NCBI GenBank assembly: GCA_947387485.1
Contig: CANDNT010000001.1
Location: forward strand, 310,001-374,000
DNA: 64,000 bases
Reading direction: 5' to 3'
DNA from: Aquimarina rhabdastrellae
GTDB taxonomy: Bacteria; Bacteroidota; Bacteroidia; Flavobacteriales; Flavobacteriaceae
The position numbers and the translations under genes were made by a program. How positions within the stretch are numbered: the first letter of the stretch is position 1; each line of letters opens with the position of its first letter. Of the stretch, positions 1 to 64,000 are shown one piece after another. The notes under the pieces are model-generated. The model was not told the DNA's origin. It ran no database searches and saw only the letters and a program-made list of their open reading frames with translations.

Positions 1-161
1 AACTCAAAATGAAGTCGTGATTCTTACAGAAAACTTTCGTTAAAGTATTGTTAAGCTTATAAATGTCAAAAAGTCATTCGTTTTCCATGAAAAACAGTCA
101 TTTTGACTTGTTTATGTACATGGAATGAAACTTGACTATAACTAATCAAATTCAAAACAAT

Positions 162-2759
162 ATGAACTTTAATAATTTCACTATAAAATCCCAAGAGACC
201 CTACAACGTGCACAAGTAATCGCACAATCATTAGGGCATCAACAAATAGAAAATGAACATATTTTTAAGGCCATTTCTGAAGTTGATCAAAATGTAACTC
301 CGTTTTTATTACAGAAACTAGGACTTAACATTAAGTTACTAGAACAAATACTCGATAGTACCTTAGAAAGTTTTCCTAAAGTTAGTGGCGGAAATTTAAT
401 GCTTTCTCAAGATGCTAACAAAACCTTGAATGAAGCTACTATTCTCGCTAAGAAAATGAACGATGAATATGTTTCTATCGAACATTTGCTTCTAGCTATT
501 TTTAAATCTAAAAGTAAAATCGCTAGAATTTTAAAAGATCAAGGTGTTACCGAAAAAGGGTTAACTGCTGCTATAACAGAATTGCGCAAAGGAGAACGTA
601 TAACCTCTCAAAGCGCAGAAGACACTTATAATTCCTTAAATAAATATGCAAAAAACTTAAATCAACTTGCTGCAGATGCTAAACTCGACCCTGTAATAGG
701 TAGAGATGAAGAAATCAGACGTATATTACAAATATTATCTCGTCGTACTAAAAACAATCCCATCTTAGTTGGGGAACCTGGTACAGGTAAAACTGCTATT
801 GCAGAAGGATTGGCACATAGAATTATAGCTGGCGATGTTCCAGAAAATCTAAAAGACAAGCAAATATTCGCTCTTGATATGGGAGCTTTAATCGCTGGTG
901 CAAAATATAAAGGTGAATTTGAAGAACGTCTTAAATCTGTTATAAAAGAAGTAACGACTAGCGAAGGGGATATTGTGTTATTCATAGACGAAATCCATAC
1001 GCTAGTTGGCGCTGGTGGTGGCGAAGGTGCAATGGATGCTGCAAACATACTTAAACCTGCTTTGGCTAGAGGTGAACTAAGAGCTATTGGTGCCACTACT
1101 CTTGATGAATATCAAAAATATTTTGAAAAAGATAAAGCGCTGGAGCGTAGATTCCAGAAAGTAATGGTCAATGAACCTGATGTAGAAAGTGCTATTTCTA
1201 TTTTAAGAGGAATCAAAGAAAAATATGAAACGCACCATAAGGTACGCATTAAAGACGAAGCTATAATTGCTTCGGTAGAATTATCTCAACGCTATATCAC
1301 AAGTCGATTTTTACCCGACAAAGCTATTGATTTAATGGACGAAGCTGCTGCTAAATTACGTATGGAAATTAATTCAAAACCAGAAGAGTTGGATGTTTTG
1401 GATCGAAAAATCATGCAATTAGAGATCGAAATTGAAGCTATAAAGAGAGAAAATGATGAGGAAAAGCTTAAATTTCTACATGCAGAAGTAGCTAATTTAA
1501 AAGAAGATCGTAACGAAATCAATGCTAAGTGGAAAAGCGAAAAAGAAATCGTTGATCGCATTCAAAATTTAAAATTAGATATAGAAAACTTTAAAGCTGA
1601 AGCTGATCGTGCCGAGCGTGATGGAGATTATGGAAAAGTTGCCGAATTAAGATATGGAAAAATAAAAGAGGCTCAAGAGCATTTAGAACAATTTCAAGTA
1701 CAACTACAAGAACAACAAGAAAATGCGCTTATTAAAGAAGAAGTTACTAGTGATGATATAGCCGAAGTAATTGCAAAATGGACAGGTATTCCTGTGACAA
1801 AAATGCTACAAAGCGAACGAGAAAAGCTTTTGGCGCTTGAAACTGAATTGCATAAACGTGTTGTAGGCCAAGAAGAAGCTATACAAGCCGTAAGTGATGC
1901 TGTGCGTCGCAGTAGAGCTGGTCTACAAGATCAAAAAAAACCTATAGGTTCTTTCTTATTCTTAGGTACTACAGGTGTTGGTAAAACCGAATTAGCAAAG
2001 GCCTTAGCCGAATATTTATTTGATGATGAAAATGCTATGACTCGTATTGATATGAGTGAATATCAAGAACGTCATTCTGTAAGTCGATTAGTTGGTGCAC
2101 CTCCAGGATATGTAGGATATGATGAGGGTGGTCAACTTACTGAAGCTGTAAGAAGAAAACCTTATTCTGTTGTCTTACTTGACGAAATTGAAAAAGCACA
2201 TCCAGACACTTTTAATATTTTATTGCAAGTATTAGACGAAGGTAGATTGACAGACAATAAAGGTCGTATAGCAGATTTTAAAAACACAATCATCATTATG
2301 ACCAGTAATATGGGAAGTCATATCATTCAAGAACGCTTTGAAGCTATAAAAGATATTGATTCCGCTATTGAAAGTGCAAAAGTTGATGTTTTAGGGTTAT
2401 TAAAACAAACCGTTCGTCCTGAGTTTATTAACCGTATAGATGATATTGTTTTATTTACTCCTCTATCAGAGCTTCATATCAAAAAGATTGTATCATTACA
2501 ATTACAAAGCGTTTCAAAAATGCTAGCACAACAAAATATAACACTAGACGCTACAGACGAAGCCATTCGTTATCTAGCTCACAAAGGATTTCAACCAGAA
2601 TTTGGTGCAAGACCCGTAAAACGTGTTATTCAAAAAGAAGTATTAAATGAACTGTCTAAACAAATACTTGCAGGAAAAGTTAGTACTGATAGTATTATTC
2701 TTTTGGACAATTTTGACGATAAATTAGTTTTTAGAAATCAAAACGAATTGGCTATTTAA
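162..2759 (+). CDS. clpB: ATP-dependent chaperone ClpB (Hsp100 disaggregase)
   Basis: Cytosolic AAA+ disaggregase that extracts polypeptides from heat-induced aggregates together with the DnaK system. The 865-residue protein has the full ClpB order: N-terminal Clp repeat domain (about 1-145), first AAA+ module with Walker A GEPGTGKT near residues 204-211 and a DEIHTL Walker B, a long charged coiled-coil middle domain (about 390-520) that separates ClpB from ClpA and ClpC, and a second AAA+ module with GTTGVGKT near 602-609. Length is normal for the family. I chose the ATG at 162, which gives the usual MNFNNFT-type N-terminus; an in-frame TTG at 132 only adds ten unconserved residues. It stands alone and is followed by a strong terminator. 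No clear heat-shock promoter was recognised in the 160 bases upstream. Confidence 0.97.
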   Translation: MNFNNFTIKSQETLQRAQVIAQSLGHQQIENEHIFKAISEVDQNVTPFLLQKLGLNIKLLEQILDSTLESFPKVSGGNLMLSQDANKTLNEATILAKKMNDEYVSIEHLLLAIFKSKSKIARILKDQGVTEKGLTAAITELRKGERITSQSAEDTYNSLNKYAKNLNQLAADAKLDPVIGRDEEIRRILQILSRRTKNNPILVGEPGTGKTAIAEGLAHRIIAGDVPENLKDKQIFALDMGALIAGAKYKGEFEERLKSVIKEVTTSEGDIVLFIDEIHTLVGAGGGEGAMDAANILKPALARGELRAIGATTLDEYQKYFEKDKALERRFQKVMVNEPDVESAISILRGIKEKYETHHKVRIKDEAIIASVELSQRYITSRFLPDKAIDLMDEAAAKLRMEINSKPEELDVLDRKIMQLEIEIEAIKRENDEEKLKFLHAEVANLKEDRNEINAKWKSEKEIVDRIQNLKLDIENFKAEADRAERDGDYGKVAELRYGKIKEAQEHLEQFQVQLQEQQENALIKEEVTSDDIAEVIAKWTGIPVTKMLQSEREKLLALETELHKRVVGQEEAIQAVSDAVRRSRAGLQDQKKPIGSFLFLGTTGVGKTELAKALAEYLFDDENAMTRIDMSEYQERHSVSRLVGAPPGYVGYDEGGQLTEAVRRKPYSVVLLDEIEKAHPDTFNILLQVLDEGRLTDNKGRIADFKNTIIIMTSNMGSHIIQERFEAIKDIDSAIESAKVDVLGLLKQTVRPEFINRIDDIVLFTPLSELHIKKIVSLQLQSVSKMLAQQNITLDATDEAIRYLAHKGFQPEFGARPVKRVIQKEVLNELSKQILAGKVSTDSIILLDNFDDKLVFRNQNELAI

Positions 2760-2781
2760 GCCATTTACCCCTCAACTATTT

Positions 2782-2818
2782 AAAGGTCTACTTATAATAT
2801 ATAAGTAGACCTTTATTT
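2782..2818 (+). terminator. Rho-independent terminator after clpB
   Basis: A perfect 14-bp stem (2782-2795 with 2801-2814) around a 5-base loop, starting 22 bases after the clpB stop and ending in an AT-rich tail. Confidence 0.85.
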
Positions 2819-2917
2819 ATATTAATTCATTAAAAAGATATTATTTATTTAAAAAAATCAATCATTGCACGATTTTTGATATATTTATCCTTAGAACAAT
2901 TATTTTAGATTATTCAT

Positions 2918-3394
2918 ATGAACAGATTGATTTTTATAGTGTGCTTTATATGTTCAATGAGTATTTATGCTCAAGATTTTGAGAATATTCTAAAAGTAGA
3001 ACCTTATACTTTTGAAGATTTTAATCAAGAATATAATTACTTATTATTAGAAACAGTAACTCACCAACCTTCTTTATCCAATATACGTGAAACTGTACCT
3101 ACAGCTGTACAGCAAATTCAATTGCAAGAATTAGATCTTCATGGAGATTTACGCAAAGAAGCTTTTAGAGACAAAACACCTCTAGTTATGGTGCAATCAA
3201 AAAAGAAAAATTTAAAGGAGTATACTGTCAGGTTTACTCAAAAGAAAAAACCTAAAGGTTTTTCGGTTAACGTAACAAGTGGTAATAATAGTGCTTTATA
3301 TGGTAATCGTCGCTCTGGAAAAGTCACTAATCAAGTATATCAAGAATCTAGAGGCGGTTTTATTAATCCATTTACCGGTACCTATTATCAATAA
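2918..3394 (+). CDS. Secreted protein of unknown function
   Basis: A 158-residue protein that I do not recognise. Residues 1-18 form a clear Sec signal peptide (hydrophobic run ending SIYAQ), so the mature protein is periplasmic or surface exposed. The mature part is polar, with a lysine-rich stretch near residues 94-115 and a C-terminus rich in Gly, Asn and Tyr (GGFINPFTGTYYQ). There is no cysteine after the signal region and no recognisable T9SS sorting domain. It is a single gene between the clpB terminator and the convergent S1-domain gene. It appears intact. Confidence 0.75.
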   Translation: MNRLIFIVCFICSMSIYAQDFENILKVEPYTFEDFNQEYNYLLLETVTHQPSLSNIRETVPTAVQQIQLQELDLHGDLRKEAFRDKTPLVMVQSKKKNLKEYTVRFTQKKKPKGFSVNVTSGNNSALYGNRRSGKVTNQVYQESRGGFINPFTGTYYQ

Positions 3395-3401
3395 ATAAAA
3401 A

Positions 3402-3430
3402 TTCCCCCTAAACAAATAGCTTAGAAGGAA
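3402..3430. terminator. Possible weak bidirectional terminator
   Basis: Imperfect inverted repeat (10-base arms at 3402-3411 and 3421-3430, two mismatches) in the 61-base gap between two convergent genes. Position favours a terminator, but the stem is weak. Confidence 0.3.
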
Positions 3431-3455
3431 CTTAATATTATTTTTATAGATTGTT

Positions 3456-4286
3456 TTAAACTAATTGAATACCATCTTTTTCAATAGTGATTTTTCGAGA
3501 TTTATATAAACTTCCTATAGCTTTTTTAAAACTCTTTTTACTCATCTGAAATACTTCTTCAATATCTTTTGGATCAGACTTATCATTTAATGCAATAAAT
3601 CCTCCATTAGCTTCAAGTTCTCTTAATACATTCTCTGCATTAGGTTCTATAGAACGAAAACCGTGTCGCTGTAGTGTAAGATCAATTTTTCCATCTGGTC
3701 TAACTTTCTTTACATATCCGGTTAACCTATCTCCTACTGTAAGTTTCTGAAAAATTTCATCTCTGTAGATTAATCCTAAATACTTTTCGTTAACAATAGC
3801 ATTCCACCCATGTGGTGATGGATGAGATAAAATTAAATCAACTTTATCATAAGAAGACAATAATACCAATGAATTATCTAGGAATGAATTTGTTTTACTA
3901 GACGCGACTAATCTGTTTGTATCATCATCTAGATACACATATACAAGATACCAATTTCCTACTCTCATCTTGGTAGCTTGCTCTTTAAAAGGAACGAATA
4001 GATCTTTCTCTAATCCCCAATTTAAAAAAGCTCCTATCTCAGAAACATTTGTACACTTTAAAAATGCAAAAGAGTTGACTCTTGCCAATGGATCAATTGT
4101 TGTACTTACTATACGTTCTTTACTATCTAAATACACAAATACATTGAGCTCCTCTCCTATTTCAAATACTTCTGGTACGTATTTATTAGGTAACAAAACC
4201 TCATCTCCCTCTTCATTTCCTAAAAAAAGACCTGGTTCTGTATCTCTTAAAATTTTTAATGTATTATATGTTCCTAATTTCAGCAT
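3456..4286 (-). CDS. S1-like RNA-binding protein, CvfB/YitL family
   Basis: A 276-residue cytosolic protein matching the CvfB family: tandem S1/OB-fold RNA-binding modules followed by a C-terminal winged-helix segment. It opens with a typical CvfB start (LGTYNTLKILRDTEPGLFL); a later S1 repeat reads LTGYVKKVRPDGKIDLTLQ, and the tail ends with a winged-helix stretch KSFKKAIGSLYKSRKITIE. Family members bind RNA and affect expression of virulence or stress genes in Firmicutes; the role in Bacteroidota is not established. It is monocistronic, convergent with the secreted protein gene. The start is the first ATG, and length is as expected for the family. Confidence 0.85.
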   Translation of the reverse strand: MLKLGTYNTLKILRDTEPGLFLGNEEGDEVLLPNKYVPEVFEIGEELNVFVYLDSKERIVSTTIDPLARVNSFAFLKCTNVSEIGAFLNWGLEKDLFVPFKEQATKMRVGNWYLVYVYLDDDTNRLVASSKTNSFLDNSLVLLSSYDKVDLILSHPSPHGWNAIVNEKYLGLIYRDEIFQKLTVGDRLTGYVKKVRPDGKIDLTLQRHGFRSIEPNAENVLRELEANGGFIALNDKSDPKDIEEVFQMSKKSFKKAIGSLYKSRKITIEKDGIQLV

Positions 4287-4384
4287 TCTATATAATTTTT
4301 GGCAAAGATACCTGTTTAAGCTGTTTTCTTAGAATTTACGTTATCTTTTTTTTCTTTAAAAAAATTATGATAATTCTTAGACAC

Positions 4385-4418
4385 AAAAAAGGTACTTGCT
4401 TTAACAAGTACCTTTTTT
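4385..4418 (-). terminator. Terminator after the DUF2853 gene
   Basis: An 8-bp GC-containing stem (4391-4398 with 4405-4412) flanked by six A and six T that extend it to 14 bp. It lies 22 bases beyond the minus-strand stop at 4440, and reads as a U-tailed hairpin on either strand. Confidence 0.8.
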
Positions 4419-4439
4419 TATATTTTTAAAAACTAACTT

Positions 4440-4778
4440 TTAGTTATAGATAGCTTCTTTACCAAAATGCTTAGTCAATAAATAATATACAACTGCTCTG
4501 TATTTGTTACGGTTAGATTTACCGTATTTTTCAATTACAGTATCAATTGCTTGATCTAGTTTATCACTATCTTCTAATCCTAATTTTTTGATTAAGAAGT
4601 TATTTTTTACTGTTTCTAATTCTTTTGGATCACTACCAGATACTGTAGCTGCATCTTTATTATATATAGCAGGTCCACATCCTATAGTTACTTTTGTAAG
4701 TAAGTCATTATCTACAGCTTCACCAATTTTCTTTAAATCCTCTGCGTATTTTGTGATTAGTTCGTCTCTTTTACTCAT
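4440..4778 (-). CDS. DUF2853 family protein
   Basis: A 112-residue soluble protein that I recognise as DUF2853, a small helical family widespread in Bacteroidota and Proteobacteria with no assigned function. Family hallmarks visible are the GPAIYNKDAATVSGSD block around residues 35-50, the NNFLIKKLGL segment, and the NRNKYRAVVYYLL C-terminus. It is a single gene with its own promoter-like element and terminator, between the cvfB-like gene and menD. Structures of the family show an all-alpha fold, but I infer no activity. Confidence 0.88.
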   Translation of the reverse strand: MSKRDELITKYAEDLKKIGEAVDNDLLTKVTIGCGPAIYNKDAATVSGSDPKELETVKNNFLIKKLGLEDSDKLDQAIDTVIEKYGKSNRNKYRAVVYYLLTKHFGKEAIYN

Positions 4779-4816
4779 AAGTATTTGATGTTTTTAGTTA
4801 ATATCCTTGTTATACT

Positions 4817-4824
4817 CAAATATA
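4817..4824 (-). promoter_or_regulatory. Candidate -7 promoter element for the DUF2853 gene
   Basis: On the minus strand this reads TATATTTG, matching the Bacteroidota -7 consensus TAnnTTTG, about 38 bases upstream of the start codon. No TTG is seen at the expected -33 distance, so only half of the consensus is present. Confidence 0.4.
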
Positions 4825-4875
4825 AGGTTTTAATCCCTTTCTTTTTTCATTTTAAAAAAAATAAAAAGACGCTTT

Positions 4876-6606
4876 TTAGATTAAATGCTTAAAATAATCG
4901 ATTAAAACCCTATCATTTGTTTCTCTAGGGGTAAAAACTTCTAATATTTGTGGCTGGTCAACATCATTAAAAAAGCTTGTCAATGCATTTTTTAATGTTT
5001 GCTGATCATTTGCTTTATGATATTTAAAACCATACATCTTACATAAATGCTCTGCTGTAAGATCATGAGTAGTTTCAAAAAAGCGACTAAAATTGGTTGT
5101 ATTTTCTTTTCCCGGTAGAATTCTAAAAATTCCACCACCACTATTATTGATTATTATTATTTTAAAATTCTGAGGAATATATCCATTCCATAATGCATTT
5201 GTATCATAGAAAAAACTTAAATCTCCAGTTATTAAAACAGTAGGTTTTCTAGAAACCAAAGCAGCTCCTATTGCTGTTGACGTACTACCATCAATTCCGC
5301 TAGTTCCTCTATTACAAAAAACAGCTTGTGAATCTTTTAAGCTAAATAACTGTGTATATCGTATTGTTGAACTATTACTCAATTGTAAATCATAGTCTTC
5401 TGGTATTTTTTCTAATAGCTCAGAAAAGACTAACATATCAGAATATATTACACTATCGATATATTCTTCATGCTTTTTTCTTCTATGATCTCTAATAGTT
5501 AGCCAATACGACTGATAATCACTATCAATAATCTTTTTTGTATCTGGTAAAAAGGTTTTAAAGAAATCATTGGGATGCATTTTTATATGCTCTGTAAGAC
5601 AAAAATACGTATCAAATGCTTTCTTCTCATCTATATGCCAATGTGCTTTGGGCTGATATGTTCTTAAAAAAGCTTTTATCTTTTTTGAAACTATAAATCC
5701 CCCAATAGTCACCAAAATATCTGGTTGCAATGCTTTAAACCCGTCATCGTCTAGAGCTGCTATTAATTGATCTATACAATTAATTATCCTAGGGTGATAT
5801 ATATTAGATGTTGTCTCTGTAAATATTAATACACTTGGATCTTCTAATAAATTTGATATCCAAGTATTATCAATCATTTTAGGAGAATTAACACCTATCA
5901 TTACAAGCTTGCGAGATGCACTGTTCCACAGCTGATGCATCTCATTCTTTAAATCTTCTGGATATGTGTATAATATTTTTTCTGGCGGTATATTTCTAGG
6001 AGTTACCAAAGCCTCTTCTACTTTATCATACAATGGTTCATAAAAAGGTGCATTGATATGCACTGGACCTTTGTATTCTATTGCTGTATTAAGCGCTTTA
6101 TTAATCTCTCTCTCATTATGTTTTTGAGCTTCTCTTTGTTTTTGAAGTACTTTTTCTTCTTGACTAGTGATTTGTTGCAATACAATTTCTGAATGTAAGT
6201 TTGCTGAATACAATATATGATTGTCAAATACATTCTTTTGTCTTATCGTTTGCCCATCTCCTATATCTATACGTTCTATAGGTCTATCTGCACTTATAGC
6301 TACCAGTGGTATATCACTATAATATGCTTCTGCTATGGCTGGGTAATAGTTAAGTAAAGCACTTCCTGATGTACAAACCAAAGCTACAGGTTCTTTAAGT
6401 TGTTGTGCCATCCCTAGAGCAAAAAAGGCTGCACATCTTTCATCAACTATACTATAACACTCCATATTAGGGTTCTCTGTAAATCCTATAGTAAGCGGAG
6501 CGTTACGTGATCCTGGTGAAATTACAATTTTTGAGATTCCCTTGGCTTCACATAAAGCTACTATTGTTTGCGATAATGGAATTTTTGAATAAATATGTTT
6601 CCTCAT
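4876..6606 (-). CDS. menD: MenD: SEPHCHC synthase, menaquinone biosynthesis
   Basis: Thiamine-diphosphate enzyme (EC 2.2.1.9) that condenses isochorismate with 2-oxoglutarate to 2-succinyl-5-enolpyruvyl-6-hydroxy-3-cyclohexene-1-carboxylate, the committed step of menaquinone synthesis. The 576-residue protein shows the MenD N-terminus with ISPGSRNAPLTIGF, the cofactor-activating Glu region (YSIVDERCAAFFALGMAQ), the RP-containing ISADRPIERIDIGDGQTIRQ block, and the C-terminal ThDP/Mg motif LITGDLSFFYDTNALWNG. Length is normal. It is the last gene of a minus-strand men cluster, 73 bases after the isochorismate synthase gene that supplies its substrate. Confidence 0.96.
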   Translation of the reverse strand: MRKHIYSKIPLSQTIVALCEAKGISKIVISPGSRNAPLTIGFTENPNMECYSIVDERCAAFFALGMAQQLKEPVALVCTSGSALLNYYPAIAEAYYSDIPLVAISADRPIERIDIGDGQTIRQKNVFDNHILYSANLHSEIVLQQITSQEEKVLQKQREAQKHNEREINKALNTAIEYKGPVHINAPFYEPLYDKVEEALVTPRNIPPEKILYTYPEDLKNEMHQLWNSASRKLVMIGVNSPKMIDNTWISNLLEDPSVLIFTETTSNIYHPRIINCIDQLIAALDDDGFKALQPDILVTIGGFIVSKKIKAFLRTYQPKAHWHIDEKKAFDTYFCLTEHIKMHPNDFFKTFLPDTKKIIDSDYQSYWLTIRDHRRKKHEEYIDSVIYSDMLVFSELLEKIPEDYDLQLSNSSTIRYTQLFSLKDSQAVFCNRGTSGIDGSTSTAIGAALVSRKPTVLITGDLSFFYDTNALWNGYIPQNFKIIIINNSGGGIFRILPGKENTTNFSRFFETTHDLTAEHLCKMYGFKYHKANDQQTLKNALTSFFNDVDQPQILEVFTPRETNDRVLIDYFKHLI

Positions 6607-6679
6607 TGAAGCTACGAATTTACAACATCCCAGTGTTTTTTAAAAACGAGCTTAGGCGAAAACCTTTTGTATGGTATTA

Positions 6680-7762
6680 TTATTCTAAAATACTTTTCAT
6701 TGTTGCAGTTTTTCTAACTGTTTCCTCCCATTCGGCTAATGGATCAGAATCTTTTGTTATTCCACCTCCTACATAAATATGAAGTTTAGATGTATTGTAT
6801 TGCATACACCTTAAGTTCACAAATAGTTCTGAAGTATTTTTAGTGTTTTTATCTATATTGATTTCGCCCAAAAAACCAGTATAAAAAGCTCTATCGTATC
6901 CTTCTTCATTCAAAATAAAGGCTTTTGCTTTTGCTTTAGGATATCCACAAACAGCTGGTGTAGGATGCAGTGCATTAATAATAGCTTTAAACTCTTTATT
7001 TTTATTTTTAAAACTTCCTTTAATGTCTGTTTTGATATGAAGTAAAGTTCCTGCTTTATGCGTTTTAGGATGACTTATCTCAAGTTTTTCTACAAACTCT
7101 TTTAATCCTTCAACTATAGCTTCTGTAACAACTTCTTGTTCTATTTTTTCTTTGGCTCCCCATAAAACTTCATCAAGTGAAATTCCTTTATCAAGCTGAG
7201 TTCCTGCCAATGCCATAGTCTTAAAATTTTCTTCTTCGACTTTAATCAATGTTTCTGGCGTAGCTCCTAACCAAACTCCTGTATTAGGATGGTACCAACA
7301 ATACACAAAAGCTGTTTTATATCTTTCTTCAAGTTTTTGAAAAAGGTGTATTATCTTTTCTTGATTAGAAATAGTTTCTCTTCTTGAAAGTACAATTTTA
7401 TCAACGGTACTTTTCTTTATATAATTGATACCATTAGATACTAAGTTTACATGGTTATTTCTAGCTTTTTCATCTATAGCCAAAAGATAATCATCTTGAT
7501 TTACTTTATGTTTTAAAGTAGCCTTTAAGGATTGTATTTCGAAATAATCTGAAATTGCTTCAGGAATATAAAAAGTGTCTTTTTTATCATCAAAAGGAGC
7601 AAAAACAAAACCTGATTCATCAAATTCTCTAACAGTATATGTTTTGTTGTCGTTTTGAACTCTACACTGAATTATTGTAGCTTCTGGTTTTCTGTAAATT
7701 ACAAAAGGTAGGTTCTTTGCTAACTGTTCCTCTATTTTTATTTGAAGATTTACACTTTCCAT
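6680..7762 (-). CDS. menF: Isochorismate synthase (MenF/EntC family)
   Basis: Chorismate-utilising enzyme converting chorismate to isochorismate (EC 5.4.4.2), feeding the adjacent menD. The 360-residue protein carries the chorismate-binding fold with the conserved KIVLSRRE segment, WLGATPETL, the MALAGTQ block, HIKTDIKG, and the C-terminal YVGGGITKDSDPLAEWEETVRK motif that binds magnesium. It starts at an ATG directly abutting the stop of the upstream thioesterase gene (stop at 7763), so the two are almost certainly cotranscribed and translationally coupled. An EntC role in siderophore synthesis is unlikely given the menD neighbour. Confidence 0.94.
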   Translation of the reverse strand: MESVNLQIKIEEQLAKNLPFVIYRKPEATIIQCRVQNDNKTYTVREFDESGFVFAPFDDKKDTFYIPEAISDYFEIQSLKATLKHKVNQDDYLLAIDEKARNNHVNLVSNGINYIKKSTVDKIVLSRRETISNQEKIIHLFQKLEERYKTAFVYCWYHPNTGVWLGATPETLIKVEEENFKTMALAGTQLDKGISLDEVLWGAKEKIEQEVVTEAIVEGLKEFVEKLEISHPKTHKAGTLLHIKTDIKGSFKNKNKEFKAIINALHPTPAVCGYPKAKAKAFILNEEGYDRAFYTGFLGEINIDKNTKNTSELFVNLRCMQYNTSKLHIYVGGGITKDSDPLAEWEETVRKTATMKSILE

Positions 7763-8188
7763 TTATTTCTTTTTTGGCAGTGCAATAGTAGTTAATTTAA
7801 CTATAGATATTAAATTTTCTTCTTCGTCTCTGATTTTAATATCCCATAATTGAGTTGTTCTTCCTTTATGTACTATTTCTGCTTTTGCATAAACATACCC
7901 TTCTCGAATACTTTTAACATGATTTGCAGAAATTTCTATACCTCTTATATAAAAATCCTGTGCATTGAGAAATAAAAAAGATGCTGCACTTCCTACACTT
8001 TCTGCCAAAGCCACCATAGCACCACCATGTAAAACACCATCTGGTTGATGCACTCTAGAATTTACAGGCATTTTTGCTACTAGATAATCATCTCCTGCTT
8101 GACAAAACTCAATTTCTAACGTTTCCATTAATGTGTTTTTACACATTTTTGCACATTGTGCCAATACTTCTTGTTCTGATAATCCCAT
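7763..8188 (-). CDS. Hotdog-fold thioesterase, probable DHNA-CoA thioesterase (MenI-like)
   Basis: A 141-residue PaaI/YbdB-type hotdog thioesterase. The diagnostic HQPDGVLHGGAMVALAESVG segment supplies the HGG motif near residue 54 and the catalytic acid near 63. Paralogues hydrolyse a range of acyl-CoAs; placement directly before menF and menD argues for 1,4-dihydroxy-2-naphthoyl-CoA hydrolysis, the step that otherwise lacks an enzyme in the pathway. I use the ATG at 8188 (MGLSEQE); an in-frame TTG at 8209 would add seven residues but is a poorer choice. A strong minus-strand hairpin lies just upstream, so this gene probably begins the men transcript. Confidence 0.87.
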   Translation of the reverse strand: MGLSEQEVLAQCAKMCKNTLMETLEIEFCQAGDDYLVAKMPVNSRVHQPDGVLHGGAMVALAESVGSAASFLFLNAQDFYIRGIEISANHVKSIREGYVYAKAEIVHKGRTTQLWDIKIRDEEENLISIVKLTTIALPKKK

Positions 8189-8218
8189 GCTATTTTTGAT
8201 TTTATACAATGGTATATT

Positions 8219-8251
8219 AAAAAAAGAAACTATCCAAAAATTTGGATAGTT
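8219..8251 (-). terminator. Terminator between the small membrane protein gene and the men cluster
   Basis: Near-palindromic hairpin (arms 8228-8238 and 8241-8251) followed on the minus strand by a T-rich run. It sits about 100 bases after the stop of the 8350 gene and before the thioesterase start. Confidence 0.7.
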
Positions 8252-8349
8252 CTGCTATAAATTCTTTGATATATTGAATACGATCAAAATTTATATAATT
8301 AATAACCAATTTAATTTATATCGTATATATCATGCCATTATTTTAATAT

Positions 8350-8763
8350 TCAAACAGGATCAATAGACGTAATTAAATAATGTTTGCTGCCAAAAGTCAA
8401 CATATAAACATAGAGTAATAACCATACAATCCCTATAAAAGCGCCTAAATTGATTAGAATTTGAATATGAGTTTGTACTAATAATAAAGCTAATAGTAAT
8501 GTTACTCCTATAAAAATAAATTTCTCTTGATTGATGATTGGTTTGATATTAAACTCTAGTAATTGTTTTTTGCCTATATAAAATTCTGTTATTTCTGTTT
8601 TTAACCAATATACTTCTGCGTAGATTTCATGAATTCCTTCATCTAAATCAATTTCTAATACTCCACCAAAACTTACTGGATATTCTTTTCCATCTAAATA
8701 TATTGTATAGTCTTCGGAAAAACTTATAAAAGTATCCTTGCGTTTGATTAGTAATTTGGGCAT
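8350..8763 (-). CDS. Small two-helix membrane protein of unknown function
   Basis: A 137-residue protein not assigned to a family. Residues 1-80 are soluble and beta-rich, including IYLDGKEYPVSFGGVLEIDLDEG, which resembles the small beta-sandwich that precedes membrane helices in some Bacteroidota proteins. Residues 82-96 and about 104-122 are two hydrophobic helices (FIFIGVTLLLALLLV and LINLGAFIGIVWLLLYVYML). There is no signal peptide, so the N-terminal domain is probably cytosolic. It is a lone gene, divergent from the hydrolase across a 328-base spacer and separated from the men genes by a terminator. Confidence 0.72.
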   Translation of the reverse strand: MPKLLIKRKDTFISFSEDYTIYLDGKEYPVSFGGVLEIDLDEGIHEIYAEVYWLKTEITEFYIGKKQLLEFNIKPIINQEKFIFIGVTLLLALLLVQTHIQILINLGAFIGIVWLLLYVYMLTFGSKHYLITSIDPV

Positions 8764-9091
8764 TTGAGAACATTGTTTTTAGGTTTTAAGTGATACAAAA
8801 TTAGCAAATTACCTCTACGCTTGTTTACGGTTAAACCTCATATTATTAATTGATTAGCAACATATTTTTTACTTTTATTCTATAATCCCTACATCTAACA
8901 AGTTGTTATACAAGTATTAAGTACAACTAAAATCATTTTTATTTGTCTATTTAAAATAATAATTATGTACAACTTTTATTTCTATTCTAAATTTTGCTCT
9001 TTTTTACTTTTAAACAAAATTCTACATAACTTCATTTTATAGATTCATAAAATCAAAATATATTGCGATTCCATTTTAAGCTCATTATACA
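8764..9091. other. 328-base divergent intergenic region
   Basis: AT-rich spacer between the minus-strand membrane protein gene and the plus-strand hydrolase gene. A lone CAAAATTA at 8796-8803 fits a minus-strand -7 element (TAATTTTG), but no matching -33 TTG is found. I saw no ORF, repeat or RNA signature. Confidence 0.5.
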
Positions 9092-9718
9092 ATGATTAAA
9101 CAAGTCCAGTTTACTAGTCAAAATACTTATGATACTCTAAATAATCTTACAGAAAAGACAAAAACTGTATGGCTTGTTTTTCACGGTATAGGATATTTAA
9201 GTCGTTATTTTATACGTTTATTTGAAGAATTGAATCCTGAAGAAAATTATATCATTGCTCCTCAAGCGCCTTCAAAATATTATAAAGATGATCGCTATAG
9301 AAGAGTTGGCGCTTCATGGTTGACCAAAGAAAATACTTTAATTGATACACAAAATGTATTGAACTATATTGATGCTATTGTAACTACAGAGCAGTTACCT
9401 AATCATGTGCGTTTTGTAGTTTTAGGATATTCTCAAGGTGTTAGTATAGCTAGTAGATGGATTTCTAGTAGACAGGTTATTTGTGATGATTTAGTGCTTA
9501 TTTCTGGTGGTTTTCCAAAAGAATTAACTGCTTCTGACTTTACTTTTTTGGATCAAAAAACTAAGGTTACTCATATTTTGGGAGAAAATGATCCTTTATT
9601 TACAAAAGAAGCTATAGCAAATGAAAAAGAACGATTAGTTACCATATTACCACAAATACAATTTAAAACCCATTCTGGTGGACACGAATTAGCTTTTAGC
9701 AGTATTAAAAATATTTAA
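9092..9718 (+). CDS. Alpha/beta hydrolase, carboxylesterase/phospholipase-like
   Basis: A 208-residue cytosolic serine hydrolase in the phospholipase/carboxylesterase (YpfH-like) group. The nucleophile elbow is GYSQG with Ser114; the likely catalytic acid is Asp167 in GENDPLF and the histidine is His198 in SGGHE, at the expected spacings. An oxyanion-hole-type HGIG follows strand 3 at residues 31-34. The substrate is not predictable; small esters or thioesters are usual for the family. It is monocistronic and ends one base before the stop of the convergent histidine kinase gene, with no hairpin between. Confidence 0.85.
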   Translation: MIKQVQFTSQNTYDTLNNLTEKTKTVWLVFHGIGYLSRYFIRLFEELNPEENYIIAPQAPSKYYKDDRYRRVGASWLTKENTLIDTQNVLNYIDAIVTTEQLPNHVRFVVLGYSQGVSIASRWISSRQVICDDLVLISGGFPKELTASDFTFLDQKTKVTHILGENDPLFTKEAIANEKERLVTILPQIQFKTHSGGHELAFSSIKNI

Positions 9719-9719
9719 T

Positions 9720-10997
9720 TTAACAACTTCTAACTGGCATTTCTATAGTTACTGTAGTTCCATTACCTATGCTACTTTCTATGGCTAATGTACCGTTTTG
9801 ACTTTCTATCAAAGCTTTACAAATACTCAATCCTAATCCTGTTCCTTGTTCATTTTCTGTACCAATAGTAGATGTTTTATTTTCATATTCCAGAAGATCA
9901 CTAAGTATATTTTTGTCAATCCCTATTCCTTGATCTATAACTTTTATACTTACCTCTTCTAATTCTGTTATTGCTTTAACTATAATCTGGGTTCCTCTAT
10001 TAGAAAATTTAATGGCATTAGATACTAAGTTTCGTAAAACTGTTTGCATCATCTCTTCATCCATACAAAGTTCTAAATGTTCTGGAATATCTGCGATTAG
10101 TTCAATCTCTTTGGTCAAGCTACTCTGTTTCATAAAATTAAACACTTCATTAACAACCGTTGACACTTTATGTTTTTCTAATTCTGATGTTTTTGGGTTT
10201 GATTGAACTTTTGCCCAATCCATTAAACGATCTAATAATTCTACTCCATTTGTAGCAGATTCTTTAATCATCTCTCTCAACTCTTTCTTCTCCTCTATAT
10301 TATCTGTAGCATTGATCAAATCTACCAACATAGATAGTTGTGCAAATGGTGTTTTTAAATCATGTGCAATAATTCTGAATAATTGATTCTTTGATTCATT
10401 GAGTTTTCTTAATTCATTATTTTGATGACTAATTTTATAATTGGCTGTTCTTAGATCTTTTGTCAACCTTATAAATGTAGTATGTAATACATAAGCCATT
10501 CCTCCTGTACCCGTTACCATTATTGCATAAAAAACAAATTTTTCTACTGGATATGACGCATCTACTAAGAAAAAACAAACGACTATAAAGCTTAAATTAG
10601 TAATTATAATAATAAGTTTATGTATAGGATGAACTAATACTCCTATAGCAAAGATTAATACCATAAGAATAATCTCTACTTTAAGAAAAAAGGGTTCAAA
10701 TTGAAAGTCTACTTGATCTACTCTAAACGGTAATGATATCATTAAACTGAAAACAATAGAATATACTGTAATCATAAAAACCTTTGAGGCTTTAATTACT
10801 TTTCTATGAAATAAAGTGAGAACAATCAATATCAAACTCATATTGATCAAATCTTTATAGAAAAAAATACTTTGTGGATGTATTCTATATTCTATAAAAG
10901 CGTCAATAATAAGTGATGGTATAAAAATTAATAGTATAGGACTTATTAATTTATGAAACCTAATTGATTTTATGTTTTGAGTAGATGTCAACAGCAA
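9720..10997 (-). CDS. Membrane-bound sensor histidine kinase
   Basis: A 425-residue hybrid-less histidine kinase. Residues about 15-175 form six membrane helices that may themselves sense a membrane or small-molecule signal, with no large periplasmic domain. A short coiled linker follows, then a HisKA domain with phospho-acceptor His212 in IIAHDLKTPF and a HATPase domain with N box LVSNAIKF, G1 DQGIGID and G2 GTGLGLSICKAL. No response regulator is adjacent, so it is an orphan. No ATG lies near the N-terminus in this frame; TTG at 10997 (or TTG at 10991) is the likely initiation codon, with an in-frame stop at 11010-11012. Confidence 0.88.
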   Translation of the reverse strand: MLLTSTQNIKSIRFHKLISPILLIFIPSLIIDAFIEYRIHPQSIFFYKDLINMSLILIVLTLFHRKVIKASKVFMITVYSIVFSLMISLPFRVDQVDFQFEPFFLKVEIILMVLIFAIGVLVHPIHKLIIIITNLSFIVVCFFLVDASYPVEKFVFYAIMVTGTGGMAYVLHTTFIRLTKDLRTANYKISHQNNELRKLNESKNQLFRIIAHDLKTPFAQLSMLVDLINATDNIEEKKELREMIKESATNGVELLDRLMDWAKVQSNPKTSELEKHKVSTVVNEVFNFMKQSSLTKEIELIADIPEHLELCMDEEMMQTVLRNLVSNAIKFSNRGTQIIVKAITELEEVSIKVIDQGIGIDKNILSDLLEYENKTSTIGTENEQGTGLGLSICKALIESQNGTLAIESSIGNGTTVTIEMPVRSC

Positions 10998-11232
10998 TGG
11001 TCTTACTTTTTAAATTTAACATAATGCAATCTGATTTTAAGATTTAAAGAGTAATGACATTAAATACAATGTTTTATTCTTGGGGCAAAACATTGTTCTT
11101 TAATTTCTAGTTCAAATTACAAAAGTTTTTAAGTATTACGGTTTAACCATGTTTATATGTACTGTTTTTATGTATAAATGGTTATTATATATACTTTTTC
11201 AACACAAAACAAATACTATTTTGACTGTTTTT

Positions 11233-11739
11233 TTATTGTAAATAACGTTTTTTAATCACCTCAAAATGATGTTTTTGATGCCCTATCATTATATAACCTG
11301 CTGCTCTGGCACTCATATTACTTCCGCTTGCTATCCCTTTTCTGACTAGCATTTCTTGAGAAAAACTTTTAAACATTAAGACTGTTTGCTTCCTGACTGC
11401 TTTGTACATTTCTAGTAACTCTTCTTTACTAAAATCTGCTGCATTAGAAGACTGCACATAATCATCTTGCTCAAAACCGGGTAATTCTTTTTGCTCTCCT
11501 CTAGAAAAACACAATGCTCGGTATCCAAAAATTCTTTCTGTATCCATGAGATGTAAAATCACCTCTGCTATGGTCCATTTTCCTTCTTTATAGGTAGACG
11601 CTAATTGTTCTTCTGTAATACTTTCTAAAAAAGCAATACCTTCTTCTCCATTATTTATTAACCCCTTTACCAATTCTGGAGTTCCTGATAAATCAATATA
11701 GTATTGATAATACGTATTATATTCTTCTTTATTTAACAT
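11233..11739 (-). CDS. DinB superfamily protein (putative metal-dependent enzyme)
   Basis: A 168-residue four-helix-bundle protein of the DinB/YfiT-like superfamily. The typical metal-binding histidines are present: His63 in VILHLMDTE and His154, His157 and His158 in the C-terminal HQKHH cluster. WTIAEVILHL is the characteristic helix. Family members include thiol S-transferases and hydrolases that use bacillithiol or similar cofactors; function here is unknown. The gene is monocistronic, with an untagged 150-base spacer to the Lrp-type regulator. Confidence 0.88.
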   Translation of the reverse strand: MLNKEEYNTYYQYYIDLSGTPELVKGLINNGEEGIAFLESITEEQLASTYKEGKWTIAEVILHLMDTERIFGYRALCFSRGEQKELPGFEQDDYVQSSNAADFSKEELLEMYKAVRKQTVLMFKSFSQEMLVRKGIASGSNMSARAAGYIMIGHQKHHFEVIKKRYLQ

Positions 11740-11833
11740 AGTACTTTATAAATTAGGGCAGAATATACAAATTCTACTTCTCGTCATCATTTTATTAACA
11801 GTAATTTATTATTCAAATACTTTACTATTTACC

Positions 11834-11866
11834 ATAAAAAAACCCTTTAAGAATATTCTTAAAGGG
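11834..11866 (-). terminator. Terminator after the Lrp/AsnC gene
   Basis: A perfect 24-base palindrome (11843-11866) followed on the minus strand by seven T. It lies 27 bases beyond the regulator stop codon. Confidence 0.88.
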
Positions 11867-11892
11867 CTTGATTTTATCTAGAGTAAATTCTA

Positions 11893-12372
11893 TTATAACT
11901 CTTGAAAGATAGAATGCATTAATCGTTTTTTATCATTAATACTTTCTTCTAAAGAAATCATTGTTTCTGTACGATAAACACCTTCTATATCATCTAATCT
12001 AAAGATGATATCTTTTGCATGATTAGTATCTTTTGCTCTTACTTTACAAAAGATATTGAATTTTCCTGTAGTAATGTGTGCAACAGTTACATACGGAATT
12101 TCATTAATACGTTCTAAAACAAATTTAGTTTGAGACGTATTTTGTAGATAAATACCTACATAAGCGATAAATGAATATCCTAATTTCTTATAATCTAGAT
12201 TCAATGATGATCCTTCGATTATTCCCGCTTCTTCCATTTTTTTTACACGTACGTGAACTGTTCCAGCTGATATCAATAATTTCTTTGCAATATCAGTGAA
12301 AGGAGTACGTGTATTTTTAATTAGCATGTCTAAAATTTGGTGGTCGATTTCGTCTAATTTAAACTTCGCCAT
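11893..12372 (-). CDS. Lrp/AsnC family transcriptional regulator
   Basis: A 159-residue feast/famine regulator. Residues 1-60 are the AsnC-type winged helix (LDEIDHQILDMLIKNTRTPF, then the recognition helix ISAGTVHVRVKKMEEAG), and residues 65-150 are the RAM ligand-binding domain, which usually binds an amino acid and drives octamer assembly. The neighbouring upstream gene is an M14 carboxypeptidase that would release amino acids, so a link to peptide use is possible but unproven. It lies 75 bases after the peptidase stop and ends in a strong terminator. Confidence 0.94.
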   Translation of the reverse strand: MAKFKLDEIDHQILDMLIKNTRTPFTDIAKKLLISAGTVHVRVKKMEEAGIIEGSSLNLDYKKLGYSFIAYVGIYLQNTSQTKFVLERINEIPYVTVAHITTGKFNIFCKVRAKDTNHAKDIIFRLDDIEGVYRTETMISLEESINDKKRLMHSIFQEL

Positions 12373-12447
12373 AGGTGCCTTTCGTTGTTTTTTTGATTAT
12401 TTCCTTTGCAAAAATAACAGAAAAATATCGTTGAAACGTATTTTTTT

Positions 12448-13590
12448 TTAATTTTCTAACCTTTCTAATGAGAATAATTCATTATCTAGACGAAATTTTA
12501 ACAACTCATCACCGCAAACTACCTCTACTATATCGTTATAGTGGCTAATTGCCCTATTTTTGCTATCAATTTCTCGATGTCCAAAAAAATTATCCAATTT
12601 TTGAATTTTAACAATTTTAGGGATAAAATGAACTACTTTTCCTACTAATTTCTCGGTATATTGTACAGCAATATCTACTATTTTGTTATTAATTGACACA
12701 TTTCTTATAATAATATCGTAGAAAAGTTTATCATTTTCTGGAATGTCAAAATAATCTTTATAAAACTCTCCCTTGATCTCATTTTCATCAGAGATATAAT
12801 GTACTGCAGTAATTAATGCTGTAAAAATATGTTTACGAGTAATCTCTCTATTATAATCTTCTGGAAAATGCCCTGCTTCAAATAATATTGTAGGGATTTT
12901 TAAGCTTTCTAAGGTGTCTCCTGTACAATTAATATTAAAACCATCATCGTATCGCCCTATATGATCTTTAATTTCTGTTTGCAATACGTCATTCATCTTT
13001 ACAATAATCTCCATCGCGATCATTCTACTTGCCGTAATATTACGTTCTTTATCTCCAGCAGGAGATAAAAATGATACTATAGCGCTCTTATTCGCTTTTC
13101 CTGCGCTAAAAATCGTTCGTTGACCATGTAAATTAAAGGCAAAATCAGGTTTTATAGTATGTACTAGCTGTTTAAATAGTTTACTTTCTATCTGAGAACA
13201 GGCTTGAGCATCTCTATTTAAGTCTATATCATTATAATTAGATCTAGTATAAGCAACAGCTCCATCTGGATTAAGAATAGGTATCATATATAGCGTACAT
13301 TCTCTTAGAATCTGTTTTATTGTATTATTGTCTTCTTTTAGATAATTAATAAAGTCAAATAAGGCCTTAGTTGTCGTACTCTCATTACCGTGCATTTGAG
13401 ACCAAAACAGTAATTTCTTTTTCCCGCTTCCTATTTTAATTAGATGTATCGGTCTATTATTTTCAGAAAAACCAAGTTCTTCAATAGTAAAATTACTCGT
13501 CAATTTAGTTAGTAAAGGAGTAATATGATCTAAGGTTATATATCTCCCCGAAAGGTCTTTTTCAAGATAGTTTGAATAGTCAATTTTCAT
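12448..13590 (-). CDS. M14 family zinc carboxypeptidase
   Basis: A 380-residue M14 metallopeptidase. The zinc ligands are visible as HGNE (His67, Glu70) and His155 in FNLHGQRT; the substrate-binding block PILNPDGAVAYTRSNYNDIDLNRD and the catalytic Glu238 in PTILFEAGH are both present. A C-terminal extension of about 110 residues follows. No signal peptide is seen, so it is probably cytosolic, which suggests peptide or peptidoglycan-fragment trimming after import. I use the ATG at 13590; a TTG two codons earlier is less likely. It is divergent from the XRE regulator, and putative operators of that regulator sit 14-53 bases upstream of the start. Confidence 0.9.
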   Translation of the reverse strand: MKIDYSNYLEKDLSGRYITLDHITPLLTKLTSNFTIEELGFSENNRPIHLIKIGSGKKKLLFWSQMHGNESTTTKALFDFINYLKEDNNTIKQILRECTLYMIPILNPDGAVAYTRSNYNDIDLNRDAQACSQIESKLFKQLVHTIKPDFAFNLHGQRTIFSAGKANKSAIVSFLSPAGDKERNITASRMIAMEIIVKMNDVLQTEIKDHIGRYDDGFNINCTGDTLESLKIPTILFEAGHFPEDYNREITRKHIFTALITAVHYISDENEIKGEFYKDYFDIPENDKLFYDIIIRNVSINNKIVDIAVQYTEKLVGKVVHFIPKIVKIQKLDNFFGHREIDSKNRAISHYNDIVEVVCGDELLKFRLDNELFSLERLEN

Positions 13591-13603
13591 AGTCAATTAT
13601 TAG

Positions 13604-13619
13604 GTTTACAAAAGTAAAC
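13604..13619. promoter_or_regulatory. Putative operator 1 (GTTTAC-N4-GTAAAC)
   Basis: Perfect 6-bp inverted repeat with a 4-base spacer, 14 bases upstream of the M14 start. It shares its right half with four other GTAAACA copies in this spacer. Confidence 0.55.
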
Positions 13620-13627
13620 ATTAAATA

Positions 13628-13643
13628 CTTTACAATTGTAAAC
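13628..13643. promoter_or_regulatory. Putative operator 2 (TTTACAATTGTAAA palindrome)
   Basis: Perfect 14-base palindrome at 13629-13642, centred 24 bases from operator 1. Identical to the palindrome at 13840-13853. Confidence 0.6.
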
Positions 13644-13839
13644 ATTGTTTCTATCCTCTTCTGTATCGTTTTGTAAACATTATTCTCGTTTAGTATTTAA
13701 GATTATATATTATTGTAAACAAAAGAGTGTTAAAAAGTTACAATTATCACGTTAAATAATTTAAATCATTGTTTTTCAGTTAATTACATGTAGTTATATA
13801 AAGTAACAGTTTATAGTAGCGATTCAATAATAAAATTGT

Positions 13840-13853
13840 TTTACAATTGTAAA
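13840..13853. promoter_or_regulatory. Putative operator 3 (TTTACAATTGTAAA palindrome)
   Basis: Second identical 14-base palindrome, 63 bases upstream of the XRE regulator start and just before its candidate -7 element. Consistent with autoregulation. Confidence 0.6.
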
Positions 13854-13876
13854 CACGATATCTCTATTCTTTTTAT

Positions 13877-13884
13877 TACATTTG
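13877..13884 (+). promoter_or_regulatory. Candidate -7 promoter element of the XRE regulator gene
   Basis: TACATTTG matches TAnnTTTG and would start transcription about 25 bases before the ATG at 13916. No TTG lies at the normal -33 spacing; the nearest, inside operator 3, is 27 bases upstream. Confidence 0.45.
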
Positions 13885-13915
13885 TATACAACGTTCAACA
13901 TCATACCTGTATACA

Positions 13916-14416
13916 ATGTTAAACAATGAATTATTTGGAAAAAGATTACAATTGTTAATGGATTATTACGCATTAAGTGCTTCTGCTTTTGCTGATAAAT
14001 TATCTATAGGTCGCTCTTCTATATCTCATATTCTTTCAGGAAGAAATAAACCTAGTCTAGAGTTTGTTTTAAAAATAGTAGACGTATTTGATGAAGTTGA
14101 TTTAGATTGGTTACTTTATGGAAAAGGTGCTTTTCCTAAAAAAGAAATACAAAACATACCTTCTACTTCTATTGAACAAAATTCATTTTTAGCTAGACAT
14201 AAAAGTGCAAAAAACCATCTCTCTTCTTCTTCTAGTTCTTCAGATTTATTTTCTGAAGTAGATCCGCCAGAAAAACAAGAAATCATTGAGAATGTTCATG
14301 AGGATAAAATTTTAATTGAAAAAAATACCATTTCAACTTCATCTTCTAAAAAAATCAAACGTATAGTTATTCTCTATCAAGATGGTACTTTTGATAGCTA
14401 CGAACAATCTTTGTGA
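13916..14416 (+). CDS. XRE/Cro-CI family transcriptional regulator
   Basis: A 166-residue protein with an N-terminal Cro/CI helix-turn-helix (about residues 7-62: FGKRLQLLMDYYALSASAFA, then RSSISHILSGRNKPSLEFVLKI), ending in the family-typical LDWLLYGKG. Residues 75-145 are a low-complexity Ser/Glu-rich linker (HLSSSSSSSDLF), and the short C-terminus KIKRIVILYQDGTFDSYEQ resembles a small strand pair. No known ligand domain is present. The spacer upstream carries several copies of a palindrome that it may bind, so it probably represses itself and the divergent M14 gene. A hairpin follows at 14435-14487. Confidence 0.9.
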   Translation: MLNNELFGKRLQLLMDYYALSASAFADKLSIGRSSISHILSGRNKPSLEFVLKIVDVFDEVDLDWLLYGKGAFPKKEIQNIPSTSIEQNSFLARHKSAKNHLSSSSSSSDLFSEVDPPEKQEIIENVHEDKILIEKNTISTSSSKKIKRIVILYQDGTFDSYEQSL

Positions 14417-14434
14417 TTTTTAACTTTAATTCTC

Positions 14435-14487
14435 ATAAATCGCGTATTTATTTTTTTTCTGTATTATATATCAAATACGAGATTTAT
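14435..14487 (+). terminator. Probable terminator after the XRE regulator
   Basis: Inverted repeat with 15-base arms (14435-14449 and 14473-14487, one mismatch), followed after ten bases by T-rich sequence. The loop is large (23 bases). Confidence 0.5.
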
Positions 14488-14574
14488 AATCGTTATATAT
14501 TTTTTACTTTTTCGTAGCTTTTATTTTCAAATTAAGCTTAATTTCGTTTTGTGTAATTATTATATTTTTTATCA

Positions 14575-14949
14575 ATGCAAAAGCTAATTCTACTGCTTGT
14601 TTGTATTACTCTATTTAGTTCATGTTACCAACAAGAACGCAATTGTAAAGATTTTCATACAGGTACATTCGAATTTGAAACTTTATTAAATGGTGAATTA
14701 GAAAAGACCGTTTTTATTAGAACAGATTCTATAGAGATTGATCATTATAAAGGTAAATCTGACACCTCTAGTATACGCTGGATTAATGATTGTGAATATA
14801 TCGTACAAAAGCTTAATCCTAAAAACATGGCAGAAGAAAAAGCTGTACATATGAAAATCTTGACTACTAATAAAGATTCTTATACCTTTGAGTACTCGCT
14901 TGTAGGGGCGAACAAAAAACAACGTGGAACCGCAAAAAAAACCAACTAA
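14575..14949 (+). CDS. Small lipoprotein upstream of terC
   Basis: A 124-residue predicted lipoprotein: signal peptide at residues 1-16 ending in the lipobox LFSSC, with Cys17 as lipidated residue. The mature part is beta-rich (CKDFHTGTFEFETLLNGELE, later SIRWINDCEYIVQKLNPKN). Two further cysteines could pair. Its stop overlaps the ATG of terC (TAATG at 14947-14951), so the two are translationally coupled and probably act in the same process. I do not recognise a named family with certainty. Confidence 0.8.
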   Translation: MQKLILLLVCITLFSSCYQQERNCKDFHTGTFEFETLLNGELEKTVFIRTDSIEIDHYKGKSDTSSIRWINDCEYIVQKLNPKNMAEEKAVHMKILTTNKDSYTFEYSLVGANKKQRGTAKKTN

Positions 14950-15740
14950 TGTTTGAAATTTTTTCTTCGCCAGACGCATGGATGGCATTACTAACTTTAA
15001 CCTTTTTAGAAATTGTTTTAGGAATAGACAATATCATTTTTATTTCCATTGCTTCTAGCAAACTTCCAGAAGAACAACAAAAGAAAGCTACAAACATTGG
15101 TCTTGCACTGGCTATGATCATGAGGATAGTTTTATTATTTGGTATTTCTTTACTGGTCGCTATGGAAGCTCCTTTCTGGCATTTTAATTTGTCTTGGATT
15201 AAAGGTGGTGTAAGCGGTCAAGCTATTATTTTATTTGCAGGTGGAATTTTCTTACTTTATAAAAGTGTTCATGAAATACATCAAAAAGTAGACGAAAAAG
15301 GAGAAGAAGAAAAAGAATTGGAATCAAAAAGCTCTTCTTCTTTAACCAATGCCATTATTCAAATCTCTATAATCAATGTTGTTTTCTCATTTGATTCTAT
15401 ATTGACTGCTGTAGGGATGACAAATGGTTTGAGTGCAAACCCTAATGATGCTTTAATTATTATGATTATCGCTGTAGTTTTATCTGTTATCATCATGATG
15501 TCCTTTGCTACTCCAGTAGGTCGTTTTGTAAACAAACATCCTTCTGTACAAATTTTAGGTTTGTCATTTTTAATTTTGATAGGTTTTATGCTTATTGCAG
15601 AAGCTTCTCACCTATCTCACCTTGTAGTCTTTGGTAATGAAGTAGGGACAATTCCTAAAGGATATCTTTATTTCACTATTGCTTTTTCTCTCTTTATTGA
15701 ATTTCTTAATTTTAAATTACGTAAGAAAAAAACTATTTAG
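14949..15740 (+). CDS. TerC family integral membrane protein
   Basis: A 263-residue TerC/Alx-type protein with about seven membrane helices. The family motif LEIVLGIDNIIFISI near residues 19-33 and its internal repeat ISIINVVFSFDSILTAVGMT near 133-152 supply the paired acidic residues thought to bind metal. Relatives take part in manganese efflux, tellurite resistance and metalation of exported proteins. A charged cytosolic loop (residues 108-125) separates the two halves. It is coupled to a lipoprotein by a 1-base stop-start overlap and followed by a strong bidirectional terminator. Confidence 0.93.
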   Translation: MFEIFSSPDAWMALLTLTFLEIVLGIDNIIFISIASSKLPEEQQKKATNIGLALAMIMRIVLLFGISLLVAMEAPFWHFNLSWIKGGVSGQAIILFAGGIFLLYKSVHEIHQKVDEKGEEEKELESKSSSSLTNAIIQISIINVVFSFDSILTAVGMTNGLSANPNDALIIMIIAVVLSVIIMMSFATPVGRFVNKHPSVQILGLSFLILIGFMLIAEASHLSHLVVFGNEVGTIPKGYLYFTIAFSLFIEFLNFKLRKKKTI

Positions 15741-15769
15741 TAACGTTTTTTCTTAAATCTAGATATATA

Positions 15770-15801
15770 AAAAGGATATGAATTTTAATTCATATCCTTT
15801 T
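15770..15801. terminator. Bidirectional terminator between terC and the anti-sigma gene
   Basis: Perfect 15-bp stem (15770-15784 with 15787-15801) in the gap between convergent genes, with A and T runs at its two ends. Confidence 0.85.
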
Positions 15802-15804
15802 GTT

Positions 15805-16599
15805 TTATAATTCCTTTAATAGCTTCTCTATAATAGCTGTTTTGTATTTAGGGAATTTTCTTTTTAATTCTTTAAAAGTTTCTTTTGCTTTAGCTATTTC
15901 TTCTTCTTTCAAATAAATTAATCCTTTAAACCATAATGCTTTATTCTCATAAAGAGTCTTTTTATCTAATAATTCATCAAGTACCTTAACTCCTTTATCT
16001 GTTTTGTTTATTTCGGTATAGCTCATTGCCAAGTACAAATAAACTTCGTAATTATTTGTTACTTCTTTTTCTAAAAAACCTTCAATTTTAGCTATACAAT
16101 TTTCATATTCTTTGGCAATAAATAATGTTCCTATTTCATTCCATTGATTTTGAGTGTCTCTTTTAATTATTGAAGGTAAATCTTTATTATTATAATATTT
16201 TGCATACAAACTTGTTGGTTCTTTCGTTAAATAGTTTACGCTTCCGGCTATTGCTAATATAAGCACTAGTATAGCAGCTACGACTCTCCATAGTTTAAAT
16301 TTTGGCGATCGAGCTTTTTCTTTATAAAGATTTCGTACTTCTAATAATGATTCTTCTATAGTCTTACCTTCCTCACTATTAAAAAATGCTTTTAATTTTT
16401 TATTCTCTTCACTACCCTTATTGCCTACTTTATCTACATAAATCCCTTTTAAATGTAATATTATCTCCCTTTGTAAATTTACTTCTCTTTGGAGTTCATC
16501 ATCTGCTGCTATTTCTTGTTCAAATGCTCTTTTTTCTTTATCTGTCATTTGATTGCCTAAATACTCTTCAATTTTTAATCTCAATACATCATCCATCAT
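15805..16599 (-). CDS. Anti-sigma-like membrane protein with TPR repeats
   Basis: A 264-residue protein: an N-terminal helical region with the anti-sigma-like pattern EEYLGNQMTDKEKRAFEQEI (residues about 11-30), a single membrane helix near 106-124, and a C-terminal periplasmic half with tetratricopeptide-like helices (YLYLAMSYTEINKTDKGVKV; ALWFKGLIYLKEEEIAKAKE). It begins one base after the sigma factor stop, so the two form an operon. The layout suggests that the cytosolic part binds the sigma factor while the TPR part meets a periplasmic partner. No zinc HxxxCxxC motif is present, so it is not a classical ZAS anti-sigma. Confidence 0.8.
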   Translation of the reverse strand: MMDDVLRLKIEEYLGNQMTDKEKRAFEQEIAADDELQREVNLQREIILHLKGIYVDKVGNKGSEENKKLKAFFNSEEGKTIEESLLEVRNLYKEKARSPKFKLWRVVAAILVLILAIAGSVNYLTKEPTSLYAKYYNNKDLPSIIKRDTQNQWNEIGTLFIAKEYENCIAKIEGFLEKEVTNNYEVYLYLAMSYTEINKTDKGVKVLDELLDKKTLYENKALWFKGLIYLKEEEIAKAKETFKELKRKFPKYKTAIIEKLLKEL

Positions 16600-16600
16600 A

Positions 16601-17161
16601 CTATAGTTTTTTATACCTATTATCAGCTTTAATCAATTCTGTTAATTTTTTCTTACACTTAAAAACTCTTTGAAAGGCTACATTTTCTGAGCTATATGAA
16701 AACTTTTTTACAATCTCTTCATACGGAACTTTATCAAAATAATCTTTTAATAATTGCTTACAGTTCTCTGAAAGTAAATTGATTTTTTCTTCAAAAAGAT
16801 CCCATCGTTTTTGATTTTCTATAGCTTCTAATCGTTCCTCATCTTTATCTTTAAGTTCAAAAACCCCATCATTTCTTACCTGCTTTTGCCTTTTATTTAG
16901 TTCTTTTAACCATAAGTTCTTGCAAGCCATAAAAATATAAGGCTCTAAAGATGTCCTAATTTCAATCTGTTGTGTTTTTGCTCTAGCAATAATTTGATAT
17001 AATGCATCATGAAAAACTTCTTCTGCATCTGTTTGTTCGCCGTTATTCTTTTTAACATAATTGATGATTTTTGGTAATAATCTTTCGTAAAGCAATAAAA
17101 TAAACTCTTTATCCCCTGTAATAAGTTTATTAAGCTCTATAGAAATGCTTTTTTGTTTCAT
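16601..17161 (-). CDS. Sigma-70 family (ECF-type) RNA polymerase sigma factor
   Basis: A 186-residue alternative sigma factor with region 2 (YVKKNNGEQTDAEEVFHDAL, then SLEPYIFMACKNLWLKELNK) and region 4 (LSENCKQLLKDYFDKVPYEE followed by a helix-turn-helix that ends in the FKCKKKLTELI helix). Region 4 is somewhat diverged from typical ECF factors. The gene is followed after one base by an anti-sigma-like membrane protein and faces a lipoprotein gene 78 bases away on the other strand, so it may control that lipoprotein-CHAT-peptide set. Confidence 0.88.
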   Translation of the reverse strand: MKQKSISIELNKLITGDKEFILLLYERLLPKIINYVKKNNGEQTDAEEVFHDALYQIIARAKTQQIEIRTSLEPYIFMACKNLWLKELNKRQKQVRNDGVFELKDKDEERLEAIENQKRWDLFEEKINLLSENCKQLLKDYFDKVPYEEIVKKFSYSSENVAFQRVFKCKKKLTELIKADNRYKKL

Positions 17162-17239
17162 TTTTATAACTTGTAATAGGTAAGATTACTAAAAAAACAG
17201 AACTATTAGTAATAAAATATAAATTAAATTACTGTTATA

Positions 17240-17629
17240 ATGAATTTAAAATTTCTATTCATCGTTTTGACTTTTGTTACTTTTCTTGTAGGATGTTCTT
17301 CTGATATTGAACCTACAGAAGAGCTTCTAGTATCAACTCAATCGTCACATTTAAAAATTGATGCCGAAAATTTAGATAAATTTGATTCTGATTGGAAAAG
17401 ATATAATGTGCTTTATCATAGATCTCTATTTCCTAAAGAAATAGAAATTGTTAGGCAAGGTATTTTTGATCAAATTCCTTATTTAGTATTAAGTCCTTTA
17501 CAACGTAAAGATCCTTATTACGAAATATGGTTAACCCCAATTTGTGGTGGTATAGATGGTTGTCCAGATACAGACTCAGATGTTGAAACAACTGTAGAAG
17601 ATGATCCCTTAGTAGAATTACTAGATTAA
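17240..17629 (+). CDS. Lipoprotein of unknown function next to the CHAT gene
   Basis: A 129-residue predicted lipoprotein with lipobox FLVGC (Cys19). The mature protein is acidic, especially its tail (SDVETTVEDDPLVELLD), with two cysteines in WLTPICGGIDGCPD. I do not recognise the family. It sits divergent to the sigma/anti-sigma pair and 72 bases before the CHAT protease gene with no terminator in between, so it is likely part of the same regulated unit. It appears full length. Confidence 0.72.
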   Translation: MNLKFLFIVLTFVTFLVGCSSDIEPTEELLVSTQSSHLKIDAENLDKFDSDWKRYNVLYHRSLFPKEIEIVRQGIFDQIPYLVLSPLQRKDPYYEIWLTPICGGIDGCPDTDSDVETTVEDDPLVELLD

Positions 17630-17701
17630 TTATCTAAGTATTAACATAGATTTGTGCAGCGATTGATTTGCTTTTTTGACAAAGTTTGTATAAAATAGCA
17701 T

Positions 17702-20410
17702 ATGTATAATTCTGTGCTGCACATTCTATTTTTTTTATGCTATTCATTTTTATCAATACCTTTTATCTATGCACAAGAACAAGATAGCATTCAGAAAATC
17801 TTAAAAAGTAATCTATCAGATGAAAAGAAAATTACTACTATAGATTCTTTATTTAACGAATCTCTTTACTCTCCTGTTACTCACAGAAACTATGCTTACT
17901 GGTTATTAAAAAAAGGAGTTTTTGATAAATCTGAGGTTAACTATTTACTAGCGCTTGATTTAGCAAAAAAACACATTCCTACTGATAATTCATTTATCCA
18001 AAGAACGCATACTCATTTAGGATATTTTTATTCTAAAAAAAAAGATTATAAAAAGAGTATCACACATTATCAAAAGGTAATTCAAATAGATAGTATTCAT
18101 AAAAATGCCTTAATTGCATATGAAAAATTAGCCCTTAATTATCATCATCTCCAAGATTATTACAAGGCTATTGATTATTATAACTTCTTTCTTTCAAAAA
18201 CTACATCTCTTAAAAAAAAGCTACATAATCACCTTAATTTAGCGTCAACTTATCTGAAATTAAAAACTAAAAAAGCTTATGTTAAAGGTATTATTCATGC
18301 TAAAAAAGCTGATTCTTTATCTGATTATATCGATATAAAAAAATCCACCATTTACAAAATAAAAATGTGTCTTGGGGCTTTACATAATCAAAATGAAACT
18401 TTAGATATTCTTACAGCAAGCACCTATTTTTCTGACGCTTTACAAATAGCTTTAGAGCAAAAAGACTTAAAGAAACAACGAGAAGTTTATTATAGTTTAG
18501 GTAACCTCTATAATACTTCTTCAAAGGACATTTCTATCAATTACCTACAAAAAGCATTACATATCACCGATGATCAAGATCAATTTTATAAATACAAAAT
18601 TTATATCAATCTAGGATTTACATATACTATACATAAGCAATATGAGATAGGTATTACATATACAAAACAAAGTATTGCTTATTTATTAAATCAAACTTTT
18701 ATACAAAATCCAGAAAAAAACAAACATCTAATATACAATTCACCAAACAAGGAAAATATACTCATTGCGCTAACTCAACTTGCCGAGATATATCTTAAAT
18801 ATTATGAAATAAATCCTCAAAAAGAGTTTCTAAACAATAGTCTAAAATATTTTAATCTAGCAGATTATTGCATTGATTTATTAAAAATGAATAGTCAACA
18901 TTTTAAATCAAGATTATTTTGGAGAAAACTAAGCACTGACGTCTATGGAAAAGCTATAAGAGCGTGTTATTTGGCATCTAATACAGCTCTTGCATTTCAT
19001 TTTATGGAAAAGAATAAAAGCTTATTACTCATCGAGGATATTCTCAAACAACGTTATAGTAAAAATACATCTAGGCAAAATCATAACCTCATTGATAGTG
19101 CACAATCAATCCAAAATTCTTTAGAAACATTATACTCAAATCGTTTACATAATATGCATCCTAAAGATTCTATATCAAGGATAGATCAAAGCATTCAACA
19201 ATATGAAGAAGAACTCTCTTCTATTAAAGAAAAACTAAACGTTATACCTCTTCGTCCTCATATAGCTTCTTTATCAAATGTCCAAAAAGACTTAAATGAT
19301 GATCAAGTCATTGTAGAATACCATATTTCTATTGATGATGGTTATGGTATCTATTCTAATCAAAATAATGGTTATATTTTATTCATTTCTAAAGCGAATA
19401 CAGCCTTAATAGAGCTAAATAATATACTAGATGTTCAAAAAGATGTTTTAAGGCTTATAACACTACAAAAAAAGGCTTTTACTACTCGGCAAGACGTTCT
19501 TAATTATACACAGTTAGCGCATAAATTATATACTATTTTACTACCTAAAAATAGCATCAATAGTGAACATAAAGAACTTATCGTTATACCTGATTCTTTT
19601 CTCTCTTTTCTTTCGTTTGATGCTCTCACAACATCTACTGATAAATTATCCTATTTAATTCAACAGAATGAAATTCGCTATTTACAATCTGTTTCTTTTG
19701 CCTTAAATACGAAATCTGACATTCAAAATAACACCCAATTATTGAGCATTGCTCCGATTAATTTCTCTCACTCTGGTTTATCTAATTTACAATTTACAGC
19801 CGAAGAAATTGCTCAAATAAAAACATCTTACTCTGGAGAGGCTTTAGTAAAATCTCAAGCTACCAAAAATAATTTTATTGATAAGTTACCATATTATGAT
19901 ATTATACATTTAGCCACTCATGCCGATATCTCAAATGATTCTCCGTGGATTGCATTTGAAGACAAAAAAATATATCTAGAAGAGCTTTATGCTCTTAAAA
20001 ATAATGCTTCATTGGTTGTATTAAGTGCCTGTAATACTTCTCTCGGAACGGCAGAAATAGGAGAAGGTGTAATGAATTTATCTAGAGGTTTCTTTCATTC
20101 TGGAACCCAAAGTGTTATTGCTTCTTTATGGAATATTGACGATCTTTCTACGGCTACTATTTTTAATGACTTCTATAAAAACTTGAAAAGTGGAGATACA
20201 AAAGCACAAGCATTACGTAAAGCCAAATTAAACTATCTTGACAGCCACAACGATGTTATAGAATTATCTCCTCACTATTGGGCCGCATTTGTATTATTTG
20301 GTCATAATGACACTATTGTTTCTCATTCTAATACTCTCAAAATCATTCCATTTTTATTAATCTTATTATTTACTGTTTTTGCTTTTCTATTTATTTCAAA
20401 AAAAAATTAA
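17702..20410 (+). CDS. TPR-CHAT domain protein (caspase-like protease), membrane anchored
   Basis: A 902-residue protein. Residues 1-24 look like a signal peptide ending IYAQ, about 30-440 hold tetratricopeptide repeats, a coiled-coil linker covers about 445-520, and a CHAT domain covers about 580-865. The caspase-type dyad is complete: His740 in HLATHAD and Cys777 in LSACNTSLGTAEIGEG, followed by the family signature SLWNIDD and AQALRKAKL. A C-terminal helix (about 875-895) ends in SKKN, so the CHAT domain would face the periplasm with a membrane tail. CHAT proteases are usually switched on by partner binding through TPRs. Immediate neighbours are a sigma system, a lipoprotein and a double-glycine peptide, the last a possible substrate. 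Confidence 0.9.
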   Translation: MYNSVLHILFFLCYSFLSIPFIYAQEQDSIQKILKSNLSDEKKITTIDSLFNESLYSPVTHRNYAYWLLKKGVFDKSEVNYLLALDLAKKHIPTDNSFIQRTHTHLGYFYSKKKDYKKSITHYQKVIQIDSIHKNALIAYEKLALNYHHLQDYYKAIDYYNFFLSKTTSLKKKLHNHLNLASTYLKLKTKKAYVKGIIHAKKADSLSDYIDIKKSTIYKIKMCLGALHNQNETLDILTASTYFSDALQIALEQKDLKKQREVYYSLGNLYNTSSKDISINYLQKALHITDDQDQFYKYKIYINLGFTYTIHKQYEIGITYTKQSIAYLLNQTFIQNPEKNKHLIYNSPNKENILIALTQLAEIYLKYYEINPQKEFLNNSLKYFNLADYCIDLLKMNSQHFKSRLFWRKLSTDVYGKAIRACYLASNTALAFHFMEKNKSLLLIEDILKQRYSKNTSRQNHNLIDSAQSIQNSLETLYSNRLHNMHPKDSISRIDQSIQQYEEELSSIKEKLNVIPLRPHIASLSNVQKDLNDDQVIVEYHISIDDGYGIYSNQNNGYILFISKANTALIELNNILDVQKDVLRLITLQKKAFTTRQDVLNYTQLAHKLYTILLPKNSINSEHKELIVIPDSFLSFLSFDALTTSTDKLSYLIQQNEIRYLQSVSFALNTKSDIQNNTQLLSIAPINFSHSGLSNLQFTAEEIAQIKTSYSGEALVKSQATKNNFIDKLPYYDIIHLATHADISNDSPWIAFEDKKIYLEELYALKNNASLVVLSACNTSLGTAEIGEGVMNLSRGFFHSGTQSVIASLWNIDDLSTATIFNDFYKNLKSGDTKAQALRKAKLNYLDSHNDVIELSPHYWAAFVLFGHNDTIVSHSNTLKIIPFLLILLFTVFAFLFISKKN

Positions 20411-20509
20411 AAAATAGGGTAAGAAAACATTTTTAAAAGAACATAAAGTAGTTAAAGGTTACAAATCAACATGAAGTAACCACAAATATTAAATCTAAAA
20501 CTATTTATT

Positions 20510-20695
20510 ATGTTAAAGAGTATTTTAAATCTTAAGGAGGTCAACATCATTACAAAAAAAGAACAAACTAGCATTTCTGGAGGAATGATACCTGTAAGTA
20601 TATGTTGTGATTTTGAATTATCATGTTGTACTCCAAATATATATTATAATGGTCGAAATTGTGAATTTTTATATTCAACAAACGAATGTATTTAA
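20510..20695 (+). CDS. Double-glycine leader peptide, six-cysteine precursor
   Basis: A 61-residue precursor. Residues 1-25 match the Bacteroidota natural-product leader pattern: MLKSILNLKEVNIITKKEQ followed by SISGG, with cleavage expected after Gly25. The predicted 36-residue core has six cysteines (two CC pairs, then NC and EC) and ends CI, fitting disulfide or thioether crosslinking. It lies 99 bases after the CHAT gene and has its own terminator. No C39-type exporter, LanM or radical SAM enzyme is in the window, so any processing would be done elsewhere or by the upstream CHAT protease. It could be a bacteriocin, a signal or an orphan precursor. Confidence 0.75.
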   Translation: MLKSILNLKEVNIITKKEQTSISGGMIPVSICCDFELSCCTPNIYYNGRNCEFLYSTNECI

Positions 20696-20789
20696 AATAC
20701 AAAAGAGTCTATTAGCATAAGATGCACTAGTCTGATTTGATTCTTAAATTGAATTGTGTAATTTTTTTACACATGTTTTTATTCTAAAG

Positions 20790-20827
20790 AAAAGAGTCGT
20801 TATTCCTTACCTTTAACGACTCTTTTT
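20790..20827 (+). terminator. Terminator after the leader-peptide gene
   Basis: Perfect 13-bp stem (20790-20802 with 20814-20826) ending in T's, 95 bases after the peptide stop. With the next hairpin it accounts for the main structure in the 334-base gap 20696-21029; I see no gene there. Confidence 0.85.
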
Positions 20828-20962
20828 GACAATGTTTATTTAATCAAAGTGTATTTTAAATCTTCATTACAATAAAATCTTTTTTAAAACATTGATTTTC
20901 AAATATACTAAATCTTTTATTTAATCTATCCTCTTGATCAATTCGCAAAACTATTAAAAAAC

Positions 20963-21000
20963 AAAAAAGAGTAGCTGCATATAATACCTCTACCCTTTTT
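20963..21000 (-). terminator. Terminator after the prohibitin gene
   Basis: An 11-bp stem (20964-20974 with 20990-21000, one G-T pair on the minus strand) with a T-rich end, 30 bases past the minus-strand stop. Confidence 0.65.
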
Positions 21001-21029
21001 AAATATTGTTGAAAGTTATTTTAGAATGT

Positions 21030-21845
21030 TTATTGATCTCCTAAAATAATTGGTAATCCATCTTTTCCAGATCCAACTACAATAACTTTGCTATTATTTG
21101 ATTTTGCAAGTTCCATAGTTGCTTGAATTCCTTTTTCTTTTAAAATTTTATCAGTTAAAGATGCACTTAAAATTGTATTTGCTTGTGCTTTTCCTTCACT
21201 TTCAATCTTTTGACGTTCTGCTTCTTTTTTAGCTTTTTCAAGTCTAAATTCATATTCTAAAGCTTCTTGCTCTTGCTTTAATTTACGCTCAATAGCATCT
21301 TTAATTGTAGCTGGTAAGGTTACATCTCTTACTAATATCTCGTTTAATTGTATGTGTTGATTATCAACAATCTTCTTTGTCTCTTCAAAAATTTCTTGCT
21401 GAATAGCGTCTCTTTTACTCGAATATAATTGTTCTGGAGTATAACGTCCTACTACACTTCTTGCAGCAGATCTAATCGTAGGTAACAATACTCTATTTAC
21501 ATAATTCTCACCTTTTTGCTGATGTAATAATCCTAAGTTACTGTATTTAGGCTGAAACCATGCTGATGCGTCTAATTTAATTTCTAATCCGTTTGAAGAC
21601 AGTACTTGCATTTTTTCAAACACTTCTTGTTGTCTTACTTCGTATACAATTACTTTATTCCATGGAGCTACAAGATGAAATCCTTCTCCCAAAGGTGCTT
21701 CGTCTGTCACAACTCCACCTCCAAAGGTTTTATATAATACTCCTGCTTCCCCAGATCCTATCGTAATCGTCGATTTAGAAATAAATATAATTCCTAATAC
21801 AATAACAATTAAAATAGGTAATCCTATTTTAGGTAACTTTTCCAT
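21030..21845 (-). CDS. Prohibitin/SPFH (Band 7) family membrane protein
   Basis: A 271-residue SPFH protein. Residues 7-25 form an N-terminal membrane anchor; the Band 7 domain follows (SGEAGVLYKTFGGGVVTDEA, PLGEGFHLVAPWNKVIVYEV, then ILVRDVTLPATIKDAIERK), and a long charged coiled coil covers about 195-240. Such proteins assemble large membrane rings and often modulate FtsH-type proteases. It is 18 bases downstream of a VWA membrane protein gene on the same strand, so they are likely cotranscribed. Length is typical for bacterial prohibitins. Confidence 0.92.
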   Translation of the reverse strand: MEKLPKIGLPILIVIVLGIIFISKSTITIGSGEAGVLYKTFGGGVVTDEAPLGEGFHLVAPWNKVIVYEVRQQEVFEKMQVLSSNGLEIKLDASAWFQPKYSNLGLLHQQKGENYVNRVLLPTIRSAARSVVGRYTPEQLYSSKRDAIQQEIFEETKKIVDNQHIQLNEILVRDVTLPATIKDAIERKLKQEQEALEYEFRLEKAKKEAERQKIESEGKAQANTILSASLTDKILKEKGIQATMELAKSNNSKVIVVGSGKDGLPIILGDQ

Positions 21846-21863
21846 AATAGTTAGTTTTTATTT

Positions 21864-23894
21864 TTATATCAATCCGTTATATTTCCTCATAAACCACTCT
21901 ATTGCAAGTAATAATAATAGTATTCCTAATAAATACCTCCAATCAATTAAAGGAGTGATCTCTTCTTTTCTTTTTTGTATTATCTGAAAACGATCATCAT
22001 TTATTAAATCTTCTATGATATTATCTATTTGGTCTATGTAGAAAACCTTTCCTGTAGTATTAGTAGCAAGTGTTATTAGTTTTGTTACATCTGCATTTAA
22101 AAACTGTTGCTCTACATCATAATTAAGTATTGCAAATTTACCACTTTTTGAAATCCTTTCTCCCGCTACTGTTATGGTATAATCATATTCCCCTGGGTTT
22201 AGTATACTTAAATCAGATTCGTAATAATTATTTTTAAGTACTAATGGTGCTTCATAAAACTCATTTGTATCTTTATTTTTTACCCTAATATTTAAACTTG
22301 CTCTATTATCGAACTCATAATTTTTGGTAAAAAAAGCAGCTTGTAGTTTTATTTCTCCATTATTGTAGTAAAATGATTCTGCAGTAATGTCCAGTCTATT
22401 TCGTCTCTTATTTGAAGCTAAATATTGTACTAATTTACCTGTAAACTCGTCAAAAGCTTTAAAATCTTTATTATTTAAATATTCTTGTGCTCTCCATTTC
22501 CATATACCTTCTCCAAAAAGAGCTCCAGTACGTATACCCTGATCTTCAATTGTAGTTAATAATGGTGCATTTATTGAAATACCATTGATAGTTTGTGTAA
22601 GCAATATATCATGTGTATTGTTTATCTTTAAATTACCAAAAGTTGCAGTTAAAGGAGGGTATGTACTAAATCCCAAATCTTCTATAAGATATGAGTTATA
22701 ATTAGCATTAAACTGTGGTACATATTCTTCGGTTTGCCTAGATAGTGATCTAGTGAAGTGTGTCTGTACGCTATTTAAAAACCTCCAATCTGTTTGTGTA
22801 CCGGTGATTGTTAAATAATTCTTTTTTTGTGATTTTATTAAATCAAAAATCGATCTAAAACTTGAATTTGGTTGATACAATAACACCAGTTGATAATCTT
22901 CTAATGAAGTAATTTCTGAAGCCTTTTTAATGCTAACTTTTCTACGTTCATTACTTTCTATACTTTTCTTCAATGCTCCTATATCTGGATGTAAAATATC
23001 AGTAATAAGTACAATTTCGGTTTTTTGATCAATCACCTCAATTGCAAAGTTCTTAGCATTATTTACAGTATTTTTTTCATCTGTTATAGGTGTTATATTT
23101 ACATTGTATGTATGTACTCCTGCTGTAATAGCTGGTAATGTAGTATATACTACTTTGGATGTTTCTCCTTCTTTAAAAGTTAAAGAAGTGCTATATACTT
23201 TATCTTTACCTTTTTTGATTGTGAATTGCGTAGTAATTTCTCTATCACCATTATAAACAACAATAGTTTCGACAGGAAATTCATTTTTTAAGTAGGCATA
23301 TTTATTAACATTTAATTGTTGTATTTTTACATCAACAACTTTTGCTGTATCTCCTACTATAATTGGGTATATAGGTTGTTTAATCTTTGTTCCTATATAC
23401 TGATAATCATTGCCGTAAGTTTGATTCCCATCGGTAACAACAATTACAGGAGCTATTCTATTTTTATAAATTTGGTCAATCGTCTCTATAGCTTCAGTAA
23501 TATTAGTTTGCTTTCCTTTAAAATTAAGTTCCAAACTATCTGCTATACTATTTGAAAATGAATATGATTGAATATCAAAACGTTCTTCGAGTTCTTTATT
23601 TGCTTCGATAGTGTTAACAAACTCATGAACAGCATCCTTCTTTTCTAAGAAATCAATAGACGATGTATTATCTATAGCTAGTGCTAATATAGGTTTTACT
23701 GCATAATAACTATGTTGCTTAAACTTAGGGTTTATAAGTAAAAGTAATAAAATAAATATGCTTAAAAAACGTAAAAAAGCAAAGAAAATAAGCTTTTTAG
23801 ATACTTTCTTTGCTTTATAAATATATTGATATATAGCAATCACCAATGCAATGATTCCTGCTAAAATTGACCATAATAGTGTTGCTATAGACAT
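21864..23894 (-). CDS. VWA-domain membrane protein (BatA-like)
   Basis: A 676-residue protein with two N-terminal membrane helices (about 5-25 and 35-58), a von Willebrand A-like domain with a MIDAS-type DNTSS near residue 75 and VVTDGNQTYG near 155, a long beta-rich extracytoplasmic part (about 190-640), and a C-terminal helix YLLGILLLLLAIEWFMRKY. This layout is common among Bacteroidota VWA proteins whose partners are often unknown. It lies between fabG (16 bases away) and the prohibitin gene (18 bases), all on the minus strand. Metal-dependent adhesion or chaperoning in the periplasm is a family-level guess. Confidence 0.82.
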   Translation of the reverse strand: MSIATLLWSILAGIIALVIAIYQYIYKAKKVSKKLIFFAFLRFLSIFILLLLLINPKFKQHSYYAVKPILALAIDNTSSIDFLEKKDAVHEFVNTIEANKELEERFDIQSYSFSNSIADSLELNFKGKQTNITEAIETIDQIYKNRIAPVIVVTDGNQTYGNDYQYIGTKIKQPIYPIIVGDTAKVVDVKIQQLNVNKYAYLKNEFPVETIVVYNGDREITTQFTIKKGKDKVYSTSLTFKEGETSKVVYTTLPAITAGVHTYNVNITPITDEKNTVNNAKNFAIEVIDQKTEIVLITDILHPDIGALKKSIESNERRKVSIKKASEITSLEDYQLVLLYQPNSSFRSIFDLIKSQKKNYLTITGTQTDWRFLNSVQTHFTRSLSRQTEEYVPQFNANYNSYLIEDLGFSTYPPLTATFGNLKINNTHDILLTQTINGISINAPLLTTIEDQGIRTGALFGEGIWKWRAQEYLNNKDFKAFDEFTGKLVQYLASNKRRNRLDITAESFYYNNGEIKLQAAFFTKNYEFDNRASLNIRVKNKDTNEFYEAPLVLKNNYYESDLSILNPGEYDYTITVAGERISKSGKFAILNYDVEQQFLNADVTKLITLATNTTGKVFYIDQIDNIIEDLINDDRFQIIQKRKEEITPLIDWRYLLGILLLLLAIEWFMRKYNGLI

Positions 23895-23910
23895 GCTTTA
23901 TTTTAGTGAA

Positions 23911-24657
23911 TTAGGTCAACATTCCACCATCAACATTAAGCACTTGACCTGTTACATAAGCACTTAAATCACTTCCTAAGAATACACAAGCATTTGCAAT
24001 ATCTTCTGGTTGCCCACCTCTTTTTAATGGAATTGCATTTCTCCATCCATCAACAACGCTTTCGTCTAGTTTTGCTGTCATTTCTGTTTCAATGAAACCA
24101 GGAGCAATCACGTTACTTCTTATGTTACGTGATCCTAATTCAAGAGCTACAGATTTAGAAAAACCAATAATTCCAGCCTTAGAAGCAGCATAATTAGCTT
24201 GACCAGCATTACCTTTAACACCAACAACAGAACTCATATTAATGATACTTCCTTTACGTTGCTTAAGCATTGTACGTTGTACAGCTTTGGTCATGTTAAA
24301 TACACTCTTAAGGTTAACTTCTATAACCTTATCAAAATCTTCTTCACCCATACGCATCAATAAATTATCTTTAGTGATACCAGCATTGTTGATTAAGATA
24401 TCTATTTGTCCGAATTCTGCTAATACATCTTTTACCAAATCTTGAGCTTGCTCAAAATTAGCAGCATTACTTTGATATCCTTTAGCTTTTACTCCTGTAG
24501 CATTTAGCTCTTCTTCTAATGCTTGAGCTGCTTCTACTGAAGAACTATATGTAAATGCAACGTTTGCTCCGTGTTGTGCGAAAACTTGTGCTATACCTTT
24601 ACCAATACCTCTACTGGCACCAGTAATTATGGCTGTTTTACCTTCTAAGAGTTTCAT
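23911..24657 (-). CDS. fabG: 3-oxoacyl-[acyl-carrier-protein] reductase FabG
   Basis: NADPH-dependent short-chain reductase (EC 1.1.1.100) of fatty acid elongation, 248 residues. It shows the nucleotide-binding TGASRGIGKGIA (12-23), NNAG (90-93), the catalytic Ser143, Tyr156 and Lys160 in SSVVGVKGNAGQANYAASK, and the PGFIETEMTAKL block typical of FabG. Length and C-terminus (VTGQVLNVDGGM) match true FabG rather than a general SDR. It has a good promoter of its own at 24690-24721, and the VWA gene follows after 16 bases. Confidence 0.96.
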   Translation of the reverse strand: MKLLEGKTAIITGASRGIGKGIAQVFAQHGANVAFTYSSSVEAAQALEEELNATGVKAKGYQSNAANFEQAQDLVKDVLAEFGQIDILINNAGITKDNLLMRMGEEDFDKVIEVNLKSVFNMTKAVQRTMLKQRKGSIINMSSVVGVKGNAGQANYAASKAGIIGFSKSVALELGSRNIRSNVIAPGFIETEMTAKLDESVVDGWRNAIPLKRGGQPEDIANACVFLGSDLSAYVTGQVLNVDGGMLT

Positions 24658-24689
24658 TCGCTCTATGTTTTTAATTTTGATTTGTAAGC

Positions 24690-24721
24690 CAAATATAACA
24701 AATACTTACTTGGTTAAACAA
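24690..24721 (-). promoter_or_regulatory. Promoter of fabG
   Basis: On the minus strand: TTG at 24719-24721, a 21-base spacer and TATATTTG at 24690-24697, a full match to the Bacteroidota vegetative consensus, with the start codon 33 bases further on. Confidence 0.6.
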
Positions 24722-24752
24722 TAAACCCCATGATTTCTCATGGGGCTTATTT
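24720..24752 (-). terminator. Terminator after the M16 peptidase gene
   Basis: Hairpin with CCCCATGA/TCATGGGG arms (24726-24733 with 24738-24745) extended by AT pairs, 28 bases past the M16 stop. Its edge overlaps the -33 element of fabG. Confidence 0.85.
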
Positions 24753-24780
24753 TAATATATTGAAAACCTATAACTTATCC

Positions 24781-27768
24781 TTATAGCTTTACATTCTCGT
24801 CATTCTTCTCATAGTTAAATAAGTAATCGATATCCATTTCTTTAACTTCACCTAATTTCTGTAAAGCTTTCATATCAACATCTTTTTTATTTCCTATAAC
24901 AAGTACATTATAATTTTCTCCTCTAATATTTGCGTTAAAGAATTCTTTTAAATCATTTAACGTCATGTTTTTGATCGTGTTATAGATTTCTTGACGGTTA
25001 TCATTATCTATACCTCTTTTCTTTAAACGCTCATATGTCCAGAAAATATTAGATTTAGTAATACGTTCTGCTGCGATTTTCTTCAACGTAGCTTCTTTTG
25101 CTGCATTAAATTGCTCTTCAGCTTCTGGCATATTAGACATTAAATCCATCATTGCATCTACAGCTTCTGGCATTTTATTAGCCTGTGTTCCTATATATGC
25201 ATATACATAATTTGACTTATCTTTTTCTGATGCAGTACTATAACTAGAAAAAGCAGAATATGCTAATGATTTTGACTCACGAATTTCTTGGAATACTATC
25301 GAAGATAATCCACTACCAAAATACGTATTAAACAAACGAGAAGCTGCCATTTTTGATGGATCAAACTCAGATCCTTTAGCTAAAAATAACATTTCACTCT
25401 GTACCATATCATAATCTACAAAGTATACATTACCTCCAGTTTCTTTTTCTACATAAGTAGTTTTCTCTGGATAATCATTTAATGTTTCTGCAACTTTGTA
25501 GTTTTTATCTATTGCTGCTACTGCTGCGTCAACATCTTTACCATAATAGAAAATACGTTGTTTAAAATTACGTATCTCTTTAATTTTTGCTACTAATTCT
25601 TCTGGGCTAATATCTTTTAATTCTTTAATAGAGTAAATATTACGTAAACGAGAATTTTCTCCATACATTCCGTAATTCATTAATCCATTCCATAAGATAT
25701 TTCCTTTTTGAGTTTTGCTATCTGCTCTACCCTTAGCAATTTTATCTACATACTTATTATAAGTCTCTTGATCTGCTTTAGCATTTGCTAATAAATGCTC
25801 TAATAAAGCTAAACCTTTATCAAGATTTTCTTTTAATCCAGAAATTCCAACATAAGTTCTATCAGCTCCTGTATTTACTGAATAATTAATACCTAACTTA
25901 TAGAATTCTTTCTTTAAATCTTCTGGAGAATATTTATCAGTCCCTAAATAATCCAAATATCCTGCAGCCAAAGCAACTTTACGATCATGATCTGATCCCA
26001 TATCAAAAATAATATTCAAATTGAATAGATCATTATTTTCATTTAAGATATATGAAACAGGTAATTTCTGTGCTGTTTCTGTAGTTTTAATAGCTGTTTT
26101 ATAATCAACATACTTTGGTTGAAGTGCTGGAGATTCTGTTTTAGTAAAGGCTTCGATAAATTTAGATTTTTTATCTCTATTAAGTTCTACTGGTGTAATT
26201 CCAGGGTTTTCTACCTTAGTAATGCTTTTATCTTCACCTTTAATCTTATGCACTTCTACATAATTATTTGAATAATGTTTATTAGCAAAGTCAATTACTT
26301 GTTGCTTCGTTACATTCTTCATTTTATCAAGTATCTTTAATCTATCATTCCAATCTTGGAAATGTACAAAAGCATCTAAATAAGAATAAGCTACATCTGA
26401 AGCTCTTTCAAACTCTCTAATTCTATTAAGTTTCATGTCATTTACAACTGCATCTATCAACCAGTCTTCAAACTCTCCTTTTTTAATCTTCTCTACTTGA
26501 GCTAATAAAAGTTCTCTTACCTCATCTAGTGATTGATCTGCTTTAGGCATTCCATACATTAAATGGAATCCATAATCATTATCAAAATTTGTAAATGATC
26601 CAGCTGCCTGTACTAATTGTTTTTGGTTTAGATTTAAATCGATTAATCCTGCACTAGAATTTGCTAAGATATAATCGATAAGAGTTACCATCACTTCTTC
26701 TTCAGACCCAATCCCATCTGTTCTAAATGCCACATAGATAGACTCTGCTGTAGGACCATAAACTTCTTTTTTGATAGGTTGTGTAATTGGTGCCTCTTTT
26801 GGTCTAGTAGGATGTGCTACTTCTTTAGATTTATATCCACCAAAAGCTTCATTTACCTTTTTGATTGTATTATCAAAATCTAAGTCTCCTACTAAGATTA
26901 CAGCCATATTATTAGGCACATAATATTTATCAAAATACTCATGAATCGCTACTAAAGAAGGATTTTTTAAGTGTTCTGCTTTACCTATAGTACTTTGTGT
27001 ACCATATGGGTGTGTAGGGAATAACCCTTCAAGAACAGCAAAATATTGTTTACGACCATCGTTATCTTGCCCTCTATTAAACTCTTCAAATACAGCTTCT
27101 ATCTCTGTATGGAATAATCGTAACACTAATTGACTAAAACGTTCACTTTCTAACGTTAACCATTTATCTAGTTCGTTTGAAGGAATTTTATTTACATATA
27201 CTGTTTGTTCGTTAGAAGTAAAAGCATTTGTACCTTCTGCTCCTAATGAACTAACCATCTTGTCGTACTCGTTTGAAATAGAAATCTTTGATGCTTCTTG
27301 AGAAACTTCATCAATTTTCTTGTAGATTTCTTTTTTCTTTTCTGGATCACTTTCAGCTTTATGCTTCTCGTATAAATCAGAAATTTCCTTTAATAACACT
27401 TGTTCTTTTGCAAAGTCTTGAGTACCTATCTCATCTGTACCTTTAAAAACCATGTGTTCAAGGTAGTGCGCTAATCCTGTATTATCTGCTGGGTCATAAG
27501 TAGAACCTGCTCTTACTGCTACAAGAGTCTGAATCTTTGGTTCTTCTTCATTTTTACCCAAATATACCTTAAGACCGTTGTCTAAAGTATATAATCTTAA
27601 CCCTGTAGGATCATTTTTAACAGTTTCATACTTAAATCCTGATGCATCTGTATGTTGTTCTACAATTAATGCATTTTCATCAGAATTAGTTTGTTCTGTT
27701 TTTGTGTCTTTACAATTTACCAAGGCAGCACCTATAGTAAACAAAAACACAGAATTACGTAATTTCAT
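24781..27768 (-). CDS. M16 family zinc metallopeptidase, lipoprotein
   Basis: A 995-residue two-module insulinase-like peptidase. The N-terminus is a lipoprotein signal with Cys19 in ALVNC, so it is anchored in the cell envelope. The inverted zinc motif HYLEH (His101, Glu104, His105) and the downstream acidic ligand region EAVFEEFNRG (about 224-233) show the first module is active; the C-terminal module lacks the motif, as usual for the family. It probably degrades oligopeptides in the periplasm. It is monocistronic, divergent from the LysM gene, and ends at a strong terminator. Confidence 0.94.
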   Translation of the reverse strand: MKLRNSVFLFTIGAALVNCKDTKTEQTNSDENALIVEQHTDASGFKYETVKNDPTGLRLYTLDNGLKVYLGKNEEEPKIQTLVAVRAGSTYDPADNTGLAHYLEHMVFKGTDEIGTQDFAKEQVLLKEISDLYEKHKAESDPEKKKEIYKKIDEVSQEASKISISNEYDKMVSSLGAEGTNAFTSNEQTVYVNKIPSNELDKWLTLESERFSQLVLRLFHTEIEAVFEEFNRGQDNDGRKQYFAVLEGLFPTHPYGTQSTIGKAEHLKNPSLVAIHEYFDKYYVPNNMAVILVGDLDFDNTIKKVNEAFGGYKSKEVAHPTRPKEAPITQPIKKEVYGPTAESIYVAFRTDGIGSEEEVMVTLIDYILANSSAGLIDLNLNQKQLVQAAGSFTNFDNDYGFHLMYGMPKADQSLDEVRELLLAQVEKIKKGEFEDWLIDAVVNDMKLNRIREFERASDVAYSYLDAFVHFQDWNDRLKILDKMKNVTKQQVIDFANKHYSNNYVEVHKIKGEDKSITKVENPGITPVELNRDKKSKFIEAFTKTESPALQPKYVDYKTAIKTTETAQKLPVSYILNENNDLFNLNIIFDMGSDHDRKVALAAGYLDYLGTDKYSPEDLKKEFYKLGINYSVNTGADRTYVGISGLKENLDKGLALLEHLLANAKADQETYNKYVDKIAKGRADSKTQKGNILWNGLMNYGMYGENSRLRNIYSIKELKDISPEELVAKIKEIRNFKQRIFYYGKDVDAAVAAIDKNYKVAETLNDYPEKTTYVEKETGGNVYFVDYDMVQSEMLFLAKGSEFDPSKMAASRLFNTYFGSGLSSIVFQEIRESKSLAYSAFSSYSTASEKDKSNYVYAYIGTQANKMPEAVDAMMDLMSNMPEAEEQFNAAKEATLKKIAAERITKSNIFWTYERLKKRGIDNDNRQEIYNTIKNMTLNDLKEFFNANIRGENYNVLVIGNKKDVDMKALQKLGEVKEMDIDYLFNYEKNDENVKL

Positions 27769-27941
27769 GAATGGTTTTAGTTTTGTTAAACTTTCTATTT
27801 ACTTAATTTATAAGACTGTAATGTTAATATTACTGTTACAATCATACAGTTTTTTTTAATAAATTTAGTTATTCAAATAAATTTTAACGTAAATAATAAC
27901 ATTTTATCGATTATTCGTATTTTATTATCCTATTCATATTC

Positions 27942-27970
27942 TTGATCTCAAATACAACATCATAAATTTG
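27942..27970 (+). promoter_or_regulatory. Promoter of the LysM gene
   Basis: TTG at 27942-27944, an 18-base spacer and TAAATTTG at 27963-27970, fitting the Bacteroidota consensus. Transcription would start about 33 bases before the ATG at 28010. Confidence 0.6.
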
Positions 27971-28009
27971 AAAAAAGCAAAATATTATATTAATTAAACA
28001 ACAATTCTT

Positions 28010-28387
28010 ATGTTACAAGCAAAGTATAAAGACGTATTAGACCTAGGTAAAGAACTTGAAATCAAGAATGGAGATGTTCAAGAAGAAAACGGTGTATTAA
28101 AAGTAAGTGGTACTGCAAAAACTCAATATGAAAAAAATATTCTTTGGGATAAAATAAAAGAAATTGGAGGAGAATCACCTGCTGATATCCAAGCCGATAT
28201 TAAAGTTGAAGATGCTTCTGTTTTTCATAGACATACTGTAAAAAGTGGTGAATCTTTAAGTAAAATAGCTAAACATTATTATGGAGATGCTATGAAGTAT
28301 AAAGAGATTTTTTCTGCCAATACTGATATTCTAAAAAACCCTGATTTAATTCATCCTGATCAAGTTTTAGTAATTCCTAATTTATAA
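28010..28387 (+). CDS. LysM domain protein, YgaU/Kbp-like
   Basis: A 125-residue protein with a C-terminal LysM domain (residues about 73-123, HTVKSGESLSKIAKHYYGDA through HPDQVLVIPNL). The N-terminal half (NGVLKVSGTAKTQYEKNILW, then ADIQADIKVE) resembles a short BON domain, giving the BON-LysM order of E. coli YgaU/Kbp, a cytosolic potassium-binding protein of about 149 residues. No signal peptide is present, which agrees with a cytosolic YgaU-like role rather than a cell-wall hydrolase. It is monocistronic with a recognisable promoter. Confidence 0.85.
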   Translation: MLQAKYKDVLDLGKELEIKNGDVQEENGVLKVSGTAKTQYEKNILWDKIKEIGGESPADIQADIKVEDASVFHRHTVKSGESLSKIAKHYYGDAMKYKEIFSANTDILKNPDLIHPDQVLVIPNL

Positions 28388-28717
28388 AAAATAGTAAGAA
28401 AAAGACTACTTTAATAATTATTAAAAAGTCTATTATTCTTATTTTATCGAAATAAAATAGCACTTTAAAGTGTTAAAATTGATTTTTAGAGTCAAAATCT
28501 TAAGAAATAAACTCAATTTCTTTGATTTTGACTCTTTTTTTGTTGTGGTTTTTCCTTAATATCCATAAGGTTAAATTATCAAATCGATATAAAATAGGCT
28601 TACAAATACGTTTAAAACGTAAAATATTCAACAAAAATGCCTTTTATGTTAAAATAATGCAATTATTGTTAATATATTCTTAATTTTCTAGTGCCAAAAA
28701 CCCAAATCTATTTTATC
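28388..28717. other. 330-base intergenic region before the protease array
   Basis: Contains an imperfect hairpin directly after the LysM stop and the strong terminator at 28488-28541; the last 170 bases are AT-rich leader of the first metalloprotease gene. No ORF is recognised. The leader does not share the block repeated before the other three proteases. Confidence 0.5.
28488..28541 (+). terminator. Terminator downstream of the LysM gene
   Basis: Long hairpin: outer arms 28488-28499 with 28524-28535, inner arms 28502-28508 with 28516-28522, followed by T's. It is 100 bases beyond the LysM stop. Confidence 0.75.
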
Positions 28718-31700
28718 ATGAAAAAGCAACTACTTTTTGTGTTGTTTCTAGCCATTATATGCTCTAGTTTTTCGCAAGAGCGGTACTGGAAAAAAACAAA
28801 TACTTATTCTAAAAATTCAGTAATTAATAGTAAAAAAGATTTACCTAACAAGAATTTATTTAGTTTAGAAACTCAACTGTTAAAAGATGTATTATCTGAT
28901 GTTCCAAAACGTTTTGATACAAATAATCAAAGAAAAACGATCATTAAATTTCCTAATGCCAGTGGTTCTCTAGAACAATTTCATGTATATGAAGCTTCTG
29001 TATTACACCCTGATCTAGCATATAAATATCCTGAAATAAAATCTTACATTGGTCAAGGTATTACTGATCCATCTGCTAGAATTCGTTTTAGTATATCTCA
29101 TAAAGGCTTGCATGGTATGAAATTATCTGGATCTACAGAAAGTGTTTTCATAGAGCCCTATACACAAGATCTAGCTACATATACAATATATACACGTAGT
29201 GAAAAACCCAAAGTGGAAGAACGCTTACAATGTATCGTTAGTGATCATACTTCTTCTACGTCACGAAACAACACACAAAAAAATGCTGATGATGGTCTTT
29301 TAAGAACCTACAGAATTGCCATTTCTACTACTGGTGAATATACACAATATCATGGCGGAACAAAAGCAGATGCTTTGGCTGCAATAAATACAACAATGAC
29401 TAGAGTTAATGGAGTGTTTGAAAATGACTTTAATGTAACTATGGTCGTTATTGCTAATAATGAAGATATCATTTATACAGATGGAAGCTCAGATCCTTAT
29501 ACGGGTAGTTTTAATACACAATTACAGAATACTTTAACTGCTGTTATTGGAGAAGCTGCTTATGATATCGGTCACCTCTTTGTTAAAGGAGGAAATAACG
29601 GTAATGCAGGTTGTATAGGTTGTGTTTGTGTAGACGGAAGAAAAGGTAAAGGGTTTACTTCTAGAGGTATTCCAGAAGGCGATGCTTTTGATATTGATTA
29701 TGTTGCTCATGAAATAGGACATCAATTTGGTGCTAATCACACATTTTCATTTAGAAACGAAGGAACAGATGCTCATTTTGAGCCTGGTAGTGGTTCTACT
29801 ATAATGGGTTATGCTGGTATTACAGGAAATACAGATGTTCAAGATAATAGTGATCCTTATTTTCATTCTCATTCTATAGAACAAGTCACTAATTATGTCA
29901 AAAGCACTTCTTGTCAAACAAATACCAATACAAACAATACAACACCTGAGATTACAGCAGGCAATGACTATACTATTCCTAAAGGAACACCATTTGTACT
30001 TACTGGTCATGCTATTGATGATGATGGTGATACATTAACTTATTGCTGGGAACAACGTGACGAAAATAATGCTATGTCAACGTATCCTAGTACTACCGCA
30101 ACAACAGGTGTGTCTTTTAGATCTTTTGCTCCTACTTTATCAAATAAAAGGTATTTTCCAAGGTTAGAAACAATTAAATCAGGGGCTACTTCTTGGCAAT
30201 GGGAAGCTGTTCCTGCAGTAGCAAGAGATCTAAACTTTAGATTAACTGTAAGAGATAATAAATTAGGTGGTGGTGCTTCTACAAGTGACGATATTAAACT
30301 TACTGTAATAGATAATGCTGGTCCTTTTATTTTAAATTCTCCTAATAGTAATGTGTCTTGGCAAGTAAATTCAACCCAGACTATTACTTGGAATGTAGCA
30401 AATACAAACGTTGCTCCCATTCTAGCCACTACCGTTGATTTATTCCTTTCTACTGATGGAGGTAATACTTATGGTATTTTACTAGCCTCAAATGTAACTA
30501 ATGATGGTTCTCATGATATCTTAGTACCTAATCAAATTGGAGATCAAAATCGAGTTATGATCAAAGCTTCTAATAACGTTTTCTTTGATATTTCAAACAC
30601 TGATTTCGAAATTACACCTGGAGATAGTTCTGATACAGAAGCTCCTACTATACCTACCAATGTAAGTGTTTCTAATATAACACAAACTTCGGCTACTATA
30701 TATTGGGATGCTGCTACCGATAATATCGAAGTTGTAGGATATGATCTTTATCAAAATAATGATTTTATTAGTACTTCTACAATTACAGAATTTGATCTAA
30801 TAAATCTAAATCCAGATACTACTTATAGTATAGCTTTAAAAGCAAAAGATGCTGCAGGTAATATGTCAGATTTTAGTAATTCGGTTACCTTTATTACATT
30901 GCCTAGTGATACCAATGATCAATGTATTAATGGTATAAATTCTTATCCCTACTCACAAGGTTTTGAAGACAACTTAGGTAATTGGACACAAAGCAATACA
31001 GATGATGTTGATTGGAGTTTTAATTCTGGAACTACCCCATCTAATGGTACCGGACCTAATAGCGCTATAGAAGGTAATTTTTATTTATATTTAGAATCTT
31101 CAAGTCCTAATTATCCTTCAAAAGAAGCTATAATAACTTCTCCTTGTTTTGATTTAAGTAACGAAAATAATGCTACATTCGAATTTAATTACCACATGTT
31201 TGGAGCTAATAATATGGGAGATTTATCTCTTGATATAAGTGATGACAATGCTACTACATGGACAACTATTTGGTCTGTATCAGGAAATCAAGGAAATACC
31301 TGGATTACTCAATCCATTGATTTATCTGTTTATACAGGCTCTAACATTCAATTGCGTTTTAAAGGAACTACAGGAAGTACATGGAAAGGAGATATTGCTA
31401 TTGATAAACTTTCGTTAATAACTACAGTAAGTAATCCAGATTGTACAGAGGTTACATTATCTATCAATCTAGACGATTATCCAGAAGAAACCAGTTGGCA
31501 AATTATAAATGAATCTAATGAGATTATGGCGTCTGGAGATAATTATAACTCATCCACAGGAGAACTTCTAGTTACAGTATGTCTTCCTGAAGGAACTTAT
31601 ACTTTTACTATTAATGACAGTTATGGAGATGGGATCTGTTGTCAATATGGTAATGGTTCTTATAGTCTAACAACGGGATCTACTCCGTTAGCCAATGGTG

Positions 31701-32017
31701 GTCAATTTGGAACTTCAGAGAGTACAACCTTCACCCTTAGAGAATCTTCAAGAGATGCTATAGTTCAACAAGTAGTAAGTACTACTCCTATTGAGATTAG
31801 TATTTATCCTAATCCCATTCAACAAAATATTCCGTTAAACGTTTCTTCTCATATTAAAGAACTTACTTATACTATTACTGATCTTACTGGAAAAATCATT
31901 CAAAAAGGAAATTTAAATGGTACAACTATAGATTTACAACAAGTAAATTCTGGTGTCTATATGATACATTTTGATACTGGTCAAAAGGTGATTTCTAAGA
32001 AAATCATAAAAAAATAA
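28718..32017 (+). CDS. Reprolysin-like secreted metalloprotease 1 (T9SS substrate)
   Basis: A 1099-residue secreted protein. Order: signal peptide (1-20, ending SSFSQ), an N-terminal domain shared by all three paralogues in the window (about 25-180), a reprolysin-like catalytic domain with HEIGHQFGANH starting at His331 and Met-turn IMGYAG, a cadherin/PKD-like region, an FN3 domain (about 645-730), a MAM/jelly-roll-like domain (about 745-905), a beta-sandwich with an ICCQYGNGSY motif, and a T9SS type A sorting domain (IYPNP start, KKIIKK end). I use the ATG at 28718, which gives the signal peptide; a GTG at 28691 is upstream. Unlike its paralogues it carries a MAM-like domain in place of CUB. 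Confidence 0.92.
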   Translation: MKKQLLFVLFLAIICSSFSQERYWKKTNTYSKNSVINSKKDLPNKNLFSLETQLLKDVLSDVPKRFDTNNQRKTIIKFPNASGSLEQFHVYEASVLHPDLAYKYPEIKSYIGQGITDPSARIRFSISHKGLHGMKLSGSTESVFIEPYTQDLATYTIYTRSEKPKVEERLQCIVSDHTSSTSRNNTQKNADDGLLRTYRIAISTTGEYTQYHGGTKADALAAINTTMTRVNGVFENDFNVTMVVIANNEDIIYTDGSSDPYTGSFNTQLQNTLTAVIGEAAYDIGHLFVKGGNNGNAGCIGCVCVDGRKGKGFTSRGIPEGDAFDIDYVAHEIGHQFGANHTFSFRNEGTDAHFEPGSGSTIMGYAGITGNTDVQDNSDPYFHSHSIEQVTNYVKSTSCQTNTNTNNTTPEITAGNDYTIPKGTPFVLTGHAIDDDGDTLTYCWEQRDENNAMSTYPSTTATTGVSFRSFAPTLSNKRYFPRLETIKSGATSWQWEAVPAVARDLNFRLTVRDNKLGGGASTSDDIKLTVIDNAGPFILNSPNSNVSWQVNSTQTITWNVANTNVAPILATTVDLFLSTDGGNTYGILLASNVTNDGSHDILVPNQIGDQNRVMIKASNNVFFDISNTDFEITPGDSSDTEAPTIPTNVSVSNITQTSATIYWDAATDNIEVVGYDLYQNNDFISTSTITEFDLINLNPDTTYSIALKAKDAAGNMSDFSNSVTFITLPSDTNDQCINGINSYPYSQGFEDNLGNWTQSNTDDVDWSFNSGTTPSNGTGPNSAIEGNFYLYLESSSPNYPSKEAIITSPCFDLSNENNATFEFNYHMFGANNMGDLSLDISDDNATTWTTIWSVSGNQGNTWITQSIDLSVYTGSNIQLRFKGTTGSTWKGDIAIDKLSLITTVSNPDCTEVTLSINLDDYPEETSWQIINESNEIMASGDNYNSSTGELLVTVCLPEGTYTFTINDSYGDGICCQYGNGSYSLTTGSTPLANGGQFGTSESTTFTLRESSRDAIVQQVVSTTPIEISIYPNPIQQNIPLNVSSHIKELTYTITDLTGKIIQKGNLNGTTIDLQQVNSGVYMIHFDTGQKVISKKIIKK

Positions 32018-32039
32018 CAAAAAAATCATTTTTGTTACA

Positions 32040-32078
32040 TTCATAAAAAAGCAGCTATATAGTTGCTTTTTTTTATGA
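32040..32078 (+). terminator. Terminator after metalloprotease 1
   Basis: GC core GCAGCTA/TAGTTGC flanked by A and T runs, preceded by a second TAACAAAAA/TTTTTGTTA hairpin. The same hairpin pair follows metalloprotease 2 at 35418-35476. Confidence 0.8.
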
Positions 32079-32188
32079 ATATATAAAAACAACCTCACTC
32101 AGAATCTTAAAAAAACAATACATAAAAGCTAAAAAAATACGTTTTAACCTTTTTTTGTTTACTAATAAACATTACACATATACCAGTA

Positions 32189-32253
32189 AATTAACACTTT
32201 AGTTAATGTTTTATTAAATTCGGCGGCTCAAACTCAATTAATAATTCATTTTT
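32189..32253 (+). repeat. Upstream regulatory repeat, copy 1
   Basis: About 65 bases immediately before the ATG, containing the block TTTATTAAATTCGGCGGCTC and CAAACTCAATTA. Near-identical blocks precede the genes at 35655 and 40711. Because only non-coding sequence is conserved, it is probably promoter and 5' leader. Confidence 0.75.
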
Positions 32254-35200
32254 ATGAAAAAACAATTATCCACTATTGTTTGTTTAACAATGATGGGGTT
32301 AGGTTTTTCTCAGAGTAGTTATTGGACTAAATCTAATACTGAGCAAAAAAACGCTATACTACCTCATAGTATGGAATTACCCCAGTCAAACACATTTAAT
32401 TTAAATCTTGAAGCATTTAGAAATGCTTTAGAAAAAGCACCTCAAAGAGGCGATTTAAGCAAAACATCTTCTACTACTGTAGAATTTCCTAAAGCTGATG
32501 GTTCTATGGAGACTTTCGTCATTCAAGAACTTGCTACTTTACATCCAGATTTAGCAGCTAGGTACCCTGAAATTAAATCTTATATCGGAAAAAGTGTTCA
32601 AGATCCTTCAGCTACAATTCGTTTTAGTATTTCTCCTGAAAAAGGAGTGCAAACAATGCGATTATCTGGTAAGGACAAAGCCTTATTTATCGAACCTTTA
32701 ACAGAAGATCGTCAATCCTATACACTTTATAGCAGAGATCATCGTTCTGCTTCTTCTGAAACTTTTCGTTGTTTAGTAGAAGATCAAAATCCAAGTATAT
32801 TAAATTCTTCTTCACAAAAAAACGCAAACGACGGAACTTTAAGAAGGTACCGTATTGCCATTTCTACAACAGGAGAATACACACAACATCACGGAGGTAC
32901 CAAAGCATCGGCTTTGGCTGCTATTAATGCTACTATGACTCGTGTTAATGGGGTATTTGAAAATGATTTTGCGGTAACTATGCAAGTTATTTCTAATAAT
33001 GATCGTGTTATTTATACTAATCCTAGCACTGATCCATATTCTGGAGAATATCAAGATAAATTACAATCCACCTTAACTAGTCGAATAGGAGAATCAAATT
33101 ATGACGTAGGTCATATCTTTGTAAAAGGAGCAGATAACGGAAGTGCTGGTTGTATTGGTTGTGTATGTGTAGATAATAGTAAAGGTAGAGGTTTTACCTC
33201 TTCTCAAACTCCAGAAGGTGATCGCTTTGATATTGATTATGTAGCTCACGAGATTGGACACCAATTTGGAGCTAACCACACTTTCTCTATTCGCAATGAA
33301 AGAGCTAATGCTCATTTTGAGCCAGGGAGTGGTACAACTATAATGGGATACGCAGGTATTACTAATAATGATGTACAACAAGTTAGTGATCCTTATTTTC
33401 ATGCGTTCTCTATTGAGCAAGTTACCGATTATGTAAAGGGTACCTCTTGTCAAACTGATGTAGCTACTAACAATGCTACTCCTACAGCCAATGCTGGTAG
33501 TAATTACACTATCCCAAAAGGAACTCCTTTTGTATTAAAAGGTACTGGTACTGATGCTAACAATGATTCTTTGACATATTGCTGGGAACAAATGGATGAA
33601 AACGATGCTGGACATATCGAACCTGGACCTAATAATACTACAGGCGTTGCTTTTAGATCTTTCTCTCCTTCTTCGTCTTCAGAACGTTATTTCCCTAGGT
33701 TAGAAACTATTAAAGCTGGTGCTACTTCTTGGCGTTGGGAAGTTATTCCTCAAGTTGCTAGAACATTAAACTTTAGATTAACGGTAAGAGACAATAGAGC
33801 TAGTGGTCCTGCTAATAATAGTGATGATATGCGTGTAACTGTAAGATCTGCTGCTGGTCCTTTTGTTGTAAATTCTCCTAACACTAATGTCGCATGGAAT
33901 GTTGGTTCATCAAAAACAGTAACTTGGAATGTTGCTGGTACAACGGCTAATGGAATTAATGCTAGTGAGGTAGATATTTATTTATCTACAGATAGTGGTG
34001 ATACCTATCCTATCTTACTTGCAGATGATGTACCTAATGATGGATCTCATGAGATTACTGTTCCTGATAACGTTGGTACTCAAAACCGTATTATGGTTAA
34101 AGCTGCCAATAATATCTTCTTTGATATTTCTAATGCTAACTTTAGAATTACTGAAGCTACTACAGGAAATGATACTGAAGCTCCATCTGCTCCTACAAAT
34201 CTATCAGCTTCTTCAATCACCGATACTAGTTTATCTTTATCTTGGAATGCTGCTACAGATAATGTAGAAGTAACAGAATATGATGTTTACCGTGGTACTA
34301 CTTTAATTAGTACTGTTGCAAATACTAGTCTTGATGTTACAGGTTTAACTGCTAATACAGCATATACTTTTAGCGTAAAAGCAAAAGATGCGGCAGGTAA
34401 TGTTTCTTCTTCAAGTAATATTGTTAATGTTAGAACAGCTAGTCCAGATCCATGTGATAGTGGAGCAACTTTAACTGCTAATACAGGATCTTTTACAGAT
34501 GGTAGCGGTTCTAGTAATTATGCAAATAATAGAGACTGTAGCTGGTTAATTCAGCCTGAAAATGGTGGAACTGTAACTTTAACTTTTGACAGCTTTAATA
34601 CAGAAGCTAATTATGATTACGTATTAGTATATGATGGTGATAGTGCCGCTGCCACACGTATTGGTAGATTTTCTGGATCATCTCTTCCAAGCGCAGTAAC
34701 TTCAACTGGGAATGCATTATTTGTAAGATTTACTTCTGATGGATCTGTAACAAGAGCTGGATGGGCTGCTAGTTATACTTCAAATACAGCTACTACTCCT
34801 CAATGTTCTGATGTAACTATTACAATTAACCTGGATGACTATCCAAGAGAAACGAGTTGGGATATTAAAGATGCTTCAAATACCGTTGTAGCTTCTGGTG
34901 GTACTTATGGTGATAGAGCTAATGGTTCTACTGTAACTGTAACTGAATGTTTAGCTGTTGGTGATTACACATTTACAATTTATGATAGTGCTAGTGATGG
35001 CCTTTGTTGTAGCTATGGAAACGGATCATACTCTGTTACTTCAGGAACTACTACTCATAATGGAGCAAGCTTTGGAGCTTCAGAATCTTTTGATTTAGCA
35101 ATTACTGCTTCAAATGCCAGAACAGGATCTCAAGCAAACAATGTTGTATTCAGTAATGTAAAAACTACTGAACCATTCTTTATTAGCATTTATCCCAACC

Positions 35201-35403
35201 CAACTCCTAATGGAAGTTTATTAAATGTTGCTGTTTCTAAGAAAAATACAACTTATAAAGTTTTAGATATGTTAGGTAAACCTGTTTTAACAGGATCTTT
35301 ATCTAATCAATCGATTGATATTTCTGAATTAAAAACAGGTATTTACATATTACAATTAGATATTGATGGAAAACCATATATCGAACGTATTGTAAAACAG
35401 TAA
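32254..35403 (+). CDS. Reprolysin-like secreted metalloprotease 2 (T9SS substrate)
   Basis: A 1049-residue secreted zinc protease. Order: signal peptide (1-19, ending LGFSQ), shared N-terminal domain (about 25-185), reprolysin-like catalytic domain with HEIGHQFGANH starting at His332 and IMGYAG, cadherin/PKD-like region (about 405-630), FN3 (about 645-730), CUB domain (about 735-846, SGSSNYANNRDCSWLIQP), the beta-sandwich with GLCCSYGNGSY, and a T9SS type A sorting domain. It is close to the protein at 40711 through the catalytic half, but its FN3 and CUB domains are a different version. Likely extracellular or surface-bound, degrading host or environmental protein. Confidence 0.93.
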   Translation: MKKQLSTIVCLTMMGLGFSQSSYWTKSNTEQKNAILPHSMELPQSNTFNLNLEAFRNALEKAPQRGDLSKTSSTTVEFPKADGSMETFVIQELATLHPDLAARYPEIKSYIGKSVQDPSATIRFSISPEKGVQTMRLSGKDKALFIEPLTEDRQSYTLYSRDHRSASSETFRCLVEDQNPSILNSSSQKNANDGTLRRYRIAISTTGEYTQHHGGTKASALAAINATMTRVNGVFENDFAVTMQVISNNDRVIYTNPSTDPYSGEYQDKLQSTLTSRIGESNYDVGHIFVKGADNGSAGCIGCVCVDNSKGRGFTSSQTPEGDRFDIDYVAHEIGHQFGANHTFSIRNERANAHFEPGSGTTIMGYAGITNNDVQQVSDPYFHAFSIEQVTDYVKGTSCQTDVATNNATPTANAGSNYTIPKGTPFVLKGTGTDANNDSLTYCWEQMDENDAGHIEPGPNNTTGVAFRSFSPSSSSERYFPRLETIKAGATSWRWEVIPQVARTLNFRLTVRDNRASGPANNSDDMRVTVRSAAGPFVVNSPNTNVAWNVGSSKTVTWNVAGTTANGINASEVDIYLSTDSGDTYPILLADDVPNDGSHEITVPDNVGTQNRIMVKAANNIFFDISNANFRITEATTGNDTEAPSAPTNLSASSITDTSLSLSWNAATDNVEVTEYDVYRGTTLISTVANTSLDVTGLTANTAYTFSVKAKDAAGNVSSSSNIVNVRTASPDPCDSGATLTANTGSFTDGSGSSNYANNRDCSWLIQPENGGTVTLTFDSFNTEANYDYVLVYDGDSAAATRIGRFSGSSLPSAVTSTGNALFVRFTSDGSVTRAGWAASYTSNTATTPQCSDVTITINLDDYPRETSWDIKDASNTVVASGGTYGDRANGSTVTVTECLAVGDYTFTIYDSASDGLCCSYGNGSYSVTSGTTTHNGASFGASESFDLAITASNARTGSQANNVVFSNVKTTEPFFISIYPNPTPNGSLLNVAVSKKNTTYKVLDMLGKPVLTGSLSNQSIDISELKTGIYILQLDIDGKPYIERIVKQ

Positions 35404-35447
35404 AAAATCATAAAAAATAACAAAAAATTCATTTTTGTTACATTCAT

Positions 35448-35475
35448 AAAAAAGCAGCTATATAGCTGCTTTTTT
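35448..35475 (+). terminator. Terminator after metalloprotease 2
   Basis: Perfect 28-base palindrome with core GCAGCTATATAGCTGC between A6 and T6 runs. Confidence 0.85.
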
Positions 35476-35589
35476 TGTGAATATCTCAAAAAAATACGCT
35501 TTAACAGTAAAATAAATCAATGTTTACTAGTTAGCATATTACGGTATAACCATAATTCAACATACAAAAAACATTGCATTAATATCAAA

Positions 35590-35654
35590 AAATTAACATA
35601 TCATTAATATTTTATTAAATTCGTCGCCTCAAACTCAATTAATAATTCATATTT
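35590..35654 (+). repeat. Upstream regulatory repeat, copy 2
   Basis: Copy of the conserved leader block, here with CGTCGCC in place of CGGCGGC, directly before the M43 protease ATG. Similarity to the region before 40711 reaches about 100 bases further upstream (from around 35500). Confidence 0.75.
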
Positions 35655-38096
35655 ATGAAAAAAATTACCCTAGCACTTTCGTGCTTATTAGCTGTAGGTA
35701 CTTCTTTCGCCCAGCAACAACCCCTAATTCGTACGTGTACTGTTGACGAACGTCTAGAAGAAAGAAAATTATTTGATCCAGGTGTAGAAGAACGTATGGC
35801 AAGAATCGAGGCCTTTACTCAAGAAAAACTTGCTAAAATGAGTGAAGAAGGAGCCAAAAGCGTTTCTGGAGAAATTATTACGCTCCCTGTAGTAGTTCAC
35901 GTATTATATACTAACACTACGAATAATATTAGTATGGCTCAAATTGAGTCTCAAATAGATGTTTTAAATCAAGATTTTAGACGTACTAATCCTGACAGAA
36001 ACAATACTCCATCTCAATTTTCTAGTATAGCTGCTGATACGCAAATACAATTTAGATTAGCAACTATTGATCCAGATGGAAATGCAACTACTGGTGTTAC
36101 AAGAAAACGAGTAACTAGAACTAACTGGATTGCTAGTTCTAGATATGACAGAATGAAAAAAGATACTGAAGGAGGAGTTAATCCATGGAATACATCTGAG
36201 TATTTAAATATGTGGATTGTTCCTAACTTAGTTAGAGAAAATGGTCAAGACGGTGTATTAGGTTATGCCCAATTTCCAGGTGAAAATGCAGACACGGACG
36301 GTTTAGTAATGGTTCATGAGTATTTTGGTACAACAGGTTCTGCTGTATCTCCATTTGATGGAGGTAGAACAACTACTCATGAGATTGGTCACTTCTTAAA
36401 CTTACGCCACATGTGGGGGAATGTTCCTGTAGGAGCTGATGGTTGTACTTATGATGATTTAGTAAGTGATACTCCTAATTCTGATGGTCCAAATTATGGA
36501 TGTACTCCTACTCATAGATCATGTGGTTCTACAGATATGGTACAAAACTATATGGATTATTCTGATGATTCTTGTATGAACTTATTTACTCAAGGTCAAA
36601 AAAATCGTATGCGTGCCGTTCTTGAAGCTGGAGGAGAAAGAAGAAGTTTAGCTCTTTCTAATAAATTTGGTACTGCTACAGATTCTCAAGCTCCTACTAC
36701 TCCAACTAATTTGGCTACAACTACAATTACAGAAACTACTGTAGGTCTTTCTTGGACTGCATCTACTGATAATGTAGGTGTAACAGGTTATGATGTTTAT
36801 CAAGGTGCTACATTAATAGGTACTGTTACTGGAACTAGTGCTAATGTTAATGAATTAGCAGAAAATACTTCTTACACTTTTAGAATTAAAGCTAAAGATG
36901 CTGCTGGAAATACTTCTGCTTTCAGTAATACTGTAAGCGCTACTACTCAGGGTGGTACAACTACTCCTCCTAATGATGCTTGTAATGGTGGTGTAACTTT
37001 AACTGCTAATACTGGTTCGTTTGATGATGGTAGTGGTTCTAGTAATTATACAAATAATCAAGATTGTAGCTGGTTAATTCAACCTGAAAATGGTGGAACG
37101 GTAACTTTAACTTTTGATAACTTTAATACTGAATCTGGATATGATAAAGTATTTGTTTATGATGGAACTAGTGCTTCTGCTTCTCTTCTAGGAGAGTTTT
37201 CTGGAGCTACTACGCCAGATGATATTACTTCTACTGGAAATGCATTATTTGTAAAATTTGAATCTGATGTTTCTATAACAGAAGCTGGATGGGATGCTAG
37301 TTATACTTCTAGTACTTCAACTACTACTCCTGTAGAAGATACTGTATTACATGAAGGTTCTTTCGAGTCAGGTTTAGATGGATGGATTGATGGTGGTGGA
37401 GATTGTGCCCGTTATTCTGGAAACTTCTCTTATCAAGGAAACTATTCTATCCGTTTAAGAGATAACTCTGGTACTGCTTCAGCAATGACTTCTAGCTCCT
37501 TTGATATTAGAGATTATAATCAAGTTGAAGTTAAATTCTTCTTCTATGCGAATAGTATGGAAACTGGTGAAGATTTCTGGTTACGTTACTATAATGGTTC
37601 TTCATGGAGTACTGTAGATTCATGGGCTAGTGGAACTAATTTTGATAATAATACATTCTACACAGCTACTGTAGTATTAGATGCTTCTGAAGTTACTTTT
37701 GCTAATAACAGTAGATTCAGATTCCAATGTGATGCTTCTACAAACTCTGACCAAGTATATATAGATCAAGTAACTATTACTGGACTTGCTGGTTCTTCAA
37801 ACAGAGAATCTAATTTAAGATCTTTAGGAACTCCTAATGTAGATACTACTAGAGAAATTGAAGAGTTAGAAGAAGATTTATCTATTTATCCTAACCCTGT
37901 TAACGGTAACACATTATTTGTAAAATCATCTGCTAATGTTGAAGCTTCTTATAGAATTTTCAATGTTGTAGGACAAAATATCCAAAGTGGATCATTAACT
38001 AAAGAATTAAACGTTTCGGATTTAACATCAGGAATTTATTTCTTAGAAGTTAATGATGGTGATGAAATCATAACTAAGAAATTCATCAAAAAATAA
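35655..38096 (+). CDS. M43 (pappalysin-like) secreted metalloprotease (T9SS substrate)
   Basis: An 813-residue secreted protease of a different family from its neighbours. Order: signal peptide (1-19, ending TSFAQ), a charged N-terminal pro-region, the M43 catalytic domain with HEIGHFLNLRH (His242 to His252) and Met-turn QNYMDYSDDSC, an FN3 domain (about 352-430), a CUB domain (about 441-554), a jelly-roll or MAM-like domain (about 565-715), and a T9SS type A sorting domain with IYPNPVNG. Its CUB-encoding DNA is almost identical to that in the gene at 40711. It shares the leader of the reprolysin-like paralogues, so it is probably coregulated with them. Confidence 0.93.
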   Translation: MKKITLALSCLLAVGTSFAQQQPLIRTCTVDERLEERKLFDPGVEERMARIEAFTQEKLAKMSEEGAKSVSGEIITLPVVVHVLYTNTTNNISMAQIESQIDVLNQDFRRTNPDRNNTPSQFSSIAADTQIQFRLATIDPDGNATTGVTRKRVTRTNWIASSRYDRMKKDTEGGVNPWNTSEYLNMWIVPNLVRENGQDGVLGYAQFPGENADTDGLVMVHEYFGTTGSAVSPFDGGRTTTHEIGHFLNLRHMWGNVPVGADGCTYDDLVSDTPNSDGPNYGCTPTHRSCGSTDMVQNYMDYSDDSCMNLFTQGQKNRMRAVLEAGGERRSLALSNKFGTATDSQAPTTPTNLATTTITETTVGLSWTASTDNVGVTGYDVYQGATLIGTVTGTSANVNELAENTSYTFRIKAKDAAGNTSAFSNTVSATTQGGTTTPPNDACNGGVTLTANTGSFDDGSGSSNYTNNQDCSWLIQPENGGTVTLTFDNFNTESGYDKVFVYDGTSASASLLGEFSGATTPDDITSTGNALFVKFESDVSITEAGWDASYTSSTSTTTPVEDTVLHEGSFESGLDGWIDGGGDCARYSGNFSYQGNYSIRLRDNSGTASAMTSSSFDIRDYNQVEVKFFFYANSMETGEDFWLRYYNGSSWSTVDSWASGTNFDNNTFYTATVVLDASEVTFANNSRFRFQCDASTNSDQVYIDQVTITGLAGSSNRESNLRSLGTPNVDTTREIEELEEDLSIYPNPVNGNTLFVKSSANVEASYRIFNVVGQNIQSGSLTKELNVSDLTSGIYFLEVNDGDEIITKKFIKK
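36975..37316 (+). repeat. 342-bp CUB cassette, copy A (in the M43 gene)
   Basis: By eye this stretch differs from 42919-43260 at only three of 342 positions, all in otherwise diverged genes. It encodes the whole CUB domain. Confidence 0.9.
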
Positions 38097-38120
38097 TTCT
38101 AAAAATTATTTCCACTTATA

Positions 38121-38172
38121 AGCTTATTGTTGTTTTAAAGCCCTTAGAAATTTCTAAGGGCTTTTTTATTTC
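38121..38172 (+). terminator. Terminator after the M43 gene, copy A of a 52-bp repeat
   Basis: Contains the perfect 28-base palindrome 38137-38164 followed by T's. The 52 bases are identical to 43876-43927 downstream of metalloprotease 3. Confidence 0.88.
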
Positions 38173-38461
38173 TTTGTATTACTTAATTATTCAAAGTTTT
38201 CCTCATCCTAAAATTTAGGATTTGGTTTACCTTACATTTTATACATTTCTTAGCATATCCTTAACTATACTCTATTTGTTTACATATTATATAGAATAGT
38301 CATTCCTTAATAATTTTTCTATAGTATTTCTCATATATACTTATTTTTTTAACAAATACTTTTTATTCTTTATTTGTAACTTATTTAATTATCATGTGCT
38401 ATTTTATAAAGTAATTATTGAAAGATCCGCTTTTTAAAAACCTTATATAACTTTTTAAAAC

Positions 38462-38494
38462 AAGAAAGCAGATCATAATATGATCTGCTTTCTT
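38462..38494 (-). terminator. Terminator after the beta-propeller-like gene
   Basis: Nearly perfect palindrome with 16-base arms containing AGCAGATCA/TGATCTGCT, about 90 bases beyond the minus-strand stop at 38582. A related hairpin with the same core sits at 40081-40137. Confidence 0.75.
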
Positions 38495-38581
38495 ATATAT
38501 TCAATCCTTTTAATAGAACGTTATTTTTATACTTCAATCTTATAATTAATCATAAATCCCTTATCAATAAGCTATCTAATT

Positions 38582-40006
38582 TTATTGTTTAATTATTTTT
38601 TTATAAAAAGTTTTATTATTTGTTGTAATTGCTACATGATAAACTCCTGGAGAAAGATTTCCTGTAGCGATTTCTTTTGTATTATGGAACTCACTTATAG
38701 TTTTTCCGTGAATATCTAATAATTTTATATTCTCATAGGTATCTCCAGATTGTATTCTTAGTTTATCAGTAAAAGGATTAGGATATACTATAAAGGTATT
38801 GTTTATAGAGTTTTCTGTAATGGATAATGTATTCTCAAATTCATAAGCTTTGATAAATCCAAGTTGAAAACCTGTTCCAGAAGCTCCATTATAAAGAGGA
38901 GCTCCAACAGCTATTATATTACCATCATTACTCATTGACACACTTCTCCCAAATCCACTTTCTCTAACATTATCATTAAATGAAGAACCTCTTTGCTCCC
39001 ATTGAGAATTATTATATTCGTAAGTTCCTATTTCTCCAGAATTAACACCATTTATATCTGAATCTCCTATTCCGAAAATTATATTATTTCCATCAGCACT
39101 AATATCTACTTTTTCGGCAAATCGTCTAACACCATTGTCATTACCTATTATATTTGGTCCTTTTTGATTCCAAGTTGATCCTGAAAGCTCAAACACTCGA
39201 ACTCTTCTTAATTCGGGTTCTCCTACGATAACGGTATTTCCATTTTCGTCCAAACTAATTTCTTCTCCAAATAATCCTCTATCTGTTGTTCCATAAATAG
39301 TATCTCCTTTTTGTACCCAATTAGATCCGTCATAAGTATATAATTTTACAGCTCCAAAACCCGTACCGATATCGCTATTTCCAGGAATCCCTACTGCAAT
39401 TGTAGTTCCATCACCACTAATACTTACAGCAGTTCCTAATCTATCAAAATCATCAACTCCTGTAAGAGTATTACCTACTTGTACCCAATTACCCGATACT
39501 AAATCATACACCTGAGCAGAACCAATAGTTCCTGCTAAATCTTCACTTCTAAATATAATTCGATCTCCTGCATCATTAATATCAACTGATAATCCATATT
39601 CATCAGCTGATTCAGAAAATCTATCCCCCAATAAATTCCAATCGCTACCGTCAAATCTATAAATGGAAACTCCCCTAGAATTTCCGATAACTACAGTATC
39701 TCCATCTTCATCACTATTCATATCAACCGAGAAAAAATCACCTACAAAAGGACCTTCAATCGTACTTCCGATTTTTTCCCAATTCGCCCCATTTAATTGA
39801 TATGCTTCAACACTTCCTCTAATAGATCCTCCGGTAGCTTGAAATTTTCCTGAAAATATCCTATTACCATCACCACTTAAACTTAATGATTGTCCCTTTA
39901 CATCTCCATCATTAACACCTACAATTGTATTTCCTTTTCCACTCCATTGTGAAAAAACACTTATTGAAATAAATAATAATCCGTAAAGTATTTTTTTTCC
40001 TTTCAT
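38582..40006 (-). CDS. Secreted beta-propeller-like protein with T9SS sorting domain
   Basis: A 474-residue secreted protein. After the signal peptide (1-19, ending SVFSQ) come about seven repeats of 45-55 residues, each with an FG-GAP-like core such as SGDGTTIAVGIPG, DENGNTVIVGEPE or SNDGNIIAVGAPL and a following W-containing strand (GSNWVQKGDTI). That pattern suggests a seven-bladed propeller. The C-terminus is a T9SS type A sorting domain (VYPNPFTDKLRI to KKIIKQ). No enzymatic motif was seen; a binding or adhesion role is likely. It lies antisense within the protease array, and a decayed paralogue lies just upstream. Confidence 0.85.
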   Translation of the reverse strand: MKGKKILYGLLFISISVFSQWSGKGNTIVGVNDGDVKGQSLSLSGDGNRIFSGKFQATGGSIRGSVEAYQLNGANWEKIGSTIEGPFVGDFFSVDMNSDEDGDTVVIGNSRGVSIYRFDGSDWNLLGDRFSESADEYGLSVDINDAGDRIIFRSEDLAGTIGSAQVYDLVSGNWVQVGNTLTGVDDFDRLGTAVSISGDGTTIAVGIPGNSDIGTGFGAVKLYTYDGSNWVQKGDTIYGTTDRGLFGEEISLDENGNTVIVGEPELRRVRVFELSGSTWNQKGPNIIGNDNGVRRFAEKVDISADGNNIIFGIGDSDINGVNSGEIGTYEYNNSQWEQRGSSFNDNVRESGFGRSVSMSNDGNIIAVGAPLYNGASGTGFQLGFIKAYEFENTLSITENSINNTFIVYPNPFTDKLRIQSGDTYENIKLLDIHGKTISEFHNTKEIATGNLSPGVYHVAITTNNKTFYKKIIKQ

Positions 40007-40080
40007 ATTTTTAATCTAAAAAAACTATTAAACTATAAATGCTTCTTTTAAAAATTAAGCCTTCAAAAATCTTACAATGT

Positions 40081-40137
40081 TATTTCAAAAGCAATAAAGC
40101 AGATCACATTGTGATCTGCTTTATTGCTTTTGAAATA
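40081..40137 (-). terminator. Long hairpin, probable terminator of a lost gene
   Basis: Perfect 28-bp inverted repeat (40081-40108 with 40110-40137). It shares the AGCAGATCA/TGATCTGCT core with the terminator at 38462-38494 and lies 27 bases beyond the stop of the minus-strand remnant. Confidence 0.65.
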
Positions 40138-40163
40138 TTTTATTATATAGAAGCTTACTTTCT

Positions 40164-40250
40164 TTAATTACTAATAAAATAAACTCCAGAAGAAATATTT
40201 TCTTGAGTTATTTCTTTCGTGTTACAAAATTGATCATTCAAAAATTTATG
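40164..40250 (-). pseudogene. Remnant of a T9SS sorting domain
   Basis: Minus-strand translation gives NTKEITQENISSGVYFISN followed by a stop at 40164-40166. This aligns without gaps to NTKEIATGNLSPGVYHVAI in the sorting domain of the gene at 38582, and a His eight residues before the NTKEI also lines up. Reading upstream, the frame hits a stop at 40251-40253. It is a decayed 3' end of a paralogue of that gene, truncated before the final KKxIKQ. Confidence 0.7.
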
Positions 40251-40401
40251 TTAGCTACAGAAGCATAGTTCTTATAAGTTTAATACTGCTATCGTATTCA
40301 TTATGAAATCTTATTTATTCTCCATAGTCTCCAGTTAAACATAAAACACTAAAAACAAGATTCTTAAAACGAATTTCATGCTTTTATTTTAACATGTAAT
40401 G

Positions 40402-40460
40402 TAGTACGTCATACACGCTTTGGAGCTTCAGAAATTGTAGATATATCACAAAACACTTAG
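40402..40460 (+). pseudogene. Remnant of a reprolysin-like metalloprotease C-terminus
   Basis: Plus-strand translation from 40416 gives RFGASEIVDISQNT and a stop at 40458-40460. It matches SFGASESVDISIT in metalloprotease 3 and SFGASESFDLAIT in metalloprotease 2. DNA similarity extends a little upstream, and downstream it continues as the TAACAAAAA hairpin (40472-40494) found after the intact genes. The sorting domain and the whole protease body are gone. Confidence 0.65.
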
Positions 40461-40645
40461 AATTCATGAATATAACAAAAAGTCAATTTTTGTTATATTC
40501 ATAATAAAACAGTTATATATCTACTATAATTTACGAATATATCAACAAAAACATCTTTTAAGATAAAAATAAATCAATGTTTACCAATTAACGCATTACG
40601 GTTATCCCATAATGAAACCACCAAAACCATTGAATTAATAACAAA

Positions 40646-40710
40646 AAATTAACATATAATTAATATTTTATTAAATTCGGCGGCTCAAACTCAATTATTA
40701 ATTCAATTTT
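40646..40710 (+). repeat. Upstream regulatory repeat, copy 3
   Basis: Third copy of the conserved leader, with the same CGGCGGCTC core as copy 1, directly before the ATG of metalloprotease 3. Confidence 0.75.
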
Positions 40711-43700
40711 ATGAAAAAACAATTATCTACCATTGTTTGTTTAACAATGATGGGGTTAGGATTTTCTCAGAGCAATTATTGGAGCAAATCTAATGCTGAG
40801 CAAAAAAACGCTATACTACCGCATAGTATGGAATTACCCCAGTCAAACACATTTAATTTAAATCTTGAAGCATTTAAAAATGCTTTAGAAAAAGCTCCTC
40901 AAAGAGGCGATTTGAGCAAAACATCTTCTACTACTGTAGAATTTCCTAAAGCGGATGGTTCTATGGAGACTTTCGTTATTCAAGAGCTCGCTACTTTACA
41001 TCCAGATTTAGCAGCTAGGTACCCTGAAATTAAATCTTATATCGGAAAAAGTGTTCAAGATCCTACAGCTACAATTCGTTTTAGTATTTCTCCTGAAAAA
41101 GGACTACAGACAATGCGATTATCTGGTAAGGACAAAGCCTTATTTATCGAGCCTTTAACAAGTGATCGTCAATCTTATACGCTTTATAGTAGAGATCAAC
41201 GTTCTGCTTCTTCTGAGACTTTCCGTTGTTTAGTAGAAGATCAAAATCCTAGTATCTTAAATTCATCTTCTTCTCAAAAAAATGCGGATGATGGAACGTT
41301 AAGAAGATACCGTATTGCTGTTTCTACAACAGGAGAATATGCACAATATCACGGAGGTACTAAAACATCAGCTTTGGCTGCTATTAATGCTACCATGACA
41401 CGTGTTAATGGTGTATTTGAAAATGATTTTGCGGTAACTATGCAAGTAATAGCAAATAACGATCGTGTTATTTATACTAATCCTAGCACTGATCCATATT
41501 CTAGAGAATACCAAAATAAATTACAATCTACGTTAACAAGTCGAATAGGAGAATCAAACTATGATATCGGCCATGTTTTTGTAAGAGAAAGAGATAATGG
41601 TAATGCTGGTTGTATCGGTTGTGTATGTGTTGATAACAGGAAAGGTAGAGGTTTTACTTCATCTCAAATTCCTGAAGGTGATCGCTTTGACATTGATTTT
41701 GTAGCTCATGAGATTGGACACCAATTTGGAGCCAACCATACTTATTCAACTGTTAATGAAGGTACTAATGCTCATTTTGAACCAGGAAGTGGTACTACAA
41801 TCATGGGATATGCAGGTATTACTGATAATGATGTACAACAAGTTAGTGATCCTTATTTTCATGCATTCTCTATTGAGCAAGTTACAGATTATGTAAAAGG
41901 TACTTCTTGTCAAACAAATGTAACTACTAATAATACTACTCCAACTGTAGATGCAGGTAGTAATTATACTATCCCAAAAGGAACTCCTTTTGTATTAAAC
42001 GGTACTGGTACTGATGCTAACAATGATTCTTTGACATACTGCTGGGAACAAATGGATGAAAATGATGCTAGACATATTGAACCTGGACCTAATAACACTT
42101 CTGGTGTTGCTTTTAGATCTTTCTCTCCTTCTTCGTCTTCTAAGCGTTATTTCCCTAGATTAGAAACTATTAAAGCAGGAGCTACTTCTTGGCGTTGGGA
42201 AGTTATTCCTCAAGTTGCTAGAACATTAAACTTTAGGTTAACGGTAAGAGATAATAGAGCTAGTGGTCCTGCTAATAATAGCGATGATATGCGGGTAACT
42301 GTAAGGTCTGCTGCTGGTCCTTTTGTTGTAAATTCTCCTAACACTAATGTTGAATGGAGTGTTGGAGATACAAAAGCAGTAACTTGGGATGTTGCTGGTA
42401 CAACAGCTAATGGAATTAATGCTAGTGAGGTAGATATTTATTTATCTACAGATGGTGGAAATACATATCCTATCTTACTTGCTGATAATGCACCTAATGA
42501 TGGTTCTCACGACATAACTGTTCCTGATAACGTTGGTGTTCAAAACCGTATTATGGTTAAAGCCGCAAATAATATCTTCTTTGATATTTCTAATGTTAAC
42601 TTTAGCATTATTGAAGCTACCACAGGAAATGATACTGAAGCGCCATCTACTATAACTGATTTAGCTACAACTACTATTACAGAAACAACTGTAGGACTTT
42701 CTTGGACAGCTGCTACAGATAATGTTGGTGTAACTGGTTATGATATTTATCAAGGTAATACTTTAATAGGTACTGTTACTGGGACTGGTGTTACTGTCAC
42801 AGATTTATCAGAAAATACATCTTACACTTTTAGAGTTAAAGCTAAAGATGCCGCTGAAAATACATCTGATTTTAGTAATACGGTAAGCGCTACTACCGAA
42901 GGTGGTGCTACAGTTTCTGATGCTTGTAATGGTGGTGCAACTTTAACTGCTAATACTGGTTCGTTTGATGATGGTAGTGGTTCTAGTAATTATACAAATA
43001 ATCAAGATTGTAGCTGGTTAATTCAACCTGAAAATGGTGGAACGGTAACTTTAACTTTTGATAACTTTAATACTGAATCTGGATATGATAAAGTATTTGT
43101 TTATGATGGAACTAGTGCTTCTGCTTCTCTTCTAGGAGAGTTTTCTGGAGCTACTACACCTGATGATATTACTTCTACTGGAAATGCATTATTTGTAAAA
43201 TTTGAATCTGATGTTTCTATAACAGAAGCTGGATGGGATGCTAGTTATACTTCTAGTACTGAACCTCAATGCTCTGATGTTACCATCTCTATTAAATTGG
43301 ATGATTATCCAGAAGAAACTAGTTGGGATATTAAGGATTCATCTGATAATGTAGTTGCCTCTGGTGGTACTTATGGTGATAGAGCAGATGGTTCTACAGT
43401 AACTGTAACAGAATGTTTAGAAGTTGGTGATTATGTATTTACTATCTATGATAGCGCACGCGATGGACTTTGTTGTGACTTTGGAAATGGTTCTTACACT
43501 ATTACTTTAGGAAATGACTCCGCTAGCGGTGCAAGTTTTGGAGCTTCAGAATCTGTTGATATATCTATTACTAGAAATAATTCTAGGTCTAATTCTGCAC
43601 CTAATGGTGTAATAGGTAATATTGAAACTACTGAGCCTTTTATGATCAATATTTATCCTAACCCAACTCCAAATGGAAGTTTATTAAATGTTGCTGTTTC

Positions 43701-43866
43701 TAAGAAAAACACAACTTATAAAGTTTTAGATATGTTAGGTAAATCCATTTTAACTGGTTCTTTATCTAACCAATCTATTGATATTTCTGAATTAAAAGCT
43801 GGTATTTACATTTTACAATTAGATATTGATGGGAAACCTTATATCGAACGTATCGTAAAGCAGTAA
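40711..43866 (+). CDS. Reprolysin-like secreted metalloprotease 3 (T9SS substrate)
   Basis: A 1051-residue protein, the closest relative of metalloprotease 2 over its first 640 residues. Order: signal peptide (1-19), shared N-terminal domain, reprolysin-like catalytic domain with HEIGHQFGANH starting at His333 and IMGYAG, cadherin/PKD-like region, FN3 (about 650-730), CUB (737-850), beta-sandwich with GLCCDFGNGSY, and T9SS type A sorting domain. It is a mosaic: FN3 and CUB match the M43 protease (CUB DNA about 99 percent identical), while everything around them matches metalloprotease 2. Its terminator is also the M43 version. Confidence 0.93.
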   Translation: MKKQLSTIVCLTMMGLGFSQSNYWSKSNAEQKNAILPHSMELPQSNTFNLNLEAFKNALEKAPQRGDLSKTSSTTVEFPKADGSMETFVIQELATLHPDLAARYPEIKSYIGKSVQDPTATIRFSISPEKGLQTMRLSGKDKALFIEPLTSDRQSYTLYSRDQRSASSETFRCLVEDQNPSILNSSSSQKNADDGTLRRYRIAVSTTGEYAQYHGGTKTSALAAINATMTRVNGVFENDFAVTMQVIANNDRVIYTNPSTDPYSREYQNKLQSTLTSRIGESNYDIGHVFVRERDNGNAGCIGCVCVDNRKGRGFTSSQIPEGDRFDIDFVAHEIGHQFGANHTYSTVNEGTNAHFEPGSGTTIMGYAGITDNDVQQVSDPYFHAFSIEQVTDYVKGTSCQTNVTTNNTTPTVDAGSNYTIPKGTPFVLNGTGTDANNDSLTYCWEQMDENDARHIEPGPNNTSGVAFRSFSPSSSSKRYFPRLETIKAGATSWRWEVIPQVARTLNFRLTVRDNRASGPANNSDDMRVTVRSAAGPFVVNSPNTNVEWSVGDTKAVTWDVAGTTANGINASEVDIYLSTDGGNTYPILLADNAPNDGSHDITVPDNVGVQNRIMVKAANNIFFDISNVNFSIIEATTGNDTEAPSTITDLATTTITETTVGLSWTAATDNVGVTGYDIYQGNTLIGTVTGTGVTVTDLSENTSYTFRVKAKDAAENTSDFSNTVSATTEGGATVSDACNGGATLTANTGSFDDGSGSSNYTNNQDCSWLIQPENGGTVTLTFDNFNTESGYDKVFVYDGTSASASLLGEFSGATTPDDITSTGNALFVKFESDVSITEAGWDASYTSSTEPQCSDVTISIKLDDYPEETSWDIKDSSDNVVASGGTYGDRADGSTVTVTECLEVGDYVFTIYDSARDGLCCDFGNGSYTITLGNDSASGASFGASESVDISITRNNSRSNSAPNGVIGNIETTEPFMINIYPNPTPNGSLLNVAVSKKNTTYKVLDMLGKSILTGSLSNQSIDISELKAGIYILQLDIDGKPYIERIVKQ
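42919..43260 (+). repeat. 342-bp CUB cassette, copy B (in metalloprotease 3)
   Basis: Matches 36975-37316 at all but three positions. The corresponding stretch of metalloprotease 2 (about 34450-34790) is much more diverged. Confidence 0.9.
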
Positions 43867-43875
43867 AAATTATTT

Positions 43876-43927
43876 AGCTTATTGTTGTTTTAAAGCCCTT
43901 AGAAATTTCTAAGGGCTTTTTTATTTC
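43876..43927. terminator. Terminator after metalloprotease 3, copy B of a 52-bp repeat
   Basis: Identical over 52 bases to 38121-38172. The palindrome 43892-43919 can also serve the convergent GAPDH gene, whose stop is at 43951. Confidence 0.88.
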
Positions 43928-43950
43928 ATCTATATTTATTAATAACTACT

Positions 43951-44943
43951 CTATTGTATTTCTTTAACCTGACGAATCATCTGGTTTGTAAATCCCCATT
44001 CATTATCATACCAGATCATCACTTTTACTAAATCTCCATCTACTACTCTTGTCATTGCTGCATCTACAGTTGAAGCATACGGATTTTTAATAATATCTGA
44101 AGAAACTATCGGTTCGTATGTCAATTTAACCACATCTTTATAGCGATCAGTTTTTATTTCTTCTTCAAGAATATTGTGTATCTCTTCTACCGTGGTATTC
44201 CTTTCTGTAATAAAAGTAACATCACTTAATGACCCTACGGGTACAGGAGTTCGAACAGCTACTCCATCAAATTTACCCTCATATTGAGGTAAGACCTTTG
44301 TTGTTGCTTTTGCTGCTCCAGTAGACGTTGGTGTTAAATTCACAGCTCCTGCTCTACCCATTCTAGGATTCTTTTTGGAATATCCATCTATCAAACTTTG
44401 TGATGCTGTATAAGCATGTATTGTATTTAAAATTGCTTTTTTAATACCTATTCTTCTTCCTAATATTTCAACTATAGGGCTTATATTATTAGTAGTACAA
44501 CTAGCGCAAGAAAAAATAGCAGTATCTCCATCTTTGGTATTTACTCCATGTACAATCATTGGAGTATCTTCACTTTTGGTAGGCCCAGAAATTACTACAT
44601 TTTTTGCTCCTGCTACTATATGTCTTTTGGCATCTTCTGTTTTAGTAAAAAAACCTGTGCTTTCTATAACAATGTCAATTTCGTCTTCTTTCCATGGTAA
44701 ATCTTCTGGGTTTCTTTCTGTATAATATGCTATTTCATTTCCGTCAACCACTAATTTATTATCCTTTATGACTACATCTTTTTCATAAATGCCATAGTTA
44801 CTATCATATTGTAATAAATATTGTGCACTCTCTACAGGCATCAAATCATTAACTGCTACTATTTGTAAATTAGGTTCTTCGATAATCAATTTTAAAGAAG
44901 CTCTCCCTATCCTTCCAAAACCATTTATAGCTATTCTTTTCAT
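43951..44943 (-). CDS. gap: Glyceraldehyde-3-phosphate dehydrogenase, type I
   Basis: A 330-residue NAD-linked GAPDH (EC 1.2.1.12). It shows the Rossmann start INGFGRIGR, Asp33 (VND) which favours NAD over NADP, the catalytic Cys149 in SCASCTTN, the His in ILNTIHAYTASQ, and the S-loop NPRMGRAGAVNLTPTSTGAA. The usual SNASCTTN is changed to SCASCTTN, adding Cys146 three residues before the nucleophile. Sequence details differ from the most common glycolytic GapA, so this may be a second isoenzyme of the genome. It follows the DUF2461 gene by 15 bases. Confidence 0.95.
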   Translation of the reverse strand: MKRIAINGFGRIGRASLKLIIEEPNLQIVAVNDLMPVESAQYLLQYDSNYGIYEKDVVIKDNKLVVDGNEIAYYTERNPEDLPWKEDEIDIVIESTGFFTKTEDAKRHIVAGAKNVVISGPTKSEDTPMIVHGVNTKDGDTAIFSCASCTTNNISPIVEILGRRIGIKKAILNTIHAYTASQSLIDGYSKKNPRMGRAGAVNLTPTSTGAAKATTKVLPQYEGKFDGVAVRTPVPVGSLSDVTFITERNTTVEEIHNILEEEIKTDRYKDVVKLTYEPIVSSDIIKNPYASTVDAAMTRVVDGDLVKVMIWYDNEWGFTNQMIRQVKEIQ

Positions 44944-44958
44944 ATTTTTTTATGTGTT

Positions 44959-45639
44959 TTAATCTTCTAGTAAAGATTCTCCATTTAAATTGGTTGTTAA
45001 TACATCACTCATATAATCAAAAAACGGTCTTAATAGTCGATAATGCTTCAAAACCTGTTCTGAAAAATCTTTTGCTTGTGTTTCTTTATCAGTAAAAGGA
45101 TGCGTTACGAAGAAACTTTTATTCTTTATTAAGTCGATTGCAGGATGTTCTTTACTAAATCCTTTGGGTGCTGTTTTGACTTGATTACTTGTATTAAAAC
45201 CTCCATACGCTTCTTTAAAATCTGGAGCATTTAATATTGTTCTAATCTCTTCGTCATCCATTTCAAACTCCTTACGAATACGTAATAAATCTGTTGCATT
45301 AGGACTAAAAAAACCTCCAGCTACATACGAATTACCGGGCTCTAATCTTAAATAATAGCCACCTCTTAACTTAGCCCCCAAACGGCTAAAACTAACACTT
45401 CTATGAATATTATATGGAGTTTTATCTTTACTAAAACGAACATCCTTGTAAATTCTAAAGATCTTCATTTTCTCTATTTCATCTTCTTGGTTTAATCCTT
45501 CTAGAATTTCGTTATACACATTTTTAAGGAGAGCTTCTTGCTCTTTAAATTTATCTTTTTGTTCTGTAAACCACTCTCTATCATTGTTTAATTTTAATTC
45601 ATTGAGAAAGGAGAATACAGATTTTGGTATACCGCTCAT
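44959..45639 (-). CDS. DUF2461 (TIGR02453) family protein
   Basis: A 226-residue cytosolic protein of the DUF2461 family, recognisable from FLNELKLNNDREWFTEQKDK at the start, IYKDVRFSKDKTPYNIHRSV near residues 66-85, and GGYYLRLEPGNSYVAGGFF. Function is unknown. I use the ATG at 45639 (MSGIPKSVFSF); the longer reading from 45690 adds 17 unconserved residues. It is the first gene of a two-gene unit with GAPDH and is divergent from cysE. Confidence 0.88.
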   Translation of the reverse strand: MSGIPKSVFSFLNELKLNNDREWFTEQKDKFKEQEALLKNVYNEILEGLNQEDEIEKMKIFRIYKDVRFSKDKTPYNIHRSVSFSRLGAKLRGGYYLRLEPGNSYVAGGFFSPNATDLLRIRKEFEMDDEEIRTILNAPDFKEAYGGFNTSNQVKTAPKGFSKEHPAIDLIKNKSFFVTHPFTDKETQAKDFSEQVLKHYRLLRPFFDYMSDVLTTNLNGESLLED

Positions 45640-45829
45640 ATATAATTGTAATTTTCTTAAAATTACAAAAACTAAATACATTTTAAGCAAACATTTTCAT
45701 TTTAAACAAAACACTAAAAATCAATCCATTAAAAAAACACAATCTTAAAAAAGTAAGTTATTTTGTTAAAATCTGACTATACTAGAATATTTATTCTATA
45801 TATTTACTAGGGTTTTATAAAAAACTGTG

Positions 45830-46621
45830 ATGAACACAAAGAAAGAAATCATTATTGCTAAAATCAAACAGCAAAAAAAACATCTTAATTTAAAATTAAG
45901 ATTAAAAAAACATACTGAATATTTTACAGATTTGTTGTTTTATACCCTGTTTGATACTGAAACTGAGCTTACAGAAAATATAGAAAAGTTAGAAGCTACG
46001 TTTAAAGAACTTATCGAATTGTCATGCTGGAAACACGAAACTCCATGTGCTGAAATATGGGATGCTTATATAACTTCTTTACCAATAATTTTAGAAAAGT
46101 TAAATAAAGATGCTATTGCTTTTATAGAAAGTGATCCTGCAGCAAATTCTCTTGAAGAAATTTATCTAGCTTACCCTGGTTTTTATGCGATTACTATCTA
46201 TAGGTTGAGTCACGAATTGTATAAATTTGGTTTCCCTTTGGTACCTAGATTAATGACGGAATATGCACATCGCCTTACCGGAACTGATATTAATCCAGCA
46301 GCTCAAATAGGAGAATCTTTCTTTATAGATCATGCTACAGGAATTGTTATTGGTGAAACTGTTATCATTAAAAACAATGTTAAAATATATCAAGGAGTCA
46401 CACTAGGTGGTTTATATGTAAATCGTAAACTACGTAATGTAAAACGTCATCCTACTGTAGAAGATAATGTGACTATTTATGCTAATGCAACAATTCTAGG
46501 CGGAGAAACTGTCATTGGTGCAAATAGTATTATCGGAGGAAATGTTTGGGTGACCTCCTCTATTCCAGAAAACTCAGTAATCACACATACTGCTCAAAGT
46601 AAAATTAAAACACTAATATAA
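45830..46621 (+). CDS. cysE: Serine O-acetyltransferase (CysE/EpsC)
   Basis: Acetylates serine from acetyl-CoA to O-acetylserine (EC 2.3.1.30), the entry step of cysteine synthesis. The 263-residue protein has an N-terminal helical domain and a C-terminal left-handed beta-helix with hexapeptide repeats (TGTDINPAAQIGESFFIDHA, then IGETVIIKNNVKIYQGVTLG). The long EpsC-like N-terminus and the Bacteroidota context fit the EpsC subgroup. I take the ATG at 45830 rather than the GTG one codon earlier. Its stop is immediately followed by the cysM start, so product and consumer are translationally linked. Confidence 0.94.
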   Translation: MNTKKEIIIAKIKQQKKHLNLKLRLKKHTEYFTDLLFYTLFDTETELTENIEKLEATFKELIELSCWKHETPCAEIWDAYITSLPIILEKLNKDAIAFIESDPAANSLEEIYLAYPGFYAITIYRLSHELYKFGFPLVPRLMTEYAHRLTGTDINPAAQIGESFFIDHATGIVIGETVIIKNNVKIYQGVTLGGLYVNRKLRNVKRHPTVEDNVTIYANATILGGETVIGANSIIGGNVWVTSSIPENSVITHTAQSKIKTLI

Positions 46622-47503
46622 ATGTCGTATAGTTTATTAGATCAAATAGGAAATACACCTCTAATTAAAGCTTCTACTTTAATTCAAAATCCTAATATTA
46701 CATTATATCTAAAATTAGAAGGTAATAATCCTGGAGGTAGTGTTAAAGATCGTGCTGCTTATAATATGATTAAATCAGCTCTTGATCGTGGTGATATCAC
46801 CCCTGATAGTAAACTTATAGAGGCTACTAGTGGTAATACAGGTATTGCACTGGCTATGATTGCTGGCTTTTTTAATTTGGACATTGAATTAGCTCTGCCT
46901 GCTACAGCTACAAAAGAGCGAGTACAAACTATGCGAGCATATGGTGCAAAAGTTACGCTTATAGAAGATGGTATTGAAGCTGCAAGAGATTATGCTGATA
47001 AAAAAGTAAATGACCATAATTATATTATGCTTAATCAATTTGCTAATAATGATAATTGGAAAGCTCATTATAAAACTACTGGTCCAGAAATATGGAGAGA
47101 TACTCAAGGTAACATTACTCATTTTATTTCTGCTATGGGTACTACAGGAACTATTATGGGAACTTCGACATTTTTAAAAGAACAATCTCAAAATGTACAA
47201 ATTGTAGGTGTTCAACCTACAGATGATTCAAAAATTCCTGGTATAAGAAAATGGCCAAAAGCTTATCTTCCTAAGATTTTTAATCCTGAAAAAGTAGATC
47301 AGGTAATAGAAGTTAGCCAAACTGAGGCTCAAGAAATGTCTAGACGTCTCGCAAAAGAAGAAGGAATTTTTGCAGGAATGAGTAGCGGTGGTGCTGTAGC
47401 TGCTGCATTAAAACTTGCAAAAACATTAGATCATGGCACTCTGGTTGCTATTATATGTGATAGAGGTGATCGTTATTTAAGTTCGGATTTATTTGATATT
47501 TGA
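46622..47503 (+). CDS. cysM: Cysteine synthase B
   Basis: PLP-dependent O-acetylserine sulfhydrylase (EC 2.5.1.47) of 293 residues. The cofactor lysine is Lys42 in NNPGGSVKDR; the asparagine loop EATSGNTGIALA and the glycine-rich phosphate loop GTTGTIMGTS are present. Length and the PGIRKWPKAYLP segment point to CysM rather than CysK. It starts on the base after the cysE stop and ends at a bidirectional terminator. Confidence 0.94.
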   Translation: MSYSLLDQIGNTPLIKASTLIQNPNITLYLKLEGNNPGGSVKDRAAYNMIKSALDRGDITPDSKLIEATSGNTGIALAMIAGFFNLDIELALPATATKERVQTMRAYGAKVTLIEDGIEAARDYADKKVNDHNYIMLNQFANNDNWKAHYKTTGPEIWRDTQGNITHFISAMGTTGTIMGTSTFLKEQSQNVQIVGVQPTDDSKIPGIRKWPKAYLPKIFNPEKVDQVIEVSQTEAQEMSRRLAKEEGIFAGMSSGGAVAAALKLAKTLDHGTLVAIICDRGDRYLSSDLFDI

Positions 47504-47543
47504 TTTCTATATAAGTTTAAGATTAGATTAAATTAACTTGGTT

Positions 47544-47584
47544 GAAGAAGTAAGGATTTGATTGCTCCTTACTTCTTCTTTTTA
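47544..47584. terminator. Bidirectional terminator after cysM
   Basis: Perfect 13-bp stem (47544-47556 with 47566-47578) and T-rich end, placed between cysM and the convergent gene whose stop is at 47586. Confidence 0.85.
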
Positions 47585-47585
47585 T

Positions 47586-48098
47586 TTAAAAAGTAATTTC
47601 TGAAGTAGGTAATAACTTATCTTCAAAATTTTTCTCCCATGTATTATTTACTAATTTTTCTCCGTATTCATTGAAGAATCCTTCTTTTGTTCGCTGAAAA
47701 ATTAATCTATACGAATCTCCAATCGTACAAATAAGTTTTCCGTCTACTATATTTCCTTTAAAAGGCCTCACTCCTTTTTCTGTAAATGGATAATAGTAAT
47801 ATACTTTCTCTTTTTTATTGTAATATATAATAGTGTGTAAACTCAATACAGGTTGCTCTTCTCTGGTGGATCTATGCTTAAGTACTAATAAAGTTCCATC
47901 TAGATCATATCGCACTTTACTTAAAACATCGTATTTTTTGTTTTCAGCTTTGGGATATGAAGTTCCTTCTCCTTTCCAATCACCAATCATAAATGATAAT
48001 TTGGCCATAGCTAATTGTTCTTCACTTTGAGCATATACAGTATTTATAGATAAATATATTCCTATAAAAACCAATATCCATTTCAATTGTTTTTTCAT
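47586..48098 (-). CDS. Secreted lipocalin-like (DUF1579-type) protein
   Basis: A 170-residue secreted protein. The signal peptide covers residues 1-23 (ending NTVYAQ). The mature domain begins LSFMIGDWKGEGTSYPKAEN, the opening strand and W-containing loop of small beta-barrels of the DUF1579/THAP4-like lipocalin type, and continues with repeated antiparallel strands (YDLDGTLLVLKHRSTREE). No heme-binding residue can be assigned. I use the ATG at 48098, which gives a clean signal peptide; the frame is open further upstream to 48173. It appears monocistronic. Confidence 0.78.
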   Translation of the reverse strand: MKKQLKWILVFIGIYLSINTVYAQSEEQLAMAKLSFMIGDWKGEGTSYPKAENKKYDVLSKVRYDLDGTLLVLKHRSTREEQPVLSLHTIIYYNKKEKVYYYYPFTEKGVRPFKGNIVDGKLICTIGDSYRLIFQRTKEGFFNEYGEKLVNNTWEKNFEDKLLPTSEITF

Positions 48099-48236
48099 CT
48101 TTTTTATTGGAAAGATACTATTATTCTTTATACTCCAAACTTCTTCTTTATATTTCAAGATATTTAATATCATTATAAAACACTATATATCGATAATTTG
48201 AATTAATTTTAACTTTTCTACTTTAAATTTTCATTT

Positions 48237-48974
48237 ATGAAAGCTCAATATCATATTCTTAATGGTGATGCGTTAAAACATCAATTTCCTACTACCATAG
48301 ATGGAACTTTGATTGTTGCACGAGAATGTATGGTTGATGGTAATGTTTCTGGTGATACAAGTGAAGCTATTTTTGAATCACGAATAGCTTTTATGAATGC
48401 TAATTACAGCTCAACTACACAGATGTATCATGAAAAAGTAGTGAGCGAATTTTTTAAACTTAAATCAATCCCTGTTGATGCCGAAATCAATTTATGGTTT
48501 GAAGATGATCTATTTTGTCAATGCAATTTCTGGTTTGTTCTTTTTTTAATTGAAGAATATCAACTTCAAAATCAATTATATCTTATACGTCCTCAAGTAC
48601 ATACTCGCTATGGCTTTGCTGGTCTAGATCAAGAAGCTTTATTGGGCATTTATGCAACTAGAATTAAACTACCACAAGCAACTCGCTTAACTCCTTTCTG
48701 GAAAGCTTACCAAAAGCAAGACAGTGCTTTCTTACTTACTTTGGCAAAACAGTTTTATGATACCTATCCATTCTTTTTACCTGCCATAGAAGCTTATTCA
48801 AGAAGTTTAGCTTCAAATGATTCACCTGGAGAACCTTTACAAGCTTTAATAACGATTAAAAAAGAATTAAACACTACAAATTTTGGTATTGTATTTAATG
48901 AATTTTCTAAACGTTTTCCTATTTATGGTTTTGGAGATTTACAGGTAAAACGATTATGGGATCAAATCAATTGA
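48237..48974 (+). CDS. DUF1835 family protein
   Basis: A 245-residue cytosolic protein of the DUF1835 group: it opens with the family pattern YHILNGDALKHQFPTTIDGT and contains the ARECMVDGNVSGDT block and INLWFEDDLFCQCNFWFVLF. Function is unknown. The start at the ATG is unambiguous since the hallmark motif begins four residues later. It is monocistronic, with a 430-base gap after it and no visible terminator. Confidence 0.85.
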   Translation: MKAQYHILNGDALKHQFPTTIDGTLIVARECMVDGNVSGDTSEAIFESRIAFMNANYSSTTQMYHEKVVSEFFKLKSIPVDAEINLWFEDDLFCQCNFWFVLFLIEEYQLQNQLYLIRPQVHTRYGFAGLDQEALLGIYATRIKLPQATRLTPFWKAYQKQDSAFLLTLAKQFYDTYPFFLPAIEAYSRSLASNDSPGEPLQALITIKKELNTTNFGIVFNEFSKRFPIYGFGDLQVKRLWDQIN

Positions 48975-49406
48975 TCATTATACGTATTAACCTCATTTTT
49001 TTGGCAATTTACCCTTCATTTTTATTCATCGATAAACATTAGGTTTGTGCTAGCCCTTTATAATACCCTATATCTTGTATCATTTTTGTAATAAACTATA
49101 GCTTCTTGTTCAAAAATGCTTTTAAAGTTTTTTTACTCATAAAACGAGGGTTTTTACCTATGTCATCTTAATTTTTTTACATGATTTTTGTAATAAACTC
49201 TCGGTATGATTCTAAGCACTACTACAATACTTGCTATGGGTATTAAGTAGGCTATATCATCAAGGTTAATATATCAGTGATATTTCTTTTTTGGGAAGGG
49301 AGAGATATCTTAATAATATATGGTTAAATCGTAATCTGGAATACACTATGTAAATGCGTTAATTTCAAATTGTATTCTTATTAATCCTCTAATAACTCTT
49401 TTGGTT
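48975..49406. other. About 430-base intergenic region before the LytTR-linked kinase
   Basis: Contains a 16-base direct repeat ATTTTTGTAATAAACT at 49082-49097 and 49184-49199, 102 bases apart. From 49335 the reading frame of the downstream kinase is already open and encodes mostly hydrophobic residues but has no ATG before 49407. No terminator for the DUF1835 gene was identified. Confidence 0.5.
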
Positions 49407-50192
49407 ATGACTACTATGATAAGTCTTTGCTGCTGTTGCAAACTATTGCTACAGAACAAAGTCTTGTCTAGAAAAAATAAAGAGTTAACTAGAAATATTG
49501 ATCAAAAAAGGTTATTACTTTCCATTATTGCACATGATTTAAGATCTCCTGTCTATCAATTAGAACGTATGTGGCAACAAGCGCTATTTTATACTCAACA
49601 AAAACATTATGACAAACTTATAGATACTTTGCATAATGGAATTACAATGAGTAATTCTACTTATAATTTACTAAACAATCTATTAAATTGGGTAATGCTT
49701 CAAAGCAATCAATTATTGTACAAAAAAGAATCCCTACACCTCAACTCTATTATAGATCAAGTTGTTCATAATTTCCAAATTAAAGCTAAAACCAAACAAA
49801 TCAATATTTCCAAAAACATCCCTAAAAATATCTACATCGACGGAGATTTACATACTTATAAAATCATTTTCCAAAATTTTATTGATAATGCCATCAAGTA
49901 TTCTTTTCACAACGGTATTATTTCTCTTACAGCATCTTATATCAATACTATGGAATACTGTAAATTTACTATACGAGACTATGGAGAAGGTATAGCTCCA
50001 CATATTATTCATCAATTACTACATACCAATGAAAGGACCCAAGAGTCTTCTTCAAAAAAAAATAGCATGGGAATTGGATTCCAATTATGTAAAGAATTAA
50101 TACAAAAAAATGGAGCTACTCTTGCTATTGAAAGTAAAAAACAAAACGGAACAATTATTACATTAACGATACCTGTATCAAAAATCAATTAA
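49407..50192 (+). CDS. Sensor histidine kinase with minimal N-terminus
   Basis: A 261-residue kinase. The first 20 residues are a hydrophobic, cysteine-rich stretch (MTTMISLCCCCKLLLQ), then a short coil, a HisKA domain with phospho-acceptor His43 in IIAHDLRSPVYQ, and a HATPase domain with FIDNAIKYS, RDYGEGIAP and MGIGFQLCKELI. No sensor domain is present; relatives paired with LytTR regulators normally carry TPR or 7TM sensor regions. The frame is open back to 49335 without an ATG, so a longer membrane helix from a non-ATG start, or an N-terminal loss, is possible. It is two bases from its response regulator. Confidence 0.85.
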   Translation: MTTMISLCCCCKLLLQNKVLSRKNKELTRNIDQKRLLLSIIAHDLRSPVYQLERMWQQALFYTQQKHYDKLIDTLHNGITMSNSTYNLLNNLLNWVMLQSNQLLYKKESLHLNSIIDQVVHNFQIKAKTKQINISKNIPKNIYIDGDLHTYKIIFQNFIDNAIKYSFHNGIISLTASYINTMEYCKFTIRDYGEGIAPHIIHQLLHTNERTQESSSKKNSMGIGFQLCKELIQKNGATLAIESKKQNGTIITLTIPVSKIN

Positions 50193-50194
50193 TC

Positions 50195-50944
50195 ATGTCA
50201 AACATAAATATCCTTATCGTTGAAGACGATGCTTTTGAAGCTCAATTACTAACCTCATTTTTAGAACAATTTAATTACAATATCATTGCCATTGCATCTA
50301 CTCTAGACGAAGCGCTAAAACATTATTCTACTTATGAAATAGACCTAGTAATTATTGATATTTTCCTCGATAATGAACCTCACGGAATCACATTTGCTGA
50401 GACTATTCTTAAAGACAAAGAACAATTAAAACCTTTTATGTTTCTAACTAGTTCGACTTCTCAAAATGTATTTAAAAATGCAAAAATCACTCATCCTTTT
50501 AGTTATTTATTAAAACCTTTTAATGAACTAGAACTGCAATATGCTTTAGAATTAGCGATAGAAAATTTTGCTCAAAGTCCTAATTCTTTTTCTATGCATA
50601 ATCATCCTGCGGTTATGATTAATAAAGCCTTTTTTATAAAAAAGAATAATGCACTGGTAAAAGTATTGTTATCTGATATTTATTGTATTGAGGTTGAAGG
50701 TAGGTATAGTAATATCAAAACAGAAAAAGATCAATTTATAGTACAATTATCTTTAAAACAATTTTTAGAAAAAATTCAATCTCCAAATTTTATACGAGTT
50801 CATCGCAACTATATTATTAATACAGATAAGATAGATCGCGTTTTCTTATCTGATAATCTTATTATTTTACAAAACAATATCAATGTTACCTTAGGAAGGT
50901 TATATCGTTCAGATTTTATAAAACAATATGAAATATTAACTTAA
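50195..50944 (+). CDS. LytTR family response regulator
   Basis: A 249-residue regulator: receiver domain (1-120) with Asp55 as phosphorylation site in LVIIDIFLDN and Lys107 in LLKPF, then a LytTR DNA-binding domain (about 150-245) with YCIEVEGRYSNIKTEK and IRVHRNYIINTDKIDRVFLS. It is the obvious partner of the kinase two bases upstream. Targets are not known; LytTR regulators usually bind paired direct repeats upstream of envelope or competence-type genes. A strong terminator follows. Confidence 0.93.
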   Translation: MSNINILIVEDDAFEAQLLTSFLEQFNYNIIAIASTLDEALKHYSTYEIDLVIIDIFLDNEPHGITFAETILKDKEQLKPFMFLTSSTSQNVFKNAKITHPFSYLLKPFNELELQYALELAIENFAQSPNSFSMHNHPAVMINKAFFIKKNNALVKVLLSDIYCIEVEGRYSNIKTEKDQFIVQLSLKQFLEKIQSPNFIRVHRNYIINTDKIDRVFLSDNLIILQNNINVTLGRLYRSDFIKQYEILT

Positions 50945-50954
50945 TTCATTTAAT

Positions 50955-50994
50955 AAAGTATCGAGAATCATAATATGACTCTCGATACTTTTCA
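50955..50994 (+). terminator. Terminator after the LytTR regulator
   Basis: Perfect 12-bp stem (50955-50966 with 50980-50991) ending in T's, 10 bases beyond the stop. The rest of the 319-base gap up to 51263 holds the ABC operon promoter and no gene. Confidence 0.85.
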
Positions 50995-51196
50995 TTCATC
51001 TTATATAAAAACTAACTATATATTTTCTCTTGAATCAACACTTTTATCTTTAAACTCGTACAATCCTCATTACTCATGATTTTGTTAAGCATAAAACTTA
51101 ATCTATTAATATACTGAATCATAGAAACTGTACTTATATCCTTTTAAACTTACTCAACTCTGTCTTACTACTATTTCAATAAACTTAAAATTATTA

Positions 51197-51245
51197 CAAC
51201 TTAGTTGCATTAATAAAATTCTATACTATATTTGCAACTAAGTCG
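51197..51245 (+). promoter_or_regulatory. ABC operon promoter flanked by paired operators
   Basis: TTG at 51205-51207, 19-base spacer, TATATTTG at 51227-51234: a full Bacteroidota promoter. Operator A is CAACTTAGTTG (51197-51207), overlapping -33; operator B is CAACTAAGTCG (51235-51245), at the start point. CTTAGTTGC (51200-51208) and GCAACTAAG (51234-51242) are exact inverted repeats. Site centres are 38 bases apart. The regulator is not in the window. Confidence 0.65.
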
Positions 51246-51263
51246 CGTTAATAAATAACTATT

Positions 51264-51965
51264 ATGATTCAATTAAGAAACGTTGTCAAATCTTTTAAAG
51301 GTATAACAGCTGTACATAACTTAAATTTAGAAGTTAACGAAGGGGAAATTCTTGGACTTTTAGGTGCCAATGGAGCAGGAAAATCTACAACAATTAATAT
51401 GTTATTAGGTTTCCTTTTACCAGATTCTGGAACAGTACAAATTAATGACTATGACACAGTAAAAAATACAGTAGCTGTACGTAAAATGATTGGTTACATT
51501 CCAGAAAATGTGAACCTATACTCCTATTTATCAGGTATTGAAAATTTGGACTATTTCTGTAAACTAGCAGGATTAAAATATACTAAAAAAGAGCTTGAAG
51601 ATTTTCTTAACACTTGTGGATTACAACATGAAGCTCATCATAAAAAAATTGCTCATTATTCTAAGGGTATGCGACAAAAAGTTGGTATTGCTATAGCTTA
51701 TGCAAAAAAAGCAAAAGTGTATCTCTTAGATGAACCTGCTAGTGGTTTAGATCCTTTGGCTAGCAATGAACTTTCAGATTTATTAAAGAAAATAGCTTCA
51801 GAAGGAGCTGCAGTTTTAATGGCATCGCACGATATTTTTAGGGTAAGAGAAGTTTGTCATCGAATTGGTATTTTAAAACAAGGTTCACTTATTAAAGAAT
51901 TAAATAGTGAAGATGTAAGTCCCAACGAATTAGAAAAATTGTATTTAGAATATATGAAAAACTAG
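51264..51965 (+). CDS. ABC transporter ATP-binding protein
   Basis: A 233-residue ATPase with Walker A GANGAGKST (34-42), signature YSKGMRQK near 134-141 and Walker B VYLLDEPASGLDP. It belongs to the CcmA/DRI-type exporter ATPases that pair with ABC-2 permeases. Two such permeases follow at once, so the complex is probably one ATPase with a heterodimer of the two membrane proteins. It is first in a five-gene plus-strand run and directly follows a promoter with paired operators. Confidence 0.93.
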   Translation: MIQLRNVVKSFKGITAVHNLNLEVNEGEILGLLGANGAGKSTTINMLLGFLLPDSGTVQINDYDTVKNTVAVRKMIGYIPENVNLYSYLSGIENLDYFCKLAGLKYTKKELEDFLNTCGLQHEAHHKKIAHYSKGMRQKVGIAIAYAKKAKVYLLDEPASGLDPLASNELSDLLKKIASEGAAVLMASHDIFRVREVCHRIGILKQGSLIKELNSEDVSPNELEKLYLEYMKN

Positions 51966-51973
51966 ACAATCCA

Positions 51974-53383
51974 ATGTGGCAAATTATTAAAAACGAATGG
52001 CATCTCTTAATCCGGAGTCGTGCTTTATTAACGGTTAGTTTAGGCTTCGTCTTAACATTTTTGGTTTCGGTATTTCTAGGTGACTTACAATCGCAAAAAC
52101 AAAACAAAAAGTATAAAACTGCTAAAGAACATTTACGAGAAAAATGGGAAAGCATTGAAGAAATGAATCCTCATGGTGCAGCTCATTATGGAACATATGT
52201 ATTTAAACCTTCAAATTTATTAAGCGGTTTAGACGAAGGTGTAAATAGTATTACAGGTAATGTGTTACGTGTTGAAGGTCATGTACAAAACGAAATTGTA
52301 CATTCTGAAGCATCACAAATGCAATCAATTTCTAAATTTGGTAAACTTAAAAGCTCACTTTTATTGCAGTACATCGTTCCGCTTTTATTGATTTTTTTAG
52401 CATTTCAATCTATCAATAGTGAAAAACAAAGTGGACGATTAAAATTAATGCTTATGCAAGGACAAAATCCCGCTAACATTGTATTTGCCAAGACGCTTTC
52501 TATTTGGCTATACGGAATTGCATTATTAATACTAAGCATTTTAGTATATACGTTACTCAATCTTAATCATATATATAGTGATTTGATAAGCAGAATGTTA
52601 TTCTTTTTTATCTCTTACGGTTTATATTACTATGCTTTATGCGGGTTAACAATATATTTTTCAATACGATGGAAACATACTAGTCTTGCATTAACATCAA
52701 TGTTAGGTATCTGGATTATATGGACTATTTTTTTTCCAAATATATTAATGAGTAGCGTTGAAAAATGGCATAAATTACCCAGTAGAGCCACTTTTAATAC
52801 AGCAATGAAAAATGATCGTTCAAAAGGACTAGATGGACACAATCCTGCAGACGAACGAAGAAAACACCTAGAAGAACAAGTTCTAAAACAATATAAAGTA
52901 GATAGTCTCTCACAATTGCCCATTAATTTCGATGGAATTTTAATGCAAGAAGATGAAACATATGGAAATAAAGTTTGGGATAAGCATTTTGGAGAATTGC
53001 GAAATGTTTTAAAACAACAGAAACAATCCTATCAATTAGGAGGTGTCTTAAATCCATTTATTTCACTTCAAAATGCAAGTATGGGGTTTGCTGGTAATGA
53101 TAATTTACATCACCAAGAATTTTTGGTGCAAGTAGAAACCTTTCGTCGTGGATTTATCAAATCGCTAAACGATAAACATGCTTACGGCGGTTCCAAAACA
53201 GGTGATTGGGGTTGGAAAGCCAATAAATCGTTTTATAAATCTATTGAAGATTTTCAATATCAACCTACTGCAATTTCATCTGTATTTTCTCACTATATAG
53301 TTGATCTTGTATTCTTACTTTTTTGGGGATTCATAGTAAGTATTCTTCTGATTTTAGGAACTAAAAAAATGCAAATTCTATGA
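51974..53383 (+). CDS. ABC-2 type permease, DUF3526-like (subunit 1)
   Basis: A 469-residue membrane protein. One helix near residues 17-34 is followed by a large extracytoplasmic segment (about 35-130), four or five helices between about 135 and 255, a second large soluble segment (about 265-435), and a last helix near 440-462. That arrangement, with soluble domains inserted between helices, fits the DUF3526 family of ABC-2 permeases. The start is eight bases after the ATPase stop, and its stop overlaps the next ATG (ATGA at 53380). Substrate unknown. Confidence 0.85.
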   Translation: MWQIIKNEWHLLIRSRALLTVSLGFVLTFLVSVFLGDLQSQKQNKKYKTAKEHLREKWESIEEMNPHGAAHYGTYVFKPSNLLSGLDEGVNSITGNVLRVEGHVQNEIVHSEASQMQSISKFGKLKSSLLLQYIVPLLLIFLAFQSINSEKQSGRLKLMLMQGQNPANIVFAKTLSIWLYGIALLILSILVYTLLNLNHIYSDLISRMLFFFISYGLYYYALCGLTIYFSIRWKHTSLALTSMLGIWIIWTIFFPNILMSSVEKWHKLPSRATFNTAMKNDRSKGLDGHNPADERRKHLEEQVLKQYKVDSLSQLPINFDGILMQEDETYGNKVWDKHFGELRNVLKQQKQSYQLGGVLNPFISLQNASMGFAGNDNLHHQEFLVQVETFRRGFIKSLNDKHAYGGSKTGDWGWKANKSFYKSIEDFQYQPTAISSVFSHYIVDLVFLLFWGFIVSILLILGTKKMQIL

Positions 53384-54672
53384 AAAATATAAACCTATTT
53401 TTATACGAATGGAAGCATTTTATTCGCAATCCATTCAAAGTAATAGCTGTATTACTTCTTACATTTGCTGCCATTTATGGATTACATAATGGTGCTAGTT
53501 TATACCATAAACAAAAACAAGAAATTGAACGAATACAAGAAAAGGTAAAAGAAGATCGAAAAGAATACCGTCTAAATTATACTAAAGAAGATCCTAAACC
53601 TAGTGCTCAAGAACCTATAATGGCAATTTGGTTTAATCATATTTACCAATTTAAAAAACCTGCTTCAGCGATAGTGTATAGCATAGGACAAGCCGAACAA
53701 TATGGATTCTATAAATGGGTAAATGTACGTTCAAGTCCTTATGATAATGATATGACTCAGGAAATTGCCAATCCAGAACGTTTAAATGGAGGTACCATTG
53801 ATTTTTCTTTTGCTTTGCTATTTTTATTACCTCTAGTATTACTTGTTTTACTTTATAATATTAGAAGTTTAGAAACCGAACAAGGTTTTATCACTCTTGT
53901 AGAAGTTCAGCATCCTAAAAATACTACATGGCTTTTATCAAGAATCACATTCTATCTGGTTCTCATGATTATAATTATTAGTGGTTTAATCTTTTATGGT
54001 GCATTACTTACTAATTTGTTCAAAACAATGAGTAGCGCCTTTTTTCTAATGTTGCTTTATAGTTTAAGTTATTTATTGTTTTGGTTTATTTTATACTATT
54101 ATATTTTAAGGAAAGGAAAAAGCATTATACATAACTCTTTAGTAATGATAGGTGTTTATGTACTTATTGCATTTATTATTCCAGCTACCGTAAGTCAATA
54201 TTTGAGTATAAAACACCCTGCTAATCTTATGACAGATTTAATAGATGTAAGAGATGACAGATGGGAACTTTATGAGCAGCCCGATAGTCTTATTTTAAAA
54301 AACCTCTATATTTTAATACCTAAAATAAAGGACATTTCTGTGTCAACTGATCGTGCAAAAACAATGGCCAAAAATATTGGTTATTATGCTTTGGCAAATG
54401 AATTTATGAAAAAAAGTGCTCTAGCTATTGAAGAAGATAGTAAAGCTAAAAATCAATTTATACGTGCTACATTTTGGTTTAACCCTATTTCATTTTATCA
54501 AAATAGATTAAATAAAATTGCAAAAACTCATTTCTTGGATTATAAAGCTTATCGAGATAAAATTCAGGAAACCATAGATAAACAAAATCATACAATGATT
54601 ATAGACACTTGGAACGATGTTAAGGTTGATCAAAAGAAATACAATGAGTATTATACTATATTTTCAGAATGA
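53380..54672 (+). CDS. ABC-2 type permease, DUF3526-like (subunit 2)
   Basis: A 430-residue permease related in layout to the preceding one: a first helix (about 19-36), an extracytoplasmic segment (about 37-145), five or so helices (about 150-280), then a long soluble C-terminal part without a terminal helix. It opens with NLFLYEWKHFIRNPFKVIAV, the amphipathic pre-helix typical of these proteins. The ATGA overlap with subunit 1 implies coupled translation and a heterodimeric transporter. A 150-base spacer without a hairpin separates it from the S46 peptidase. Confidence 0.83.
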   Translation: MKNINLFLYEWKHFIRNPFKVIAVLLLTFAAIYGLHNGASLYHKQKQEIERIQEKVKEDRKEYRLNYTKEDPKPSAQEPIMAIWFNHIYQFKKPASAIVYSIGQAEQYGFYKWVNVRSSPYDNDMTQEIANPERLNGGTIDFSFALLFLLPLVLLVLLYNIRSLETEQGFITLVEVQHPKNTTWLLSRITFYLVLMIIIISGLIFYGALLTNLFKTMSSAFFLMLLYSLSYLLFWFILYYYILRKGKSIIHNSLVMIGVYVLIAFIIPATVSQYLSIKHPANLMTDLIDVRDDRWELYEQPDSLILKNLYILIPKIKDISVSTDRAKTMAKNIGYYALANEFMKKSALAIEEDSKAKNQFIRATFWFNPISFYQNRLNKIAKTHFLDYKAYRDKIQETIDKQNHTMIIDTWNDVKVDQKKYNEYYTIFSE

Positions 54673-54822
54673 TGTTAATGAACAATATCACTTTAAATCC
54701 TGATACTTTTGGTCATTAGCAGATATTATGTCTATCATTAATTACTTGATTATACCACTACTCTTCCCTACACAGATTAGTATTATAAGATGGTGGTTAT
54801 ATTAATTATAAATAATTTTATT

Positions 54823-56973
54823 ATGAGAAGAATATACTTCATACTTACAACTTTTTTAATTTCTTTTTCGGGCACATTGTTTGCCAATGAAGGAATGTGG
54901 TTTTTAATGCATATAGAGCGACTTAACCAGCGTGATATGGAAAAAATGGGACTACAGCTCACGGCAGAAGAAATTTATAGCATCAATAATCAAAGCTTAA
55001 AAGATGCCATTGTACAATTTGATGGCGGATGTACTGCAAGTATTATTTCTAATAGCGGATTGGTAATAACAAATCACCACTGTGGATATAATGCAATTGC
55101 AGAATTATCAACCGAAGAATCCAATTATTTAAAAAATGGTTTTTGGGCAAATTCAATAAACGACGAATTAAAACCTAAAAGCTTATCGGTAAGATTTTTT
55201 GTAAGAATGGACGATGTATCTGATCGCATTCTATCAAAAGTTAACGATACCATGTCTGAAAAAGAACGTGAAGCTTTTATCAACAAAGAAATCGCAAAAA
55301 TCGAACAAGAAAATAATGAAGGAGGAAAATATACCGTTTCTGTTCGTTCGTTCTATCAGGGTAATGAATATTACTATTTTGTATATCAAGATTATAAAGA
55401 TGTAAGATTAGTAGGAACACCACCAGAAAGCATCGGAAAATATGGAGGTGATACAGATAACTGGGAATGGCCACGACACACTGGTGATTTTTCGCTATTC
55501 AGAGTTTATGCAGATGCAGATGGTAATCCTGCACCCTATTCAAAAGAGAATGTACCTTTAAAAGCAAAATATCATTTGCCCGTAAACATAAATGGTGTAA
55601 AAGAAAATGATTTTGCAATGATTTTAGGGTATCCTGGAAGAACCAATCGCTGGATGCCTGCAGAAGGAATTGAACAAAATGTAAATTATGCTTACCCTGC
55701 TTGGGTCGAAGCTTCTAAATTAAGTATGGATGTGATGAAGAAGTATATGAACAAAGATGAGTCTGTAAATTTAATGTACGCTTCTAAGTATGCTGGAATA
55801 GCTAATTACTGGAAAAATCGTCAAGGAATGATTGATGCTTTGACCAAACATAAAACGGCTAAAACTAAACGTAAATTAGAAAAGAAGTTTAATAAATGGG
55901 CTAACAAAAAAGAGCATAAAGCAATTTATGGAAATGTAGTAACAAACATTAACAATTATTACAACTTAACAAATGAAAAGGCTAAGCATGATAATTATTT
56001 GATATCTCTTTTACGTTCCAGTAAGTTTTCTGTTTTACCATACAGTCTAGGGCGAATTTTAACAAATTATACCAATTCTAATGAAGCTAAGCGAAAAGAA
56101 ATCTTACCACAACTAACTGCCTTTATTGAAAGTTCTTATAAAGAATATCACTTACCACTAGAAAAAGAGATATTAGCTACACAATTAAAACTATACAATT
56201 CAAAATCAAACTATAAATTACCTCGAGAAATTATTACAGTTCAAAAAATAGGCTTTAATACTTATGTAACCAACAGCTTTAAAAATAGTATTTTCAAATC
56301 CAAAGAGAGTTTAGAAACTTTTATAAAAAATCCAGATGTAGATCAATTAAAAAATGATCCTTTATATAAATTATCCTCAGATCTACTCGCTAAATATAGA
56401 GAACAACCAGAACAATTGGTTCAACCTATAAACGATTATCAAACTTCTTTTAGACTTTTAGTAGACGGTCTACGAAAATCTGGATTAAGCAGTATTTTAT
56501 ATCCTGATGCCAATTCCACACTTAGATTGACTTATGGTAAGGTTAGAGCATTACCCAAAGATGCTAGAAACGATGCTAATATAAACAATTACACTACACT
56601 TAAAGGAATGATTAAGAAGTATAAACCCAATGATGCTGAGTTTGATTTACCAAGTGATATGCTTAATATCTATGAGAAAAAAGATTATGGGCGATATGCA
56701 GATGACAAAGGGTATTTACCTGTAAACTTCTTAACAGACAATGATATAACTGGAGGAAATTCAGGTTCACCAGTTCTTAATGGTAAAGGCGAATTAATCG
56801 GTTTGGCTTTTGATGGAAATATTGAAGCCATTGCAGGTGATGTCATTTTTGATCACAACTTACAACGCACTATAAATGTAGATATTAGATATGTTCTTTG
56901 GCTTATTGACAAATACTCTAATGCAAAACATATTGTAGACGAATTAACCATAGTAAAAAAAGGAAATCCTTAG
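54823..56973 (+). CDS. S46 family dipeptidyl peptidase (DPP7-like)
   Basis: A 716-residue periplasmic serine exopeptidase that releases dipeptides from oligopeptide N-termini. Signal peptide 1-21 (ending LFANE), with mature N-terminus NEGMWFLMHI typical of S46. Catalytic His is in TNHHCGY (85-86), Asp is in WEWPRHTGDF (Asp222), and the nucleophile is Ser647 in GGNSGSPV. The residue 18 positions after the serine, which is Arg in acid-specific DPP11 and Gly in DPP7, is Gly665 here, so a preference for hydrophobic P1 residues is inferred. I use the ATG at 54823, since it starts the signal peptide. It sits between ABC permeases and a metallochaperone gene. Confidence 0.92.
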   Translation: MRRIYFILTTFLISFSGTLFANEGMWFLMHIERLNQRDMEKMGLQLTAEEIYSINNQSLKDAIVQFDGGCTASIISNSGLVITNHHCGYNAIAELSTEESNYLKNGFWANSINDELKPKSLSVRFFVRMDDVSDRILSKVNDTMSEKEREAFINKEIAKIEQENNEGGKYTVSVRSFYQGNEYYYFVYQDYKDVRLVGTPPESIGKYGGDTDNWEWPRHTGDFSLFRVYADADGNPAPYSKENVPLKAKYHLPVNINGVKENDFAMILGYPGRTNRWMPAEGIEQNVNYAYPAWVEASKLSMDVMKKYMNKDESVNLMYASKYAGIANYWKNRQGMIDALTKHKTAKTKRKLEKKFNKWANKKEHKAIYGNVVTNINNYYNLTNEKAKHDNYLISLLRSSKFSVLPYSLGRILTNYTNSNEAKRKEILPQLTAFIESSYKEYHLPLEKEILATQLKLYNSKSNYKLPREIITVQKIGFNTYVTNSFKNSIFKSKESLETFIKNPDVDQLKNDPLYKLSSDLLAKYREQPEQLVQPINDYQTSFRLLVDGLRKSGLSSILYPDANSTLRLTYGKVRALPKDARNDANINNYTTLKGMIKKYKPNDAEFDLPSDMLNIYEKKDYGRYADDKGYLPVNFLTDNDITGGNSGSPVLNGKGELIGLAFDGNIEAIAGDVIFDHNLQRTINVDIRYVLWLIDKYSNAKHIVDELTIVKKGNP

Positions 56974-57003
56974 AAAAATCAACAAATTAGTACGGCTATT
57001 CAA

Positions 57004-58212
57004 ATGAACAACAAAAAACTTCCAGTAACAGTATTAAGTGGTTTTCTTGGAGCAGGAAAAACAACTTTACTCAATCACATTTTGCATAACAAAGAAGGTT
57101 TAAAAGTTGCTGTAATTGTAAATGATATGAGCGAAGTTAATGTAGATGCTCAATTAGTTAAAAATGAAAATACTATTTCTCGTACCGAAGAAAAATTAGT
57201 TGAAATGAGTAATGGTTGTATTTGTTGTACACTTAGAGAGGATCTAATGATTGAAGTGGAGCGATTAGCAGAAGAAAATCGATTTGACTATCTACTCATA
57301 GAAAGCACAGGAATTAGTGAACCCATTCCCGTAGCGCAAACTTTCTCTTTTGTAGATGAAGAAAACGGGATTGATTTATCGCGTTTTAGCTATGTAGACA
57401 CTATGGTTACTGTTGTAGATGCATTTAATTTCTATAAAGATTTTGGTAGTCATGAAACCTTAATGGATAGAGATTTAACTAACATAGACGGCGATTACCG
57501 TACTATTGTAAATCTATTAACCGATCAAATCGAGTTTGCCAATGTAATTATTTTGAATAAAACCGATTTGGTCTCAGAAGTAGCACTTAAAACGTTAAAA
57601 GCAACGATACAAAAACTCAATCCATCAGCAAAAATTATAGCGTCATCATTTAGTAAAATAAACCCTAAAGACATATTACATACTGGTTTATTCAACTTTG
57701 AAGAAGCAGAACAAAGTGCTGGTTGGATAGCTGAACTCAATAAAGAAGAGCACACACCTGAAACCGAAGAATATGGTATTTCATCCTTTGTATATCGTAG
57801 TAAAAAACCTTTTGATCCACAGCGTTTTTGGCAATATGTTCAACATAAATTCCCTAATACCATAATACGAAGTAAAGGTCTATTTTGGATAGCCTCGCGC
57901 CCAGAACAAGCACTGATTTGGGGACAAGCTGGTGGTTCTTTACGAGCAGATAACGCTGGTGTTTGGTGGGCGTCTATGCCATTTAAAGAACGTATTAAAT
58001 ATGCTGCTTTTATTAATAATCAAGAAGAAATTGAAAACGATTGGAACACTTTTTTTGGTGATCGAAAGAATGAAATTGTTTTTATAGGACAACATATGGA
58101 TGAAATTCTTATTAAATCACAATTGGACAACTGTCTTGCTACAGATGTAGAGTTGACTACCGAAAAATGGAAAAAAGGTTATCACGATGATTGGCCCGTT
58201 CAACGTGCATAA
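57004..58212 (+). CDS. CobW/COG0523 family GTPase, putative metal chaperone
   Basis: A 402-residue G3E GTPase. It has Walker A GFLGAGKT (13-20), the metal-binding GCICCTLR (CxCC at 72-75), ESTGISEP and NKTD for guanine specificity, plus a C-terminal CobW_C domain (about 270-400). Members such as ZNG1 and YeiR hand zinc to client enzymes and are often induced by zinc limitation. It follows the S46 peptidase by 30 bases. No Zur-type box was recognised at the operon promoter. The client is unknown; no vitamin B12 genes are near, so a true CobW role is unlikely. Confidence 0.9.
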
Positions 58213-58237
58213 ACTCTCAACTAAGCTTTAATTAAAA

Positions 58238-58343
58238 TAACCCGTAGTACGTTTATAAAAATTGTGCAACTTATAAGATGATTTTGAAAACATTAATCCT
58301 AGTTAGGATTAAAATCAATTAATTATAAATACGCTACGGGTTA
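58238..58343. repeat. Structured inverted-repeat element, possible MITE
   Basis: Terminal inverted repeats TAACCCGTAG (58238-58247) and CTACGGGTTA (58334-58343), with further matching TTTATAA/TTATAAA just inside, surround an internal hairpin TTAATCCTA/TAGGATTAA (58293-58312) nested in TGATTTT/AAAATCA. A TA at each outer edge would fit a TA target duplication. It also contains the stop codon of the MFS gene. A bidirectional terminator is the alternative. Confidence 0.5.
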
Positions 58344-59489
58344 TAATTTTGTTATAGATCGTTTAGTTATGAATATTAAATACATAGTAGAAGCAATAAC
58401 TATAGTATACGTTAGTCCTTCACTACCTATAAAATCCATACTTGTTCCTATAATACATAATCCTAAAAAACCTCCTAAAGCATCCATAAAAACAAAGGAT
58501 GTATTTGCAGAAATCTGATCTTCTTTTCTAAAAACTCTACCTATATATCCTAATCCTGTAGCATATATTCCGCCCATACATCCTCCCCAAATCACCAACA
58601 TAATCAAAGCGATACCTTGACTTGCATATACAGCCAGTGCCAAAAACACTGCACAAATAACCGAAATACATACACAAGCATAAATTATGCGAATATTGTC
58701 TACAAAAGCGGATAAAGAACTTACCAAAGTACCTATACTTACACTCCCCAACATAAACATTGTTACTAATAGTGAAGCTTGATAAGGTGATAAACCATTT
58801 GCTATACCATAGATAGTTAAAAAAGAGGGTAACCCAAAAAAACATATCCCTCCTACCAATGCAGAAAGCATTACAATCTTGGCTTGCTTAAAAACATATT
58901 TCAATCGTATTTCTGAGCTTGCCTGTATACTTGGTCGTTGTTTAATCCCTATAAAAAGAAGAGCTATAGGTATAACCGGGATTATTGTATTAGTAATAAA
59001 TTGAAATTCTTTGGTTGTTATAAATTGCAGCATAATAGGTCCTGATGCAATTCCTAAAGATAAAGATGCCGAATATAACCCTAATAATAAACCTTTTATT
59101 TTTCCTTTAGCGATGAGATTTAGCCATGTTTGTATGACTACCAATAGCATACTTGTAGCCAAACCATAAATAAAAACACCGCTCAACCAACCATAAAAAC
59201 TTTCGTTAAAACTTAAACTATAAATACAGATGCTACGAATCAAAGAAGCTCCTACAATCGTTTGTACTACACCTAGTTTCAATACTATCAAAGAAATATG
59301 TTTAAACAACATTATAGTAGCTAATATCTCAAACGACATAACTATACCGATCCACATTGTACTATACCCCTGCTCTTGCATCGTAAGTGGGAATATGATA
59401 TAATTAATTCCAGAGCTCAGTTGTACACTAAATGTAACCACGATGATCAATAAGGGGATAATTTTCTTCAAAAGACTACTATTATTCAT
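58341..59489 (-). CDS. MFS transporter (YcaD-like), last gene of the amine operon
   Basis: A 382-residue major facilitator protein with 12 predicted helices in two halves. The helix 4-5 region reads VVIQTWLNLIAKGKIKGLLL followed by GLYSASLSLGIASGP, which resembles YcaD-type and sugar/drug exporter MFS proteins. Substrate cannot be read from sequence; given the glutamate-decarboxylase-like and amine-gated-channel-like genes upstream, export or exchange of an amino acid or amine is plausible. It starts six bases after the Cache-sensor gene, and its TAA lies inside the right arm of the inverted-repeat element. Confidence 0.85.
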   Translation of the reverse strand: MNNSSLLKKIIPLLIIVVTFSVQLSSGINYIIFPLTMQEQGYSTMWIGIVMSFEILATIMLFKHISLIVLKLGVVQTIVGASLIRSICIYSLSFNESFYGWLSGVFIYGLATSMLLVVIQTWLNLIAKGKIKGLLLGLYSASLSLGIASGPIMLQFITTKEFQFITNTIIPVIPIALLFIGIKQRPSIQASSEIRLKYVFKQAKIVMLSALVGGICFFGLPSFLTIYGIANGLSPYQASLLVTMFMLGSVSIGTLVSSLSAFVDNIRIIYACVCISVICAVFLALAVYASQGIALIMLVIWGGCMGGIYATGLGYIGRVFRKEDQISANTSFVFMDALGGFLGLCIIGTSMDFIGSEGLTYTIVIASTMYLIFITKRSITKL

Positions 59490-59495
59490 GTTATT

Positions 59496-60872
59496 TTATT
59501 CCTTATATTTTTCTAGATCCATTATCATATAAATTCCAGCAGTAGTCGATGACGTAAAACTATCAATAGTGATCTCATATCGTCTCAATTGATTAATACC
59601 TGTAACAAAATCAAATTCATGATAGTCCATTAGATTATTCTCTACTCTTGGGTTACTATGTTTATAAAACTGTCTTTCAAAATCATAGTTAAAACCTCCT
59701 TCTATAATGCATTTCAATTTAAAATGAGTTAACTGTTCTTCTTCCATTTTCACTGTCATTTTTACATTATCTACATTTGTTTTTTCTGCTACAAAAACAA
59801 TCAATTTTGCGATCATTTCTTTATAAAAGACTATAGGTTTCCCATAAACTTTACTCGGTATTTTTGTTTCTTGATCAATAAATAACATTATTCGTGCTTC
59901 TTGAGCTTGTAAAATCAAACTATAAAACAAGTCATCTAGATCCCAATTTTGATACACTTTTACTATATTCTTCTCCTTATTTATACTTTCTCTGTAGTGT
60001 ATAATATGAGTAATCCAGTCATATAATTGTTTATGACTATAATCTCTTACCTTTAGTTTATATAAGATAGCTCTGTTTATTTTCTCTAAAATGGCTATTC
60101 GCTCTATGTTGGTTTCTTCTATATGTTGTTTAAGTTTTATAACTTGTTCTACTCTTGTACTATTATTTTTAATTACACTTTGTGTATGTTTTCTTATATA
60201 TAAAATCAATAAACCCATTACCAATCCTATAAATAGAATTATTACAGCTGTTTTTTCAAAAGCTATTTTAATAGGTGCTAATCGCGTATAAAAATTACTT
60301 AATTCTAGATCCATACCTAACACACCTACAAAATCTCCTTTATTGTCATAAAAGGGAGCATAACCACTAATAAAAACACCCCATTCATCTTGGTATGGGT
60401 TAGACACTATCGTTTCTTGTTTAGTTAATGCACTAAGTAACTCTGGAGCTGGATTATTATATTCATCCATCAAAGCAGGTGCTTCATCTGGAAATCCATC
60501 TTTGTCATTATCATTTTGTGGACTAGGGTTTAAAACGAAATAAACCTTCTCCTCTTTTAAAATTGTCGTATAGATATAACGTATATTTCTAGCTGCTTTT
60601 CTTATTCTTTCTAGAGGTTCGTTATGTGCTATAAATAAGCTATCACTTCTTTCTGTATTTCTTGTAAACTGTCTATGTATTCTTCCATCTATTGTAGTAG
60701 CTGCAGCTGCGACATTAGATTTTAGTCCTATTTTTATCTCTTCTTTTAATGCTTCTATTGATTTAAGGTACAATAGATATGTTGAAAAAAAGATCAATAC
60801 AATAACGATAAAAGCTGTAGTTATAGCTTCTATTTTAGGTCTAATTTTTGTTATTGTTTTATGGGTACCCAT
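59496..60872 (-). CDS. Cache-domain membrane sensor with degenerate kinase-like C-terminus
   Basis: A 458-residue protein: membrane helix near 16-34, extracytoplasmic Cache/PDC-type ligand domain (about 35-200) with IRYIYTTILKEEKVYFVLNP, a DNDKDGFPDEAP loop and the closing GDFVGVLGMDLELSNF, then a second helix (about 208-224). The cytosolic part has a coiled coil and a helical pair reminiscent of histidine-kinase dimerisation helices, and an alpha/beta region laid out like a HATPase domain, but I see no phospho-acceptor HD/HE motif, no N box and no glycine boxes. It may be a pseudokinase that passes a binding signal to a partner. It lies 12 bases after the ion channel gene. Confidence 0.72.
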   Translation of the reverse strand: MGTHKTITKIRPKIEAITTAFIVIVLIFFSTYLLYLKSIEALKEEIKIGLKSNVAAAATTIDGRIHRQFTRNTERSDSLFIAHNEPLERIRKAARNIRYIYTTILKEEKVYFVLNPSPQNDNDKDGFPDEAPALMDEYNNPAPELLSALTKQETIVSNPYQDEWGVFISGYAPFYDNKGDFVGVLGMDLELSNFYTRLAPIKIAFEKTAVIILFIGLVMGLLILYIRKHTQSVIKNNSTRVEQVIKLKQHIEETNIERIAILEKINRAILYKLKVRDYSHKQLYDWITHIIHYRESINKEKNIVKVYQNWDLDDLFYSLILQAQEARIMLFIDQETKIPSKVYGKPIVFYKEMIAKLIVFVAEKTNVDNVKMTVKMEEEQLTHFKLKCIIEGGFNYDFERQFYKHSNPRVENNLMDYHEFDFVTGINQLRRYEITIDSFTSSTTAGIYMIMDLEKYKE

Positions 60873-60884
60873 TTGATGTTATTT

Positions 60885-61949
60885 TTAGTAGAGAAAAACT
60901 ATAACTTGTATCGTGGTCAAAATCAGAAATGCCATAGGAAAGATATATCTACAATAGGTCATCAATCGTGTATATGTTTCTTTGGATTTTTTCTTTAATA
61001 TAGCACTACCAAAAACTATAATCACCAAATTAATGAAGATACTCAAATACCCTACTGTAATCAGCGCTTCTATAAATGTTCTATAGGGTAAATTAGGTAG
61101 CATACTTGATGTATTAAAATTAAATGCTACCAGTGTAAGCATCAATGTAAAACTTGTTGTTAATTGATCAGAGATATTTTTTATCCAAAAAACCGACCAA
61201 GATATGCTTATAATTAAAAACAAAGGAACTATTAATTGCCAAAAATAATATGCCACAAGTCGCTCTGCCGTTACTTCAATATTATATCTAGAAAAAGTCG
61301 TTCCATTTTCGTCAAGATGAGAATATTCATACGAATTAATATATGCTCTCTTAGATGTGATTTCCCATTCTTCGGTAATTTCATTAGGATCAAATGGTAA
61401 TGGCGAATTTACCTCATCAAAATATAATGTTCTTGTATCATATGAGAACCCTTCTAATTGTATTACAAATTTTTGTGTATCAAAAGGAAATTTCCTAAAA
61501 TCCATCTCGGTAGTAAATAAGGCGTCAAATCGTTCATTATAAGTAACTTTCCCATTAGGTCTTATAATCACTTGTTTATTTTGTACATTTCTATTACCTA
61601 TTATATTAATAAACTCAAAGGCTGGAATCCATATGGATTTTCCGATCATTTCATCTGCAATATCATTTTCGTAAATACGTACTTCTTCTACCGTATTGTC
61701 GTAGGTTTCATTATACCAAGTAGCAACAAAATACCCATCAACCCCATAAGTCTCATCCACTGTGTTGATTCCGTATATTTTATTAATATGAATCATCACA
61801 TCCATGGCTATAGGCTTTTCTGGCAATACCATTTTCTCTTGAGTGCCACTATCTTCTACTATCAATGGTATAATATCCTGATTTATATCAATTGTATGAC
61901 TCATAAAGAGCATATAAAATTGTATTATATAATTAGCCAGCATTATCAT
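60885..61949 (-). CDS. Pentameric ligand-gated ion channel, ELIC-like
   Basis: A 354-residue prokaryotic member of the Cys-loop receptor superfamily, close to Erwinia ELIC. Residues about 46-230 are the ligand-binding beta-sandwich: INKIYGINTVDETYGVDGYF, loop A SIWIPAFEFINIIGN, and MDFRKFPFDTQKF (the FPFD of the pseudo-Cys loop, with no cysteine pair). Four helices follow: M1 YYFWQLIVPLFLIISISWSV, M2 from QLTTSFTLMLTLVAF, M3 after LPNLPYRTF, M4 at the end. Amine-contact residues of ELIC are kept as Glu112, Asn138, Glu166, Phe168, Tyr209 and Phe219; ELIC Phe19 is His54 here. The start overlaps the decarboxylase gene by 17 bases (alternative ATG at 61943). A cation channel opened by primary amines is inferred. 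Confidence 0.93.
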   Translation of the reverse strand: MIMLANYIIQFYMLFMSHTIDINQDIIPLIVEDSGTQEKMVLPEKPIAMDVMIHINKIYGINTVDETYGVDGYFVATWYNETYDNTVEEVRIYENDIADEMIGKSIWIPAFEFINIIGNRNVQNKQVIIRPNGKVTYNERFDALFTTEMDFRKFPFDTQKFVIQLEGFSYDTRTLYFDEVNSPLPFDPNEITEEWEITSKRAYINSYEYSHLDENGTTFSRYNIEVTAERLVAYYFWQLIVPLFLIISISWSVFWIKNISDQLTTSFTLMLTLVAFNFNTSSMLPNLPYRTFIEALITVGYLSIFINLVIIVFGSAILKKKSKETYTRLMTYCRYIFPMAFLILTTIQVIVFLY

Positions 61950-63210
61950 CTTTTAAAATTTTATAACATTCTACAATATCATTAATCAACTGTGTTATTT
62001 GTGTCAAGCTCATATCTTGACGTACAACTACTCTCATCACCGTTATTGCTTTTAGTTCTCCAGATAATTGGTACTGAGGTAACATCCATTCTCGTTCTCT
62101 AAGTAACTTTGTAAATGCTCTTATTTTAAAAGGAGGAGCTTCCTTAAACTTAAAAGCTACTACGGGTAGTGTATTCATCGATACTACATCTAGAAATCCT
62201 GTTTTTTGGAGTGCTTCAGATAAAATAGATGCATTCCACAAACAGTTTTCAACCATTTCTCCATACCCCTTTATTCCGTAATGCATAAAACAAAACTGTT
62301 GCGCTACAATTAAGGCTGATGATCTCGAAAAACTTACCGTAAATGATTCTGATTCTCCAGATAAATATGCTGATGTTACGTTTAGGCCTTTAGGAAAACT
62401 CTGCTTATCTCTAAATATCAGCCATCCTATACCTGGATATACCAATCCATATTTATGCCCTGAAAGATTAATTGATTTTACATTAGGTAATTTAAAATCC
62501 CACTCTATTTCTTTTAATTCTTGCGCAAATGGATAAATAAACCCTCCTATAGCTGCATCAACATGAATCCCTATATCCCATTTATTAACCTTATTTATGT
62601 TACTTAACATATTGTCGATTTCTACTATAGGATCACAATAACCTAGATAAGTACACCCTAATATCGCTACAACGCCAATAGTAGATTCATCAAGTGCATT
62701 TTCTACAGCTTTTATAGGATATGTGTTTATTGCGGTAAGTGCTATTTCTTTAATTTTTATATCGAGAAATCGAGCACATTTATACCAAGAAATATGAGCA
62801 TTACTACAGAGTATAATATTAGGTTCTCCTTTTCTTCCCATAGCATTCCATCGCCATTTTGCTGCAAGTAACGCCATAAATATCGCCTCAGAAGATCCTG
62901 TTGTTGAACTCCCATACAACTCCTCTTGATTAGGGATATGTAATAGGTTTCCTATTATTTTTAATACCTGTTGATGTATTTTTGTTGTTTGTTGGTATTC
63001 ATTTTGATTTATCAAGTTTTTACCTAAAGTCTCTTGTATCAATAGTTTTGCTTCCTTAGGCATTTCTATTGTGGTATAACTTCCTAAATCGTATTTAGGT
63101 AATCCATCTTTCTTTAATTCACCTGATATCAACTCAAAAGCTTGATAAGCTGGCATTCCATCAGGCAACATTTTTATCATTTCAAACAGTAGAGTATTTG
63201 TCTTTGCCAT
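61933..63210 (-). CDS. PLP-dependent glutamate-decarboxylase-like enzyme
   Basis: A 425-residue group II decarboxylase closest in pattern to E. coli GadA/GadB. Shared blocks: NLINQNEYQQT (GadB NWIDKEEYPQS), TTGSSEAIFMALLAAKWRW, HVDAAIGGFIYPF with the cofactor Asp218, and SGHKYGL with the PLP lysine Lys253. The GadB substrate pocket ATF appears as GSY, a conservative change. It lacks the long GadB C-terminal tail, so acid gating is probably different. Expected reaction: L-glutamate to GABA and CO2; aspartate or another acid cannot be excluded. I use the ATG at 63210 (MAKTNTLLF). The 3' end overlaps the ion channel gene. Confidence 0.88.
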   Translation of the reverse strand: MAKTNTLLFEMIKMLPDGMPAYQAFELISGELKKDGLPKYDLGSYTTIEMPKEAKLLIQETLGKNLINQNEYQQTTKIHQQVLKIIGNLLHIPNQEELYGSSTTGSSEAIFMALLAAKWRWNAMGRKGEPNIILCSNAHISWYKCARFLDIKIKEIALTAINTYPIKAVENALDESTIGVVAILGCTYLGYCDPIVEIDNMLSNINKVNKWDIGIHVDAAIGGFIYPFAQELKEIEWDFKLPNVKSINLSGHKYGLVYPGIGWLIFRDKQSFPKGLNVTSAYLSGESESFTVSFSRSSALIVAQQFCFMHYGIKGYGEMVENCLWNASILSEALQKTGFLDVVSMNTLPVVAFKFKEAPPFKIRAFTKLLREREWMLPQYQLSGELKAITVMRVVVRQDMSLTQITQLINDIVECYKILKDDNAG

Positions 63211-63242
63211 AGTCAAAAAAGTTAGATTAAACTATTAGATAT

Positions 63243-63989
63243 TTATTCAAAAGCTATAGTCAATCCTATCTGATAGCTAGACACTTTCTCTCTAATTACA
63301 TAAACTATACCTGCGGTTAATGAAGCTGATATACCTTGACTAATATTTTTACTCGTTGCTATACTTAGAACTGAATCTCTTAATCCATTAGCTTCATCTG
63401 CATTACTTCTATACGCTATGCTTCCGTTAATATCAATGGGATATCCTTTCCAATTAAAAATCGTTTCTCGTATGTTAAAGATGGTATATAATGCTTTATT
63501 ATCGTTGATATAAATACTCAATCTAGGATTCCAAGGTTTTGAATATTGTATCGCTCCCATAACTTCATAAAAGTTTGTATTATCAAGCTTCTCTGCTATT
63601 GAAACTGGAGCGTAATAATAAATTCCGGCTATAGAAAACACAAAATCATCATTTAATGCATAATCATAATTTAAAGTAATTGAAGTTTCAAGATCATTTG
63701 TTTTGGGATCCACTCCTACACTATTCCAAACATTTAAGGATAATCCTATTCTTGTAAAAGTATAGGTTACACTAGGCTGTATGGCTTCATAATCTGATAC
63801 TATATCTCTCCATATGTAATTCGTTGTAGTATATAACTGAAACTGTAACGCATTGGTAGGTTGAACTATTATTAATGCTTCTTCTTTGGTTTCTTTACGA
63901 AGCATTTTCAATTTTAATTCTTGAGCATTTAACGTCTTATTACATAGACATATCAAAAGCACATAAACCAGAGGGATTGATTTATTCAT
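63243..63989 (-). CDS. TorF-like outer-membrane porin, first gene of the amine operon
   Basis: A 248-residue outer-membrane beta-barrel candidate. The signal peptide covers 1-22 (ending TLNAQ). The mature protein has alternating strands with aromatic girdles: FQLYTTTNYIWRDIVSDYEA, a TorF-type opening, then repeated strands such as NLETSITLNYDYALNDDFVF-like segments, ending IGLTIAFE with the terminal aromatic expected for barrel insertion. TorF-type proteins are putative porins with unknown substrates. The decarboxylase start is 32 bases downstream, so it probably lets a small substrate cross the outer membrane. Only 11 bases precede its start here, so the operon promoter is outside the window. 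Confidence 0.75.
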   Translation of the reverse strand: MNKSIPLVYVLLICLCNKTLNAQELKLKMLRKETKEEALIIVQPTNALQFQLYTTTNYIWRDIVSDYEAIQPSVTYTFTRIGLSLNVWNSVGVDPKTNDLETSITLNYDYALNDDFVFSIAGIYYYAPVSIAEKLDNTNFYEVMGAIQYSKPWNPRLSIYINDNKALYTIFNIRETIFNWKGYPIDINGSIAYRSNADEANGLRDSVLSIATSKNISQGISASLTAGIVYVIREKVSSYQIGLTIAFE

Positions 63990-64000
63990 AGTAGGTTATG

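What the first reader, a model, noticed from the sequence alone, without database searches (positions are those of the whole stretch)
58341..63989. Operon pairing a glutamate-decarboxylase-like enzyme with an ELIC-type ligand-gated channel
Five minus-strand genes lie with gaps of -17 to 32 bases: a porin-like protein, a GadB-like PLP decarboxylase, an ELIC-like pentameric channel, a Cache-domain membrane sensor and an MFS transporter. Family knowledge: GadB makes GABA from glutamate, and ELIC is opened by primary amines including GABA. Putting the maker and the receptor of the same class of molecule in one coupled operon suggests a bacterial amine signalling or feedback unit: uptake, synthesis, gating of ion flux, sensing and export. 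This parallels GABA synthesis and GABA-A-type receptors in animals. I cannot tell from sequence whether such an operon has been described.
Basis: partly seen in the sequence, partly recalled or inferred. Interest (0 to 1): 0.95.

Follow-up and report, generated by a model that had tools for sequence, protein, structure and literature searches.

The report
Amine-making enzyme paired with amine-gated channel
Some marine and plant-associated bacteria keep the gene for an amino-acid decarboxylase directly before the gene for an ELIC-type ligand-gated ion channel, and two different enzyme families fill that slot in different lineages, so the enzyme likely makes the small amine that would open its partner channel, a self-contained bacterial parallel to transmitter-and-receptor signalling.

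Summary
The operon is real (gaps -17 to 32 bases), but the pairing is not new: Zimmermann and Dutzler (2011) noted an annotated glutamate decarboxylase beside ELIC and suggested GABA. What I add: (1) Of 26 ELIC-type loci, 17 carry a decarboxylase upstream on the same strand (16 as the next gene), in Bacteroidota and Pseudomonadota; Cache and MFS genes follow in 11. (2) The enzyme is swapped: GAD-type in Bacteroidota and Cohaesibacter, but a methionine/serine/histidine-decarboxylase-group enzyme in Dickeya, Vibrio and a Pseudomonadales MAG. In genus Dickeya 7 of 9 genomes have the channel, the same 7 have a decarboxylase beside it, and 0 of 9 have a GAD over cut-off, so the published GABA argument likely rests on a mis-annotation. 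(3) The window's GAD-type enzyme departs from canonical GADs at two active-site positions; its product need not be GABA. (4) The Cache protein has a histidine-kinase fold without conserved catalytic residues. (5) The unit continues past the window into three DUF2589 genes; a same-genus genome keeps nine genes in the same order at another site. That the enzyme makes the channel's agonist is the best reading; ligand, cotranscription and function are untested.

The parts
63243..63989 (-). 248-aa exported, porin-like protein (first gene of the tight cluster)
   Evidence: ORF; no Pfam or NCBIfam hit; relatives in L003 and L004 only among the 26 loci; 46% identical in L072
61933..63210 (-). GAD-type PLP decarboxylase (425 aa from the ATG; a TTG start at 63216 gives 427 aa); PLP lysine K255 in the 427-aa numbering; N at GadB D86 position, I at GadB S246 position
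   Evidence: TIGR01788 401.1 bits vs 380.4; PDB GAD 3hbx E 3.3e-87; only gene over that cut-off in the genome; residues
60885..61949 (-). ELIC-type pentameric ligand-gated ion channel subunit, 354 aa; overlaps the decarboxylase gene by 17 bases
   Evidence: ELIC E 9.8e-79; amine-site residues Y38, N103, E131, F133, Y174, F187 of ELIC all kept; only PF02931 match in the genome
59496..60872 (-). membrane protein with periplasmic Cache domain and a degenerate histidine-kinase-fold cytoplasmic part (likely pseudokinase)
   Evidence: Pfam; AlphaFold2 mean pLDDT 81.4, pTM 0.43; Foldseek to RetS, GacS and other histidine kinases; cytoplasmic half 1 invariant column of 230, periplasmic 35 of 140, over 10 sequences
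58341..59489 (-). MFS transporter, substrate unknown, predicted amine exporter
   Evidence: MFS_1 79 bits; no PDB match at E 0.001; follows the Cache gene in 11 of 26 loci

Best explanation
This is a conserved gene unit in which an amino-acid decarboxylase is encoded immediately upstream of an ELIC-type ligand-gated ion channel, and the enzyme likely makes a small primary amine that would act as the channel's own agonist. Predicted course, step by step: the cytoplasmic PLP enzyme removes CO2 from an amino acid (family assignment shown; substrate inferred and probably not fixed as glutamate); the MFS protein exports the amine to the periplasm and an outer-membrane protein lets it pass (inferred); the amine binds the conserved site of ELIC (site conservation shown; binding inferred) and opens a cation path through the inner membrane, changing membrane potential or ion content (inferred from ELIC); the Cache pseudokinase, whose periplasmic and membrane parts are conserved and whose cytoplasmic part is not, acts as a second sensor or accessory subunit of the channel rather than as a kinase (inferred). 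The ligand has probably changed in evolution together with the enzyme: a GAD-type enzyme in Bacteroidota and Cohaesibacter, a methionine/serine/histidine-decarboxylase-group enzyme with ELIC itself.
For: Pairing kept: 17 of 26 ELIC-type loci have the decarboxylase upstream on the same strand, 16 as the next gene; in the 15 of these outside the window the gap from enzyme stop to the nearest in-frame ATG is -14 to 25 bases in 14 and 185 in one (L019). Enzyme swap at the same position: 11 loci GAD-type, 6 loci the other subfamily; the Dickeya enzyme is nearest to L-methionine decarboxylase 7cif, E 8.2e-64, then serine and histidine decarboxylases; TIGR01788 gives it 27.2 bits against 380.4. In genus Dickeya ELIC in 7 of 9 genomes, a neighbouring decarboxylase match in the same 7, none in the other 2. 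In 9 of 9 GAD-type genomes examined the ELIC-linked enzyme is the only TIGR01788 match over cut-off, likewise in the window's genome. Amine site: Y38, E77, N103, E131, F133 and Y174 in 17 of 17 linked channels; N103 in 0 of 9 unlinked ones. Conservation of nine genes in order in a same-genus genome with synonymous sites near saturation.
Against: No ligand, current, product or transcript was measured. 9 of 26 ELIC-type channels have no decarboxylase of either type within the fetched flanks, and because these nine are one clade the N103 difference may be one event. The enzyme type follows the channel's phylogeny, so the 17 pairings are few independent origins. Six Flavobacterium/Leptobacterium loci lack Cache and MFS. 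F187 is Y in 4 of 17 linked channels, and the acidic residue at the inner pore mouth (E229) is E in 6, D in 3, N in 6, T in 2 of 17, so ion selectivity may differ. In one search six of the 82 more distant GADs also carry I at the S246 position, so that mark is not confined to proven ELIC neighbours.
Confidence: 0.6

Rival explanations
1. Amino-acid-dependent acid or pH homeostasis: the decarboxylase consumes protons, the MFS exchanges product for substrate, and the channel balances charge; the amine need not be a signal.
For: GAD systems commonly serve acid resistance (established knowledge). Enzyme and transporter share an operon.
Against: No GadC-type antiporter was found among the five genes. 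The enzyme family is swapped while the ligand-gated channel stays. A channel with a conserved amine-binding site is not needed for pH balance.
Confidence: 0.15
2. ELIC as a gated exit or entry path for the amine itself: the product opens the channel and permeates it as a cation.
For: ELIC passes monovalent cations with little discrimination (passages of PMC3119659). The order enzyme-channel-transporter fits a product-handling unit.
Against: The agonist site faces the periplasm; a product made inside would first have to be exported. The unit already carries a transporter in 11 loci.
Confidence: 0.08
3. The channel is an effector of a larger DUF2589-centred system (conflict, envelope stress or secretion) and the decarboxylase supplies a trigger in that context.
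For: DUF2589 genes lie in 11 of the 17 decarboxylase-linked loci and in 0 of the 9 unlinked ones, within the fetched flanks, although only 6 of 149 genomes of the family have any; DUF2589a is 96% identical between two same-genus units whose GAD is 65% identical. Patatin-like and lipase-like genes lie nearby in some loci.
Against: DUF2589 also occurs without ELIC in its own small clusters. The Dickeya, Cohaesibacter and three of four Vibrio loci show no DUF2589. Its fold model is poor and matches nothing.
Confidence: 0.1
4. Simple neighbour hitch-hiking: genes moved together without a functional link.
For: Patchy distribution: ELIC in 5 of 52 same-genus genomes; the same-genus unit sits elsewhere in the chromosome.
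Against: Overlapping or abutting junctions, two enzyme families in one slot, presence and absence together in Dickeya, order kept despite near-saturated synonymous sites.
Confidence: 0.05

Closest known systems
ELIC locus of Erwinia chrysanthemi / Dickeya (Zimmermann and Dutzler 2011, PMC3119659)
   Same: A PLP decarboxylase gene next to the ELIC gene in one predicted operon; the idea that it processes the ligand is printed there (passages).
   Different: The linked Dickeya enzyme examined here (L011) is not GAD-family; the window's is GAD-type. The passages read name no Cache protein, MFS or DUF2589 gene; Figure 6A itself was not seen.
Predicted operons of bacterial pLGICs with stand-alone Cache or PBP-II genes (Tasneem et al. 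2004/2005, PMC549065)
   Same: A stand-alone Cache protein encoded with a pLGIC; proposed chemosensory role (passages).
   Different: No decarboxylase is mentioned in that text (0 occurrences). The Cache protein here carries a histidine-kinase-fold remnant.
Bacterial GadB/GadC acid-resistance system (recalled)
   Same: Member of the same decarboxylase family by TIGR01788.
   Different: No APC antiporter among the five genes; N at D86 and I at S246 positions.
Animal GABA synthesis and GABA-A receptors (recalled)
   Same: PLP decarboxylase plus a homologous pentameric channel.
   Different: Within one cell and one operon; the product of the window's enzyme is unknown.

Membership tests
ELIC-type pentameric ligand-gated ion channel | Sequence match over ligand-binding and transmembrane domains | tested here: met
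   ELIC, E 9.8e-79, residues 44-352
ELIC-type pentameric ligand-gated ion channel | Amine-site residues Y38, N103, E131, F133, Y174, F187 named in PMC3119659 | tested here: met
   All six kept in the window's channel
ELIC-type pentameric ligand-gated ion channel | Acidic residue at inner pore mouth (E229) | tested here: met
   D in the window; N or T in 8 of 17 linked relatives
ELIC-type pentameric ligand-gated ion channel | Opens with primary amines | not testable with these tools
   needs electrophysiology
Glutamate decarboxylase (TIGR01788) | Score over the curated cut-off | tested here: met
   401.1 vs 380.4 bits
Glutamate decarboxylase (TIGR01788) | PLP lysine, preceding His, carboxylate-binding Arg (GadB K276, H275, R422) | tested here: met
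   K255, H254, R395; roles recalled
Glutamate decarboxylase (TIGR01788) | Distal-carboxylate pocket residue D86 and S246 as in canonical GADs | tested here: not met
   N and I in the window; 82 of 82 and 76 of 82 of the more distant GADs keep D and S; the pocket role of D86 is recalled, the role of S246 unknown to me
Glutamate decarboxylase (TIGR01788) | Turns glutamate into GABA | not testable with these tools
   needs enzyme assay
Glutamate decarboxylase, for the Dickeya enzyme of the ELIC locus | Score over the TIGR01788 cut-off | tested here: not met
   27.2 vs 380.4 bits in L011; 0 of 9 Dickeya genomes over cut-off
Methionine/serine/histidine-decarboxylase group, for the Dickeya enzyme | Nearest solved enzymes; PLP lysine | tested here: met
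   7cif E 8.2e-64, 8jik 2.6e-30, 7erv 9.9e-26; SPYKW motif in 6 of 6 loci
Histidine decarboxylase PRK02769, for the same enzyme | Score over the curated cut-off 305 | tested here: not met
   174.1 to 245.4 bits in the four loci tested
Sensor histidine kinase (Cache protein) | DHp and CA fold | tested here: inconclusive
   Predicted fold matches RetS, GacS and others, E down to about 1e-8, on a model with pTM 0.43
Sensor histidine kinase (Cache protein) | Conserved phospho-histidine and ATP-binding motifs | tested here: not met
   No His column at 80% or more; 1 invariant column in the cytoplasmic half, 10 sequences; no HK family hit
GAD-type acid-resistance operon | GadC-type amino-acid antiporter beside the decarboxylase | tested here: not met
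   The transporter is MFS_1

The most novel reading that the evidence does not exclude
Bacteria carry transplantable autocrine amine-signalling units: a decarboxylase that makes the agonist, an ELIC-type channel that it opens, a Cache pseudokinase that serves as the channel's accessory sensor, an exporter, and DUF2589 proteins as an unrecognised component. Enzyme and channel change ligand together, so the native agonist of ELIC itself is the product of a methionine/serine/histidine-group decarboxylase (a small neutral alkyl- or thio-alkylamine) and not GABA, and the window's unit uses yet another amine.
Probability: 0.4. Interest if true: 0.88.

Novelty: new variant of a known kind. Interest (0 to 1): 0.72.

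Why it matters
ELIC is one of the most used structural models for nerve-cell receptors (here over 20 of the PDB sequences matched by the window's channel carry its name), yet its natural ligand and role are unknown. If enzyme and channel are a matched pair, the operon names the ligand: assay the enzyme, then test its product on the channel. The enzyme swap between lineages makes the claim testable by cross-matching, and it would move the search for ELIC's ligand away from GABA. It would also show agonist synthesis and a Cys-loop-type receptor as one heritable unit in bacteria.

Tried and rejected
Rejected: that the pairing is undescribed. Rejected: that the Dickeya enzyme is a GAD. Rejected as unsupported: recent transfer of the whole unit between the two same-genus genomes, since synonymous sites are near saturation in all nine genes (pS 0.60-0.80). 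Not settled: R91 of ELIC as a mark of a GABA-type ligand. It is Q in 8, R in 8 and H in 1 of 17 linked channels; my memory that R91 touches GABA's carboxylate could not be checked because the paper is not held.

Led nowhere: fold of DUF2589 (mean pLDDT 63.6; best PDB match SecB, E 0.069); PDB sequence search with the MFS and Cache proteins (no match); promoter and terminator scan of the unit (44 promoter-like sites against 53.1 in shuffles, 1 terminator-like against 3.5), so operon borders rest on gene spacing alone; one literature search with a too common term. The insertion site was only half tested: in 10 fetched same-genus regions the PCM-Gfo-HAD-DUF1015 block is present without any gene of the unit, but CobW, the other flank, was not found in them, and the search for CobW orthologues failed.
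Full report
What is there. Five minus-strand genes at 58341-63989 encode an MFS transporter, a Cache-domain membrane protein, an ELIC-type channel, a GAD-type decarboxylase and a porin-like exported protein, with gaps of 6, 12, -17 and 26 or 32 bases. The channel is closest in the PDB to ELIC (E 9.8e-79) and is the only PF02931 match in the genome; the decarboxylase passes the TIGR01788 cut-off and is the only gene over it in the genome. The host is a flavobacterium, probably Aquimarina: this is inferred, since a same-genus genome (G715) has a contig of the same length as that of Aquimarina sp. TRL1.

The unit is larger than the finding. Beyond the window's end lie three DUF2589 genes and a 194-aa gene (called c5 here) on the same strand. 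In same-genus genome G715 the order c5, DUF2589a, b, c, porin, GAD, ELIC, Cache, MFS is identical, at a chromosomal place different from the window's flanking genes. Protein identities over the codon-aligned parts are 0.76, 0.96, 0.80, 0.89, 0.46, 0.65, 0.73, 0.59 and 0.79; synonymous differences are near saturation in all nine (pS 0.60-0.80), as in four control genes (0.67-0.79). So the order has been held by selection for long, and DUF2589a is more conserved in protein (dN 0.025) than the four controls (0.099-0.217). ELIC-type channels are rare: 5 of 52 same-genus genomes, 3 strong matches (E 1e-50 or better, one of them only 26% identical to the ELIC type) among 397 family genomes, 4 strong matches in 299 genomes of the genus of Flavobacterium sp. 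SLB02.

Survey. One scan of genome contigs gave 25 loci; with the window, 26 (two loci are from Vibrio penaeicida, two from Maribellus). Of 26, 17 have a decarboxylase upstream of the channel on the same strand. In 16 it is the next gene; in L004 three ORFs lie between. Nine (L012, L016, L017, L020-L025) have neither type in the fetched flanks, some of which are cut by contig ends. In the 15 next-gene loci outside the window the distance from enzyme stop to the nearest in-frame ATG is -14 to 25 bases in 14 and 185 in L019. Cache and MFS genes follow the channel in 11 of 26, all with a decarboxylase. DUF2589 genes lie in 11 of the 17 and 0 of the 9, while 6 of 149 genomes of the family hold DUF2589 at all, two of these six being ELIC genomes already counted.

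Two enzymes in one slot. Eleven loci carry the GAD-type enzyme (Bacteroidota, and Cohaesibacter of the Pseudomonadota); six (Vibrio, Dickeya, a Pseudomonadales MAG) carry another PF00282 subfamily. The Dickeya one matches L-methionine decarboxylase best (E 8.2e-64), then serine and histidine decarboxylases. TIGR01788 gives 27.2, 30.6 and 36.5 bits to three of the four loci tested and no hit at E 0.001 to the fourth; the histidine-decarboxylase model gives 174 to 245 bits, under its cut-off of 305. All six keep the PLP lysine in SPYKW and a G[YF]QTNQ motif; in the alignment its Q sits at the residue that differs between 7cif and 7cig. In genus Dickeya 7 of 9 genomes have ELIC; the same 7 have a weak TIGR01788 match beside it on the same strand (match edges 269 to 416 bases apart) and the other 2 have neither; 0 of 9 reach the cut-off. 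Only the enzyme of L011 was compared in detail, and the strain of the 2011 paper was not fetched, so the statement that its 'glutamate decarboxylase' is a mis-annotation is an inference from the genus. In all 9 GAD-type genomes looked at, the ELIC-linked gene is the only one over the GAD cut-off.

Is it a GAD? The window's enzyme keeps the PLP lysine, the preceding His and the conserved Arg, but has N where GadB has D86 and I where GadB has S246. Over 130 aligned sequences: all 11 ELIC-linked enzymes have I, 5 of 11 have N; of the 82 more distant GADs 82 keep D and 76 keep S. D86 is, from memory, part of the pocket for glutamate's distal carboxylate. The change could mean another substrate, or glutamate at a less acidic pH. 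The product is therefore open.

Channel. Residues that PMC3119659 names in the ELIC amine site (Y38, N103, E131, F133, Y174, F187) are all kept in the window. Over the 17 linked channels five of the six are invariant and F187 is Y in 4; in the 9 unlinked channels N103 is D or E in 9 and F187 is Y in 9. The tree puts the nine unlinked in one clade (100/100), the six of the second enzyme type in one (100/97) and the six Flavobacterium/Leptobacterium in one (100/99); the other five GAD-type rows need one or two changes. Hence enzyme type and channel changed together, in few events. The inner-mouth residue E229 is E in the six second-type channels and D, N or T in the GAD-type ones, so ion selectivity may differ.

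Cache protein. The model (mean pLDDT 81.4, pTM 0.43, 10 sequences) shows two transmembrane helices around a Cache domain and then helices and an alpha/beta domain that Foldseek matches to histidine kinases such as RetS and GacS. No histidine is conserved there; 1 of 230 columns is invariant against 35 of 140 in the periplasmic part. I read it as a pseudokinase whose work is done by the periplasmic and membrane parts, likely with the channel. A stand-alone Cache gene in a predicted pLGIC operon was reported before (PMC549065, passages).

Literature. Nine searches bear on the question of print, over open-licence PubMed Central only. The pairing and the GABA idea are in PMC3119659 (passages). DUF2589 occurs in one paper (listing only). 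PMC4795631 (find) has none of the words decarboxylase, operon or neighbourhood. PMC9674596 and PMC5127831 were seen in passages. I found no report of the enzyme swap, the Cache-MFS order with a decarboxylase, or the DUF2589 link in these searches; subscription papers are not covered.

Verdict. A real, conserved maker-and-receptor unit, previously glimpsed in one species and probably misread there. Best reading: the decarboxylase makes the channel's agonist (0.6). Shown: gene order, conservation, enzyme families, conserved sites. Inferred: substrate, ligand match, export, gating in the cell, the Cache protein's role.

Noticed in passing
L002 9215-11229 (G000 contig C1, about 374.2-376.2 kb, just beyond the window's end): Three DUF2589 genes upstream of the operon; DUF2589 occurs in 11 of 26 ELIC loci (all with a decarboxylase) though rare in the family (6 of 149 genomes), and one copy is 96% identical between two same-genus units.
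   Followed up: partly
L016 8242-9612, L017 9133-9741, L023 7708-8571: In three ELIC-type loci without a decarboxylase (Maribellus, Algibacter) related genes lie just upstream of the channel (in L023 one ORF lies between); the L016 and L017 proteins carry the eCIS_core domain (PF13699), the L023 one was assigned by similarity.
   Followed up: no
L002 11586-12170: A 194-aa protein without Pfam match (E up to 0.1, only one sub-threshold hit) that recurs in 7 of 26 loci (window, five Flavobacterium, Leptobacterium) near DUF2589; its H...SAGC motif recalls L,D-transpeptidases by eye.
   Followed up: no
L003 5522-6778; L009 7483-8553; L003 6900-7442: A patatin-like phospholipase, a lipase-like protein with a GGHSRGA motif (sub-threshold Lipase_3) and a small protein that by eye has caspase-like His and Cys motifs lie just upstream of some decarboxylase-ELIC units.
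   Followed up: no
L009 5345-6586, L018 6579-7787 and four other Flavobacterium loci: In the six loci without Cache and MFS, a related outer-membrane efflux protein gene (OEP in the two tested) stands upstream of the decarboxylase, perhaps the counterpart of the window's porin-like protein.
   Followed up: no
L045, L046, L047, L048, L049: Stand-alone DUF2589 genes in other family genomes, and a fourth copy in the window's genome, sit in small conserved clusters with two unassigned genes; in L046 and L048 a related third gene follows, a subtilase in L048.
   Followed up: partly
plasmid NZ_LR134418.1, 289364-290233: A distant (26% identity) pLGIC gene on a Legionella adelaidensis plasmid, the only plasmid record matched by the window's channel.
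   Followed up: no
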